This document shows positions 1 through 43,071 of a stretch of DNA of 43,071 nucleotides, piece after piece. Numbering within the stretch: position 1 is the stretch's first letter; each line of letters starts with the position of its first letter. Source of the stretch: Flavobacteriales bacterium (GTDB taxonomy: Bacteria > Bacteroidota > Bacteroidia > Flavobacteriales > BACL11); assembly GCA_014381465.1 (NCBI GenBank), contig JACNLP010000038.1, positions 1 to 43,071 on the forward strand, read 5' to 3'. Position numbers and translations under genes: made by a program. The notes under the pieces were generated by a model. The model saw nothing but the letters and a program-made list of their open reading frames with translations, ran no database searches and was not told the origin of the DNA.

Positions 1-53
1 CATTTCTTTACTTATACTTTAAATAGTTTACATTCTTAAAATGGTTTAAATTT

Positions 54-102
54 ATATCATTTCTAAGGTTATTATCAAATTATTAATAAAATATCATTTC
101 TA
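54..102. repeat. 12-bp direct repeat upstream of first gene
   Basis: The 12-mer ATATCATTTCTA occurs exactly at 54-65 and at 91-102. The second copy abuts the TTTG (-33) element at 103-106 of the promoter of the following gene. This arrangement would suit a regulator site, but the DNA here is very AT-rich, so a chance repeat is possible. No protein is known to bind it. Confidence 0.4.
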
Positions 103-132
103 TTTGCATATTTATTTAATACTCTATCTTTG
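103..132 (+). promoter_or_regulatory. Bacteroidota-type promoter of the first gene
   Basis: TTTG at 103-106 and TATCTTTG at 125-132 match the -33 (TTTG) and -7 (TAnnTTTG) elements of the Bacteroidota housekeeping sigma factor, with 18 bases between them. The start codon lies 30 bases further on. The segment from the -7 box onward (124-148) is almost copied in front of the mrp gene at 1822-1846. Confidence 0.7.
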
Positions 133-161
133 CAATAGTAAATTAATACAGCTATAATTTC

Positions 162-1670
162 ATGTCTAAGCGTAATTCTGACAACTTACATCAATTAATT
201 TTATCTTTAACAAAATCAGAAAAAAGGTATTTTAAAATTGATAATAGCAATAGCAAACAAATCCTGCTATTTGATGCTATTGATAAGCTAAAGGAATATG
301 ATAGTACTACACTAGTAAAAAAGATAAAAGATAAGTCAATAACAAATCAATTGGCCTTAAATAAAAATAGGCTTTACGCTAGTATTCTTAAAAGTTTAAG
401 GGCTTTTCATTCCAACAATACAGTAGATAGTCAGCTAATAAATATGTACTTAAATGCGGAGCTTTTATTTAATAAAACCTTGTACAAGCAAAGCAAAAAG
501 ATACTTACACAAGCTAAAAAGATAGCAGACAAACATGAAAAGCACAACATACTTATCCTAATTGCTAAGTTAGAAAAGAAGTTGTTTGAGAAAAATAATT
601 ATTCTGGTGTAGATAATGAAATAATTAAATCACTTATTGATACGGATAAAGCTCTTGGGCTTTCCATACTTAACCATGTGGAGTTTTGGGGCTTAAAATC
701 TTTATTGTTTTCTCATATGTACAAGCAAGGCCAAGCGCGTACTAAAGCCGAACAAGAGGAGTTTAATAATATCATAAAACATCCTTTGCTAAAGGACTAT
801 AAAAATGCAATAACAACTGAAAGTAAATATTTGTATAATCATATTTATAGTGCTTATCATTTTAGTTCCAATCAATTTGCTGATAGCTATGGATACCTTA
901 TGAAAAATGTGAAGCTTATTGAGGATAATCCTGCAATTTTTAAAGAAGAACCCAATACTTTATTTTCTATACTCACCAATGTTATTTTTATTGGTAATTA
1001 GCTTAGAAAATATGATGAAGTAGAAGTTTTGTTAGCAAAACTAAATGCCTTAGTTACTAAGCTTGAAAAAACAGCTAATGATGATTTAAAGCTAAAGTTG
1101 TTTGGCAGTATCTATAGTTTGGAAATACATATGTATGTGCAAAAAGCAGAATTTGAAAAGGCTTATGCGCTTATTCCTAAAATTGTTTTTGGAATACAGG
1201 AATATGGCAGTAAAGTCCCTCCTATTCGTTTGGCTGATTTTTATTATAGTATGACAGCTGTTTGTATTGCACTTCAAAAATATTCAGAAGCTCTGCAATA
1301 TATTAATCAGTTATTTAGCTCAGTTAAAATTGCTGAAACAGAGGATTTATATGCCTTTGCACAACTTATAAAAATTATGATTCATTATGAGTTAGAACAT
1401 ACGGATTTACTCCCTTATATTACTCAATCCACTTACAGGTGTTTAAAGAAAAGTGAGAAGTTTTATAAATCAGAAAAACTAATATTGCAGACCTATAAGT
1501 CAGTGTTAAATAATCCTAGTAAGGAAAAGGAATTGTTTAAAAAACTTGTTGCTGGTTTAAAAGCAGAAAATGAAGAAGTAATGCTTAATCATTTTGATTT
1601 TATTTCCTTTTTTAAAGGTAAAATTAAAGGTTCTTCTATGTCAGATATTTTGAAAAAGGGTAGAGGATAG
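162..1670 (+). pseudogene. Uncharacterised helical (TPR-like) protein, interrupted by in-frame TAG
   Basis: I do not recognise a named family. The ORF starts with ATG at 162 and would encode about 502 residues, but a TAG at 999-1001 splits it into 279 and 222 residues. The frame is the same on both sides: translation passes from ...NVIFIGN, stop, into LRKYDEVEVLLAKLN without any indel, so one base change (for example TAC or TAT to TAG) explains it. Both halves are lysine-rich amphipathic helices with alternating aromatic and leucine positions, as in TPR or HAT-like solenoids. No signal peptide is visible. A second piece could restart at TTG 1029 or at later ATGs. It is probably a recent pseudogene, a sequencing error, or a readthrough gene. 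It stands alone with its own promoter. Confidence 0.75.
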
Positions 1671-1822
1671 TTCATTCAAAAACAAGCTCTATTTCTGATT
1701 TTTTAATCCTTCTTATTTTTTTAGACAGTTTTACTAGTCTTAGATTTCTTCTTGCTGTTAGTTGCAGAGTTTTTACTCCAAAATCTCACATCTAAATACT
1801 ATAATACTAAAATCTAACTCCC

Positions 1823-1830
1823 TATCTTTG
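1823..1830 (+). promoter_or_regulatory. -7 promoter box of mrp
   Basis: TATCTTTG is a perfect TAnnTTTG box, 18 bases before the mrp start codon. No clear TTTG lies at the expected -33 distance. The 25 bases 1822-1846 differ from 124-148 at only two positions, so the transcribed start region is shared with the first gene. The rest of the 178-base gap 1671-1848 holds nothing else I can name. Confidence 0.6.
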
Positions 1831-1848
1831 CAGTATTAAATTAATAAA

Positions 1849-2973
1849 ATGAAACTAACAAAGGAGATTATTTTAGCGGCATTATCCAATATCACTTTAC
1901 CTAATGAAGAACAAAATTTGGTAGAGAGTGGTGCACTAAAGAATATCCAGATTTTTGGTGCAGATGTTGAGTTAGATGTAGAAATTAAGAATCCTACTTT
2001 GCAATACAAAAAAAAGGTGGAGGTGGATTGTTTAAAAGCAATACACGATTATGCTTATGAAAAAGCAAAAGTTAAGGTTAATCTGATAATTAATGCTCCC
2101 CAACAAGAAACTCAAATAAAAGGAAATCCTATTCCTGGAGTAAAAAATATAGTAGCAGTTTCTTCAGCTAAAGGTGGAGTTGGGAAATCAACTATTGCAG
2201 CTAATTTAGCAGTTGGTTTGTCGGATTTAGGATATAAAGTAGGAGTTATTGATGCTGATATTTATGGGCCAAGTATGCATATTATGTTTGGATTGGAAGG
2301 GGCAACTCCAGAAGCAATTCAAATTGATGGAAAATCAAAAATAAAACCTTTGGAAAGTTATGGTGTAAAGCTATTGTCTATTGGCTTTTTTGCTCAAAGT
2401 CAGCAGGCTGTAGTATGGAGAGGTCCAATGGCTTCCAAAGCTTTGAATCAATTATTGTGGGACACACATTGGGGAGAGTTGGATTATTTGGTGGTAGATT
2501 TACCTCCAGGTACGGGTGATATTCATTTGTCACTAGTACAATCCATTCCATTAACGGGTGCAGTTGTGGTAAGTACACCTCAAAATATCGCTTTGGCGGA
2601 TGCCAAAAAAGGGGTGAATATGTTCCGTATGGATAGTATAGATGTGCCTGTTTTAGGGATGGTAGAAAACATGGCTTACTTTACTCCTGAGGAATTGCCA
2701 AACAATAAATATTATATTTTTGGAAAGGAGGGTGCAAAAGGTTTGGCTGAGCAAATGAATATTGATTTGTTGGCTGAAATCCCTCTTGTGCAATCCGTTC
2801 GTGAAGCTGCTGATGCGGGTAGGCCGGCAGTATTGCAAGGTGCCACTCCTATTGCAATTGAACTTTTAAATATGGCAAAAAATGTAGTGGCTGCAATTGA
2901 AAAAAGAAATACTACTTTAGCACCAACAAAAGCAGTAGAATTAACAAACTCAAAAGGTTGCTCAACTAAATAA
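1849..2973 (+). CDS. mrp: Mrp/NBP35-family Fe-S cluster carrier ATPase
   Basis: 374 residues. The first 80 or so form a MIP18/DUF59 domain, followed by a ParA/MinD-like P-loop ATPase with the deviant Walker A motif SSAKGGVGKST (about 104-114) and the DADIYGPSMH and LVVDLPPGTGD motifs. Mrp proteins carry and transfer Fe-S clusters in the cytoplasm. The CxxC pair that follows VENM in many Mrp proteins (ENMSxxxCxxC) is absent: here the segment after VENM runs AYFTPEELPNNKYYIFGKEG. From memory, Bacteroidota homologues share this replacement. The gene is followed after 6 bases by a NifU-domain gene, fitting a two-gene Fe-S assembly operon. Confidence 0.93.
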   Translation: MKLTKEIILAALSNITLPNEEQNLVESGALKNIQIFGADVELDVEIKNPTLQYKKKVEVDCLKAIHDYAYEKAKVKVNLIINAPQQETQIKGNPIPGVKNIVAVSSAKGGVGKSTIAANLAVGLSDLGYKVGVIDADIYGPSMHIMFGLEGATPEAIQIDGKSKIKPLESYGVKLLSIGFFAQSQQAVVWRGPMASKALNQLLWDTHWGELDYLVVDLPPGTGDIHLSLVQSIPLTGAVVVSTPQNIALADAKKGVNMFRMDSIDVPVLGMVENMAYFTPEELPNNKYYIFGKEGAKGLAEQMNIDLLAEIPLVQSVREAADAGRPAVLQGATPIAIELLNMAKNVVAAIEKRNTTLAPTKAVELTNSKGCSTK

Positions 2974-2979
2974 AAAAAT

Positions 2980-3234
2980 ATGGGAATTATTACAGATCAA
3001 ACTATTATCGATAAAATAGAAGGAGCACTTACTGAGATTAGACCTTTTTTGGAGGCAGATGGTGGTGATATTAATTTTATTGAGCTTACTGATGAGTGGG
3101 TGGTAAAAGTAAAGCTTTTGGGTGCTTGTAGTAGCTGTACTGTAAGTATGATGACCATGAAATCTGGGGTGGAGCAAGTCATTAAAAGAGCTGTACCAGA
3201 AGTAAAAGAAGTGATTGATATTACCTCTTTATAA
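2980..3234 (+). CDS. NifU-like C-terminal domain Fe-S scaffold protein
   Basis: 84 residues that consist of a single NifU C-terminal (Nfu) domain. The hallmark CxxC is in GACSSCTVSMMTMKSGVE around residue 48, preceded by IRPFLEADGGDINFIEL, the typical start of this domain. Nfu proteins hold a Fe-S cluster between two subunits through the CxxC and pass it to apo-proteins. It lies 6 bases after mrp and is probably cotranscribed with it. It ends 3 bases before the convergent end of nadE. Confidence 0.93.
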   Translation: MGIITDQTIIDKIEGALTEIRPFLEADGGDINFIELTDEWVVKVKLLGACSSCTVSMMTMKSGVEQVIKRAVPEVKEVIDITSL

Positions 3235-3237
3235 TTT

Positions 3238-4017
3238 TCATTTCAAATTATTAGGAATAATGCAAATTGGAATTTCTTTCATTTTATGCATATTCGTGTT
3301 TCTCATTTTTTTATAGATTTCTAAAACAGCTTTTTCTCTTTTAGATATTTTTTTATCATCTCCTGTAAATTCCATAGCCCATTCCAATTCAGGATAAGTT
3401 GCTCCAATTTGCTGTTCATCTGTTTTATCATCATTCCATAAGCCATCAGTAGGTGGAGCAGAAAGAATTTTTGTAATAATTCCTAAATGTTTTCCTAACA
3501 AAAAAACTTCTGTTTTTTTTAAATCGGCAATAGGACTCAAATCTACTCCTCCATCTCCATATTTTGTAAAAAATCCAATACCAAAATCCTCTACTTTATT
3601 GCCAGTGCCTAGCACCAAATAATTATTGAGTTGTGCAAAATAATAAAGAGTGGTCATTCTTATTCTAGCACGAGTATTGATAAGAGCAAGCTCTGTATTT
3701 TCTTTCCTTTCCCCTTTTGGCATAAGGGATATGAAAGAATCAAAAAGTGGTGTTAGTTCAGCTTCCACAGAACTCACATTTTTGTACGATTCTTTCAACC
3801 AATTTATATGACTTCTGGCTCTTTGCATTTGAGAAGAGCTTTGATGTATTGGCATTTCAACACAAAGAATTGGCATCCCAGTTTCTGCTCCAAGAACTGA
3901 AGTTACTGCAGAATCAATTCCGCCAGAAATACCAATTACGAATCCTTTTGTTGTTGATTCAGCTAAATAGTTTTCTAACCAATTTACAATATGCGATATA
4001 ACTTTCTTTTCTTTCAC
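3238..4017 (-). CDS. nadE: NH3-dependent NAD+ synthetase
   Basis: The protein is a short, ammonia-type NadE without a nitrilase domain; it converts deamido-NAD to NAD in the cytoplasm. Motifs: GISGGIDSAV (PP-loop for ATP), GTGNKVEDFGIGFFTKYGDGG and the ADLKKTEV segment, all typical. An open frame extends up to a TTG at 4053, but a perfect -7 promoter box (4032-4039) lies inside that extension, so I prefer the GTG at 4015-4017, giving about 259 residues starting VKEKKVISHIVNWLENYL. That also matches where NadE homologues begin. It is divergent from gldB. Confidence 0.9.
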   Translation of the reverse strand: MKEKKVISHIVNWLENYLAESTTKGFVIGISGGIDSAVTSVLGAETGMPILCVEMPIHQSSSQMQRARSHINWLKESYKNVSSVEAELTPLFDSFISLMPKGERKENTELALINTRARIRMTTLYYFAQLNNYLVLGTGNKVEDFGIGFFTKYGDGGVDLSPIADLKKTEVFLLGKHLGIITKILSAPPTDGLWNDDKTDEQQIGATYPELEWAMEFTGDDKKISKREKAVLEIYKKMRNTNMHKMKEIPICIIPNNLK

Positions 4018-4031
4018 AAAATATGTTTTCG

Positions 4032-4039
4032 CAAAAGTA
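4032..4039 (-). promoter_or_regulatory. -7 promoter box of nadE
   Basis: On the minus strand the bases read TACTTTTG, a perfect TAnnTTTG. The preferred GTG start of nadE is 14 bases downstream, so the untranslated leader would be only a few bases. The -33 element is weak. Confidence 0.55.
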
Positions 4040-4071
4040 ATTATTGTTTTCAATAAAACTAAATAGATTCT

Positions 4072-4079
4072 TAATTTTG
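4072..4079 (+). promoter_or_regulatory. -7 promoter box of gldB
   Basis: TAATTTTG matches TAnnTTTG exactly and ends 5 bases before the gldB ATG at 4085. Transcription would start at or next to the start codon, suggesting a leaderless mRNA. It sits back to back with the nadE promoter, within about 70 bases. Confidence 0.6.
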
Positions 4080-4084
4080 CAGAT

Positions 4085-5071
4085 ATGAAATCATTGAAAA
4101 TAGTTTTGCTATTTATTTTAATATTGATATTTTTTCTTTTTAAGAAATTTGAACCCGAAAATAAAAAGATAAATATTTACCGATTTGAAAAATCACTTTT
4201 TGAAACTAATAGTGAAAAAATTGAGAAAGATATGTTGGTGTGGGAAAAAGAACTTGGTACATTTTTTGAAAGTTTTAATCATGAAGTATTAAGAACAAAT
4301 TCCCAAAAACAAACTTACCAAAGTGAAATTTTAAATTTTGTTTCTCATCCTGACATGCGTGAGGCTTATGATACAGTAGTTAAAAAATATCCTAACCTAG
4401 ATTTTTTGGAAAGCGATTTGGCAGATGCGTTTGATAGGTACAATCAGCATTTTCCTAAAAATAAAATTCCAACAGTAATTACCTATTTTAGTGGGTTTAA
4501 CTTTGGAGTTGTTACCAATGATACTATTCTTGCAATTGGTTTAGATTACTTTTTGGGTAAGCAATGCTACTTTTACAAACACTTATATATTCCTGAGTAT
4601 ATGATGCTACAGAGTCAAGAAAATTTTATTGTTCCTTACTGTATTGAGGCAATTGTAAACAATGAATTTGGTATTTTTGATATAGGAAATGACTTTTTAT
4701 CTCAGATGATTTTTAAAGGGAAAATAATGTATTTTATAGATGTAATGCTCCCAAAGTATTCTAATGCAGATAAATTAAGATTTAGTAAAGAACAATTGAG
4801 CTGGTGTAAGGAGAATGAAAAAAATATTTGGGCTTCTTTTATCGATAATGAAATTCTCTATTCAACAGATGTTAAAAAATTCAATAGTTATCTAAATTTC
4901 TCTCCTTTTGCAAAAAGAATGCCCAAAGAGTCGCCTGGTAGAATCGCCTACTGGATGGGTTGGCAAATTGTAGCTGACTATATGGAAAGTAATCCAAATT
5001 TGACTTTGGAAGAATTAATACAAAATACACAGTCCCAAGAAATTTTACAGCAATCGGGCTATAAACCATAA
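4085..5071 (+). CDS. gldB: Gliding motility protein GldB
   Basis: 328 residues, close to the usual GldB length. An N-terminal hydrophobic segment (about residues 6-20) anchors it to the membrane, with most of the protein outside the cytoplasm. The region YFSGFNFGVVTNDTILAIGLDYFLG, the LPKYSNADKLRFSKEQLSWCKENE block and the C-terminal PGRIAYWMGWQIVADYM segment are characteristic of the family. GldB is required for gliding in Flavobacterium, and its exact role is unresolved. I see no lipobox cysteine after the hydrophobic segment (LFKKFEPENKK), so it seems to be a signal-anchored rather than a lipid-anchored protein. gldC follows after 7 bases. Confidence 0.92.
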   Translation: MKSLKIVLLFILILIFFLFKKFEPENKKINIYRFEKSLFETNSEKIEKDMLVWEKELGTFFESFNHEVLRTNSQKQTYQSEILNFVSHPDMREAYDTVVKKYPNLDFLESDLADAFDRYNQHFPKNKIPTVITYFSGFNFGVVTNDTILAIGLDYFLGKQCYFYKHLYIPEYMMLQSQENFIVPYCIEAIVNNEFGIFDIGNDFLSQMIFKGKIMYFIDVMLPKYSNADKLRFSKEQLSWCKENEKNIWASFIDNEILYSTDVKKFNSYLNFSPFAKRMPKESPGRIAYWMGWQIVADYMESNPNLTLEELIQNTQSQEILQQSGYKP

Positions 5072-5078
5072 ATAAAAA

Positions 5079-5423
5079 ATGACAAAAAAATCAAAAATTA
5101 GTTTTGAAATTGAGCTAAACGAAAACAATATTCCACAAAGTATTCAATTAAATAGTAGTGATGGACAGCTAAAAAATGTTGAAATAAAATCTTTTTTAAT
5201 TTCTGCTTGGGATAACAAAACCAAAGAAACATTGCGTATTGATCTTTGGACAAAAGATATGATGGTAAATGAAATGCTAATCATGTATCATCAAACTTTA
5301 CTCTCTATGGCAAGTTCACTTGAAAAAGCTACAAATGAAAATAATTTAGCTGATGCGCTAAGAGATTATTGTGGGTTTTTTGCAGAGCAATCAGGAATAA
5401 TAAAACTTAAAGAGAAAAAATAG
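5079..5423 (+). CDS. gldC: Gliding motility protein GldC
   Basis: 114 residues, a small cytoplasmic protein with no signal peptide, matching GldC in length and in the segments KISFEIELNENNIP, FLISAWDNKTKETLRIDLWTKDM and LADALRDYCGFFAEQ. In Flavobacterium gldC sits next to gldB and mutants glide poorly; the biochemical role is unknown. Here it is the second gene of a gldBC operon. Its last 17 bases overlap the convergent 3' end of engB. Confidence 0.93.
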   Translation: MTKKSKISFEIELNENNIPQSIQLNSSDGQLKNVEIKSFLISAWDNKTKETLRIDLWTKDMMVNEMLIMYHQTLLSMASSLEKATNENNLADALRDYCGFFAEQSGIIKLKEKK

Positions 5424-6009
5424 GATTTGTTTTTTCAATAAAGTCAAGAATTTCTTTATTTCCTTTTCTATCTAGTGTAGAGGTGAAAAAACATTGTGGG
5501 ATTTCCTCCCACTCTTTTAGCATTTCCTTTTTATAATTTGCTATATTTTTTTGCAAAGATATTTTTCCTAATTTATCTGTTTTTGTAAAAATCATTACAA
5601 AAGGTATTTGCTTTTCTCCCAACCACTGCATGAATTCCAAATCAATTTTTTGTGGCTTGTGCCTGCAATCCAAAAGCACAAATAAGCACATTAAGTTTCT
5701 TCTATTTTCCAAATAAGAAAAAATTATTTTCTGAAATTCTTCCTTTTGTTTTTTGGAAACAGTAGCATATCCATAACCAGGAAGATCCACTAAATACCAA
5801 TCCTTATTTATTAAAAAATGATTGATGAGTTGTGTTTTTCCGGGCTTTCTTGAAATTTTAGCCAAATGCTTTTTTCCAGTAATTAAATTAATTAAGGATG
5901 ATTTCCCTACATTAGATCTGCCAATAAAAGCATATTCAGGTATATTAGCTTTTGGGCAAAGTTTATAGTCCGTATTACTGATAATAAAATCAGCACTTTT
6001 AATTTGCAT
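5407..6009 (-). CDS. engB: Ribosome biogenesis GTPase EngB (YihA/YsxC)
   Basis: 200 residues, the normal size. GTPase motifs are in order: G1 GRSNVGKSS (about 31-39), G2 region GKTQ, G3 DLPGYGYA, G4 TKTDK. EngB is a cytoplasmic GTPase needed for 50S subunit maturation. The start is the ATG at 6007-6009. An alpha/beta hydrolase gene lies 18 bases upstream on the same strand, so the two probably form an operon. Its 3' end overlaps the 3' end of gldC. Confidence 0.95.
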   Translation of the reverse strand: MQIKSADFIISNTDYKLCPKANIPEYAFIGRSNVGKSSLINLITGKKHLAKISRKPGKTQLINHFLINKDWYLVDLPGYGYATVSKKQKEEFQKIIFSYLENRRNLMCLFVLLDCRHKPQKIDLEFMQWLGEKQIPFVMIFTKTDKLGKISLQKNIANYKKEMLKEWEEIPQCFFTSTLDRKGNKEILDFIEKTNPIFSL

Positions 6010-6027
6010 AAAATTAAATGTTAAATT

Positions 6028-6780
6028 TTAAAGATTATGTTTTTCTAACCACTTCAAAATGATTTCACTAAATGTTTTTGGATGTTCCCACATAGCTGCA
6101 TGCCCACATAATGGAATCCAATGTAACTCAGAATTAGGCATTAATTTATGGAATTCTTCTGCAACATGAGGAGGTGTAACTTTATCATTTGCTCCCCAAA
6201 TAAGGCAAGTTGGCTTTGTTATATTTTGAATATCGTTTGCCATATTGTGTCTTATTGCCGATTTTGCATAGCCCAATAATTTCAAAACAGAAATTCTATT
6301 ATTGGCAATTTCAAATACCCTATCTACTAATTCATCAGTTGCAACTTCTGGGTTGTAAAAAACTTCTTCCGTTTTTGTTCTTATATAATCTTTATCACCT
6401 CTTCTAGGGAAAGAGTTTCCTAAAGAATTTTCAAAAAGCCCTGAACTTCCAGTTAGAATTAGTCCATCTACCATTTCTGGGTGGTCTTTAGCAAAAATTA
6501 ATGCAATATGCCCACCCATTGAATTTCCCATTAATACGGCACTTTTTATGCCAATTTGATTCATAAATTCATATAGATAATCACTCAAGTTTTTAACAGA
6601 AACTTTCAATAAATTCCCTTTAAAAAGTTTTAAATCTAATCCGTAAACTTGATATTTTTCAGATATAAAACCCACCATTTCTCCAAAATTTTCTGCACCA
6701 CCCATAAGTCCGTGCAGTAAAATAATTGGCTTTCCTTTTCCTTCCTCTATATAAGTGAATTTCCCTTTAGTTTTTAGCAT
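6028..6780 (-). CDS. Alpha/beta hydrolase
   Basis: About 250 residues with the alpha/beta hydrolase fold: oxyanion motif LLHGLMGG, nucleophile elbow GNSMGG, acid region WGANDKVTPP and the catalytic histidine in CGHAAMWEHP. The substrate cannot be read from the sequence; esterases and C-C hydrolases such as MhpC/BphD relatives share these motifs. The open frame extends to a TTG at 6804, but a near-perfect -7 box (TTACTTTG) overlaps that codon, so I choose the ATG at 6778-6780, giving MLKTKGKFTYIEEGKGKP. It lies upstream of engB and diverges from mraZ. Confidence 0.85.
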   Translation of the reverse strand: MLKTKGKFTYIEEGKGKPIILLHGLMGGAENFGEMVGFISEKYQVYGLDLKLFKGNLLKVSVKNLSDYLYEFMNQIGIKSAVLMGNSMGGHIALIFAKDHPEMVDGLILTGSSGLFENSLGNSFPRRGDKDYIRTKTEEVFYNPEVATDELVDRVFEIANNRISVLKLLGYAKSAIRHNMANDIQNITKPTCLIWGANDKVTPPHVAEEFHKLMPNSELHWIPLCGHAAMWEHPKTFSEIILKWLEKHNL

Positions 6781-6872
6781 TTCTATTTTTTTCAGCAGCT
6801 GCAAAGTAAAGAAATTTTATTTGATACAGAAAATGAAAGATAATTCTTATACACACTATCTGAAAAAAGTAT

Positions 6873-6919
6873 AAATGGGGAAAGTTTTCAACAAAGTGGT
6901 AAAATGTGGTAAAATGTGG
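6873..6919 (+). promoter_or_regulatory. MraZ-type operator: repeats with 10-base period
   Basis: AAAGTGG at 6893-6899, AATGTGG at 6903-6909 and AATGTGG at 6913-6919 are spaced exactly 10 bases apart. A degenerate copy, AAATGGG, lies in phase two periods upstream (6873-6879). MraZ is known to bind tandem GTGG/TGGG-type repeats in front of its own operon, so this is very probably its autoregulatory operator. It covers the -33 region of the putative mraZ promoter. Confidence 0.8.
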
Positions 6920-6930
6920 AGTATTTATAA

Positions 6931-6938
6931 TATATTTA
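6931..6938 (+). promoter_or_regulatory. Putative -7 box of the dcw operon
   Basis: TATATTTA matches TAnnTTTG at all but the last base and lies 22 bases before the mraZ start. The MraZ operator repeats end 11 bases upstream, at the -33 position, as expected for repression by occlusion. Confidence 0.45.
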
Positions 6939-6960
6939 CACCCATTAAAAAAAGCTAAAA

Positions 6961-7440
6961 GTGATTAATCTTATAGGGACATACGAATGTAAATCTGATG
7001 CTAAAGGGCGTATTATGCTTCCCTCTGCACTAAAAAAGCAATTAGCACCGATAATGCAAGATGGTTTTGTGATTAAAAGAAGTGTGTTTAACAATTGCTT
7101 AGAAATGTATCCTATGAAAGAATGGAATGTAATGGCTGCTCATGTAAATAAATTAAACCGATTTATAAAAAAGAATATTGATTTTATACGCTCATATATG
7201 TCAGGGTTAAAAGTGGTGGAAGCAGATGGGAATGGCAGAATACTAATTCCTAAGAATCTTATTGTTTTTGCCGGAATTGATAAAGAAATTGTGCTTACCG
7301 CATCAGTAAATGTAATTGAGATTTGGGATAAAAAGCAATATGAAGAAGCCATAAAAGAAACCTTAAAAGATTTTGGAAAATTAGCAGAGGAAGTAATGGG
7401 AAATCAATCAAATTCAGAAAATACTGATGGAGTATCATAA
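6961..7440 (+). CDS. mraZ: Transcriptional regulator MraZ
   Basis: 159 residues with two AbrB/SpoVT-like DNA-binding repeats, each marked by a DxxGR motif: DAKGRIMLP (about 13-21) and DGNGRILIP (about 88-96). MraZ is the first gene of the dcw cluster and represses it through tandem repeats, which are present just upstream. It starts with GTG at 6961; no ATG precedes it in frame. Its last 14 bases overlap rsmH, so the two are translationally coupled. Confidence 0.95.
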   Translation: MINLIGTYECKSDAKGRIMLPSALKKQLAPIMQDGFVIKRSVFNNCLEMYPMKEWNVMAAHVNKLNRFIKKNIDFIRSYMSGLKVVEADGNGRILIPKNLIVFAGIDKEIVLTASVNVIEIWDKKQYEEAIKETLKDFGKLAEEVMGNQSNSENTDGVS

Positions 7441-8323
7441 ATCAGTATTGCTAAATGAGAGCGTGCAGGGGCTTAAAATAAATCCTAATGGAATTTATGT
7501 AGATGTAACTTTTGGAGCAGGAGGGCATTCGAAAGAAATAATTAAACAACTAAATACAGGAAAACTTTTTGCTTTTGATCAAGATTCAGATGCAAATGAA
7601 AATATTTTAGAAGAAGAAAACTTTAAATTGTTGAATGCAAATTTCAGAAACATTAAGAACTTTTTAAGAATGGAAGGGGTAATTGAGATAGATGGATTGT
7701 TAGCGGATTTAGGTGTTTCTTCTCATCAATTTGATATACCTGAAAGAGGATTTTCTACTCGATTTTCTGGACTATTGGATATGCGAATGAATCTTAATGC
7801 TGAACTGGATGCCAAGCATATTGTTAATAATTATTCTGAGCAAGAATTAGCAAATGTGTTTTTTGAATATGGGGAATTAAGAGAATCAAGAAAAATTGCA
7901 AATGCAATTGTGATTAGTAGAAAGGAAAGAGAGATTACAACCACCAAGCAGCTTTTAGATTGTATTGAGCATCTAACTATTGAAAGAAAAAGAAATCAGT
8001 TTTTTTCTAGAGTATTTCAAGCCATTCGTATTCAGGTGAATGATGAAATAGGGGCATTAAAAGAAATGTTAAATGCGGCAACCCATTTGCTAAAAGTGGG
8101 AGGAAGGTTGTCGGTTATTTCTTACCATTCCTTAGAGGATAGATTAGTAAAGAATTTGATAAAGAAAGGAAATGTAGAAGGGGATTTGAAAAAAGATTTC
8201 TATGGAAACCCTCAAAAATGTTTTAAAGAAATCAGCAAAAAAGTAATTATTCCATCAGAAAAGGAAATAAAAAATAATCCAAGAGCAAGAAGTGCAAAAC
8301 TTAGAATAGCAGAAAAAATATAA
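7427..8323 (+). CDS. rsmH: 16S rRNA (cytosine1402-N4)-methyltransferase RsmH
   Basis: 298 residues, typical length. It methylates N4 of C1402 in 16S rRNA using S-adenosylmethionine. Motifs: HKSVLLNESV at the N-terminus, the SAM-binding VDVTFGAGGHS, GLLADLGVSSHQFD, ERGFSTRFSGLLDMRMN and SYHSLEDRLVK. It is the second gene of the dcw cluster, overlapping mraZ by 14 bases. A 16-base gap precedes ftsL. Confidence 0.96.
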   Translation: MEYHKSVLLNESVQGLKINPNGIYVDVTFGAGGHSKEIIKQLNTGKLFAFDQDSDANENILEEENFKLLNANFRNIKNFLRMEGVIEIDGLLADLGVSSHQFDIPERGFSTRFSGLLDMRMNLNAELDAKHIVNNYSEQELANVFFEYGELRESRKIANAIVISRKEREITTTKQLLDCIEHLTIERKRNQFFSRVFQAIRIQVNDEIGALKEMLNAATHLLKVGGRLSVISYHSLEDRLVKNLIKKGNVEGDLKKDFYGNPQKCFKEISKKVIIPSEKEIKNNPRARSAKLRIAEKI

Positions 8324-8339
8324 TATAAAAGTCCGCAAA

Positions 8340-8654
8340 GTGCAAGAGAAAAATATTGTGTCAAAAATTTTTAAAGGTGAATTTCTTTCTAAAAAGGAAA
8401 ATCAAGAACATATCCCTTTTATTCTATTTGTTGTTGGCTTAGTCATCATCAATATTACGCTTTACTACAATGCAGAGCGACTTGCCAGAAATATAAATAA
8501 GGCAGAAAAGGATTTGTACGAGTTAAGGGTACAGTATATCACAACAAAATCGGAATTGATGGCGAAATATAAGAGGTCAACCATTGAAAGCACTGTGCAG
8601 GAAATGGGTTTAAAATCCTCTTTAATAGCACCAAGAATTATAGAAAAAAACTAA
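8340..8654 (+). CDS. ftsL: FtsL-like division protein
   Basis: 104 residues with one membrane segment (about 26-42, IPFILFVVGLVIINITL) followed by a coiled coil (NINKAEKDLYELRVQYITTKSEL). This bitopic layout and its position between rsmH and ftsI match FtsL, which with FtsB and FtsQ activates septal peptidoglycan synthesis. Primary sequence similarity among FtsL proteins is low, so the call depends on topology and position. It begins with GTG at 8340, and its stop overlaps the ftsI start by one base (TAATG). Confidence 0.8.
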   Translation: MQEKNIVSKIFKGEFLSKKENQEHIPFILFVVGLVIINITLYYNAERLARNINKAEKDLYELRVQYITTKSELMAKYKRSTIESTVQEMGLKSSLIAPRIIEKN

Positions 8655-10738
8655 TGAAAAAGCAAAAACAAAAAATGAATTGGAGATTGATATTCCTGTA
8701 TTTTTTTATGGTTCTTTTTGCTTTTATTATCTTATCACAAGTTTTTGTAATCCAGCAGTTTAAAGATTCCTTTAGTCAAAACCAACCAGAGTTTATTACA
8801 GTTCAAGCACCAAGAGGAAATATTTTTTCTGATGATGGAAGTCTGCTTGCAATATCCATGCCACTTTATGATGTTCATATTGATTTTAAAACTATTAATA
8901 AGGATACTTTTAGAAAGTACATCTCTCCACTTTCTAAAAAATTAGAAAGTTTTTTTGGTGATAAAACCGCTTTGGCCTATGAGATAGAGTTTAGAAATGA
9001 AAAAAAGAAAGGCACACAATACTTCTTTCTTCAAAAAAAGGCAACATATAATCAGATAAAGATATTAAAATCATTTCCTATTTTTAATAAAGGACAAAAT
9101 AAAGGTGGACTAATTTGTGAGAGAGAAGAAAACAGAAAATTACCTTTTGATTTATTAGCTAAAAGAACCATTGGCCTAGTAAGAGATGGGATAAAACCAA
9201 TTGGAATTGAAGGGGCTTATAACCAAATGCTGAAAGGAAAGAATGGGAGAAAATTAGTGCAGAAGATTGGAAAATCAGAACAAATCCCAATTAATTCTAC
9301 TGCTAATATTTTACCTAAACCCGGAGATGATGTGATAAGTACAATCAATGTTGATTTGCAAGATCTTGCTGAGCAATCCTTATCAAATGCTTTAGAAAAG
9401 CATAAAGCAGAATTTGGCTGTGTAATTGTAATGGAAGTAAAAACAGGAAAAATAAAAGCAATTGCCAATCTTAAAAGAACAGAGGATGGAAAATTTTCAG
9501 AACACTACAATTATGCAATAGGAGAGCATTCAGAACCAGGCTCTACTTTTAAATTGGCATCTATTTTAGCAGGACTAGAAGATGGACTTTTTAAATTATC
9601 TGATAGTGTAGATACTGAAAACGGAAGATTTAAATTTTATGACCGCACAATGGTTGATTCTAAAGTAGGGGGTTATGGAAAGATCACAATTGGAGAAGCC
9701 TTTGTATTATCATCCAATGTTGGAATTTCAAAAGTAATACATAATGCTTATGCAAAACAAGCAGAAAAATTTATTGACAGATTATATAAATTCCAACTCA
9801 ACACCCCTCTTAATATTGAAATTCCTACCCCAGAAAATCCTAAAATCAAAACCCCAAAAGATAGCGATTGGTCGGGTACTACTTTACCTTGGATGTCTAT
9901 TGGTTATGAACTGAAATTAACCCCATTGCATATACTTGCTTTTTACAATGCTATTGCTAATAAAGGGAGAATGGTAAAACCCATTTTTGTGAGTGGAATA
10001 AAAAGAAACGGAAAATTTATTGAGCAAAACAAAACGGAAGTTATCAATCCTGCGATATGTGGAAAAACAAATATCGAGAAAATAATTCCTTTAATGATAG
10101 ATGTAGTAGAAAGAGGGACGGCAACAAATATTAAGAGTAATCAGTATTCCATAGCTGGAAAAACGGGTACTTCTCAAATAAATTATTGGAAAAGAAAACA
10201 GGGAGAGCCAAAGAGTTATAACGCATCTTTTGCAGGATTTTTTCCAGCCGATAATCCTAAATATTCTTGCATAGTATTTATTCAAAATCCGAAAGAAAAT
10301 GGCTTTTATGGAGGAATAGTAGCTGCTCCTATTTTTAAAGAAATAGCCGATAAAGTGTTTGCATCCGACCTTGAATTGCATGAGGTATTTACATCAGAAA
10401 AAAATAGTAGTTCGCCATACACAAAAAATGGAAATAATGAAGATGTGCAAGCCGTATTTAGGGAGTTAGAGATTCCTTTTCAAGCCGACAATGCCAATTG
10501 GGTAATTGCAAATGCTAAGAAAGATGTAGTTGAGCTAAAAACACGAAAAATAGAAGAAGATTTAAGAAGTGGTTTCATCCCAGATTTAAGAGGAATGGGA
10601 ATTCAAGATGTGCTTTTTCTTTTAGAAAATAATGGTTTGAAGGTGAGTTTTTCGGGGAAAGGAACTGTAAAAAAACAAAGTATTCAAAAAGGAAAACAAT
10701 TTAAAACTGGCAATGAAATAATTTTAGAATTGGCATGA
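8654..10738 (+). CDS. ftsI: Septal peptidoglycan transpeptidase FtsI (PBP3) with C-terminal PASTA domain
   Basis: 694 residues. Order: short cytoplasmic tail, membrane anchor (about 12-34), class B PBP dimerisation region beginning with the RGNIFSDDG motif, then the transpeptidase domain with the active-site STFK (297-300), SSN (353-355) and KTG (503-505). A PASTA domain closes the protein (about 632-694, PDLRGMGIQDVLFLLENNGL). It cross-links septal peptidoglycan in the periplasm. The PASTA domain is absent from E. coli FtsI but common in Bacteroidota and Gram-positives. The gene overlaps ftsL by one base and murE by four. Confidence 0.96.
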   Translation: MKKQKQKMNWRLIFLYFFMVLFAFIILSQVFVIQQFKDSFSQNQPEFITVQAPRGNIFSDDGSLLAISMPLYDVHIDFKTINKDTFRKYISPLSKKLESFFGDKTALAYEIEFRNEKKKGTQYFFLQKKATYNQIKILKSFPIFNKGQNKGGLICEREENRKLPFDLLAKRTIGLVRDGIKPIGIEGAYNQMLKGKNGRKLVQKIGKSEQIPINSTANILPKPGDDVISTINVDLQDLAEQSLSNALEKHKAEFGCVIVMEVKTGKIKAIANLKRTEDGKFSEHYNYAIGEHSEPGSTFKLASILAGLEDGLFKLSDSVDTENGRFKFYDRTMVDSKVGGYGKITIGEAFVLSSNVGISKVIHNAYAKQAEKFIDRLYKFQLNTPLNIEIPTPENPKIKTPKDSDWSGTTLPWMSIGYELKLTPLHILAFYNAIANKGRMVKPIFVSGIKRNGKFIEQNKTEVINPAICGKTNIEKIIPLMIDVVERGTATNIKSNQYSIAGKTGTSQINYWKRKQGEPKSYNASFAGFFPADNPKYSCIVFIQNPKENGFYGGIVAAPIFKEIADKVFASDLELHEVFTSEKNSSSPYTKNGNNEDVQAVFRELEIPFQADNANWVIANAKKDVVELKTRKIEEDLRSGFIPDLRGMGIQDVLFLLENNGLKVSFSGKGTVKKQSIQKGKQFKTGNEIILELA

Positions 10739-12198
10739 AATCCCTAAAAGAAATATTATATAAAGTTGAAATTGTCAATGTAGTTGGCAGTACGGATTTA
10801 TCCATTTCAAGTATACAATTTGATTCCAGAAAGGTAAAGAAACAAAGTTTATTTGTAGCAGTAAAAGGAACACAAACAGATGGGTATCAGTTTATTTCAC
10901 AAGCCATCAATAATGGTGCTACGGCAATTATTACTGAGCAACTCCCTACTGATATAGTGTCAGATATCAGCTACATTATTGTAAAAAATTCTAGCAAGGC
11001 ATTAGCCATTTTAGCAGCAAATTATTTTGATAATCCATCTGAAAAATTAAAGCTTATTGGCGTAACGGGAACTAATGGAAAAACAACCATTGTTTCTCTT
11101 TTATTCCATCTGTTTTTAGGGATGAAGCAAAAAGTTGGAATGCTATCAACTATCCAAAATAAAATAAACAATACAACTATTGAGAGCACACATACGACAG
11201 GAGATGCACTTCAAATAAATAAGCTTTTATCTCAAATGGTTGAAAAGGGATGTGAGTATTGTTTTATGGAGGTTAGTTCTCATGCCATTGACCAAAACAG
11301 AATTATTGGACTTGCATTCGATATCATGGTTTTCACTAATATTTCTCACGACCATTTAGATTATCATAATACTTTCAATGAGTATATAAATGTGAAAAAG
11401 AAAGTTTTTGACCAATTACAATCTGATGCTATTGCTCTTGTAAATAATGATGACAAACACGGCATGAATATGCTAAGAGACACAAAAGCAAATAAGCAAA
11501 CCTATTCCCTAAAAAGCATGTCCGATTTTAAATGTAAAATTCTAGAAAATCGCTTTGATGGAATGCTTTTAAGTATCAATAATTATGATTTATGGACCAA
11601 ACTAATTGGGCAATTTAATGCTTATAATGTGTTGGCAGTTTATGCTGTTGGCAGGTTGCTAAATTGTGAGGAAGAAGAATTATTGGAAGGGATTAGTTTA
11701 CTCGATTCTGCCAGAGGAAGATTCCAATCGGTAAGAAATAAAGAAGGTATGACGGCAATTGTAGATTACGCCCATACGCCAGATGCTTTAAAAAATGTGC
11801 TTTCCACCATCAATAAAATAAGAACAGGAAATGAAAAACTGATTACGGTAATTGGTTGTGGTGGCGATAGGGATACCAAAAAACGCCCAAAAATGGCAGC
11901 AATAGCTTGCAATTTAAGTTCACAAGTAATTATTACTTCCGATAATCCAAGGTCAGAAAAACCAGAAAATATTATAGTCGATATGATGATGGGATTAGAT
12001 CCTGTTCAGAAAAAGAAAACTTTGGTAATCACCGACAGAAAACAGGCGATAAAAACAGCTTGCACACTTGCTGAAAATGGCGATATCATTTTGGTAGCTG
12101 GCAAAGGGCACGAAAAATACCAGGAGATAAAAGGGATAAAATATCCTTTTGATGATATGGATGAAATAAAAAAATCATTAAACCTAATTAAAAGCTAA
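10735..12198 (+). CDS. murE: UDP-MurNAc-tripeptide ligase MurE (meso-diaminopimelate adding)
   Basis: 487 residues with the three Mur-ligase domains: N-terminal UDP-binding ([20 protein letters not shown]), central ATPase ([10 protein letters not shown] at 109-118) and C-terminal domain. The DNPR motif at 403-406 (TSDNPRSE) is the known signature of enzymes that add meso-diaminopimelate rather than lysine. MurE acts in the cytoplasm in peptidoglycan precursor synthesis. It overlaps ftsI by four bases (ATGA) and mraY by one (TAATG). murF, which follows murE in many proteobacteria, is not in this cluster. Confidence 0.96.
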
Positions 12199-13436
12199 TG
12201 TTATATTACTTATTTGACTATCTACAAGAAACTTATAATTTTCCAGGAGCGGGGGTATTTCAGTATATTTCTTTTCGATCTGCAATGGCAGTGATTACTT
12301 CCCTTTTGGTGTCTATGGTTTTTGGGGGAAGAATTATTAAGCTAATTCGAAAAAAGCAAATTGGAGAAGAAATAAGAGAATTAGGCTTAGAAGGAGAAAA
12401 GCAGAAGCAAGGAACACCAACAATGGGTGGGCTGATTATTATTTCGGCAATACTGATTCCTACTTTTCTTTTTACCAAATTAGAAAATATCTATATCATC
12501 ATCATGATTATTTCTACTCTTTGGCTTGGAACGATTGGTTTTATTGATGATTACATCAAAGTGTACAAGAAAGATAAAGAGGGTTTGGCAGGAAGATTCA
12601 AGATTTTAGGTCAAGTTGGGCTTGGCATAATTGTTGGGTTGATTATGGTATTTCATGCTGATATTGTAGTAAAAGAACAATTAGCGGACCCCAAAATAAT
12701 TACTGAAACAAATTTATCTCTTGCCAATGAACATGGATTTGAACAAGAAGCGAAAAAATCTGCAAAAACCACCATTCCATTTGTGAAAAATAATGAATTT
12801 GATTATAAAATACTAACAAATTGGATGGGCGATATGGCACCAATCGCTTCCCTTATTTTGTTTGTGCTTATCGTGATTTTAATTATTACAGCAGTTTCCA
12901 ATGGAGCAAATATGACGGATGGATTGGATGGATTGGCAACTGGTACTTCTGCTATAATAGGAGCTACTCTTGCGGTCTTTGCCTATGTGTCTGGTAATAT
13001 AATGGCGGCCGATTATCTTAACATTATGTATATCCCAAATACTGGGGAGTTGGTAATTTTTATGGCATCATTTGTGGGAGCTTGTGTTGGCTTTTTGTGG
13101 TACAATTCCTATCCGGCACAAGTGTTTATGGGCGATACAGGCAGTTTATCGCTTGGCGGGATAATTGCTGTGGCGGCAATTCTTATTCGTAAGGAATTAT
13201 TGATACCAATTTTGTGTGGCATATTCCTGATTGAAAACCTTTCCGTAATTCTTCAAGTTGGCTATTTTAAATACACCAAAAAGAAATATGGAAAGGGAAA
13301 AAGGATTTTCAAAATGGCGCCTTTGCACCATCATTTTCAGAAGTTAGGCTATAATGAAAGTAAAATTGTAACGCGTTTTTGGATTGTTGGTATTATGCTG
13401 GCGATACTAACTATTGTAACGCTAAAATTAAGATAA
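12198..13436 (+). CDS. mraY: Phospho-MurNAc-pentapeptide transferase MraY
   Basis: 412 residues, polytopic membrane protein making lipid I from UDP-MurNAc-pentapeptide and undecaprenyl phosphate. Motifs: [11 protein letters not shown], the [14 protein letters not shown] aspartate pair, [16 protein letters not shown] and the C-terminal [10 protein letters not shown]. It is about 50 residues longer than E. coli MraY because of a hydrophilic insertion after the fifth-helix region (about 155-205), rich in charged residues; Bacteroidota MraY proteins usually carry such an insert. It overlaps murE by one base; murD begins 1 base after its stop. Confidence 0.96.
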
Positions 13437-13437
13437 G

Positions 13438-14760
13438 GTGGCAAAAAAAATAGTGGTTTTAGGAGCAGGAGAAAGTGGGATTGGAGCAGCTATTTTGGCA
13501 AAGAAAAAAGGCTTAGAAGTTTTTGTTTCAGATAGTGGAACAATAACAAAAGAAAATAAAAAAGTTCTTTCAAATAATGAGATTAAATGGGAGGAAGCAG
13601 GACACACATTGGAAAAGGTTTTACTGGCTGATGAAGTAATAAAAAGCCCGGGAATTTCTGATTCTGTTGAAATAATTCAACAACTAAAAAAAGAAGGAAT
13701 TCCTATGATTTCAGAAGTGGAGTTTGCTTTTAGATACACCAAAGCAAAAGTAGTCGCTATAACAGGAAGCAATGGAAAAACTACGACTACTTTACTTCTT
13801 GGGCACATCCTAAAAAAAGCAGGATTGGATGTGCTTATAGCTGGAAATATTGGTGTTGGTTTTGCCAAAGAAATTGCTAAAAGAGATTACGATTATATCG
13901 TTTTGGAATTGAGTAGTTTTCAACTGGATGGCATCAAAGAATTCAAACCAAATGTAGCTATTATACTCAACATTACTCCAGACCATTTAGAAAGATACAA
14001 CAATGATTTTAGCAAATATGTAGCATCAAAATTGCGCATAACAATGAATCAGAAAAAACAGGATGTGCTGATTTTTAATGCGGATGATAATCAGATAAAA
14101 AATTTAAAAACAAAAGCAAAAAGCATTCCATTTACACTTGAAAATCAAATAGATGGAGATGGTACTTTTTATAAAAATAATAAAATTAATATTAACCTAA
14201 ACAACAACAAAATGACAATTCAAGAATTAGCTTTACAAGGAAGACACAACATTTATAATTCAATGGCAGCAGCAATGGCTAGCAGAATATTAGATGTAAA
14301 AGATGGCATTATAAAACAAAGTATGCTCGATTTTCAAAATATTGAACACAGGTTGGAATATGTACTTACTGTTCATGGAATAGACTTCATTAACGATTCA
14401 AAAGCAACAAATGTAAATGCGACTTGGTATGCACTAGAAAGCATGACGAAATCAGTAATTTGGATTGTTGGAGGAGTAGATAAAGGAAATGATTATGATG
14501 AGATTCAGGAGATAGTAAAACAAAAGGTCAAAGCTATTATTTGTTTAGGCGATTCCAATAAGAAAATCCAGAAATATTTTAAGAAAATAGTCAGTAATAT
14601 TGAAACTGTAAGTAGTATGGAAGAAGCGGTAAGAATTTCCTATCAATTAGGTGATAAAGGAGATGTGGTTTTGTTATCTCCAACTTGTGCAAGTTTCGAT
14701 ATGTTTGACAATTTTGAACATAGAGGACAAACTTTCAAAAATCAAGTACGGAAATTATAA
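13438..14760 (+). CDS. murD: UDP-MurNAc-L-alanine:D-glutamate ligase MurD
   Basis: 440 residues. N-terminal Rossmann-like domain (VVLGAGESGIGAAILAKKKG), central ATPase with GSNGKTTTT, and KATN in the C-terminal domain (DFINDSKATNVNATWYAL), with SPTCASFDMFDNFEHRG near the end. It adds D-glutamate to UDP-MurNAc-L-Ala in the cytoplasm. It starts with GTG at 13438, two bases after the mraY stop codon begins its gap, and ftsW starts immediately after its stop. Confidence 0.96.
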   Translation: MAKKIVVLGAGESGIGAAILAKKKGLEVFVSDSGTITKENKKVLSNNEIKWEEAGHTLEKVLLADEVIKSPGISDSVEIIQQLKKEGIPMISEVEFAFRYTKAKVVAITGSNGKTTTTLLLGHILKKAGLDVLIAGNIGVGFAKEIAKRDYDYIVLELSSFQLDGIKEFKPNVAIILNITPDHLERYNNDFSKYVASKLRITMNQKKQDVLIFNADDNQIKNLKTKAKSIPFTLENQIDGDGTFYKNNKININLNNNKMTIQELALQGRHNIYNSMAAAMASRILDVKDGIIKQSMLDFQNIEHRLEYVLTVHGIDFINDSKATNVNATWYALESMTKSVIWIVGGVDKGNDYDEIQEIVKQKVKAIICLGDSNKKIQKYFKKIVSNIETVSSMEEAVRISYQLGDKGDVVLLSPTCASFDMFDNFEHRGQTFKNQVRKL

Positions 14761-15894
14761 ATGGATACCGTTCTAAAAAATATAAAATTAGAAGGAGATA
14801 GAACTATCTGGGGAGTAGTGTTTTTGTTATGTCTGTTTTCTGTGGTTATAGTATATTCTGCTGCAGGAATTTCAGAAATTTTCAAACATATTATAAGATT
14901 ATGTATTGGTTTGGCATGTATGTATTTGGTACATCAATTTAAGTTCAAATATTTTTCTCGGCTCGGAGTGTTAGGTTTTTGGGTAAGTATTATTCTTCTT
15001 ATTTTGGTTTTGATATGGGGCGTAAATATTAATGGCGCATCTCGTTGGCTGCCTATTGCAGGTCAGCAGTTTCAACCATCTGATATTGCTAAGCTTTCCA
15101 TTTTTCTTTTTACAGCTCGACAACTTAGCAAACAAAGAGATTTTTTAGATGACTTTAAAGGAGTGATTTGGCATGTATTACTCCCAATCTTAGCTATATG
15201 TATTTTAATTCTTCCTGCTAATTTTTCTACAGCAGCACTTGTTTTTATTAATGGTTTGGTGCTGATGTTTATTGCGAAAATTAATCTAAAATACATTTTT
15301 GGAATAGTTGGGATTGCACTTTTTGGAGGATTGATGTTGTATGGGACTGCTAAATTTATTCCAGGAATGAATAAAGTTATGCCCCGATCAGCTACTTGGG
15401 TAAGTAGAATTGATGGCTTTATTATTCCTTCTGAAAATCATAATTTAGACCAAGGATATCAATCCAATCAAGGAAAAATAGCAATACATAATGGTGGTAT
15501 TTTTGGAGTAGGGCCTGGTAAAAGTGTGCAAAGATATTTTGTGTATGCGAGTTCTTCCGATTTTATTTTTGCTATAATGGTGGAAGAATACGGAATGATA
15601 ATAGGTGCTTTTCTGCCAATTTTACTTTATATGATTCTCTTTTTTAGAGCTGTAAAAATTACAACAAGAAGTGAGAGTTATTTTGGAGGATTAATCGCAT
15701 CAGGTTTAGCTTTTTCATTAGTGTTTCAAGCCATGATAAATATGGCAGTTGCAGTAGGTATTTTGCCCGTTACTGGGCAAACTTTACCATTAATTAGCAT
15801 GGGAGGAACATCTATTTTGTTTACCTGTATTACTATTGGAATTATACTTAGTGTGAGTAGGGATTCATCAGACAGAAGATATGAAACAGCTTAA
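14761..15894 (+). CDS. ftsW: Peptidoglycan glycosyltransferase FtsW (SEDS family)
   Basis: 377 residues with about ten membrane segments. SEDS signatures include NGASRWLPI, the QPSDIAKLSIFLF segment, the HNLDQGYQSNQGKIAIHNGGIFGVGPGKS loop that contains the catalytic region, and the C-terminal LPVTGQTLPLISMGGTS. FtsW polymerises lipid II at the septum together with FtsI. It starts directly after the murD stop and overlaps murG by 14 bases, fitting the division-gene order. Confidence 0.95.
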   Translation: MDTVLKNIKLEGDRTIWGVVFLLCLFSVVIVYSAAGISEIFKHIIRLCIGLACMYLVHQFKFKYFSRLGVLGFWVSIILLILVLIWGVNINGASRWLPIAGQQFQPSDIAKLSIFLFTARQLSKQRDFLDDFKGVIWHVLLPILAICILILPANFSTAALVFINGLVLMFIAKINLKYIFGIVGIALFGGLMLYGTAKFIPGMNKVMPRSATWVSRIDGFIIPSENHNLDQGYQSNQGKIAIHNGGIFGVGPGKSVQRYFVYASSSDFIFAIMVEEYGMIIGAFLPILLYMILFFRAVKITTRSESYFGGLIASGLAFSLVFQAMINMAVAVGILPVTGQTLPLISMGGTSILFTCITIGIILSVSRDSSDRRYETA

Positions 15895-16984
15895 AGTAAT
15901 AATAAGCGGAGGAGGAACGGGAGGACACATCTTCCCTGCACTTGCAATTGCGAAAGCATTAGAGAAAAAAGTAGATAATATTGAGATTTTATTTGTTGGT
16001 GCAAAGGGGCGAATGGAAATGGCTAAGATGCCTGCAGAAGGATATAAAATTAAAGGATTATGGATAAGCGGTTTTCAAAGAAGAATTTCAATTGACAATT
16101 TATCTTTTCCTTTTAAAGTGATAAATAGTTTACTAAAAGCTAAAAAAATAATAAAAAATTTCAAGCCAGATATTGCAATAGGAACGGGGGGATATGCAAG
16201 CGGACCACTACTTTTTGTGGCGGCAAAAAGCAGTATTCCTACTTTGGTGCAAGAGCAAAACTCCTATCCAGGAATAACCAATAAAATACTATCTAAAGTA
16301 GTGAATAAAATATGCGTGGCTTATGATAATATGGAAAGGTTTTTCCCAAAGAATAAAATTATTTTTACAGGAAACCCGATTAGGCAAGATGTATTGGAAT
16401 TTGCCAGCAAAAAACAGTTGGGCATCACTCATTTCAATTTAGATGAAAACAAAAAAACAGTACTTGTAATTGGAGGTAGCTTAGGGGCAAGAACCATTAA
16501 TAAAGCAATTGATAAAAACATTAATTTTTTTGGAGAAAACAATTTGAATCTGATTTGGCAAACGGGAATTAGTTATCAGGAGAAAGCAGAACAAACGGTA
16601 AAATCAAAATCAGCAAAAGGAATTAATACTTATGCCTTTATAAAACAAATGGATTTAGCTTATGCAGCAGCAGATATTATTATTTCAAGGGCTGGTGCAA
16701 TTGCAATTTCTGAACTCTGTTGTATTGGAAAAGCATGCATATTAATTCCATCTCCAAATGTGTCAGAAGATCATCAAACAAAAAATGCACAAGCGGTAGT
16801 TAATAAAAAGGCAGCACTGCTGGTAAAAGACAAAGAGGCAGCTAGTAAATTAGTTAATTGTTTGCAGAAGCTGATTGAAGATAATAGATTACAGACTGAG
16901 CTTTCTGAAAACATAAAAAAAATAGCAGTAACTAATGCATCAGAGAGCATTGCAAATGAAGTATTAGCACTTATAAAAAAATGA
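15881..16984 (+). CDS. murG: UDP-GlcNAc:lipid I N-acetylglucosaminyltransferase MurG
   Basis: 367 residues, GT28 fold. N-terminal ISGGGTGGHIFPALAIA motif, GTGGYASGPLL, the QEQNSYPGITNK acceptor motif, GGSLGAR in the C-terminal domain, and SRAGAIAISEL, which contacts UDP-GlcNAc. It makes lipid II on the cytoplasmic face of the inner membrane. It overlaps ftsW by 14 bases and murC by four. Confidence 0.96.
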   Translation: MKQLKVIISGGGTGGHIFPALAIAKALEKKVDNIEILFVGAKGRMEMAKMPAEGYKIKGLWISGFQRRISIDNLSFPFKVINSLLKAKKIIKNFKPDIAIGTGGYASGPLLFVAAKSSIPTLVQEQNSYPGITNKILSKVVNKICVAYDNMERFFPKNKIIFTGNPIRQDVLEFASKKQLGITHFNLDENKKTVLVIGGSLGARTINKAIDKNINFFGENNLNLIWQTGISYQEKAEQTVKSKSAKGINTYAFIKQMDLAYAAADIIISRAGAIAISELCCIGKACILIPSPNVSEDHQTKNAQAVVNKKAALLVKDKEAASKLVNCLQKLIEDNRLQTELSENIKKIAVTNASESIANEVLALIKK

Positions 16985-18378
16985 ATTTAGATTTATACAA
17001 ACATATTTATTTACTAGGAATAGGAGGTGTTGGCATGAGTGCTTTGGCAAGGTATTTTAATGCTCATGGAAAACAGGTGAGTGGTTATGATAAATACAAA
17101 TCACCTCTTACTGAAAAATTAGAAAAGGAAGGTATTTCTATTCATTATAAAGATGATGTAAGTCAGATAAAAACGGAAGTAAAAGAAGTAAAATCCACAG
17201 AGTTATTGGTGATTTATACCCCCGCAATTGATGATAATAATACGGAATACCACTTTTTTAAAGAAAAAGGAATCATCCCAGTAAAGCGTTCTCAAGTTTT
17301 GGGAATGATAACACGCCAAAGCTATACAATTGCAATTGCAGGAACGCACGGTAAAACCACAACCGCTTGCCTTCTTACTCATATTTTAAAATCTGCTGAT
17401 ATTGATTGCACTGCTTTTTTGGGTGGAGTGAGCAAGGATTTTAATAGCAATTTAGTACTAGCTAATAAAGGAAATATTGTAATTGTAGAAGCAGATGAAT
17501 ATGATCGATCTTTTCTTTCGCTTTATCCTGATATTGCAGTAATTACTTCTGTTGATGAGGATCATTTAGATGTTTATGAGGATAAAAAATCCTTGGAGAA
17601 GGCATTTCTAAAATTTGCTACCCAAGTAAAGCAAAAAGGATTTTTGTTGGTGCAAGCTGGCGTGAAAACAGAATTTGAAAAACCAGATGCGGGTGCTTTA
17701 ATGTCTTATTCTGCTACTAAGCAAGCCGATTATTATGCTAAAAATATTGGCATTAGTAATAACAAAACAAAATTTGATATTGGAGTTTTGGATATTCTTC
17801 CTGGTATGGTTTATGAAAGAAAAATAACTAACTTACAGATAGAAATGCCTGGAAAACACAATATTGAAAATGTATTGGCAGCATCTGCTGTGGCATGTTT
17901 TTTGGGTGCAACTTGCGATAATGTGCAAAAAGCAATTAGTACTTTTAAAGGTGTAAAAAGAAGATTTGAAATTCATTTGCAAAATGATAAGATTACTTTT
18001 ATTGATGATTATGCCCATCATCCTAAAGAAGTAAAACTTACAATACAAGCAGTAAAAGATTTGTATGTAAACAAAAAAATAATGGTTGTTTTTCAACCAC
18101 ATTTATTTTCCAGAACTAAGGATTTTGCGGATGAATTTGCAGAGAGCTTATCCTTAGCAGATGAATTAATTTTACTGGAAATATATCCGGCAAGAGAAAA
18201 GCCAATAGATGGAGTAAGCTCAAAAATGCTATCGGAAAAATGCACAATTGAGAATGAAGTTTGCAGCAAACAAGAGCTAATAAGTGTGCTGCAGGAAAAG
18301 GATTTTCAGGTGCTTTTAACTCTTGGTGCAGGTGATATAAGCACTATGGTACAACCTATTAAGGAATTGTATAACTAA
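16981..18378 (+). CDS. murC: UDP-MurNAc:L-alanine ligase MurC
   Basis: 465 residues. GIGGVGMSALARYF at the N-terminus, ATPase motif GTHGKTTTACL, VEADEYDRSFL, DDYAHHPKEVK and FQPHLFSRTKDF are all canonical for MurC. It adds L-alanine to UDP-MurNAc, the first peptide step. It overlaps murG by four bases (ATGA) and ftsQ by one. murB and ddl, which follow murC in many other bacteria, are missing here. Confidence 0.96.
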   Translation: MNLDLYKHIYLLGIGGVGMSALARYFNAHGKQVSGYDKYKSPLTEKLEKEGISIHYKDDVSQIKTEVKEVKSTELLVIYTPAIDDNNTEYHFFKEKGIIPVKRSQVLGMITRQSYTIAIAGTHGKTTTACLLTHILKSADIDCTAFLGGVSKDFNSNLVLANKGNIVIVEADEYDRSFLSLYPDIAVITSVDEDHLDVYEDKKSLEKAFLKFATQVKQKGFLLVQAGVKTEFEKPDAGALMSYSATKQADYYAKNIGISNNKTKFDIGVLDILPGMVYERKITNLQIEMPGKHNIENVLAASAVACFLGATCDNVQKAISTFKGVKRRFEIHLQNDKITFIDDYAHHPKEVKLTIQAVKDLYVNKKIMVVFQPHLFSRTKDFADEFAESLSLADELILLEIYPAREKPIDGVSSKMLSEKCTIENEVCSKQELISVLQEKDFQVLLTLGAGDISTMVQPIKELYN

Positions 18379-19100
18379 TGAAAAAAATATTTAACATACT
18401 AAGCTGGCTTATGCTAATTGCAGTAATCGTTTTACTGATGGCTTTTTCTGTAGAAAGTCAAAAAAGGGTGGATTGCGAAAACTTTAATGTAGTTGTTGAA
18501 AGTAGTGAAAATAATTTTGTAAATGAGAATATAATTAATAAGCTTTTAAAGGATAAAAACTTGCATCCATTAGGAAAAAAGAAAATGGAAATTTCCATAG
18601 AAGGTATTGAAAAAAATATTGCAAATCATTCTTGTATTAAAGAGGTAAATGTTTTTTCTGATATTGCTGGAAATGTAAAAGTTGAGATTTTGCAAAGAAG
18701 ACCAATTGCTAGAGTTATAACTAATAACGATTCTTTCTATATTGATGGAGATGGAATGAAAATGCCAATTTCAAATATATTTACTGCTCGCACTTTGGTA
18801 ATTACAGGGAAAATAAATTTTACAGAAAAAGGAGAACTTTATTCATTGGTAAAATTTATTGACGAGAATCCTTTTTGGAAAGCACAAATTATGCAAATTC
18901 ACGGAGAAGATAATGGAGATTTTACTTTTATTCCAAGGGTTGGATATCAGCAAATAGTTTTCGGGAAAGCAGTAAATATAGATGAAAAATTTAGCAAACT
19001 AAAGCTGTTCTATCAAAAAGGAATTTCAAAAAAAGGGTGGAATAATTATTCTCATATTAACTTAAAATTCAAAAACCAGCTTGTTTGCACTAAAAAATAA
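18378..19100 (+). CDS. ftsQ: Division protein FtsQ (POTRA domain)
   Basis: 240 residues. One N-terminal membrane segment (about 5-24), then a POTRA-like region (FVNENIINKLLKDKNLHPLGK... IKEVNVFSDIAGNVKVEILQRRPIARV) and a beta domain with the YIDGDGMKMPIS segment typical of FtsQ/DivIB. It links FtsL/FtsB to the septal synthase in the periplasm. The position between murC and ftsA supports the call. It overlaps murC by one base; ftsA follows after 5 bases. Confidence 0.9.
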   Translation: MKKIFNILSWLMLIAVIVLLMAFSVESQKRVDCENFNVVVESSENNFVNENIINKLLKDKNLHPLGKKKMEISIEGIEKNIANHSCIKEVNVFSDIAGNVKVEILQRRPIARVITNNDSFYIDGDGMKMPISNIFTARTLVITGKINFTEKGELYSLVKFIDENPFWKAQIMQIHGEDNGDFTFIPRVGYQQIVFGKAVNIDEKFSKLKLFYQKGISKKGWNNYSHINLKFKNQLVCTKK

Positions 19101-19105
19101 AAAAC

Positions 19106-20371
19106 ATGAAAAATAATGAACCAATAATAGTAGGACTAGATATAGGAACAACCAAAATAAGCGTGATGATTGGTAGGCAAGATCAATTTGGTAAGCTTGA
19201 AATTTTAGGGATGGGAAAGGCTATTTCTGGTGGAGTGCTTAGAGGAATAGTGGCGAATATCGACAAAACTGTTGAGTCGATAAAACTAGCAGTGGAGGAA
19301 GCAGAACAAAAATCTGGAGTGGAAATAAAGGAAGTTTATATAGGAATTGCTGGTCAGCATATCAAGAGTTTGCAACATAGAGGCGAAATGGTAAGAGACG
19401 ATATTGAAAATGAAATTACCATTGAAGATATGGAAAAGCTCAGAGAAAATATGTTCAAATTAGTAACGGTTCCAGGAGAGGAAGTAATTCATGTAATTCC
19501 GCAAGAATACACTGTAGATGGAGAAGATGGAATACAAGACCCAAAAGGAATGTCTGGCATAAAGCTAGAGGCTAATTTTCATATTATTACGGCACAAGTA
19601 GCAGCTGTTCGTAATATTTTTAGGTGTGTGAGAAAAGCAGGATTAGTTCCAAAAGATTTAATATTAGAGCCATTTGCCTCAGCTGTGGCAACTCTGGATA
19701 ATGACGAATTAAAAGAGGGAGTTGCATTAGTTGATATTGGTGGAGGAACAACTGATGTGGCTATATTTTTAGATAGAATTATTCGGCATACGGCTGTAAT
19801 TCCTTTTGGAGGAAATGTTATCACAAAAGATATTAAAGTAGGACTATCTATTTTGGAAAAACAAGCGGAACTTTTAAAAGTAAAATTTGGATCGGCAATG
19901 CATACATCTGACCAGGATAATGTGATGGTTTCTATTCCAGGATTAAGGGGTAGAGACCCAAAGGAAATCTCAATAAAAAATCTTTCAGAAATAATTGGAG
20001 CACGAATGAAAGAAATTATTGACTTGGTATATCATGAGATAAAGATTTCTGGTTTTGAAAACAAACTAATGACAGGTATTGTGCTAACTGGTGGTGGTTC
20101 TCAACTCAGAGCTTTGAAACAAATGGTATCATATATTACAGGGAAAGATGTGAGAGTAGGACTACCAAATGAGCATTTAGGAAAAGAGTCGCATGGAAAA
20201 ATTACTAGCCCAATGTATTCTACAGGAGTTGGCTTGGTGCTTAAAGGATTTGAATTTTTGGAATTTAAGACTTTAGAACAAACAGGAACAGAAAAGAAGC
20301 CGAAATCTATTGGAATTTTAGATAGATTAAAAGAAAAATTAAAAGGTTTTTTTGAAGAAGAAGTAACATAA
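19106..20371 (+). CDS. ftsA: Cell division protein FtsA
   Basis: 421 residues, actin-like ATPase. Phosphate-1 motif LDIGTTKISVMIG, SHS2 (1C) domain around residues 85-165 (YIGIAGQHIKS...), phosphate-2 ALVDIGGGTTDVAIF and adenosine motif TGIVLTGGGSQL. The C-terminal end (ILDRLKEKLKGFFEEE) is an amphipathic helix suited for membrane binding. FtsA tethers FtsZ to the inner membrane. A 35-base gap separates it from ftsZ. Confidence 0.96.
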   Translation: MKNNEPIIVGLDIGTTKISVMIGRQDQFGKLEILGMGKAISGGVLRGIVANIDKTVESIKLAVEEAEQKSGVEIKEVYIGIAGQHIKSLQHRGEMVRDDIENEITIEDMEKLRENMFKLVTVPGEEVIHVIPQEYTVDGEDGIQDPKGMSGIKLEANFHIITAQVAAVRNIFRCVRKAGLVPKDLILEPFASAVATLDNDELKEGVALVDIGGGTTDVAIFLDRIIRHTAVIPFGGNVITKDIKVGLSILEKQAELLKVKFGSAMHTSDQDNVMVSIPGLRGRDPKEISIKNLSEIIGARMKEIIDLVYHEIKISGFENKLMTGIVLTGGGSQLRALKQMVSYITGKDVRVGLPNEHLGKESHGKITSPMYSTGVGLVLKGFEFLEFKTLEQTGTEKKPKSIGILDRLKEKLKGFFEEEVT

Positions 20372-20406
20372 GAACAATCAATTATTAACTATAAAAACAA
20401 TTAATC

Positions 20407-22065
20407 ATGAGTGAAAAAGAAAGTTTATTCGAATTTAACTTACCGAAAAATCGGTCGTCTATTATTAAGGTGATAGGCGTAGGTGGAGGAGGTGGAAATG
20501 CCGTAAATTACATGTATGAAAATGGTATTGAGGGTGTGGACTTTGTGGTCTGCAATACCGATTCTCAAGCATTAGAGGCAAGCCATGTTCCTACTAAAAT
20601 ACAATTAGGCGTAGAGCTCACAGAAGGGCTTGGTGCTGGTTCAAATCCTGAAACGGGAAGAAGAGCAGCAGAAGAAAGTATTGAAAAAGTAAAAGAACTT
20701 TTAGATGCAAATACAAAAATGCTATTTATTACTGCAGGAATGGGAGGTGGAACAGGTACAGGTGCGGCTCCTATTATTGCAGAAGTTGCCAAAGAAAAAG
20801 GCATACTTACAGTTGGTGTAGTTACTATTCCTTTTTCTACTGAAGGAGGAAATAGGCACGAATACGCCATGCAAGGATTAAAGGATTTAAGAAAAAATGT
20901 AGATACACTTTTAGTTATCAATAACGATAAACTCATTGAGATTTATGGCGACCTTACTTTTACACAAGCTTTTGCAAAAGCCAATGAAGTACTGAATATA
21001 GCAACCAAAGGAATTGCAGAAGTTATTTCCCAACATCTACTAGTTAATATTGATCTTAATGATGCAAGGAGAGTATTGGAAAATAGCGGAACTGCCGTAA
21101 TGGGACAAGCAACAGCTTCTGGAGAAAACAGAGCTATTGAAGCAGTAAAAGGAGCACTAGACTCACCACTTTTAAATGATAATAATATAAAAGGTGCAAA
21201 GCAAGTATTGTTAAAAATTGTAACAGGAGGAGGTGAGGAGGAAATTAGAATGATGGAACTTGCCGATATTAAGCAGAAAATTCAAGAAGCGGCAGGATGT
21301 GAAGTCAATATTATTGAAGGAATTGGTGTTGATCTTGAACTAAATGGAGAGGTGTGTGTTACTGTAATTGCTACGGGTTTTAATGTAAAAGTGATAAAAG
21401 ATGATGTTACAATTGGTTTGGGAGATGAATATAATATTGATGAAGTGTTAAATCAAGAAGATGAGCATCAAGAAGAAGTTGATACTTTAATGGAGGATAA
21501 GGGACAGCATAGTATTTTTGATAATCCCCCATCAGAATTAGATGTTAAGTTGGAGCCAGAATTACAAATTGAGGAAATAGAATCAAAAGTAGAAGCTGCA
21601 TTAGATGTAATTGAAGTAGAAAAGGAAATGGAGTTAGTTGTTAATAAGGAGGAAATAGAATTGGGTGTAGTAGCTCAAGAACAAGAAATTACTTTGGAAG
21701 AGGAGCAGCTGGAATTACCTGATGAATTAATACCAACATTAAAGCAAGAGCAAGTAGAGGTGGAGTTAGAAATAGAAGAAAATGCAATAAATGAAAGTGA
21801 GGAGCTTCCTGTAAACCCAGAAGTACTTACCAATAAATCTAGAGAAAGAGAAGATCGGCTTAAAAATATCTCTATGAAACTTAGAACTCCATCTGGGCTT
21901 ACTTCTTTGGAAGATGAGCCAGCTTTTAAAAGAGATAATGTAGAATTAGATGAAACACCACATTCTTCAGAATCGGAAGTTTCTAAATATACTTTGTCGG
22001 AAGGGGAGGATAACAAAACGGAAATAAAGCCAAATAACTCCTTTTTGCATGACAATGTGGATTAG
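20407..22065 (+). CDS. ftsZ: Cell division GTPase FtsZ with long acidic linker
   Basis: 552 residues. The GTPase core (about 1-320) has GVGGGGGNAV, the tubulin signature GGGTGTGAAP (113-122), TIPFSTEG and the T7-loop segment VNIDLNDARRVL. An unusually long acidic linker follows (about 340-505), rich in Glu and Val with short repeats such as VEKEMELVVNKEEIELGVV. The C-terminal block (EPAFKRDNVELDETPHSSES, then PNNSFLHDNVD) is the Bacteroidota form of the conserved tail that binds FtsA. It is the last gene of the dcw cluster, and a strong terminator follows 28 bases after its stop. Confidence 0.97.
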   Translation: MSEKESLFEFNLPKNRSSIIKVIGVGGGGGNAVNYMYENGIEGVDFVVCNTDSQALEASHVPTKIQLGVELTEGLGAGSNPETGRRAAEESIEKVKELLDANTKMLFITAGMGGGTGTGAAPIIAEVAKEKGILTVGVVTIPFSTEGGNRHEYAMQGLKDLRKNVDTLLVINNDKLIEIYGDLTFTQAFAKANEVLNIATKGIAEVISQHLLVNIDLNDARRVLENSGTAVMGQATASGENRAIEAVKGALDSPLLNDNNIKGAKQVLLKIVTGGGEEEIRMMELADIKQKIQEAAGCEVNIIEGIGVDLELNGEVCVTVIATGFNVKVIKDDVTIGLGDEYNIDEVLNQEDEHQEEVDTLMEDKGQHSIFDNPPSELDVKLEPELQIEEIESKVEAALDVIEVEKEMELVVNKEEIELGVVAQEQEITLEEEQLELPDELIPTLKQEQVEVELEIEENAINESEELPVNPEVLTNKSREREDRLKNISMKLRTPSGLTSLEDEPAFKRDNVELDETPHSSESEVSKYTLSEGEDNKTEIKPNNSFLHDNVD

Positions 22066-22093
22066 TTAATATTTGCTAAAAATGATTGATTGT

Positions 22094-22122
22094 AAAAAGC
22101 CGAGCACTGCTCGGCTTTTTTT
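22094..22122 (+). terminator. Rho-independent terminator after ftsZ
   Basis: A perfect 12-bp stem (AAAAAGCCGAGC, loop ACT, GCTCGGCTTTTT) is followed by more T residues. It ends the dcw operon. The 257-base gap 22066-22322 otherwise holds a palindrome and a promoter box, listed separately. Confidence 0.92.
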
Positions 22123-22264
22123 ATTCTTCACAAAAAATGAAATACAATTACAAAATCGACTAAATTAGAAAATAGTCCAAAAATAATTGCAATAAAATTT
22201 TGTAAAAAGTCTGCAAAAAAAAATAATAATATCAGAAGTGGATTATTGCTTTTTTTCAATTTAC

Positions 22265-22277
22265 TATGCTTAGCATA
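22265..22277. promoter_or_regulatory. 13-bp palindrome, possible operator
   Basis: TATGCT-T-AGCATA is a perfect inverted repeat with one central base. It ends 20 bases before the -7 box at 22298-22305, so it overlaps the expected -33 position. A dimeric regulator bound here would block or control the promoter of the accessory cluster. No regulator gene is next to it. Confidence 0.45.
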
Positions 22278-22297
22278 ACACTTTATTTCTTATGATT

Positions 22298-22305
22298 TAT
22301 TTTTG
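22298..22305 (+). promoter_or_regulatory. -7 promoter box of the accessory cluster
   Basis: TATTTTTG is a perfect TAnnTTTG box 17 bases before the ATG at 22323. The five downstream genes are closely spaced and probably share this promoter. Confidence 0.55.
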
Positions 22306-22322
22306 CCCCATTACTAATCAAC

Positions 22323-22826
22323 ATGAAAAAGAAATTAATATTTTTTATTATTCAATTAGCATTTACTAATGTGAGTTATGCTCAGCCTGTATTTTCTGTT
22401 GATGCTGGAATTACAACAGAATATGGAGCTAATTTACTTGCAATGAATTATTCAGTCCCTATTACTAAAAATGTAAGTTGGCATACTACTTTAGGAGTTC
22501 CATCCTATTCAATAGGGTTCACTAATAATGTTAAAAATAATAGATTTACTCTTGTTGTAAACGATTCTTATTCGCAAGATTGGAGATTAAGAATTGCTTA
22601 TTCAAAAGAAAAAAGTATTGCAGAGAAACTGACCCTTGTTTATGGGGTACGACTAATACTAGCAGAGTTTAGTTATGGAACAAGATCATATGCTGATGAA
22701 AATGGGAATGAACTTCCTGAAGTTACTGGGTGGGAAACAACACATTTTATGAACACTGTTGGGTAAACTGATGTTCTTGATTTTTTACCCTTTCCATTTG
22801 TAAGTGTGCGATATAAAATCAATTAA
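22323..22826 (+). pseudogene. Small outer-membrane beta-barrel-like protein, cut by in-frame TAA
   Basis: The ATG at 22323 opens a frame of 147 residues up to a TAA at 22764-22766. An N-terminal signal peptide (MKKKLIFFIIQLAFTNVSYA) is followed by alternating polar and aromatic strands typical of outer-membrane barrels. Reading on in the same frame past the TAA gives 19 more residues, TDVLDFLPFPFVSVRYKIN, then TAA at 22824-22826. That tail, ending in an aromatic-rich strand, looks just like the closing beta strand of a Bacteroidota barrel protein. The extended end also lies only 2 bases before the desaturase start. So one nonsense mutation (or a base-call error) has probably removed the last strand. 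The family is not recognised. Confidence 0.7.
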
Positions 22827-22828
22827 AG

Positions 22829-23908
22829 ATGAATAACTCTCAACAAATATTATTTAAAAGAGATACGGACGGCTTTACTAAGGATTTAAATGCTGAAGTG
22901 AAGAATAGCATCTCCAAAGATAGAATAGAAAGGGCTGTTGCTTTCTTATGGCTTAAGTTGTTCTTTTATTTAAGTTTTTTCATAGGTTCAATTATTGTTT
23001 TGTATCAGAATCAATATGGAAATCATTTTGGGTATTTATTGATGAACTATGTAGCTATTGGAACAAGTGGTATTTTACTTGCTTTTAATAGTGCACATGA
23101 TGCTTGTCATCAAACTTTTAGTAAAAAGAAATGGGCTAATGATTTGATTTTCTACTTTACATTTAATATGCAGGGAACAAGTGCTAGATTATGGAGGATA
23201 AGGCATTTGGCTTCTCATCATTTATTTTCTAATGTTGATGGCTGTGATGCTGATGTTGATGATAATCCATTGTTAAGATTTTCCCCAAATCATAAAAAGA
23301 AATCATTTATGAAATACCAGCATTTTTATGCTCCTATTTTGTATTCTCTTTATTTTATTGTTTGGATTTATGCTAAGGATTTTGTCTATCTCACTAAAAA
23401 GAATTTAGCGAATCTTAAAAATCAAGATTACCCTTTTTGGTATACACTTGAGTTAGTGGTTTGGAAGCTTTTTTATGTTTCTTATATGATTGTACTGCCT
23501 TATTATTTATTGGATTTTAGTCTTTCAGAAATATTATGGGCATATTTACTGATGATAGTAGTAGGGTCAAATATTTTTATTTATACTTTGGTTACAACAC
23601 ATTTTACTTTGGAAACCGATTTTCCTTCTGCAAATGAAAAAGGGGAGTTGCCTTATAGTTTTGCTGAGCACCAACTTATAGTTTCTATGGATTACCATCC
23701 AACAAATCCGCTTGCAACCTTTTTATTTGGAGGATTTAATTCTCATGCTGCTCATCATTTGTTTCCAACCTTACCTCATACCATTTATCCAAAAGTAACT
23801 CCAATTATTGTTGATAAAGCTAATGAATACAACTATAAATATAATGTACTAACTTTGGTTGGTGCAATATCATCTCATTTTAAATACTTAAAAAAACTAG
23901 GACAATGA
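22829..23908 (+). CDS. Membrane fatty-acid desaturase (front-end/acyl-lipid type)
   Basis: 359 residues with four or more membrane segments. The three histidine boxes of di-iron membrane desaturases are present: HDACH (90-94), HLASHH (126-131) and HAAHH (306-310). The box spacing resembles the delta-5/delta-6 acyl-lipid desaturases, but there is no fused cytochrome b5 domain. It would introduce double bonds into membrane lipid acyl chains. Regiospecificity cannot be read from sequence. It lies 2 bases after the extended end of the upstream barrel-like gene and overlaps the next gene by four bases (ATGA). Confidence 0.9.
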   Translation: MNNSQQILFKRDTDGFTKDLNAEVKNSISKDRIERAVAFLWLKLFFYLSFFIGSIIVLYQNQYGNHFGYLLMNYVAIGTSGILLAFNSAHDACHQTFSKKKWANDLIFYFTFNMQGTSARLWRIRHLASHHLFSNVDGCDADVDDNPLLRFSPNHKKKSFMKYQHFYAPILYSLYFIVWIYAKDFVYLTKKNLANLKNQDYPFWYTLELVVWKLFYVSYMIVLPYYLLDFSLSEILWAYLLMIVVGSNIFIYTLVTTHFTLETDFPSANEKGELPYSFAEHQLIVSMDYHPTNPLATFLFGGFNSHAAHHLFPTLPHTIYPKVTPIIVDKANEYNYKYNVLTLVGAISSHFKYLKKLGQ

Positions 23909-24261
23909 AAAAACTATTTTTACTATTAATCACACTAACCACATTTATGAATGTGAGTTATGCTTCTTTTCCTGTAACGCAAGATGTGAAAACAGAGATT
24001 GTTTATGAAAATACTGAAATACCAACTTATGGTAATAGGCAATCTATTTGGGGTGTTTTATCTTTTATTTTTGCTGTTGTTGGTGGACTTTTATATTTTA
24101 CACCTTATGGTTTATCTGGATGGATGCTAGCTATATGTGCGATAGTTTTTGGTGCTATTGGTTTTAAAGACAAACCAAAAGGTTTAGCAATAGCGGGTTT
24201 TATTGTTGGAATATTAGAAGTTTTTATGCCAATAATAATATGGGTATTCTTGCTAGCTTAG
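23905..24261 (+). CDS. Small exported/membrane protein with DUF4190-like C-terminus (leader-family gene A)
   Basis: 118 residues. A signal peptide (MKKLFLLLITLTTFMNVSYA) is followed by SFPVTQ and a short linker. The second half (about 46-118) has two membrane segments around a GFKDKPKGLAIAGFIVGILEV loop, which resembles the DUF4190 two-helix domain. The signal peptide and the following SFP are nearly the same, in protein and DNA, as in the two genes just downstream, while the rest is unrelated to them. It overlaps the desaturase stop by four bases. Function unknown. Confidence 0.8.
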   Translation: MKKLFLLLITLTTFMNVSYASFPVTQDVKTEIVYENTEIPTYGNRQSIWGVLSFIFAVVGGLLYFTPYGLSGWMLAICAIVFGAIGFKDKPKGLAIAGFIVGILEVFMPIIIWVFLLA

Positions 24262-24291
24262 TTGTGGTATAATAATATAATTCAAATTATT

Positions 24292-24795
24292 ATGAAAAAA
24301 ATAATACTAATCTTAATAGCGCTAACTACATTTATAAATGTGAGTTATGCTTCTTTCCCTATGGCGTCTATTGTTGATACCCCAACAACAGATACAATAT
24401 TAAATATTGAAACCATAGAACAATACCATTTAAGAATGCAAAAAATGGGTTTTGATTTAAGTAGTTGTAAATGTGAAAGTTGTAGAAGTGGGATGCGCCC
24501 ATTAGTTCGTAACTCTAAAGGGGAACTTGTGAAAGTTGATAACGGTAGTGAATCCAATGCTAAAGCAATGTACCTCTTGGCTGGATTAATTTTGTTAGGT
24601 GTTATTATTTGGGGTTTCATTGGTCTTACTCGTGCATATAATTGTGTTGATAATAGATCTGATTGTCCACAGTCATCAGGAGAAAAACCTAAGAGTGGGG
24701 CTCCTGTTGGACTCTTGTTAGGTTCTGCTCTTATAGTAATTAGTCTAGTAATTGCTATAAAAGCGCGTATTATGCAGCTTAAAAACAAAAATTAA
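24292..24795 (+). CDS. Small exported membrane protein with CxCxxC module (leader-family gene B)
   Basis: 167 residues from the ATG at 24292; an upstream in-frame start at 24262 would add ten residues before the signal peptide, so I reject it. Order: signal peptide (MKKIILILIALTTFINVSYA), SFP, a polar stretch, the motif KMGFDLSSCKCESCR with Cys59, Cys61 and Cys64, a membrane segment (about 91-111), a hydrophilic loop with two more cysteines, and a second membrane segment (about 134-156). The cysteine motif is shared with the next gene (20 of 28 aligned residues identical from QYH to PL). Three such cysteines could bind a metal or form disulfides. No known family recognised. Confidence 0.75.
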   Translation: MKKIILILIALTTFINVSYASFPMASIVDTPTTDTILNIETIEQYHLRMQKMGFDLSSCKCESCRSGMRPLVRNSKGELVKVDNGSESNAKAMYLLAGLILLGVIIWGFIGLTRAYNCVDNRSDCPQSSGEKPKSGAPVGLLLGSALIVISLVIAIKARIMQLKNKN

Positions 24796-24796
24796 A

Positions 24797-25159
24797 ATGA
24801 AAAAACTAATACTAATCTTAATAACGCTAACTACATTTATGAATGTAAGTTATGCATCTTTTCCTCTTGCTGATACTTTGGAAGTAAAACAGGATACTGT
24901 GCAAACAGAAGAAATCAAACAATATCACTCTAGTCTTATGAAAATGGGTGTTGATTTGAGTTCTTGTAAATGCGAAAGTTGTAGGAAAGGTATAGCTCCA
25001 TTAACAAACAATAGAGAAGTAAATAAACCACCAAATCAATTTAAAAGAATATGGTTGCCAATAATAATAACAATGACTATTTTAGGAGCCATACTTGTAA
25101 TTTTACTTTTTAGATGGTCGGAGAATTTCGATAAATCTGGAGGGATTGGAGTTGGATAA
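24797..25159 (+). CDS. Small exported membrane protein with CxCxxC module (leader-family gene C)
   Basis: 120 residues. Signal peptide MKKLILILITLTTFMNVSYA, then SFP, a Thr/Gln-rich stretch, the motif KMGVDLSSCKCESCR (Cys57, Cys59, Cys62), a linker and one membrane segment (about 86-106, IWLPIIITMTILGAILVILLF), ending in SGGIGVG. It begins 1 base after gene B and is plainly its paralogue over the first 70 residues. About 63 of the first 69 bases match gene B, against 59 with gene A. Function unknown. It converges with groEL. Confidence 0.8.
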   Translation: MKKLILILITLTTFMNVSYASFPLADTLEVKQDTVQTEEIKQYHSSLMKMGVDLSSCKCESCRKGIAPLTNNREVNKPPNQFKRIWLPIIITMTILGAILVILLFRWSENFDKSGGIGVG

Positions 25160-25187
25160 AAAAATCCCCACCAAACTGGCAGGGATT
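25158..25187 (-). terminator. Terminator of the groES-groEL operon
   Basis: Read on the minus strand: AATCCC, an inner CC-AGTTT-GG, GGGATT, then a run of seven T. It lies about 105 bases after the groEL stop. On the plus strand the same hairpin lacks a T run, so it serves the minus strand. Confidence 0.75.
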
Positions 25188-25210
25188 ATGTTCTGTTGAG
25201 CTTTTCGAGC

Positions 25211-25253
25211 CATCTCAAAAATGAGATCCTTCAACTATCGTTCAGGATGACAG
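25211..25253. repeat. Intergenic hairpin resembling a dispersed repeat
   Basis: The segment contains CATCTCA-AAA-ATGAGATC (stem ATCTCA/TGAGAT) followed by GATCCTTCAACTATCG and TTCAGGATGAC (stem ATCCT/AGGAT with inner AAC/GTT). Its reverse complement begins TGTCATCCTGAACG, which closely resembles the TCATyCTGAGCG-type intergenic repeat seen in many bacterial genomes. Only one copy is present in this window, so the repeat status rests on that resemblance. Confidence 0.5.
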
Positions 25254-25291
25254 ATGTTTCTATACTGTGGGTCTAACAACCACTAACTAAT

Positions 25292-27216
<1,925 letters not shown>

Positions 27217-27247
27217 TTTTTATTTTTTTAAGTTAAAATTTTATTCT

Positions 27248-27277
27248 GAAAATTATTAATGCATAAAGCGTGCCAAA
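27248..27277 (-). promoter_or_regulatory. groES promoter, with overlapping sigma54-like -24/-12 sequence
   Basis: Two readings overlap on the minus strand. First, TTTG (27274-27277) and TAATTTTC (27248-27255) with 18 bases between them fit the Bacteroidota housekeeping promoter except for the last base. Second, TGGCACG-CTTT-ATGCA (27260-27275) fits the sigma54 consensus TGGCACG-N4-TTGCA at 11 of 12 fixed positions, with GG and GC at the correct spacing. The start codon of groES is about 45 bases from the -12 GC. No CIRCE inverted repeat was found. Confidence 0.55.
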
Positions 27278-27323
27278 ATAGGCAAGTTGTAAATTTGTCA
27301 GTTTTTCTTTTCCAGAAGAATGA

Positions 27324-27659
27324 TTACTGCTCATCAGTAGTTGGATTTGCAACTGGCAAGTTCGGTACTTGTTGTGGTACAAGCGACTGGTCAATCTGCT
27401 CTTGCATAATTGATTCTGGATCGTCCGTATTTACTCTTGGTATTGCAAAATTAGAAAGCAAACTAAGCGAAATAAGTGCTATTGCCAAAGTCCAAGTTGC
27501 TTTTTCCAAAAAGTCAGTGGTTTGTTTCGCGCCCATCACTTGGCTTGCCCCACCACCAAAAGTAGAAGAAAGTCCACCTCCTTTTGGGTTTTGTACCAGC
27601 ACCACTAATACTAGTAAAATACAGCAAATAATAATAAGGATTGCAAAAATTGTATACAT
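27324..27659 (-). CDS. secG: Preprotein translocase subunit SecG
   Basis: 111 residues. Two membrane segments (about 2-22 and 55-72) around the conserved loop VQNPKGGGLSSTFGGGASQVMGAKQTTDFLEKATW. SecG assists SecYE in inner-membrane protein export. The tail (PQQVPNLPVANPTTDEQ) is low in complexity. It starts 1 base after the upstream TPR gene stops, so it is probably cotranscribed from further up. Confidence 0.96.
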   Translation of the reverse strand: MYTIFAILIIICCILLVLVVLVQNPKGGGLSSTFGGGASQVMGAKQTTDFLEKATWTLAIALISLSLLSNFAIPRVNTDDPESIMQEQIDQSLVPQQVPNLPVANPTTDEQ

Positions 27660-27660
27660 T

Positions 27661-28350
27661 TTATTTTTCTTTTAAGTCGTTAATTAATTTTATTTGGTTT
27701 GCAAAGAAACTATTTTTTTGGGGATATTTCAAACTTAATTTCTCATAAGTTGATATTGCCTTATCGTAATGCGCTTGTTCTAGATATACCCTTGCCAGAG
27801 TTTCGGTTACAATTTCCTGATTTTCTATTAAACTTTCTCCTGCCGTTTGTACTGGAGAGAAAAAGTCTTCTTTTTTTGGTTTGCTAATTCTTGGCTCTTT
27901 CTCAATGAATTTATCAATTAGGGATTCTTCTTTTACTTCTGTTCTGTCAATTTTTTTAGTTTTTGTAAGTGCTAGCCACTGGGTAAAAGAATGTGTTTCA
28001 TCTTCATCAAATTCTAGAGGTTTGCCAATTTCCAGTTCTTTTTCAGGAATTTGTATTTCTTGTTTTTCTAATACTTTTTTTTCTATTTTGTTTTCTGCAA
28101 TTTGCTGCACTTCTTTTACATTTTCTGTAATAAGTTTAAAAAGTAATTTTCTATCTCCAGCATAAGCAGCTGCTTTTCTTAGTTGCCGATTGTAGCTTAT
28201 GCTATCGATATTATAAAGCCCTTTGGTGTAGAGCAATTGCATGCTAGTGAAATAAGGAAATGCTTGTAAACTTTTGCGCATATCGTCAATTTCTGCTTTC
28301 CCAATTTGCATTGGGTTTTGGATGTTTTCTATGAGTTTCTGCTTTCGCAT
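27661..28350 (-). CDS. TPR-containing protein of the lptE operon
   Basis: About 229 residues, cytoplasmic, no signal peptide. A single recognisable tetratricopeptide unit lies near the C-terminus (about 180-213, ETLARVYLEQAHYDKAISTYEKLSLKYP). The middle is acidic and rich in Lys/Glu. The N-terminal half contains QAFPYFTSMQLLYTKGLYNIDSISYNRQLRKAAAYAGDR, a pattern I recall from Bacteroidota proteins encoded here, but with no known function. I choose the ATG at 28348-28350, which overlaps the lptE stop by one base (TAATG); an in-frame TTG two codons earlier is less likely. Confidence 0.8.
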   Translation of the reverse strand: MRKQKLIENIQNPMQIGKAEIDDMRKSLQAFPYFTSMQLLYTKGLYNIDSISYNRQLRKAAAYAGDRKLLFKLITENVKEVQQIAENKIEKKVLEKQEIQIPEKELEIGKPLEFDEDETHSFTQWLALTKTKKIDRTEVKEESLIDKFIEKEPRISKPKKEDFFSPVQTAGESLIENQEIVTETLARVYLEQAHYDKAISTYEKLSLKYPQKNSFFANQIKLINDLKEK

Positions 28351-28856
28351 TACCAATTTACAACTGCTTTATTAAAAATATCTTCCGCCAATTCGTTGGT
28401 TATTTGCTCAATCAAATTATCTTCAACTTCTGCTAAACTTTTGCTACTATCATAATCGGCATATCGAGAAAATTTCTGCTCAAAATTTTTGCTTACCTCT
28501 TTTGTGTTTTCAAACTTTACTTTTATTGCAATGGTTAAGCGGTTTTGTGCTGCTTGCTCATTGGCCTGAATGGCAATTGGTTTTACTTCATATTTTACAA
28601 TTTCTCCGCTAAAATTCAAATCGCCATTATCTGTTTCTAAGCTCAGATTGGTTTGTTCCAAAAAATAATCTTTCAATCTTTCAGTAAAAACTTGGCTAAG
28701 CGTGGGTTGAATGGTAGCAGCACGGTTTGGAAAATACTCTACTGAAACCGTTTTCACATCTGGTGAAATAGATGCCCCAGTAAAAGAATAAAAGCCGCAA
28801 GAGCTTAAAAACACCACACTAAAAACAACTGCTATTTTACTATAAAATTTACGCAT
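28350..28856 (-). CDS. lptE: LPS assembly lipoprotein LptE
   Basis: 168 residues. Lipoprotein signal peptide with lipobox LSSC (Cys20), then GFYSFTGASISPDVKTVSVEYFPN, the usual start of LptE in Bacteroidota, and QPTLSQVFTERLKDYF. LptE plugs the LptD barrel and helps place LPS in the outer leaflet of the outer membrane. It overlaps the sigma54 activator gene by one base and the TPR gene by one base, so all are one operon. Confidence 0.88.
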   Translation of the reverse strand: MRKFYSKIAVVFSVVFLSSCGFYSFTGASISPDVKTVSVEYFPNRAATIQPTLSQVFTERLKDYFLEQTNLSLETDNGDLNFSGEIVKYEVKPIAIQANEQAAQNRLTIAIKVKFENTKEVSKNFEQKFSRYADYDSSKSLAEVEDNLIEQITNELAEDIFNKAVVNW

Positions 28857-30028
28857 TACAAATCAAATTCTTTAATTTTTCTATACAAAGTTCTTTCAGA
28901 AATCCCCAACTCTTCTGCCGCATATTTTCGCTTTCCTTTGTGTTTTTCCAAAGCAATTTCAATTAATATTTTTTCTTGCTGAAAAAGAGATAAATTTTGA
29001 GGCATATCAATTGTGTCATCCGTTTTTTTGTTTGGAATTAAAGTAATATTTCCATCTTCCAAATCATCAAATACTTTTGCAGATTCTCCATCTGTTTGCC
29101 CCTGTTTTTGCATCAAATCAAAAGTTATTTTCTTTAAATCAGTCAAATCTTTTTTCATATCAAAAAGCACTTTATAAAGTATTTCTCTTTCTGATAACTC
29201 TCCACTATTTTCTCCTTCAAAAAGCACAGGCATTTTCTCATCAGTTGTGTTATGCGGAATATAAGTGTTCAAAGTATTGGCTGAAATATTTCTTTCTTTT
29301 TCAATAACGGAAATTTGTGCAACAAAGTTTTTTAGTTGGCGAATATTTCCTGGCCAAGGGTAATCTTTCAGCATTTCCATAGCCTCATCACTTAGCCGAA
29401 TGGGAGGGGTGTTGTATTTGTCGGCAAAATCGGCAGCAAATTTTTTAAAGAGCAAATGAATATCTTCCTTCCTTTTTCTAAGTGCTGGAATTTGAATGCT
29501 CACAGTGTTCAGCCTATAAAACAAATCTTCTCTGAACTTTCCTTTTCTCAGGGCTTCTTGCACATTCACATTGGTAGCGGCTATTATTCGGACATCCGTT
29601 TTTTGTGTTTTAGAAGACCCCACTTTCATAAATTCTCCGCTTTCCAAAACTCTTAAAAGTCGTACTTGTGTCGATAGTGGTAATTCAGCTACTTCATCTA
29701 GAAAAATAGTTCCTCCATCTGCTACTTCAAAATAACCTTTTCGGCTGTCGTGAGCTCCTGTAAAAGCGCCTTTTTCGTGTCCAAAAAGTTCGGAATCAAT
29801 AGTGCCCTCTGGAATTGCGCCACAATTTACCGCTACATAATTGTTGTGTTTGCGTTTACTATTTTGGTGAATAATTTTTGGAATATTTTCTTTTCCTGTC
29901 CCACTCTCTCCATACACAAACACAGAAATATCGGTAGGGGCAACTTGCAAAGCCACATCAATTGCACGGATTAGTTCAGCATCATTGCCGATAATTCCAA
30001 ATCTTTGTTTTGCTTGTTTGTTATCCAT
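28856..30028 (-). CDS. Sigma54-dependent transcriptional activator without receiver domain
   Basis: 390 residues. The AAA+ domain begins almost at the N-terminus: Walker A GESGTGKE (40-47), the sigma54-contacting GAFTGA loop (87-92), Walker B GGTIFLDE (105-112), the sensor region and arginine finger (REDLFYRLN). A Fis-type helix-turn-helix closes the protein (about 358-390, YAAEELGISERTLYRKIKEF). There is no response-regulator, GAF or PAS domain in front, so control must come from partners, expression level or an unrecognised signal. It follows miaB by 1 base and overlaps lptE by one. Confidence 0.93.
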   Translation of the reverse strand: MDNKQAKQRFGIIGNDAELIRAIDVALQVAPTDISVFVYGESGTGKENIPKIIHQNSKRKHNNYVAVNCGAIPEGTIDSELFGHEKGAFTGAHDSRKGYFEVADGGTIFLDEVAELPLSTQVRLLRVLESGEFMKVGSSKTQKTDVRIIAATNVNVQEALRKGKFREDLFYRLNTVSIQIPALRKRKEDIHLLFKKFAADFADKYNTPPIRLSDEAMEMLKDYPWPGNIRQLKNFVAQISVIEKERNISANTLNTYIPHNTTDEKMPVLFEGENSGELSEREILYKVLFDMKKDLTDLKKITFDLMQKQGQTDGESAKVFDDLEDGNITLIPNKKTDDTIDMPQNLSLFQQEKILIEIALEKHKGKRKYAAEELGISERTLYRKIKEFDL

Positions 30029-30029
30029 T

Positions 30030-31478
30030 TTAGATTACTTTTCCTTTGAGTGTTGCTGCTGTGCAGTCCTGAATTTGCACTTTTACATAAGTCCCTTTTT
30101 TCTGGTTTTTTTTATCAAAAACAACTACTTTATTTTGAGGGGTTCTGCCATATAATTTTTCAGTCGATTTTTTTGATATTCCTTCAATCAAAACTTCATA
30201 AGTATTGCCAATGGTTTCCTTATTCCTAAGTAAAGAATGTGCCATTTGTTTTTCAATTATTTCCGCCAATCTTTTTTGCTTTATTTCTTCTTTCACATCA
30301 TCCTTCCACTTCCTTTGTGCTGGGGTGTTTGGCCGTTCAGAATATTTGAACATATAGCCAAAATCAAATGTTACTTTATCCATTAAATCCAAAGTGTCTT
30401 TGTGGTCATCTTCCGTTTCCGTGCAAAAGCCAGAAATCATATCCATAGAAACAGCACAATCAGGCAAAATTTCATGAATCTTTTCTATTCTTTGTAAATA
30501 TTCTTCTTTGGTATAACCTCTATTCATTTTTTTTAAAATACGATTACTGCCAGATTGAACGGGCAAATGAATGTAGTTGCAAATATTTTTGTATTTCGCC
30601 ATAATATGTAGCACACCATCTGTCATGTCTTGGGGGTTGGAAGTGGAAAATCTAATTCTCAATTCCGGACTTACCTTTGCTACCATTTCCATCAATTGCG
30701 CAAAACTCACACTCTCTTCTTGCTCTTTTTTACTTAAATTTTTGAATTCTTTTTTCAATCCTCCTCCATGCCATAGGTAAGAATCAACATTTTGTCCCAA
30801 AAGGGTAACTTCTCTGAATCCATCTGCAAGCAATTGTTGGCATTCTTTTACAATACTTTCCGGATTTCGACTTCTTTCCCTTCCTCTTGTAAAAGGCACC
30901 ACACAAAAAGTACACATATTATCGCAACCCCTTGTGATAGAAACAAAAGCAGTAACACCATTTCCCCCCAAACGAACTGGACTTATTTCGGCATAAGTTT
31001 CTTCTTTCGATAGGATTACATTCACCGCTTTTCGCCCATCATCTACTTGCCGAATAAGGTTTGGTAAATCTCTGTAAGCATCTGGCCCTACTACAATATC
31101 TACTAATTTTTCTTGTTCTAAAAATTTCTCTTTCAACCGTTCTGCCATACAACCCAAAACCCCAACTACCATTGCTGGATTTTTCTTCTTTTTTATGGAG
31201 TTATATACTTGCAATCTTTTCTTTATGGTTTGCTCGGCTTTTTCCCTTATCGAGCATGTATTTACAAATACCAAATCGGCCTTTTCAATATCATTTGTAG
31301 TGGAAAATCCTACCCCAGAAAGTATGGATGCAACAATCTCACTATCCGAAAAATTCATTTGACACCCATAACTTTCGATATACATCTTCTTTCCGCCATT
31401 TTTAACAGTGGCAAGCGATAATGTTTCACCTTGTCTTTTTTCGTCTATCTCTTTTTCTATCAAATTCTCAAAATCCAT
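30030..31478 (-). CDS. miaB: tRNA-2-methylthio-N6-dimethylallyladenosine synthase MiaB
   Basis: 482 residues, slightly longer than E. coli MiaB because of an N-terminal extension and an insertion ([19 protein letters not shown], about 265-285). MTTase N-terminal domain with [11 protein letters not shown], radical-SAM CxxxCxxC in [22 protein letters not shown], and a C-terminal TRAM domain. It adds a methylthio group to i6A37 of tRNAs that read UNN codons. It is the first gene of the minus-strand operon. Confidence 0.96.
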
Positions 31479-31497
31479 TTTCCTAATTTTCGGTCTG

Positions 31498-31505
31498 CAA
31501 AGTTA
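31498..31505 (-). promoter_or_regulatory. -7 promoter box of miaB
   Basis: On the minus strand TAACTTTG fits TAnnTTTG exactly, 19 bases before the miaB ATG. It drives miaB and probably the sigma54 activator, lptE, TPR gene and secG behind it. Confidence 0.65.
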
Positions 31506-31519
31506 AATAAAAAATCTGT

Positions 31520-31583
31520 CAAACTGACAATGTGTCATAAATCAAATTTTCTTATATTATATATAATATAATGCAAACTGACA
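31520..31583. promoter_or_regulatory. Palindrome flanked by direct repeats between miaB and topA
   Basis: CAAACTGACA occurs at 31520-31529 and at 31574-31583. Between them lies a perfect 20-bp palindrome, TTATATTATATATAATATAA (31552-31571). The left copy is part of a small hairpin TGTCA-AAC-TGACA (31517-31529). This could be a shared operator for the two divergent genes, or a region that melts under supercoiling. The AT palindrome alone could arise by chance. Confidence 0.5.
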
Positions 31584-31618
31584 GCATTTTTGATTTGTTT
31601 TATTAAAAAAAACTTTCT

Positions 31619-31626
31619 TTTATTTG
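31619..31626 (+). promoter_or_regulatory. Weak -7 box of topA
   Basis: TTTATTTG differs from TAnnTTTG at one position and lies 27 bases before the chosen ATG; a TTTG at 31594-31597 is 21 bases upstream. It is the best candidate in this stretch. Confidence 0.35.
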
Positions 31627-31653
31627 CACAAAATTTTAAAATCGAAATTGATT

Positions 31654-33969
31654 ATGAGTAAGAATTTAGTAATTGTAGAATCGCCAGCAAAGGCGAAAAC
31701 AATAGAAAATTATTTAGGGAAAGGTTTTATAGTAAAATCAAGTATTGGGCACATTCGTGATCTCCCTAAAAAAGGAGGAATGGCAATAGATATTGAAAAT
31801 GGTTTTAAGCCAAAGTATGTTATTTCAGACGATAAAAAGAAAGTGGTAAGTGAGCTAAAAGCAGAAGTGAAAAAAGCAGAAACTATTTGGCTTGCTACGG
31901 ATGAGGACAGAGAAGGAGAGGCCATTGCTTGGCATTTAACAGAGGCACTTGGCTTGGACAAAAAAGACACCAAAAGAATCGTGTTCCATGAAATAACCAA
32001 AAAAGCAATTACCCATGCAGTAGAAAATCCAAGAGCATTGAATCAGAATTTAGTAAACGCACAGCAAGCTCGTAGGATTTTAGATAGATTGGTTGGCTTT
32101 GAACTTTCCCCAATATTGTGGAAAAAAATAAAACCAGGACTATCAGCTGGGCGTGTGCAATCAGTTGCTCTAAAACTAATTGTAGAAAGAGAAAAAGAAA
32201 TCATTAATTTTAATAGTGTTTCCTCTTTTAGAGTAATGGCAGAATTCACAACTTCTCAGGGGAAGGGGTTTAAAGCAGAACTTCCAAAGCGATTAAATTC
32301 ATTGCAAGAAGCGAAAAGCTTTTTAGAAAAATGTAAATCAGCAGAATTTAAAATTGAGGGTGTGGAAAAGAAGCCAGCAAAAAAATCGCCTTCCGCTCCT
32401 TTTACAACTTCTACTTTGCAACAAGAGGCGTCTAGGAAATTGGGTTTTTCCGTAACGCAAACCATGATGGTAGCTCAGAAATTATACGAATCAGGAAAAA
32501 TTACCTATATGAGAACTGATAGTGTGAATTTATCCAATGATGCACTCTCGGCTGCACAAACAGCCATTAGTAATACCTATGGGGAAAATTATTCCAAAAG
32601 AAGAACTTTTTCCACAAAAGCAAAAGGAGCGCAAGAGGCACATGAGGCCATTCGTCCAACCGATATGAGCAAAAGTACAATTGATGGCGAAAGCGGACAT
32701 CAAAAACTGTATGCCCTTATTTGGAAACGCACAATCGCCTCACAAATGGCAGACGCTCAATTAGACAGAACAACTGCTAAAATTAGCGTATCTACTGCTG
32801 ATGAAAATTTTGTTGCAAAAGGAGAAGTGATTACTTTTGATGGCTTTATGAAAGTGTATTTGGAAGGAAAAGATGATGAATCCGAAAGTGAGAAAGGCAT
32901 GTTGCCTCCATTAGAATTAGGAGCAAATGTAGGGGTCAACGAAATTTTAGGATTGGAAAGATTTAGCAAACATCCGCCAAGATATGCAGAGGCGAGTTTG
33001 GTGAAAAAATTAGAAGAATTAGGCATTGGAAGACCATCTACTTATGCCGCTACAATTTCTACCATTCAAAATAGAAAATATGTTATAAAGCAAACAACAG
33101 AAGCAAAACAAAGAGAAATACAAGCAATAATCGTAAAAGATGGACAGCTAAAAGAGGAAAAACGACAAGAGAATTATGGGGCAGAAAAAGGAAAGCTTTT
33201 TCCAACATCAGAAGGAACTGTGGTTTGTGGTTTTCTAGAAGAGAATTTCAATAATATTATGGATTATGGTTTTACTTCCTCAGTAGAAAGTGAGTTTGAT
33301 GACATTGCAGAAGGAAAGAAAGTGTGGAATGAAATGATAGCGGCTTTTTATGGTCCTTTCCACAAAAGAGTATTAGAAGTGGATGAAACTGCCGAAAGAG
33401 CATCTGGCGAGCGGCTTTTAGGTGAAGACCCTAAAAGTGGTAATAATGTGTATGCAAGAGTTGGCAGATTTGGGCCAATGGTGCAAATTGGTGAAATGCA
33501 ACAATCAGATAGTGACCCAAAACCAAAATACGCTTCCATTATTGGTGAACAAACTGTGCAAACAATTACTTTAGAACAAGCTATGGAACTTTTTAAATTA
33601 CCGAGAATAGTTGGTGATTTTGAAGGAGAAGAAGTGGTGGCTGCAATCGGGAGGTTTGGACCTTATTTGCGTTATAAAGGTAAATTCACATCCATCAAAA
33701 AAACGGATGAAGAAGATCCTTTAACGATAAAATTAGATAGAGCCATTGAACTCATTAAAATAAAAATTCAAGCTGATAAAGATAGATTGATTAATAATTT
33801 TGATGGGGAACCGCTTATTCAAGTGCTCAATGGTAGATATGGTCCTTTTGTGCAAGTTACTCCTGAAAAAGGCAAGAAAATAAATCTTAAAATACCGAAA
33901 GATACTGAGCCAAAAAGTTTGAATAGAGAAGATTGTTTATCTTTGCTGAAAGCACAAAAGAAAAAATAA
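31654..33969 (+). CDS. topA: DNA topoisomerase I
   Basis: 771 residues from the ATG at 31654; a TTG 30 bases upstream would add ten residues and overlap the promoter, so I reject it. TOPRIM domain starts LVIVESPAKAKTIENYLG and contains ATDEDREGEAIAWH; the catalytic tyrosine is in ITYMRTDSVNLS; HEAIRPTDMS follows. The C-terminal part has three repeats built around GRFGPMVQ, GRFGPYLR and GRYGPFVQ (topoisomerase C-terminal repeats), and no zinc-finger cysteines are present. The enzyme relaxes negative supercoils. Confidence 0.96.
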   Translation: MSKNLVIVESPAKAKTIENYLGKGFIVKSSIGHIRDLPKKGGMAIDIENGFKPKYVISDDKKKVVSELKAEVKKAETIWLATDEDREGEAIAWHLTEALGLDKKDTKRIVFHEITKKAITHAVENPRALNQNLVNAQQARRILDRLVGFELSPILWKKIKPGLSAGRVQSVALKLIVEREKEIINFNSVSSFRVMAEFTTSQGKGFKAELPKRLNSLQEAKSFLEKCKSAEFKIEGVEKKPAKKSPSAPFTTSTLQQEASRKLGFSVTQTMMVAQKLYESGKITYMRTDSVNLSNDALSAAQTAISNTYGENYSKRRTFSTKAKGAQEAHEAIRPTDMSKSTIDGESGHQKLYALIWKRTIASQMADAQLDRTTAKISVSTADENFVAKGEVITFDGFMKVYLEGKDDESESEKGMLPPLELGANVGVNEILGLERFSKHPPRYAEASLVKKLEELGIGRPSTYAATISTIQNRKYVIKQTTEAKQREIQAIIVKDGQLKEEKRQENYGAEKGKLFPTSEGTVVCGFLEENFNNIMDYGFTSSVESEFDDIAEGKKVWNEMIAAFYGPFHKRVLEVDETAERASGERLLGEDPKSGNNVYARVGRFGPMVQIGEMQQSDSDPKPKYASIIGEQTVQTITLEQAMELFKLPRIVGDFEGEEVVAAIGRFGPYLRYKGKFTSIKKTDEEDPLTIKLDRAIELIKIKIQADKDRLINNFDGEPLIQVLNGRYGPFVQVTPEKGKKINLKIPKDTEPKSLNREDCLSLLKAQKKK

Positions 33970-33975
33970 AGAATC

Positions 33976-35127
33976 TTGTATAATTTATCCTCTCATTTTC
34001 TTCCAATTGAAGATGATTTGCTTGCAGAAAACTGGCAATCGTCCCAAATTGGACATTGTATCAAAAAACATACTTCCAATGAGTTTCCTGAAATTGTAAA
34101 TGCAAAAATTGCTTTTTTCTCAGTTGCCGAATGTGAAGGAACAGAAAATAAATGTAGTGATTTCTCTGAAATTAGAAAGGAATTTTACAATTTGCATTTT
34201 GAGGATTTGCCAGCATTAGTAGATTTAGGAAGCTTACAATTAATGCCAACCAAAAAAGAGTCTTTCAAACAAATTGAAAAAGTGTGTTCTACTTTACTTG
34301 AAAACAATATTCTTCCAATGCTAATTGGTGGAGGGCAAGATATTTCTTACGCCATTTACAAAGCATATGCTTCAATCGGAAAAATTATTTCATTCACTTC
34401 TGTAGATAATACATTCGATTTAGGTGCAGAAGAAGATAAAATCCATTCTCATTCCTACCTCAGTAAGATGATATCTTATCAGCCAAATCATTTGTTTAAC
34501 TATTGCAATATTGGCTATCAATCTTATTTTGAAAGTCCAGCAGCAATTGAAATGCTCGATAAAATCCATTTTGACACCTATCGTTTGGGTTTTGTAAAAG
34601 CAAATATGTTTGAAGTAGAACCACTTATGCGAAATACGGATTTTTTAAGTTTTGATATTTCAGCAATTTCCAATGCTTATGCTCCAGCCAATGTTTATGC
34701 CAGTCCAAATGGTTTGGATGGAGCGGAAAGTTGTAGTGTTATGAGATATGCTGGCTTGAGTGATAAAGTAACTTTTTGTAGCATTTTTGAATACAATAAA
34801 AGTTTAGATAATTTTGGACAAACCGCAAAGCTCATAGCTCAAATGTTTTGGTATTTTTTGGATGGCTATAAACAAAGAAAAAATGAATTGAATCCGAACT
34901 TAAATGAGTGCACGAAATACACTGTTTCTTTTGATGATGGCGTGAATGAAGTGGTATTTTATAAAAGCAATAAAACCGGAAGATGGTGGATTGGTGTTCC
35001 TTTTTCCACTTCTGATAAAAATAAAAAAGACAATTATTTTGTGGCTTGTTCTTATAGAGATTATGAGCAATCTAATCAAGGAGAGCCAGCTGAAAGGTGG
35101 ATTAAAACCTACCAAAAGCTAAATTAA
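33976..35127 (+). CDS. Arginase/formimidoylglutamase-fold protein with degenerate metal site
   Basis: 383 residues of the ureohydrolase fold. The start is probably TTG at 33976, 6 bases after the topA stop; no ATG is available near the N-terminus. The metal-binding motifs are altered: GGDHS becomes GGGQDIS (118-124), DAHxD becomes DNTFD (144-148), and SxDxDxxDP becomes SFDISAISNAY (225-235). D144, D148 and D227 remain, but both histidines and the second aspartate of SFDxD are lost, so a two-manganese hydrolase is unlikely. It sits between topA and the porP/sprF-like and gldKLMN genes. From memory, Bacteroidota keep a similar protein in this position. A structural or regulatory role is possible. 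Confidence 0.8.
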   Translation: MYNLSSHFLPIEDDLLAENWQSSQIGHCIKKHTSNEFPEIVNAKIAFFSVAECEGTENKCSDFSEIRKEFYNLHFEDLPALVDLGSLQLMPTKKESFKQIEKVCSTLLENNILPMLIGGGQDISYAIYKAYASIGKIISFTSVDNTFDLGAEEDKIHSHSYLSKMISYQPNHLFNYCNIGYQSYFESPAAIEMLDKIHFDTYRLGFVKANMFEVEPLMRNTDFLSFDISAISNAYAPANVYASPNGLDGAESCSVMRYAGLSDKVTFCSIFEYNKSLDNFGQTAKLIAQMFWYFLDGYKQRKNELNPNLNECTKYTVSFDDGVNEVVFYKSNKTGRWWIGVPFSTSDKNKKDNYFVACSYRDYEQSNQGEPAERWIKTYQKLN

Positions 35128-35174
35128 TTTTTTTCAGTTTATTCTGATTTTTTACCTATTAAGCAAAAAATGTT

Positions 35175-35182
35175 TATTTTAG
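35175..35182 (+). promoter_or_regulatory. Weak -7 box of the porP/sprF-like gene
   Basis: TATTTTAG matches TAnnTTTG at all but one fixed base and lies 36 bases before the chosen ATG at 35218. An upstream in-frame ATG at 35170 would place this box inside the gene. Confidence 0.35.
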
Positions 35183-35217
35183 CAACCTCAAAACTTAATA
35201 ATAAAGAGAAATTGAAT

Positions 35218-36123
35218 ATGAAAAGAATAGTATTATTTATGTCTTTTTTGCTGATTGCAGGGCTTGCTTTTTCACAACAAGATCCTCAATTTAGTCAAAA
35301 TATGTTTAACAAATTAGCTAATAATCCTGGTTATGCAGGAAGTAATCAAGCGATATGTGCAACAATGCTTCACCGATCCCAATGGATGGGTTTTGAAGGC
35401 GCACCAACAACTCTTAATTTAAGTGTAGATGCTGGCATTCCAGCAATTCATGGAGGAGTAGGTCTTAACATTGTAAAAGATGATATTGCAGCATTTAGTA
35501 ATTTAGGCTTACAATTTACCTATGCTTATAGAACTGATTTAGGTGCTGGGCAATTAGGTGCAGGTTTGTCTCTTGGAATGTTTCAATCTGGTGCTGATGG
35601 AGGTTGGTTTGATCCTGCTCAATCTGGTGATGCAGTAATACCGACAGGTGATGTAAAAGGGTCTGCAATGGACTTTGGTTTTGGCGTTTATTATAATACA
35701 CAGGATGTTTATATAGGTCTTTCAACTTCACATTTTACTGAGCCGACTATTGAGTGGTCCAATAGTCAAATGGAATTAGCAAGACACTATTTTCTAATTG
35801 CTGGCTATGCGCACGAGTTAAACCCTATGTTTACGCTTAATCCATCTATTTATTTAAAATCGGATGGGGCATCATCACAATTAGATATTAATACAAATGT
35901 ATTGTACAATAATAAGCTATGGGGAGGCGTTAGTTACAGGTTAGATGAAGGATTAATTGCGCTTTTAGGCATGCATATTAATGATGATTTAAAATTTGGT
36001 ATAGCGTATGATGTTGTTATGTCAGAGGTAAAAAATAACAGTTTAGAATTTATGTTAGGTTATTGCTTCAAGGTTTCTTATGATAGACCAGTGAAGAGTT
36101 ACAAAAACCCTAGATTCTTATAA
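35218..36123 (+). CDS. PorP/SprF-family outer-membrane protein
   Basis: 301 residues from the ATG at 35218; the frame extends 16 codons further upstream but without a signal-like sequence, so the later start is right. Signal peptide MKRIVLFMSFLLIAGLAFS, then QQDPQFSQNMFNKLANNPGYAGS, the hallmark of the type IX secretion PorP/SprF family, followed by about 14 amphipathic strands. Members associate with the T9SS outer ring and with surface adhesins such as SprB. It is the gene just before gldK, a common arrangement. Confidence 0.93.
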   Translation: MKRIVLFMSFLLIAGLAFSQQDPQFSQNMFNKLANNPGYAGSNQAICATMLHRSQWMGFEGAPTTLNLSVDAGIPAIHGGVGLNIVKDDIAAFSNLGLQFTYAYRTDLGAGQLGAGLSLGMFQSGADGGWFDPAQSGDAVIPTGDVKGSAMDFGFGVYYNTQDVYIGLSTSHFTEPTIEWSNSQMELARHYFLIAGYAHELNPMFTLNPSIYLKSDGASSQLDINTNVLYNNKLWGGVSYRLDEGLIALLGMHINDDLKFGIAYDVVMSEVKNNSLEFMLGYCFKVSYDRPVKSYKNPRFL

Positions 36124-36143
36124 AGTAGAAAATGAAATTAACC

Positions 36144-36187
36144 AAAATCATTATGCACCTTTTAAATAAAGAGGTATAATGATTTTT
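36144..36187 (+). terminator. Long hairpin between porP/sprF-like gene and gldK
   Basis: AAAATCATTAT (36144-36154) pairs perfectly with ATAATGATTTT (36176-36186). Inside it ACCT (36157-36160) pairs with AGGT (36172-36175) across a GC bulge. A run of five T (36183-36187) follows. It may end the upstream transcript, fully or partly, before gldK. Being AT-rich, it may be leaky. Confidence 0.6.
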
Positions 36188-36205
36188 AAAATTAAAGAGT
36201 AATCA

Positions 36206-36222
36206 TTCTCGCCAAGCGAGAA
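36206..36222 (+). promoter_or_regulatory. GC-rich hairpin in the gldK leader
   Basis: TTCTCGC-CAA-GCGAGAA is a perfect 7-bp stem with a three-base loop, ending 15 bases before the gldK ATG. No T run follows, so it is not a terminator. It could affect mRNA stability or translation of gldK. Confidence 0.5.
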
Positions 36223-36237
36223 ACAAAAATAAAAACT

Positions 36238-37542
36238 ATGAAACGAATATTATTTTTTGGATTAATTGGTGTTGTTTTAAGCAGTTGCGGAAATTCAGGT
36301 AATGGTGAATTAATCGGAACCATGGATAGAGCTATTTGGCAACCAACAGACCCTTATGGTATGGTGTTTATTCCTCAAGGAAGTTTTGTAATGGGACCGT
36401 CCGATCAAGATGTGCCTTTTGCGAATGTTACTGCTGCAAAAACAGTATCTGTAGGTGCGTTCTACATGGATGAAACTGAAATTACTAATAATGAGTACCG
36501 TCAATTTACTGATTATGTTAGAGATTCAATTGCACATAGAACTCTTGGTGATGCTGGTATTGAAGGACATTTAATTGAAGAGGATGAATATGGTAATTTT
36601 CTTGAGCCACCACTTATTAATTGGAGAGAAAGAATTAGATGGGACGATATTGAAGTGAGAGAAATATTGGAGGAAGAAATGTATTTGCCAGAGCATGAAA
36701 GGTTTAATAAAAAGAGAGAGATTGATACTAGAAAACTTATATATGTGTATCAAGAAATGGATTTGAAAAAAGCTGCAAGCAAAGCAAATAGAGAAGGTGA
36801 TGCTACAGGAAAAAGAGATCGTTCTGTTTTTTTGAAAGATATTGAGGTGAGTATATTCCCTGATACTCTTGCTTGGATGCATGATTATGCTTACTCTTTT
36901 AATGAGCCAATGACAGAAGAGTATTTTTGGCATCCTGCTTTTGATGATTATCCTGTAGTAGGAATAAATTGGCAACAAGCCGTTGCTTTTACCAAATGGA
37001 GAACAAAAATGATGAATCGTTTTCTTAGAAGAAACCATGAACCAACTCTTCCTGATTTTAGATTGCCAACAGAATCGGAATGGGAATATGCAGCAAGAGG
37101 TGGGTCTGATTTATCTCCATATCCTTGGGGCGGACCATATACCAGAAATCATAAAGGGTGCTTCTTAGCAAACTTTAAACCACTTAGAGGAAACTACACT
37201 GCAGATGGAGGTTTAAGATCGGTTAAAGTTGCAAGTTATAACCCTAATTCTTTCGGACTTTATGATATGGCTGGGAATGTGTCGGAATGGACTTCAAATA
37301 CATTTGATGAATCTGCATTTAGTTTTGCACATGATATGAATATGGATTACAGATTAAATTCAGAAGATCCTGATCATGCAGTGCAAAAGAGGAAAGTAAT
37401 TAGAGGTGGTTCTTGGAAAGATATTTCGTATTTTATACAAACTAGCACAAGAGATTATGAATATCAAGATACTGCAAAATGCTACATAGGATTTAGATGT
37501 GCAGTTGATTTCTTAGGGAGAGATAAAAAAGATTTTGAATAA
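36238..37542 (+). CDS. gldK: T9SS/gliding lipoprotein GldK (PorK)
   Basis: 434 residues. Lipoprotein signal peptide with lipobox LSSC (Cys17). The rest is an FGE-sulfatase (C-type lectin-like) fold: MVFIPQGSFVMGPSDQDVPF, YMDETEITNNEYRQF, PVVGINWQQAVAFTKW, RLPTESEWEYAARGG, NSFGLYDMAGNVSEWTSNTFD, VIRGGSWKD and GFRCAV. GldK forms, with GldN, the periplasmic ring under the outer membrane in type IX secretion. The sulfatase-activating cysteine chemistry is not expected here. It starts the gldKLMN run. Confidence 0.96.
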   Translation: MKRILFFGLIGVVLSSCGNSGNGELIGTMDRAIWQPTDPYGMVFIPQGSFVMGPSDQDVPFANVTAAKTVSVGAFYMDETEITNNEYRQFTDYVRDSIAHRTLGDAGIEGHLIEEDEYGNFLEPPLINWRERIRWDDIEVREILEEEMYLPEHERFNKKREIDTRKLIYVYQEMDLKKAASKANREGDATGKRDRSVFLKDIEVSIFPDTLAWMHDYAYSFNEPMTEEYFWHPAFDDYPVVGINWQQAVAFTKWRTKMMNRFLRRNHEPTLPDFRLPTESEWEYAARGGSDLSPYPWGGPYTRNHKGCFLANFKPLRGNYTADGGLRSVKVASYNPNSFGLYDMAGNVSEWTSNTFDESAFSFAHDMNMDYRLNSEDPDHAVQKRKVIRGGSWKDISYFIQTSTRDYEYQDTAKCYIGFRCAVDFLGRDKKDFE

Positions 37543-37574
37543 TAAATTAATAATTAAATAAAAACAAAAAAGAT

Positions 37575-38237
37575 ATGGGTTTAATGAGTAGTATACAAAA
37601 GGTAACAGAAGCAAAATGGTATAAATTAATGATGCCAAAGCTTTATGGTTGGGGTGCTGCAGTTGTAATTTTAGGAGCATTGTTTAAAATTGAGCATTAT
37701 CCAGGAGCATCAATTATGTTAGCTGCAGGACTAGGAATGGAAGCGATTATTTTCTTTTTCTCTGCTTTTGAAAAACAACATGTGGAACCAGATTGGTCTT
37801 TAGTATACCCTGAATTAGCATATATGAATGATCCGAATGTTAAGAAAGGAACACCTACACAACAATTAGATAACGCATTAGAAAGTGCTAAAATTGATAG
37901 TGAATTGATTGAAAGTTTAGGAGAAGGATTAAGAAAGTTTGGTGAAACAGCTTCTAAACTAAATGAAACAGTTGAAGCGGCAGGAGCAATTTCAGAGTAT
38001 AATCAGCAAATACAGGAGGGCGTTAAAAATATGAATGCACTTAATTCATTATACGAGTTACAACTACAAACATCTTCCCAGCAAATGGAGGCATCAACAC
38101 AATTCTTACAAAATTTAAGCACTTCCATTGAAGACTCTAAGCGTTTCCAACAAGAAGTTGGTAAATTAGCAGAAAACCTATCCTCACTTAATCAAGTTTA
38201 TGGTAATATGCTAAATGCAATGAATCCGAATAAATAA
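37575..38237 (+). CDS. gldL: T9SS motor protein GldL (PorL)
   Basis: 220 residues. Two membrane segments (about 24-40 and 45-64), then a cytoplasmic coiled-coil tail (SELIESLGEGLRKFGETASKLNETVEAAG). GldL and GldM form the proton-driven inner-membrane motor. A glutamate inside the second membrane segment (Glu56, LGMEAIIFF) is the likely counterpart of the protonatable glutamate described for this motor; Glu40 at the end of the first segment is also charged. Gap to gldM is 31 bases. Confidence 0.96.
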   Translation: MGLMSSIQKVTEAKWYKLMMPKLYGWGAAVVILGALFKIEHYPGASIMLAAGLGMEAIIFFFSAFEKQHVEPDWSLVYPELAYMNDPNVKKGTPTQQLDNALESAKIDSELIESLGEGLRKFGETASKLNETVEAAGAISEYNQQIQEGVKNMNALNSLYELQLQTSSQQMEASTQFLQNLSTSIEDSKRFQQEVGKLAENLSSLNQVYGNMLNAMNPNK

Positions 38238-38268
38238 TTTATTTTACTTTATAAAAATATAAAATAAT

Positions 38269-39978
38269 ATGGCTGCAGGAAATTTGTCCCCAAGACAAAA
38301 GATGATAAATATGATGTACTTAGTGCTAACGGCACTTCTTGCATTAAATGTTTCTAAGGAGGTACTAAATTCTTTCTTTGAAGTTAATACTGGTATTGAA
38401 AGAACTACAACTAATTTTAATGCTAAGAATAACGATACTTATTCAGCATTTGATAATGCAGCTGAAAATAACCCTGCTAAATATAAAGATGTTAGAGATA
38501 AAGCATATTCAGTTAAAGAAAATGTAGATGCTATTATTTTATATATTCAGGAAATGAAGTATGATTTGGTAAGTGCTGTGGATAAAGAAAAGGTTTATTT
38601 AGGAAGTCCTGCGAGTGTATTAGATGAAGATGGAAAGTTAATTGAGGAACACGCATTAGTTGGGAAAAAATTTAATGAACTTACAGTTGAGCAAAAACGA
38701 ATGTCAATAGCAGCCTTATCTAATAAGGATAATAGAGATGAAGCTGGAGAGTTATTTTTCCCAAAACATATTAGTAAGGAAAAAAGGAGAGCTACTTTGC
38801 TTAGAAATCAAATTATTGAATATAGAGATGTCTTAATTGATTTAGCAAAAGAAGATCAATCCTTAGTAGAGAATATAAATGAAGTTTGTGATGTTTCAAA
38901 TCATGGAAAAGGAAAAAAGATACAAAGTTGGGAAGAATATAATTTTGTTGATATGCCTTCTGTTGGTGCTTTAACTATTTTATCAAAAATACAATCAAAT
39001 TTGAGAAATATAGAAGCAGATGTGATTAATTATTTAAAAAGAAGTATTGATGCCAAATCATTAAAATTTACTTCTGCAGAAGGAATTCAGATTCCAAGAA
39101 AAAGTTTTATATTAAGGGGCGATTCTTTCAGAGCAGAGATTTTTATTACTGCAAAAAATGAGAGCCAGAACCCTGATGTTTATGTGGGAGAGTATGATAG
39201 TTTAGGTGGTGGGCAGTACCAGATGGTTGGGGATTATGAAACCGTAAAAGTTGTAAATGGTAAAGGCTTATTTGCAACCAGAACTACTTCAGAAGGAGTA
39301 AAAAAGTGGGGTGGTTTAATTGCTATGAAAACAGAATCAGGCACAAAATTTTATCCTTTTGGCGGAGAGTATTTAGTGGCGGCAAAAACAGCTGTTGTAT
39401 CTCCTGTAAATATGAATGTGTTTTATTTGGAGGTAGATAATCCTATAAAGATTTCAGTGCCAGGTTTTGCTGCTGCTGATATTAGTGCATCTATGACTAA
39501 TGGGAATGTTCGTGCAACTAAAAAATCTGCTGGGGAATGGATAGCAAGACCAAATAAAAAAGGAAAAGCAGTTGTTACCTTATTTGCTACTACTGAAGGA
39601 AAAAGAACAAGAATGGGCACTGTGGAGTTTAGAGTAAAAGAAGTGCCACCACCAAAACCATATATTGGTGGAAAATCAGAGGGAATAATTGCAAAACAAA
39701 GAATGTTAGCTGCTGGTGGTATTCAATCCAAACTGGAAGATTTTGATTTTAAAGGTGTAAGGTACAAGGTTGTTTCCTATTCATTTACAGCCGTTTATAA
39801 AGGAGATCAGGTAACCGAAACCGTAAACGGACAAAAGTTTAATGAAAAAATTAATGCTATTATAAATAATACAAAATCGGGTAATTCTATTACTGTTTCT
39901 AACATTAAGGCAAAACGAACAGATGCTAAGGGAACAGCAACCAGATCATTACCTCCACTAGTTTTAAAAATTAAATAA
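38269..39978 (+). CDS. gldM: T9SS motor protein GldM (PorM)
   Basis: 569 residues. Starts AAGNLSPRQKMINMMYLVLTALLALNVSKEVLNSF, the typical GldM N-terminus, whose single membrane helix inserts into the GldL ring. The rest is periplasmic: an N-terminal helical bundle, then several beta-rich domains that reach to GldK/GldN, including a proline-linked break (KEVPPPKPYIGGKSEG, about 457-472) before the last domain. It passes motor torque or energy to the outer-membrane ring. gldN follows after 7 bases. Confidence 0.96.
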   Translation: MAAGNLSPRQKMINMMYLVLTALLALNVSKEVLNSFFEVNTGIERTTTNFNAKNNDTYSAFDNAAENNPAKYKDVRDKAYSVKENVDAIILYIQEMKYDLVSAVDKEKVYLGSPASVLDEDGKLIEEHALVGKKFNELTVEQKRMSIAALSNKDNRDEAGELFFPKHISKEKRRATLLRNQIIEYRDVLIDLAKEDQSLVENINEVCDVSNHGKGKKIQSWEEYNFVDMPSVGALTILSKIQSNLRNIEADVINYLKRSIDAKSLKFTSAEGIQIPRKSFILRGDSFRAEIFITAKNESQNPDVYVGEYDSLGGGQYQMVGDYETVKVVNGKGLFATRTTSEGVKKWGGLIAMKTESGTKFYPFGGEYLVAAKTAVVSPVNMNVFYLEVDNPIKISVPGFAAADISASMTNGNVRATKKSAGEWIARPNKKGKAVVTLFATTEGKRTRMGTVEFRVKEVPPPKPYIGGKSEGIIAKQRMLAAGGIQSKLEDFDFKGVRYKVVSYSFTAVYKGDQVTETVNGQKFNEKINAIINNTKSGNSITVSNIKAKRTDAKGTATRSLPPLVLKIK

Positions 39979-39985
39979 ATTTATT

Positions 39986-40858
39986 ATGAAAAATTTAACA
40001 TTACTATTTATCTCATTCTTGATGATTTCCATAAGTGGAAATGCACAAGATATTTTAGACGGTGCTTATGATCGTAAAACAACTTACCAAAACAGAAAAG
40101 TGCAAGCCTATCCGCATTTAAGACAAGCTGATGCAATGTGGTCCAGAAAAATTTGGCGCGAAATTGATTTAAGAGAAAAGGTGAATCATCCATTCTATTA
40201 TCCTGCAATTGGGCCAGGGCAAGAAAAAGTAAACGACAGAAGAAGTCTGATTGATGTAATAATGGATGCCGTAAGTGAGGGAAGTATTACTGCCTATGCT
40301 AATGCTATTTATGATGATGAGTTTAAGGTAGAAATGACACAAGAGGATATAAAAAAGATTGGAGGTGCAAAGGAAGAAATTATGCGGGTTCCAGATTGGG
40401 ATAGTGAAGAAGAAGATGCTATGAAAGATACTTTAATAAAAGTTGATTTTGATAGAACTACTATAATGAAGTGGAGAGTGAAAGAGGAATGGTATTTTGA
40501 TAAGCAAAGGTCAGTTATGGATGTTAGAATTATTGGGATATGCCCATTGCAAGAAGGAAAAGATGAAATAACTGGAGAGCCAACAGGTAATTTTTCTCCA
40601 CTTTTTTGGGTTTATTTTCCTGAGGCAAGACCAATACTTGCCAATGCCGAAATATTTAATTTAATGAAAAATGATGCAGAAAGAAGAACTTATGATGATG
40701 TTTTCTGGAAAAGAATGTTTAGTAGTTATATTATTAAAGAGGCAAATGTGATGAATAGAGAAATTGATGAGTATATGATTGGATTGGATGCTATTTTAAA
40801 ATCAGAAGAAATAAAAGCAGAACTATTTAATATAGAACATGATTTGTGGGAGTATTAA
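39986..40858 (+). CDS. gldN: T9SS/gliding protein GldN (PorN)
   Basis: 290 residues. Signal peptide (MKNLTLLFISFLMISISGNA) followed by AQDILDGAYDRKTTYQNRK and the block HLRQADAMWSRKIWREIDLREKVNHPFYYP, which identifies GldN. It binds GldK to make the periplasmic ring of the type IX secretion system. It ends the gldKLMN operon, with a terminator 23 bases after its stop. Confidence 0.96.
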   Translation: MKNLTLLFISFLMISISGNAQDILDGAYDRKTTYQNRKVQAYPHLRQADAMWSRKIWREIDLREKVNHPFYYPAIGPGQEKVNDRRSLIDVIMDAVSEGSITAYANAIYDDEFKVEMTQEDIKKIGGAKEEIMRVPDWDSEEEDAMKDTLIKVDFDRTTIMKWRVKEEWYFDKQRSVMDVRIIGICPLQEGKDEITGEPTGNFSPLFWVYFPEARPILANAEIFNLMKNDAERRTYDDVFWKRMFSSYIIKEANVMNREIDEYMIGLDAILKSEEIKAELFNIEHDLWEY

Positions 40859-40880
40859 ACCTGTTTATAAAGATAATGAA

Positions 40881-40908
40881 AACCCCTTTTCGCAAAGGGT
40901 TTTTTTTG
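40881..40908 (+). terminator. Rho-independent terminator after gldN
   Basis: CCCTTT (40884-40889), loop TCGC, AAAGGG (40894-40899), then nine T residues. It ends the gldKLMN transcript. Confidence 0.88.
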
Positions 40909-40930
40909 TGCCTATAAAGTGTAAAAGTTC

Positions 40931-40938
40931 TATCTTTG
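40931..40938 (+). promoter_or_regulatory. -7 promoter box of galE
   Basis: TATCTTTG is a perfect TAnnTTTG box; TTTG at 40905-40908 may serve as -33 with 22 bases between. It ends only four bases before the galE ATG at 40943, so the mRNA is probably leaderless. The -33 TTTG lies within the T run of the gldN terminator. Confidence 0.65.
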
Positions 40939-40942
40939 TAAA

Positions 40943-41935
40943 ATGAAAGTATTAGTAACAGGAGGTGGGGGATATATTGGAAGTCATACGGTTGTGGAGC
41001 TGATTGCCACTGGATTTCAGCCGATAATTGTAGATAATCTTTGTAATACGGATATTAGAAATTTGGATGGAATAAAATCAATTACAGGAAAAGATGTAAA
41101 GTGGTATAATGTAGATTGTAGCAAAAAAGAGGAACTAAAAGAGGTATTTGAAAAAGAAGATGGTATTATTGGTGCAATTCATTTTGCGGCCTATAAATCA
41201 GTGGAAGAATCAATAAGAGAACCAGAAAAATACTATAAAAATAATATTGGCTCATTAGAAGTGTTATTACAACAAATGCAAAAACACAAAGTGAATAATC
41301 TTATTTTTTCTTCTTCTTGTACGGTTTATGGAACCCCTGATAAATTGCCAGTTACGGAAAGCTCCCCCTTCAAAAAGGCAGAATCTCCTTATGGAGAAAC
41401 AAAGCAAATGTGTGAAAATATCTTGCAGAAATCAGAGATAAAAAGTATTTCTTTAAGATATTTTAATCCTATTGGTTCACATTTTTCTTCTCTTATTGGA
41501 GATTGCTCGGCTGATAAACCTTGTAATCTTATTCCAATTATTTGTGAAGTTGCAAAGGGAGTAAGAGAGAAATTGATTGTAAATGGAGATGATTATAATA
41601 CCATTGACGGTAGTTGTGTGCGTGATTATATTCATGTAGTTGATTTGGCAAAATCGCATGTTAGCGCTTTAAATTATTTATTAAACCACCCTTCAAAAGA
41701 TGTTTTTAATATTGGTACAGGAGAAGGGTTAAGCGTTATTCAGGCAGTAAATTATTTTGAAAAAGCAAACAATAAAAAGATTAATTATGAGATTGGTCCC
41801 AGAAGAGGTGGGGATGTAGAAGAAATTTATTCAGACAATACCAAGGTAGAAAAGCTACTTAATTGGAAAGCCGAAATTTCAGTTGAAACTGCTATGAAAG
41901 ACGCTTGGAATTGGGAATTAAAAAAAGAGAAATGA
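40943..41935 (+). CDS. galE: UDP-glucose 4-epimerase GalE
   Basis: 330 residues, short-chain dehydrogenase family. NAD-binding motif VTGGGGYIGSH at the N-terminus, VDNLCNTD, the catalytic SSSCTVYGTPD and YGETK (the YxxxK pair), SLRYFNPIG and DGSCVRDYIHVVDLAKSH. It interconverts UDP-glucose and UDP-galactose (or the N-acetyl forms) for surface glycans. It overlaps wecB by four bases (ATGA), so the two form an operon at the start of a sugar-nucleotide locus. Confidence 0.93.
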   Translation: MKVLVTGGGGYIGSHTVVELIATGFQPIIVDNLCNTDIRNLDGIKSITGKDVKWYNVDCSKKEELKEVFEKEDGIIGAIHFAAYKSVEESIREPEKYYKNNIGSLEVLLQQMQKHKVNNLIFSSSCTVYGTPDKLPVTESSPFKKAESPYGETKQMCENILQKSEIKSISLRYFNPIGSHFSSLIGDCSADKPCNLIPIICEVAKGVREKLIVNGDDYNTIDGSCVRDYIHVVDLAKSHVSALNYLLNHPSKDVFNIGTGEGLSVIQAVNYFEKANNKKINYEIGPRRGGDVEEIYSDNTKVEKLLNWKAEISVETAMKDAWNWELKKEK

Positions 41936-43017
41936 AAGTAGTTGTTCATGTAGTTGGTGCAAGACCTAATTTTATTAAAGCCGCACCTTTAATAAAATTG
42001 ATGAATAACGATCACTTTCAAAATATTCTTGTGCATACTGGTCAACATTTCGATTATAATATGTCTCAGCAGTTTTTTGAAGAGTTAAATATACCAAAAC
42101 CGGATTTTAATTTGGGCGTTAGTGGAGGTAGTCATTCAGAACAAACGGCAGATATAATGATTGAGTGCGAAAAGGTTTTTTTGGAGCAGAGTCCTGATTT
42201 AGTTATTGTTTATGGAGATGTAAATAGCTCTGTTGCTGCAGCATTGGTTGCAAAAAAAATGCATCTGAAAGTTGCACATATAGAAGCTGGATTAAGAAGT
42301 TTTGACAGAAGTATGCCAGAAGAAATAAATAGAATAATTACAGATTCTATATCTGATATACATTTTGTAACATGCAGGGATGCATTAGTAAATTTGAAAA
42401 ATGAGGGTATTAAAGCTGAGAACTGTTATTTTGTAGGAAATACTATGATTGATTCTTTAGTTGAGTTTTATGAAAAATTTGACAAATCTTCCGTTTTACA
42501 AAAACTTAGTTTAACTGAAAAAGAATATGCTTTAATAACGCTTCATAGGCCATCTAATGTTGATGATAAGAATGAGTTATTACAGTTAATGGAAGGGGTA
42601 GTAAAAGTTAGTGAACTTCTTAAATGTGTGTTTGTAATGCATCCGAGAACTAAAAATAATTTATGTAAATTCGGACTGTATGAAAGGTATGAGAAATTAG
42701 ATTCTTTAAAGATTATTGAACCGTTGGGGTATATTGATTTTATGTGTTTACAGAAAAAATCAAAATTAGTTATTACTGATAGTGGCGGTGTGCAGGAAGA
42801 ATCTTCTTTTTTTCATGTACCCTGCCTTACTGTAAGAGATAATACGGAAAGACCTATCACCATAAAAAAAGGAACAAATACACTGATAGGTAGTAATTAT
42901 AAGGATATTTGCAATGATGTTAGAAATATGAATTATAATATAAATTCGGATATAGAATTGTGGGATGGTAAAAGCAGTGAGAGGATAGTTGAAATCTTAA
43001 AGACTAAAATAATTTAA
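41932..43017 (+). CDS. wecB: UDP-N-acetylglucosamine 2-epimerase (non-hydrolysing)
   Basis: 361 residues from the ATG at 41932, which overlaps the galE stop; an in-frame ATG 27 bases upstream lies inside galE and is less likely. Motifs: VVGARPNFIKAAPL, GDVNSSVAAAL, AHIEAGLRSFDRSMPEEINR, TLHRPSNVDD and DSGGVQEESSF, all typical of WecB/MnaA. It makes UDP-ManNAc from UDP-GlcNAc, a precursor for capsule or O-antigen sugars. Confidence 0.94.
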   Translation: MKVVVHVVGARPNFIKAAPLIKLMNNDHFQNILVHTGQHFDYNMSQQFFEELNIPKPDFNLGVSGGSHSEQTADIMIECEKVFLEQSPDLVIVYGDVNSSVAAALVAKKMHLKVAHIEAGLRSFDRSMPEEINRIITDSISDIHFVTCRDALVNLKNEGIKAENCYFVGNTMIDSLVEFYEKFDKSSVLQKLSLTEKEYALITLHRPSNVDDKNELLQLMEGVVKVSELLKCVFVMHPRTKNNLCKFGLYERYEKLDSLKIIEPLGYIDFMCLQKKSKLVITDSGGVQEESSFFHVPCLTVRDNTERPITIKKGTNTLIGSNYKDICNDVRNMNYNINSDIELWDGKSSERIVEILKTKII

Positions 43018-43042
43018 TAATGATTTATAATAAATTTACACA

Positions 43043-43071
43043 ATGAATATTTTAGTACTTGGAGCAGGAAC
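43043..43071 (+). CDS. Start of a Rossmann-fold sugar-nucleotide gene (partial)
   Basis: After a 25-base gap from wecB an ATG opens MNILVLGAG, the beginning of an NAD-binding Rossmann fold, before the window ends. In this context it is probably a nucleotide-sugar epimerase or dehydratase. Only 9 residues are visible, so the exact product cannot be named. Confidence 0.5.

Follow-up and report, generated by a model that had tools for sequence, protein, structure and literature searches.

Why do three neighbouring genes begin with nearly the same export tag, conserved even at the DNA level, when the proteins behind the tag differ? The question is raised by genes A, B and C in the window, by which we mean the whole 43,071-nucleotide stretch that was analysed (contig JACNLP010000038.1 of a Flavobacteriales bacterium, assembly GCA_014381465.1; the host genome, G000). 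Our answer, which we consider quite likely to be correct, is that the genes belong to a set of small exported membrane proteins that is shuffled horizontally and regulated jointly, housed in a slot between ftsZ and groEL; the leader would serve both as export signal and as recombination block. The tag would recur on different neighbours because such genes of the host family are mix-and-match cassettes that are swapped between genomes.

The array and its shared leader

The features of the locus are listed below; a slash marks the predicted cleavage site, and G007, G046 and G048 are other genomes of the host family.

22262..22280, + strand: palindrome resembling an operator, TACTATGC-TTA-GCATAaca, with which the array begins; conserved ahead of the first gene in 13 aligned arrays
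22298..22305, + strand: TAnnTTTG box (TATTTTTG), at a fixed spacing from the palindrome and invariant in the 13 arrays
22323..22766, + strand: outer-membrane-like gene, with a plausibly related leader ending in NVSYA/Q; in-frame TAA at 22764-22766
22829..23908, + strand: fatty acid desaturase (PF00487), a sporadic cassette of the slot, in a block common with G046 (90.9% nucleotide identity)
23905..23973, + strand: leader of gene A, signal peptide, A/SFP; identity to G046 switches at the leader start
23974..24261, + strand: body of gene A, a membrane pair that resembles DUF4190 but scores under the Pfam cut-off
24292..24360, + strand: leader of gene B
24361..24465, + strand: stalk of gene B up to CxCxxC, 63/99 nucleotides identical to G048_2
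24466..24795, + strand: CKCESC motif (24466-24483) and membrane tail of gene B, 318/327 nucleotides identical to G048_2
24797..24865, + strand: leader of gene C, 67/69 nucleotides identical to a G048 leader that precedes an unrelated body
24866..25159, + strand: body of gene C, with stalk, CKCESC (24965-24982) and a single membrane tail
25160..25187, no strand assigned: terminator-like conserved sequence on the groEL side of the slot, also in the G007 slot, which is without leader genes

The first-pass annotation had described three tandem genes with one leader and different bodies, and this description holds. The open reading frames are present in the window, with starts at 23905, 24292 and 24797, and the leader peptides are MKKLFLLLITLTTFMNVSYASFP in A, MKKIILILIALTTFINVSYASFP in B and MKKLILILITLTTFMNVSYASFP in C. 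Over 69 bases, the leaders are identical at 57 (A-B), 59 (A-C) and 63 (B-C) positions, a range slightly wider than the 59-63 first given; control leaders from the same window (GldN, GldK, LptE and PorP) match those of A, B and C at 25-35 of the 69. Past SFP, only 72-82 of 240 ungapped bases are alike, which is near chance. The body of A has no detectable similarity to those of B and C, which have a short CxCxxC module in common and, as had been noted, different tails. The name 'DUF4190-like' proposed for A is to be read loosely: A scores 12.5 bits against DUF4190 (PF13828; E 0.13), below the gathering cut-off of 35, so membership of the family is not supported. A fourth leader gene in the host genome, on contig C11, does exceed this cut-off, at 39.6 bits. 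Pfam gave no TM2 (PF05154) match for A, B or C. The desaturase gene at 22829 belongs to PF00487 (111.4 bits vs a cut-off of 29.7), and its stop overlaps the start of gene A (ATGA).

The leader of the outer-membrane-like gene at 22323 matches the leaders of A, B and C at 41-43 of 69 bases, and the kinship that the first-pass annotation had suggested is therefore plausible. That the gene is intact is less so. Its frame runs on past the TAA to 22826 and there matches the end of a homologue in G014, and the stop at 22764-22766 takes away the last strand found in that homologue. This suggests that the open reading frame is probably broken by the in-frame TAA, or else carries an assembly error. On the other side of the array, between C and groEL, repeat-like DNA (CCTTCAACTATCGTTCAGGATGACAG and its neighbours) occupies 25190-25290; part of it aligns with G048 downstream of the C gene of that genome.

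Genes of this kind are not confined to the window. Protein B has matches in 33 of the 52 genomes of the host family, and 78 genes with an N-terminal leader ending in [A]SFP were gathered from fetched host-family loci. Sorted by BLASTP, their bodies fall into about 20 unrelated membrane-body groups, the largest of which chains several types via common parts. Among the types are CxCxxC modules with no fewer than three different tails, bodies resembling DUF4190, and one type in which DUF4190 follows a soluble module. TM2 is a further body, as leader gene G014_5 matches it at 94.9 bits, and several types have no Pfam match. A single tail type is found on proteins that have the CxCxxC stalk (G044_5, G050_3) and on others that lack it (G011_1, G013_1). 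The proteins are about 75-215 residues long, of which the leader takes up 23. Thus, 'three genes' is correct for the locus and too narrow in scope: as judged from these comparisons, A, B and C represent, at this locus, a lineage-specific multigene family whose products are small exported membrane proteins. The leader is nevertheless not a standard signal peptide used genome-wide, the outcome that the first-pass annotation had named as fatal to its reading. Four leader genes were found in the host genome (A, B, C and the one on contig C11), and at most about nine in any genome.

Of 18 family genomes, 11 matched the YASFP-leader pattern; 128 genomes from the other families in the order gave no match, and neither did control patterns. 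A profile search of 394 genomes of the order recovered 21 host-family genomes plus one weak, spurious internal match elsewhere. Across the class, the leader pattern gave one in-frame relative outside the family, a TM2-like protein in G428, and the remaining matches were out of frame or did not lie in leaders. Because this TM2-like protein with a similar leader comes from a different family in the class, the SFP leader may predate the host family.

All 78 leaders combine a basic MKK start, an L/I-rich core and a YA/S site, which are the sequence features of a type I signal peptide, and we infer that the leader is a Sec/signal-peptidase-I signal. Most exported Bacteroidetes proteins have a glutamine directly after the cleavage site (Q-rule; PMC5837995). 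The outer-membrane-like protein follows this rule, likewise GldN and PorP; A, B and C expose a serine after predicted cleavage (A/SFP) and do not. After export through Sec and cleavage, the SFP end and the CxCxxC stalk would lie on the periplasmic side, with the tail embedded in the inner membrane. This topology is drawn from hydrophobicity because the structure model of gene B is weak (pLDDT 67, pTM 0.31); the low-confidence model contains a leader helix, a short helix ahead of the cysteines and two long helices. The CxCxxC motif may bind metal or form a disulfide, which is a guess. A profile search of the PDB returned only weak CopA matches (E 0.37-0.43), which were not used.

Exchange of bodies in the ftsZ-groEL slot

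To survey the slot, groEL was located in the family and its 3' side taken, giving 42 genomes anchored by ftsZ and/or groEL. The interval is nearly empty in 19 of these (the two genes lie 72-293 bases apart) and holds leader genes in 15. Content differs even within the host genus: the slot of G009 holds three leader genes whose bodies are unrelated, that of G008 a TM2 type and that of G007 none. The slot of G047 contains a broken B. The desaturase is present in 5 of the 52 family genomes, always within this slot, and the slots of G023 and G024 contain it without leader genes. The first-pass annotation had proposed an envelope module with the desaturase at its centre. The desaturase does occupy the same slot and is served by the same operator-promoter; however, leader genes are common and the desaturase is rare, which means that neither requires the other as a partner.

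Some further observations were made on these sites. The TM2-type leader gene in the G008 slot (L090), read by eye, is frame-shifted at a poly-A run after the ATG, which could be decay, an assembly error or phase variation. The slot also takes larger genes, with an aminotransferase-like open reading frame in G013 (L086) and G028 (L107) and CoA-transferase-like frames in G013 (L086), all named by eye. G048 and G041 (L071, L126) have a second variable leader-gene site, between a glutaminyl cyclase-like gene and a 697-residue peptidase (names again by eye), and the leader genes there differ. No recombinase-like open reading frame was seen by eye among those of the window or of the listed slots. 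Searches of viral contigs and phages gave no match for C, and plasmids gave none for B.

The age of the genes differs sharply from that of their surroundings. Between the host genome and G048, codon identity at unchanged residues is 0.43-0.57 in the flanking genes, 0.91 in the body of B and 0.94 in the body of C. Between the host genome and G046, it is 0.85 in the desaturase and 0.50-0.54 in ftsA, ftsZ and groEL. As the flanks are near saturation, these genes are a far younger shared property than the surrounding chromosome, and we take B, C and the desaturase to have moved between genera. The comparison is between species and between MAGs; no event within one population was seen.

Identity also switches abruptly along the DNA. 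Gene B (G000_3) and G048_2 are identical at 63 of 99 stalk nucleotides and, from CKCESC onward, at 318 of 327 (Fisher 9e-18). The tail tree pairs the two genes (100/100), whereas the stalk tree places G048_2 inside a 19-row group that lacks G000_3 (95/98); on the short stalk of 99 columns an AU test did not reject a clade of the two (p 0.17). The block in common with G048 spans the tail of B and the next leader (67 of 69 bases) and ends just after SFP, because the next body is DUF4190-like in G048 and C in the window. The block in common with G046 covers the desaturase and drops at the leader of A. The first-pass annotation had suggested recent duplication with body exchange: the switch points at leaders and at CxCxxC bear out the exchange, while local duplication does not suffice, as cassettes appear to have passed between genera. 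Broken members (B of G047, the gene at 22323 and other open reading frames with stops) would fit a rapid turnover.

Slot leaders compared between genera have a codon identity at shared residues of 0.709, where saturation would give 0.444; for non-slot leaders, too, the value exceeds saturation (0.603 vs 0.460). Codons 2-8 and 16-23 are the best-conserved parts; rare codons such as CTA return at fixed positions, and rare ACG codons are conserved as well. Leader codon identity is 0.72-0.73 whether the bodies are similar or unrelated and whether the genes lie within or between genomes, and no link of a leader to its own or to the upstream body was found beyond single cases. This independence fits free shuffling and also fits selection on the leader DNA. 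All four gametes occur at 133 of 171 pairs of leader sites, which is consistent with recombination but equally with repeated mutation. We infer that the leader acts as a homology block for recombination; selection on the leader, the other option named in the first-pass annotation, may play a part as well. A test for concerted evolution inside individual genomes gave no support for it, since leaders are no more alike within than between genomes (permutation p 0.26).

A shared operator-promoter and a candidate regulator

The 110 bases ahead of the first gene align well across 13 arrays. Their palindrome, in its best form TACTATGC-NNN-GCATAGTA, has an exact core match in 30 of 52 family genomes, with no control matches, and the full composite promoter, with one mismatch allowed, is present in 13 of 18 family genomes and in 0 of 128 others. 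The TAnnTTTG box corresponds to the -7 consensus known from Bacteroidetes; its start lies at +35 in 46 cases, and any other offset occurs at most 4 times. The placing of the palindrome, centred near -40, suggests an activator.

The host genome has three promoters of this type, one before the A/B/C array and two before exported outer-membrane-like proteins; the operator-promoter TACTATGCNNAGCATA, with TAnnTTTG at +35, was read at 22262-22305 of the window and at C33:3863 and C78:11363 of the host genome. Other targets in the family are Cupin_8 and Asp/Asn hydroxylases, a lipocalin-like lipoprotein and a nucleotide-sugar/steroid-type dehydrogenase. The operator-promoter appears to define a small family-specific regulon of exported proteins, hydroxylases, the desaturase and leader genes. 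In G047 (L244:2278-3922), the same promoter, with the same spacing, precedes a histidine kinase and a GerE-domain response regulator. The nearest solved relatives of this regulator are VraR (the closest), EvgA and NarL, and DesR (PDB 4ldz) was also matched. Because regulator and operator are linked in this single genome, the NarL/LuxR-type pair is a candidate regulator of the set; the proposed binding target is TACTATGCTTAGCATAGTA.

A model for the leader genes and its relation to known systems

A gene of this set begins with the leader (MKK…YA/SFP), may continue with a short CxCxxC stalk and ends in one of many different membrane tails. We propose that cells take up DNA from relatives and that ordinary homologous recombination in leaders or CxCxxC segments then places new bodies in the right reading frame, downstream of a promoter that already works. 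The palindrome near -40 would be bound by a dimeric activator, perhaps a response regulator of the NarL/LuxR type, which would switch the array on together with other envelope genes, leading to membrane remodelling. We regard this as the most likely job of the set, with moderate confidence at best, because the co-regulated genes concern the envelope and oxygen-dependent modification. A stronger form of the model is possible but tentative: an open cassette system, in which any leader-bearing membrane body that arrives is spliced behind a two-component-controlled promoter, giving a combinatorial, rapidly changing inner-membrane set without a dedicated recombinase.

The main rival reading is selection on the leader sequence. 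If selection acted on leader DNA or peptide alone, for translation start, signal recognition or an RNA role, the bodies could have been joined by rare ancient fusions with no ongoing exchange. The equal leader identity for similar and unrelated bodies, within and between genomes, would follow, as would the conservation of codons 2-8 and 16-23 and the above-saturation identity of non-slot leaders. Selection alone leaves unexplained, however, why bodies keep 91-94% codon identity across genera with saturated flanks, and why identity switches abruptly inside B and at the end of the C leader; nor is the conservation of rare CTA and ACG codons expected from translation efficiency. We consider it rather unlikely as the whole explanation. 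Plain local duplication, with A, B and C as recent tandem copies whose bodies diverged fast, accounts for the tandem order and the related stalks of B and C. It is contradicted by the near-identical bodies of B and C in another genus and by the three other bodies at the same spot in G009, of the same genus, and it would require a body of A that has lost all detectable similarity to B and C; we give it very little credence.

A set for immunity, competition or phage exposure, in which enemies select variable bodies as in polymorphic toxin/immunity repertoires, would match the high turnover, the conserved head with variable tails and the differing islands at one site. Yet PADLOC found no toxin, secretion or defence match and PHROGs gave one weak match only; the arrays have no partner genes in common except the sporadic desaturase, and co-regulation with the desaturase and hydroxylases points instead to membrane remodelling. 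This purpose seems improbable to us. Most of the genomes are MAGs with many contigs, and chimeric contigs from assembly or binning could in principle have made apparent mosaics. But the pattern is found in about 15 genomes, including the two-contig G048 (99% complete), and both flanks mostly lie on one contig, so an artefact is hardly to be expected.

Surface antigens, toxins and adhesins are familiar cases of modular shuffling. In the present case, shuffling concerns tiny signal-peptide-bearing membrane proteins of bacteria with reduced genomes, and the common piece is a leader of 69 bases. If our reading is true, a short coding homology turns a gap in the chromosome into a place where envelope genes can be acquired ready for expression, and a concrete operator with a candidate regulator provides a handle on the purpose of the proteins. 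DesK/DesR consists of a kinase and a NarL/LuxR-type response regulator. The set resembles it in that a regulator of this type and a kinase are linked, through the promoter sequence found in the single genome G047, with a promoter that a desaturase uses as well; it differs in that the closest solved relative of the G047 regulator is VraR.

The array has an anatomy of known kinds, yet in open-licence papers we found no published description of the leader, of such arrays or of the palindrome. The vpma, vsp and vsa loci of Mycoplasma combine a conserved 5' region and signal-peptide part with variable mature bodies and one active promoter (PMC2268961), and the array is like them in its conserved start and leader, its variable bodies and its single promoter. 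In vpma and vsa, a dedicated recombinase of the Xer1/HvsR type frequently inverts DNA, and a single gene is expressed at any time (PMC2268961), whereas no recombinase open reading frame was seen in the slot of the array, its genes are co-directional and operon-like, and exchange is between species. Rhs proteins have a conserved N-terminal part and decoupled variable C-termini, attributed to homologous recombination (PMC2935791). Rhs proteins deliver toxins, are very large and have orphan tips; in the array, the conserved head is an export leader of 23 residues, and whole short genes follow one another. In replacement flexible genomic islands of aquatic bacteria, different envelope-related genes occupy the same site, and homologous recombination has been proposed (PMC4033161); those islands are large and bounded by flanking homology, whereas the homology blocks of the array repeat at every gene start. 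Nif11/NHLP and prochlorosin precursors also join a conserved leader to a hypervariable downstream part, and their leaders guide peptide-modifying enzymes (PMC2887384, PMC10783134). By contrast, the leader of the array is Sec-like, its bodies are membrane proteins and no modification enzyme is found in the slot. With no recombinase open reading frame seen and no toxin or defence match, and with tiny membrane proteins exchanged between genera, the array therefore stands outside the vpma/vsa, Rhs and replacement-island families.
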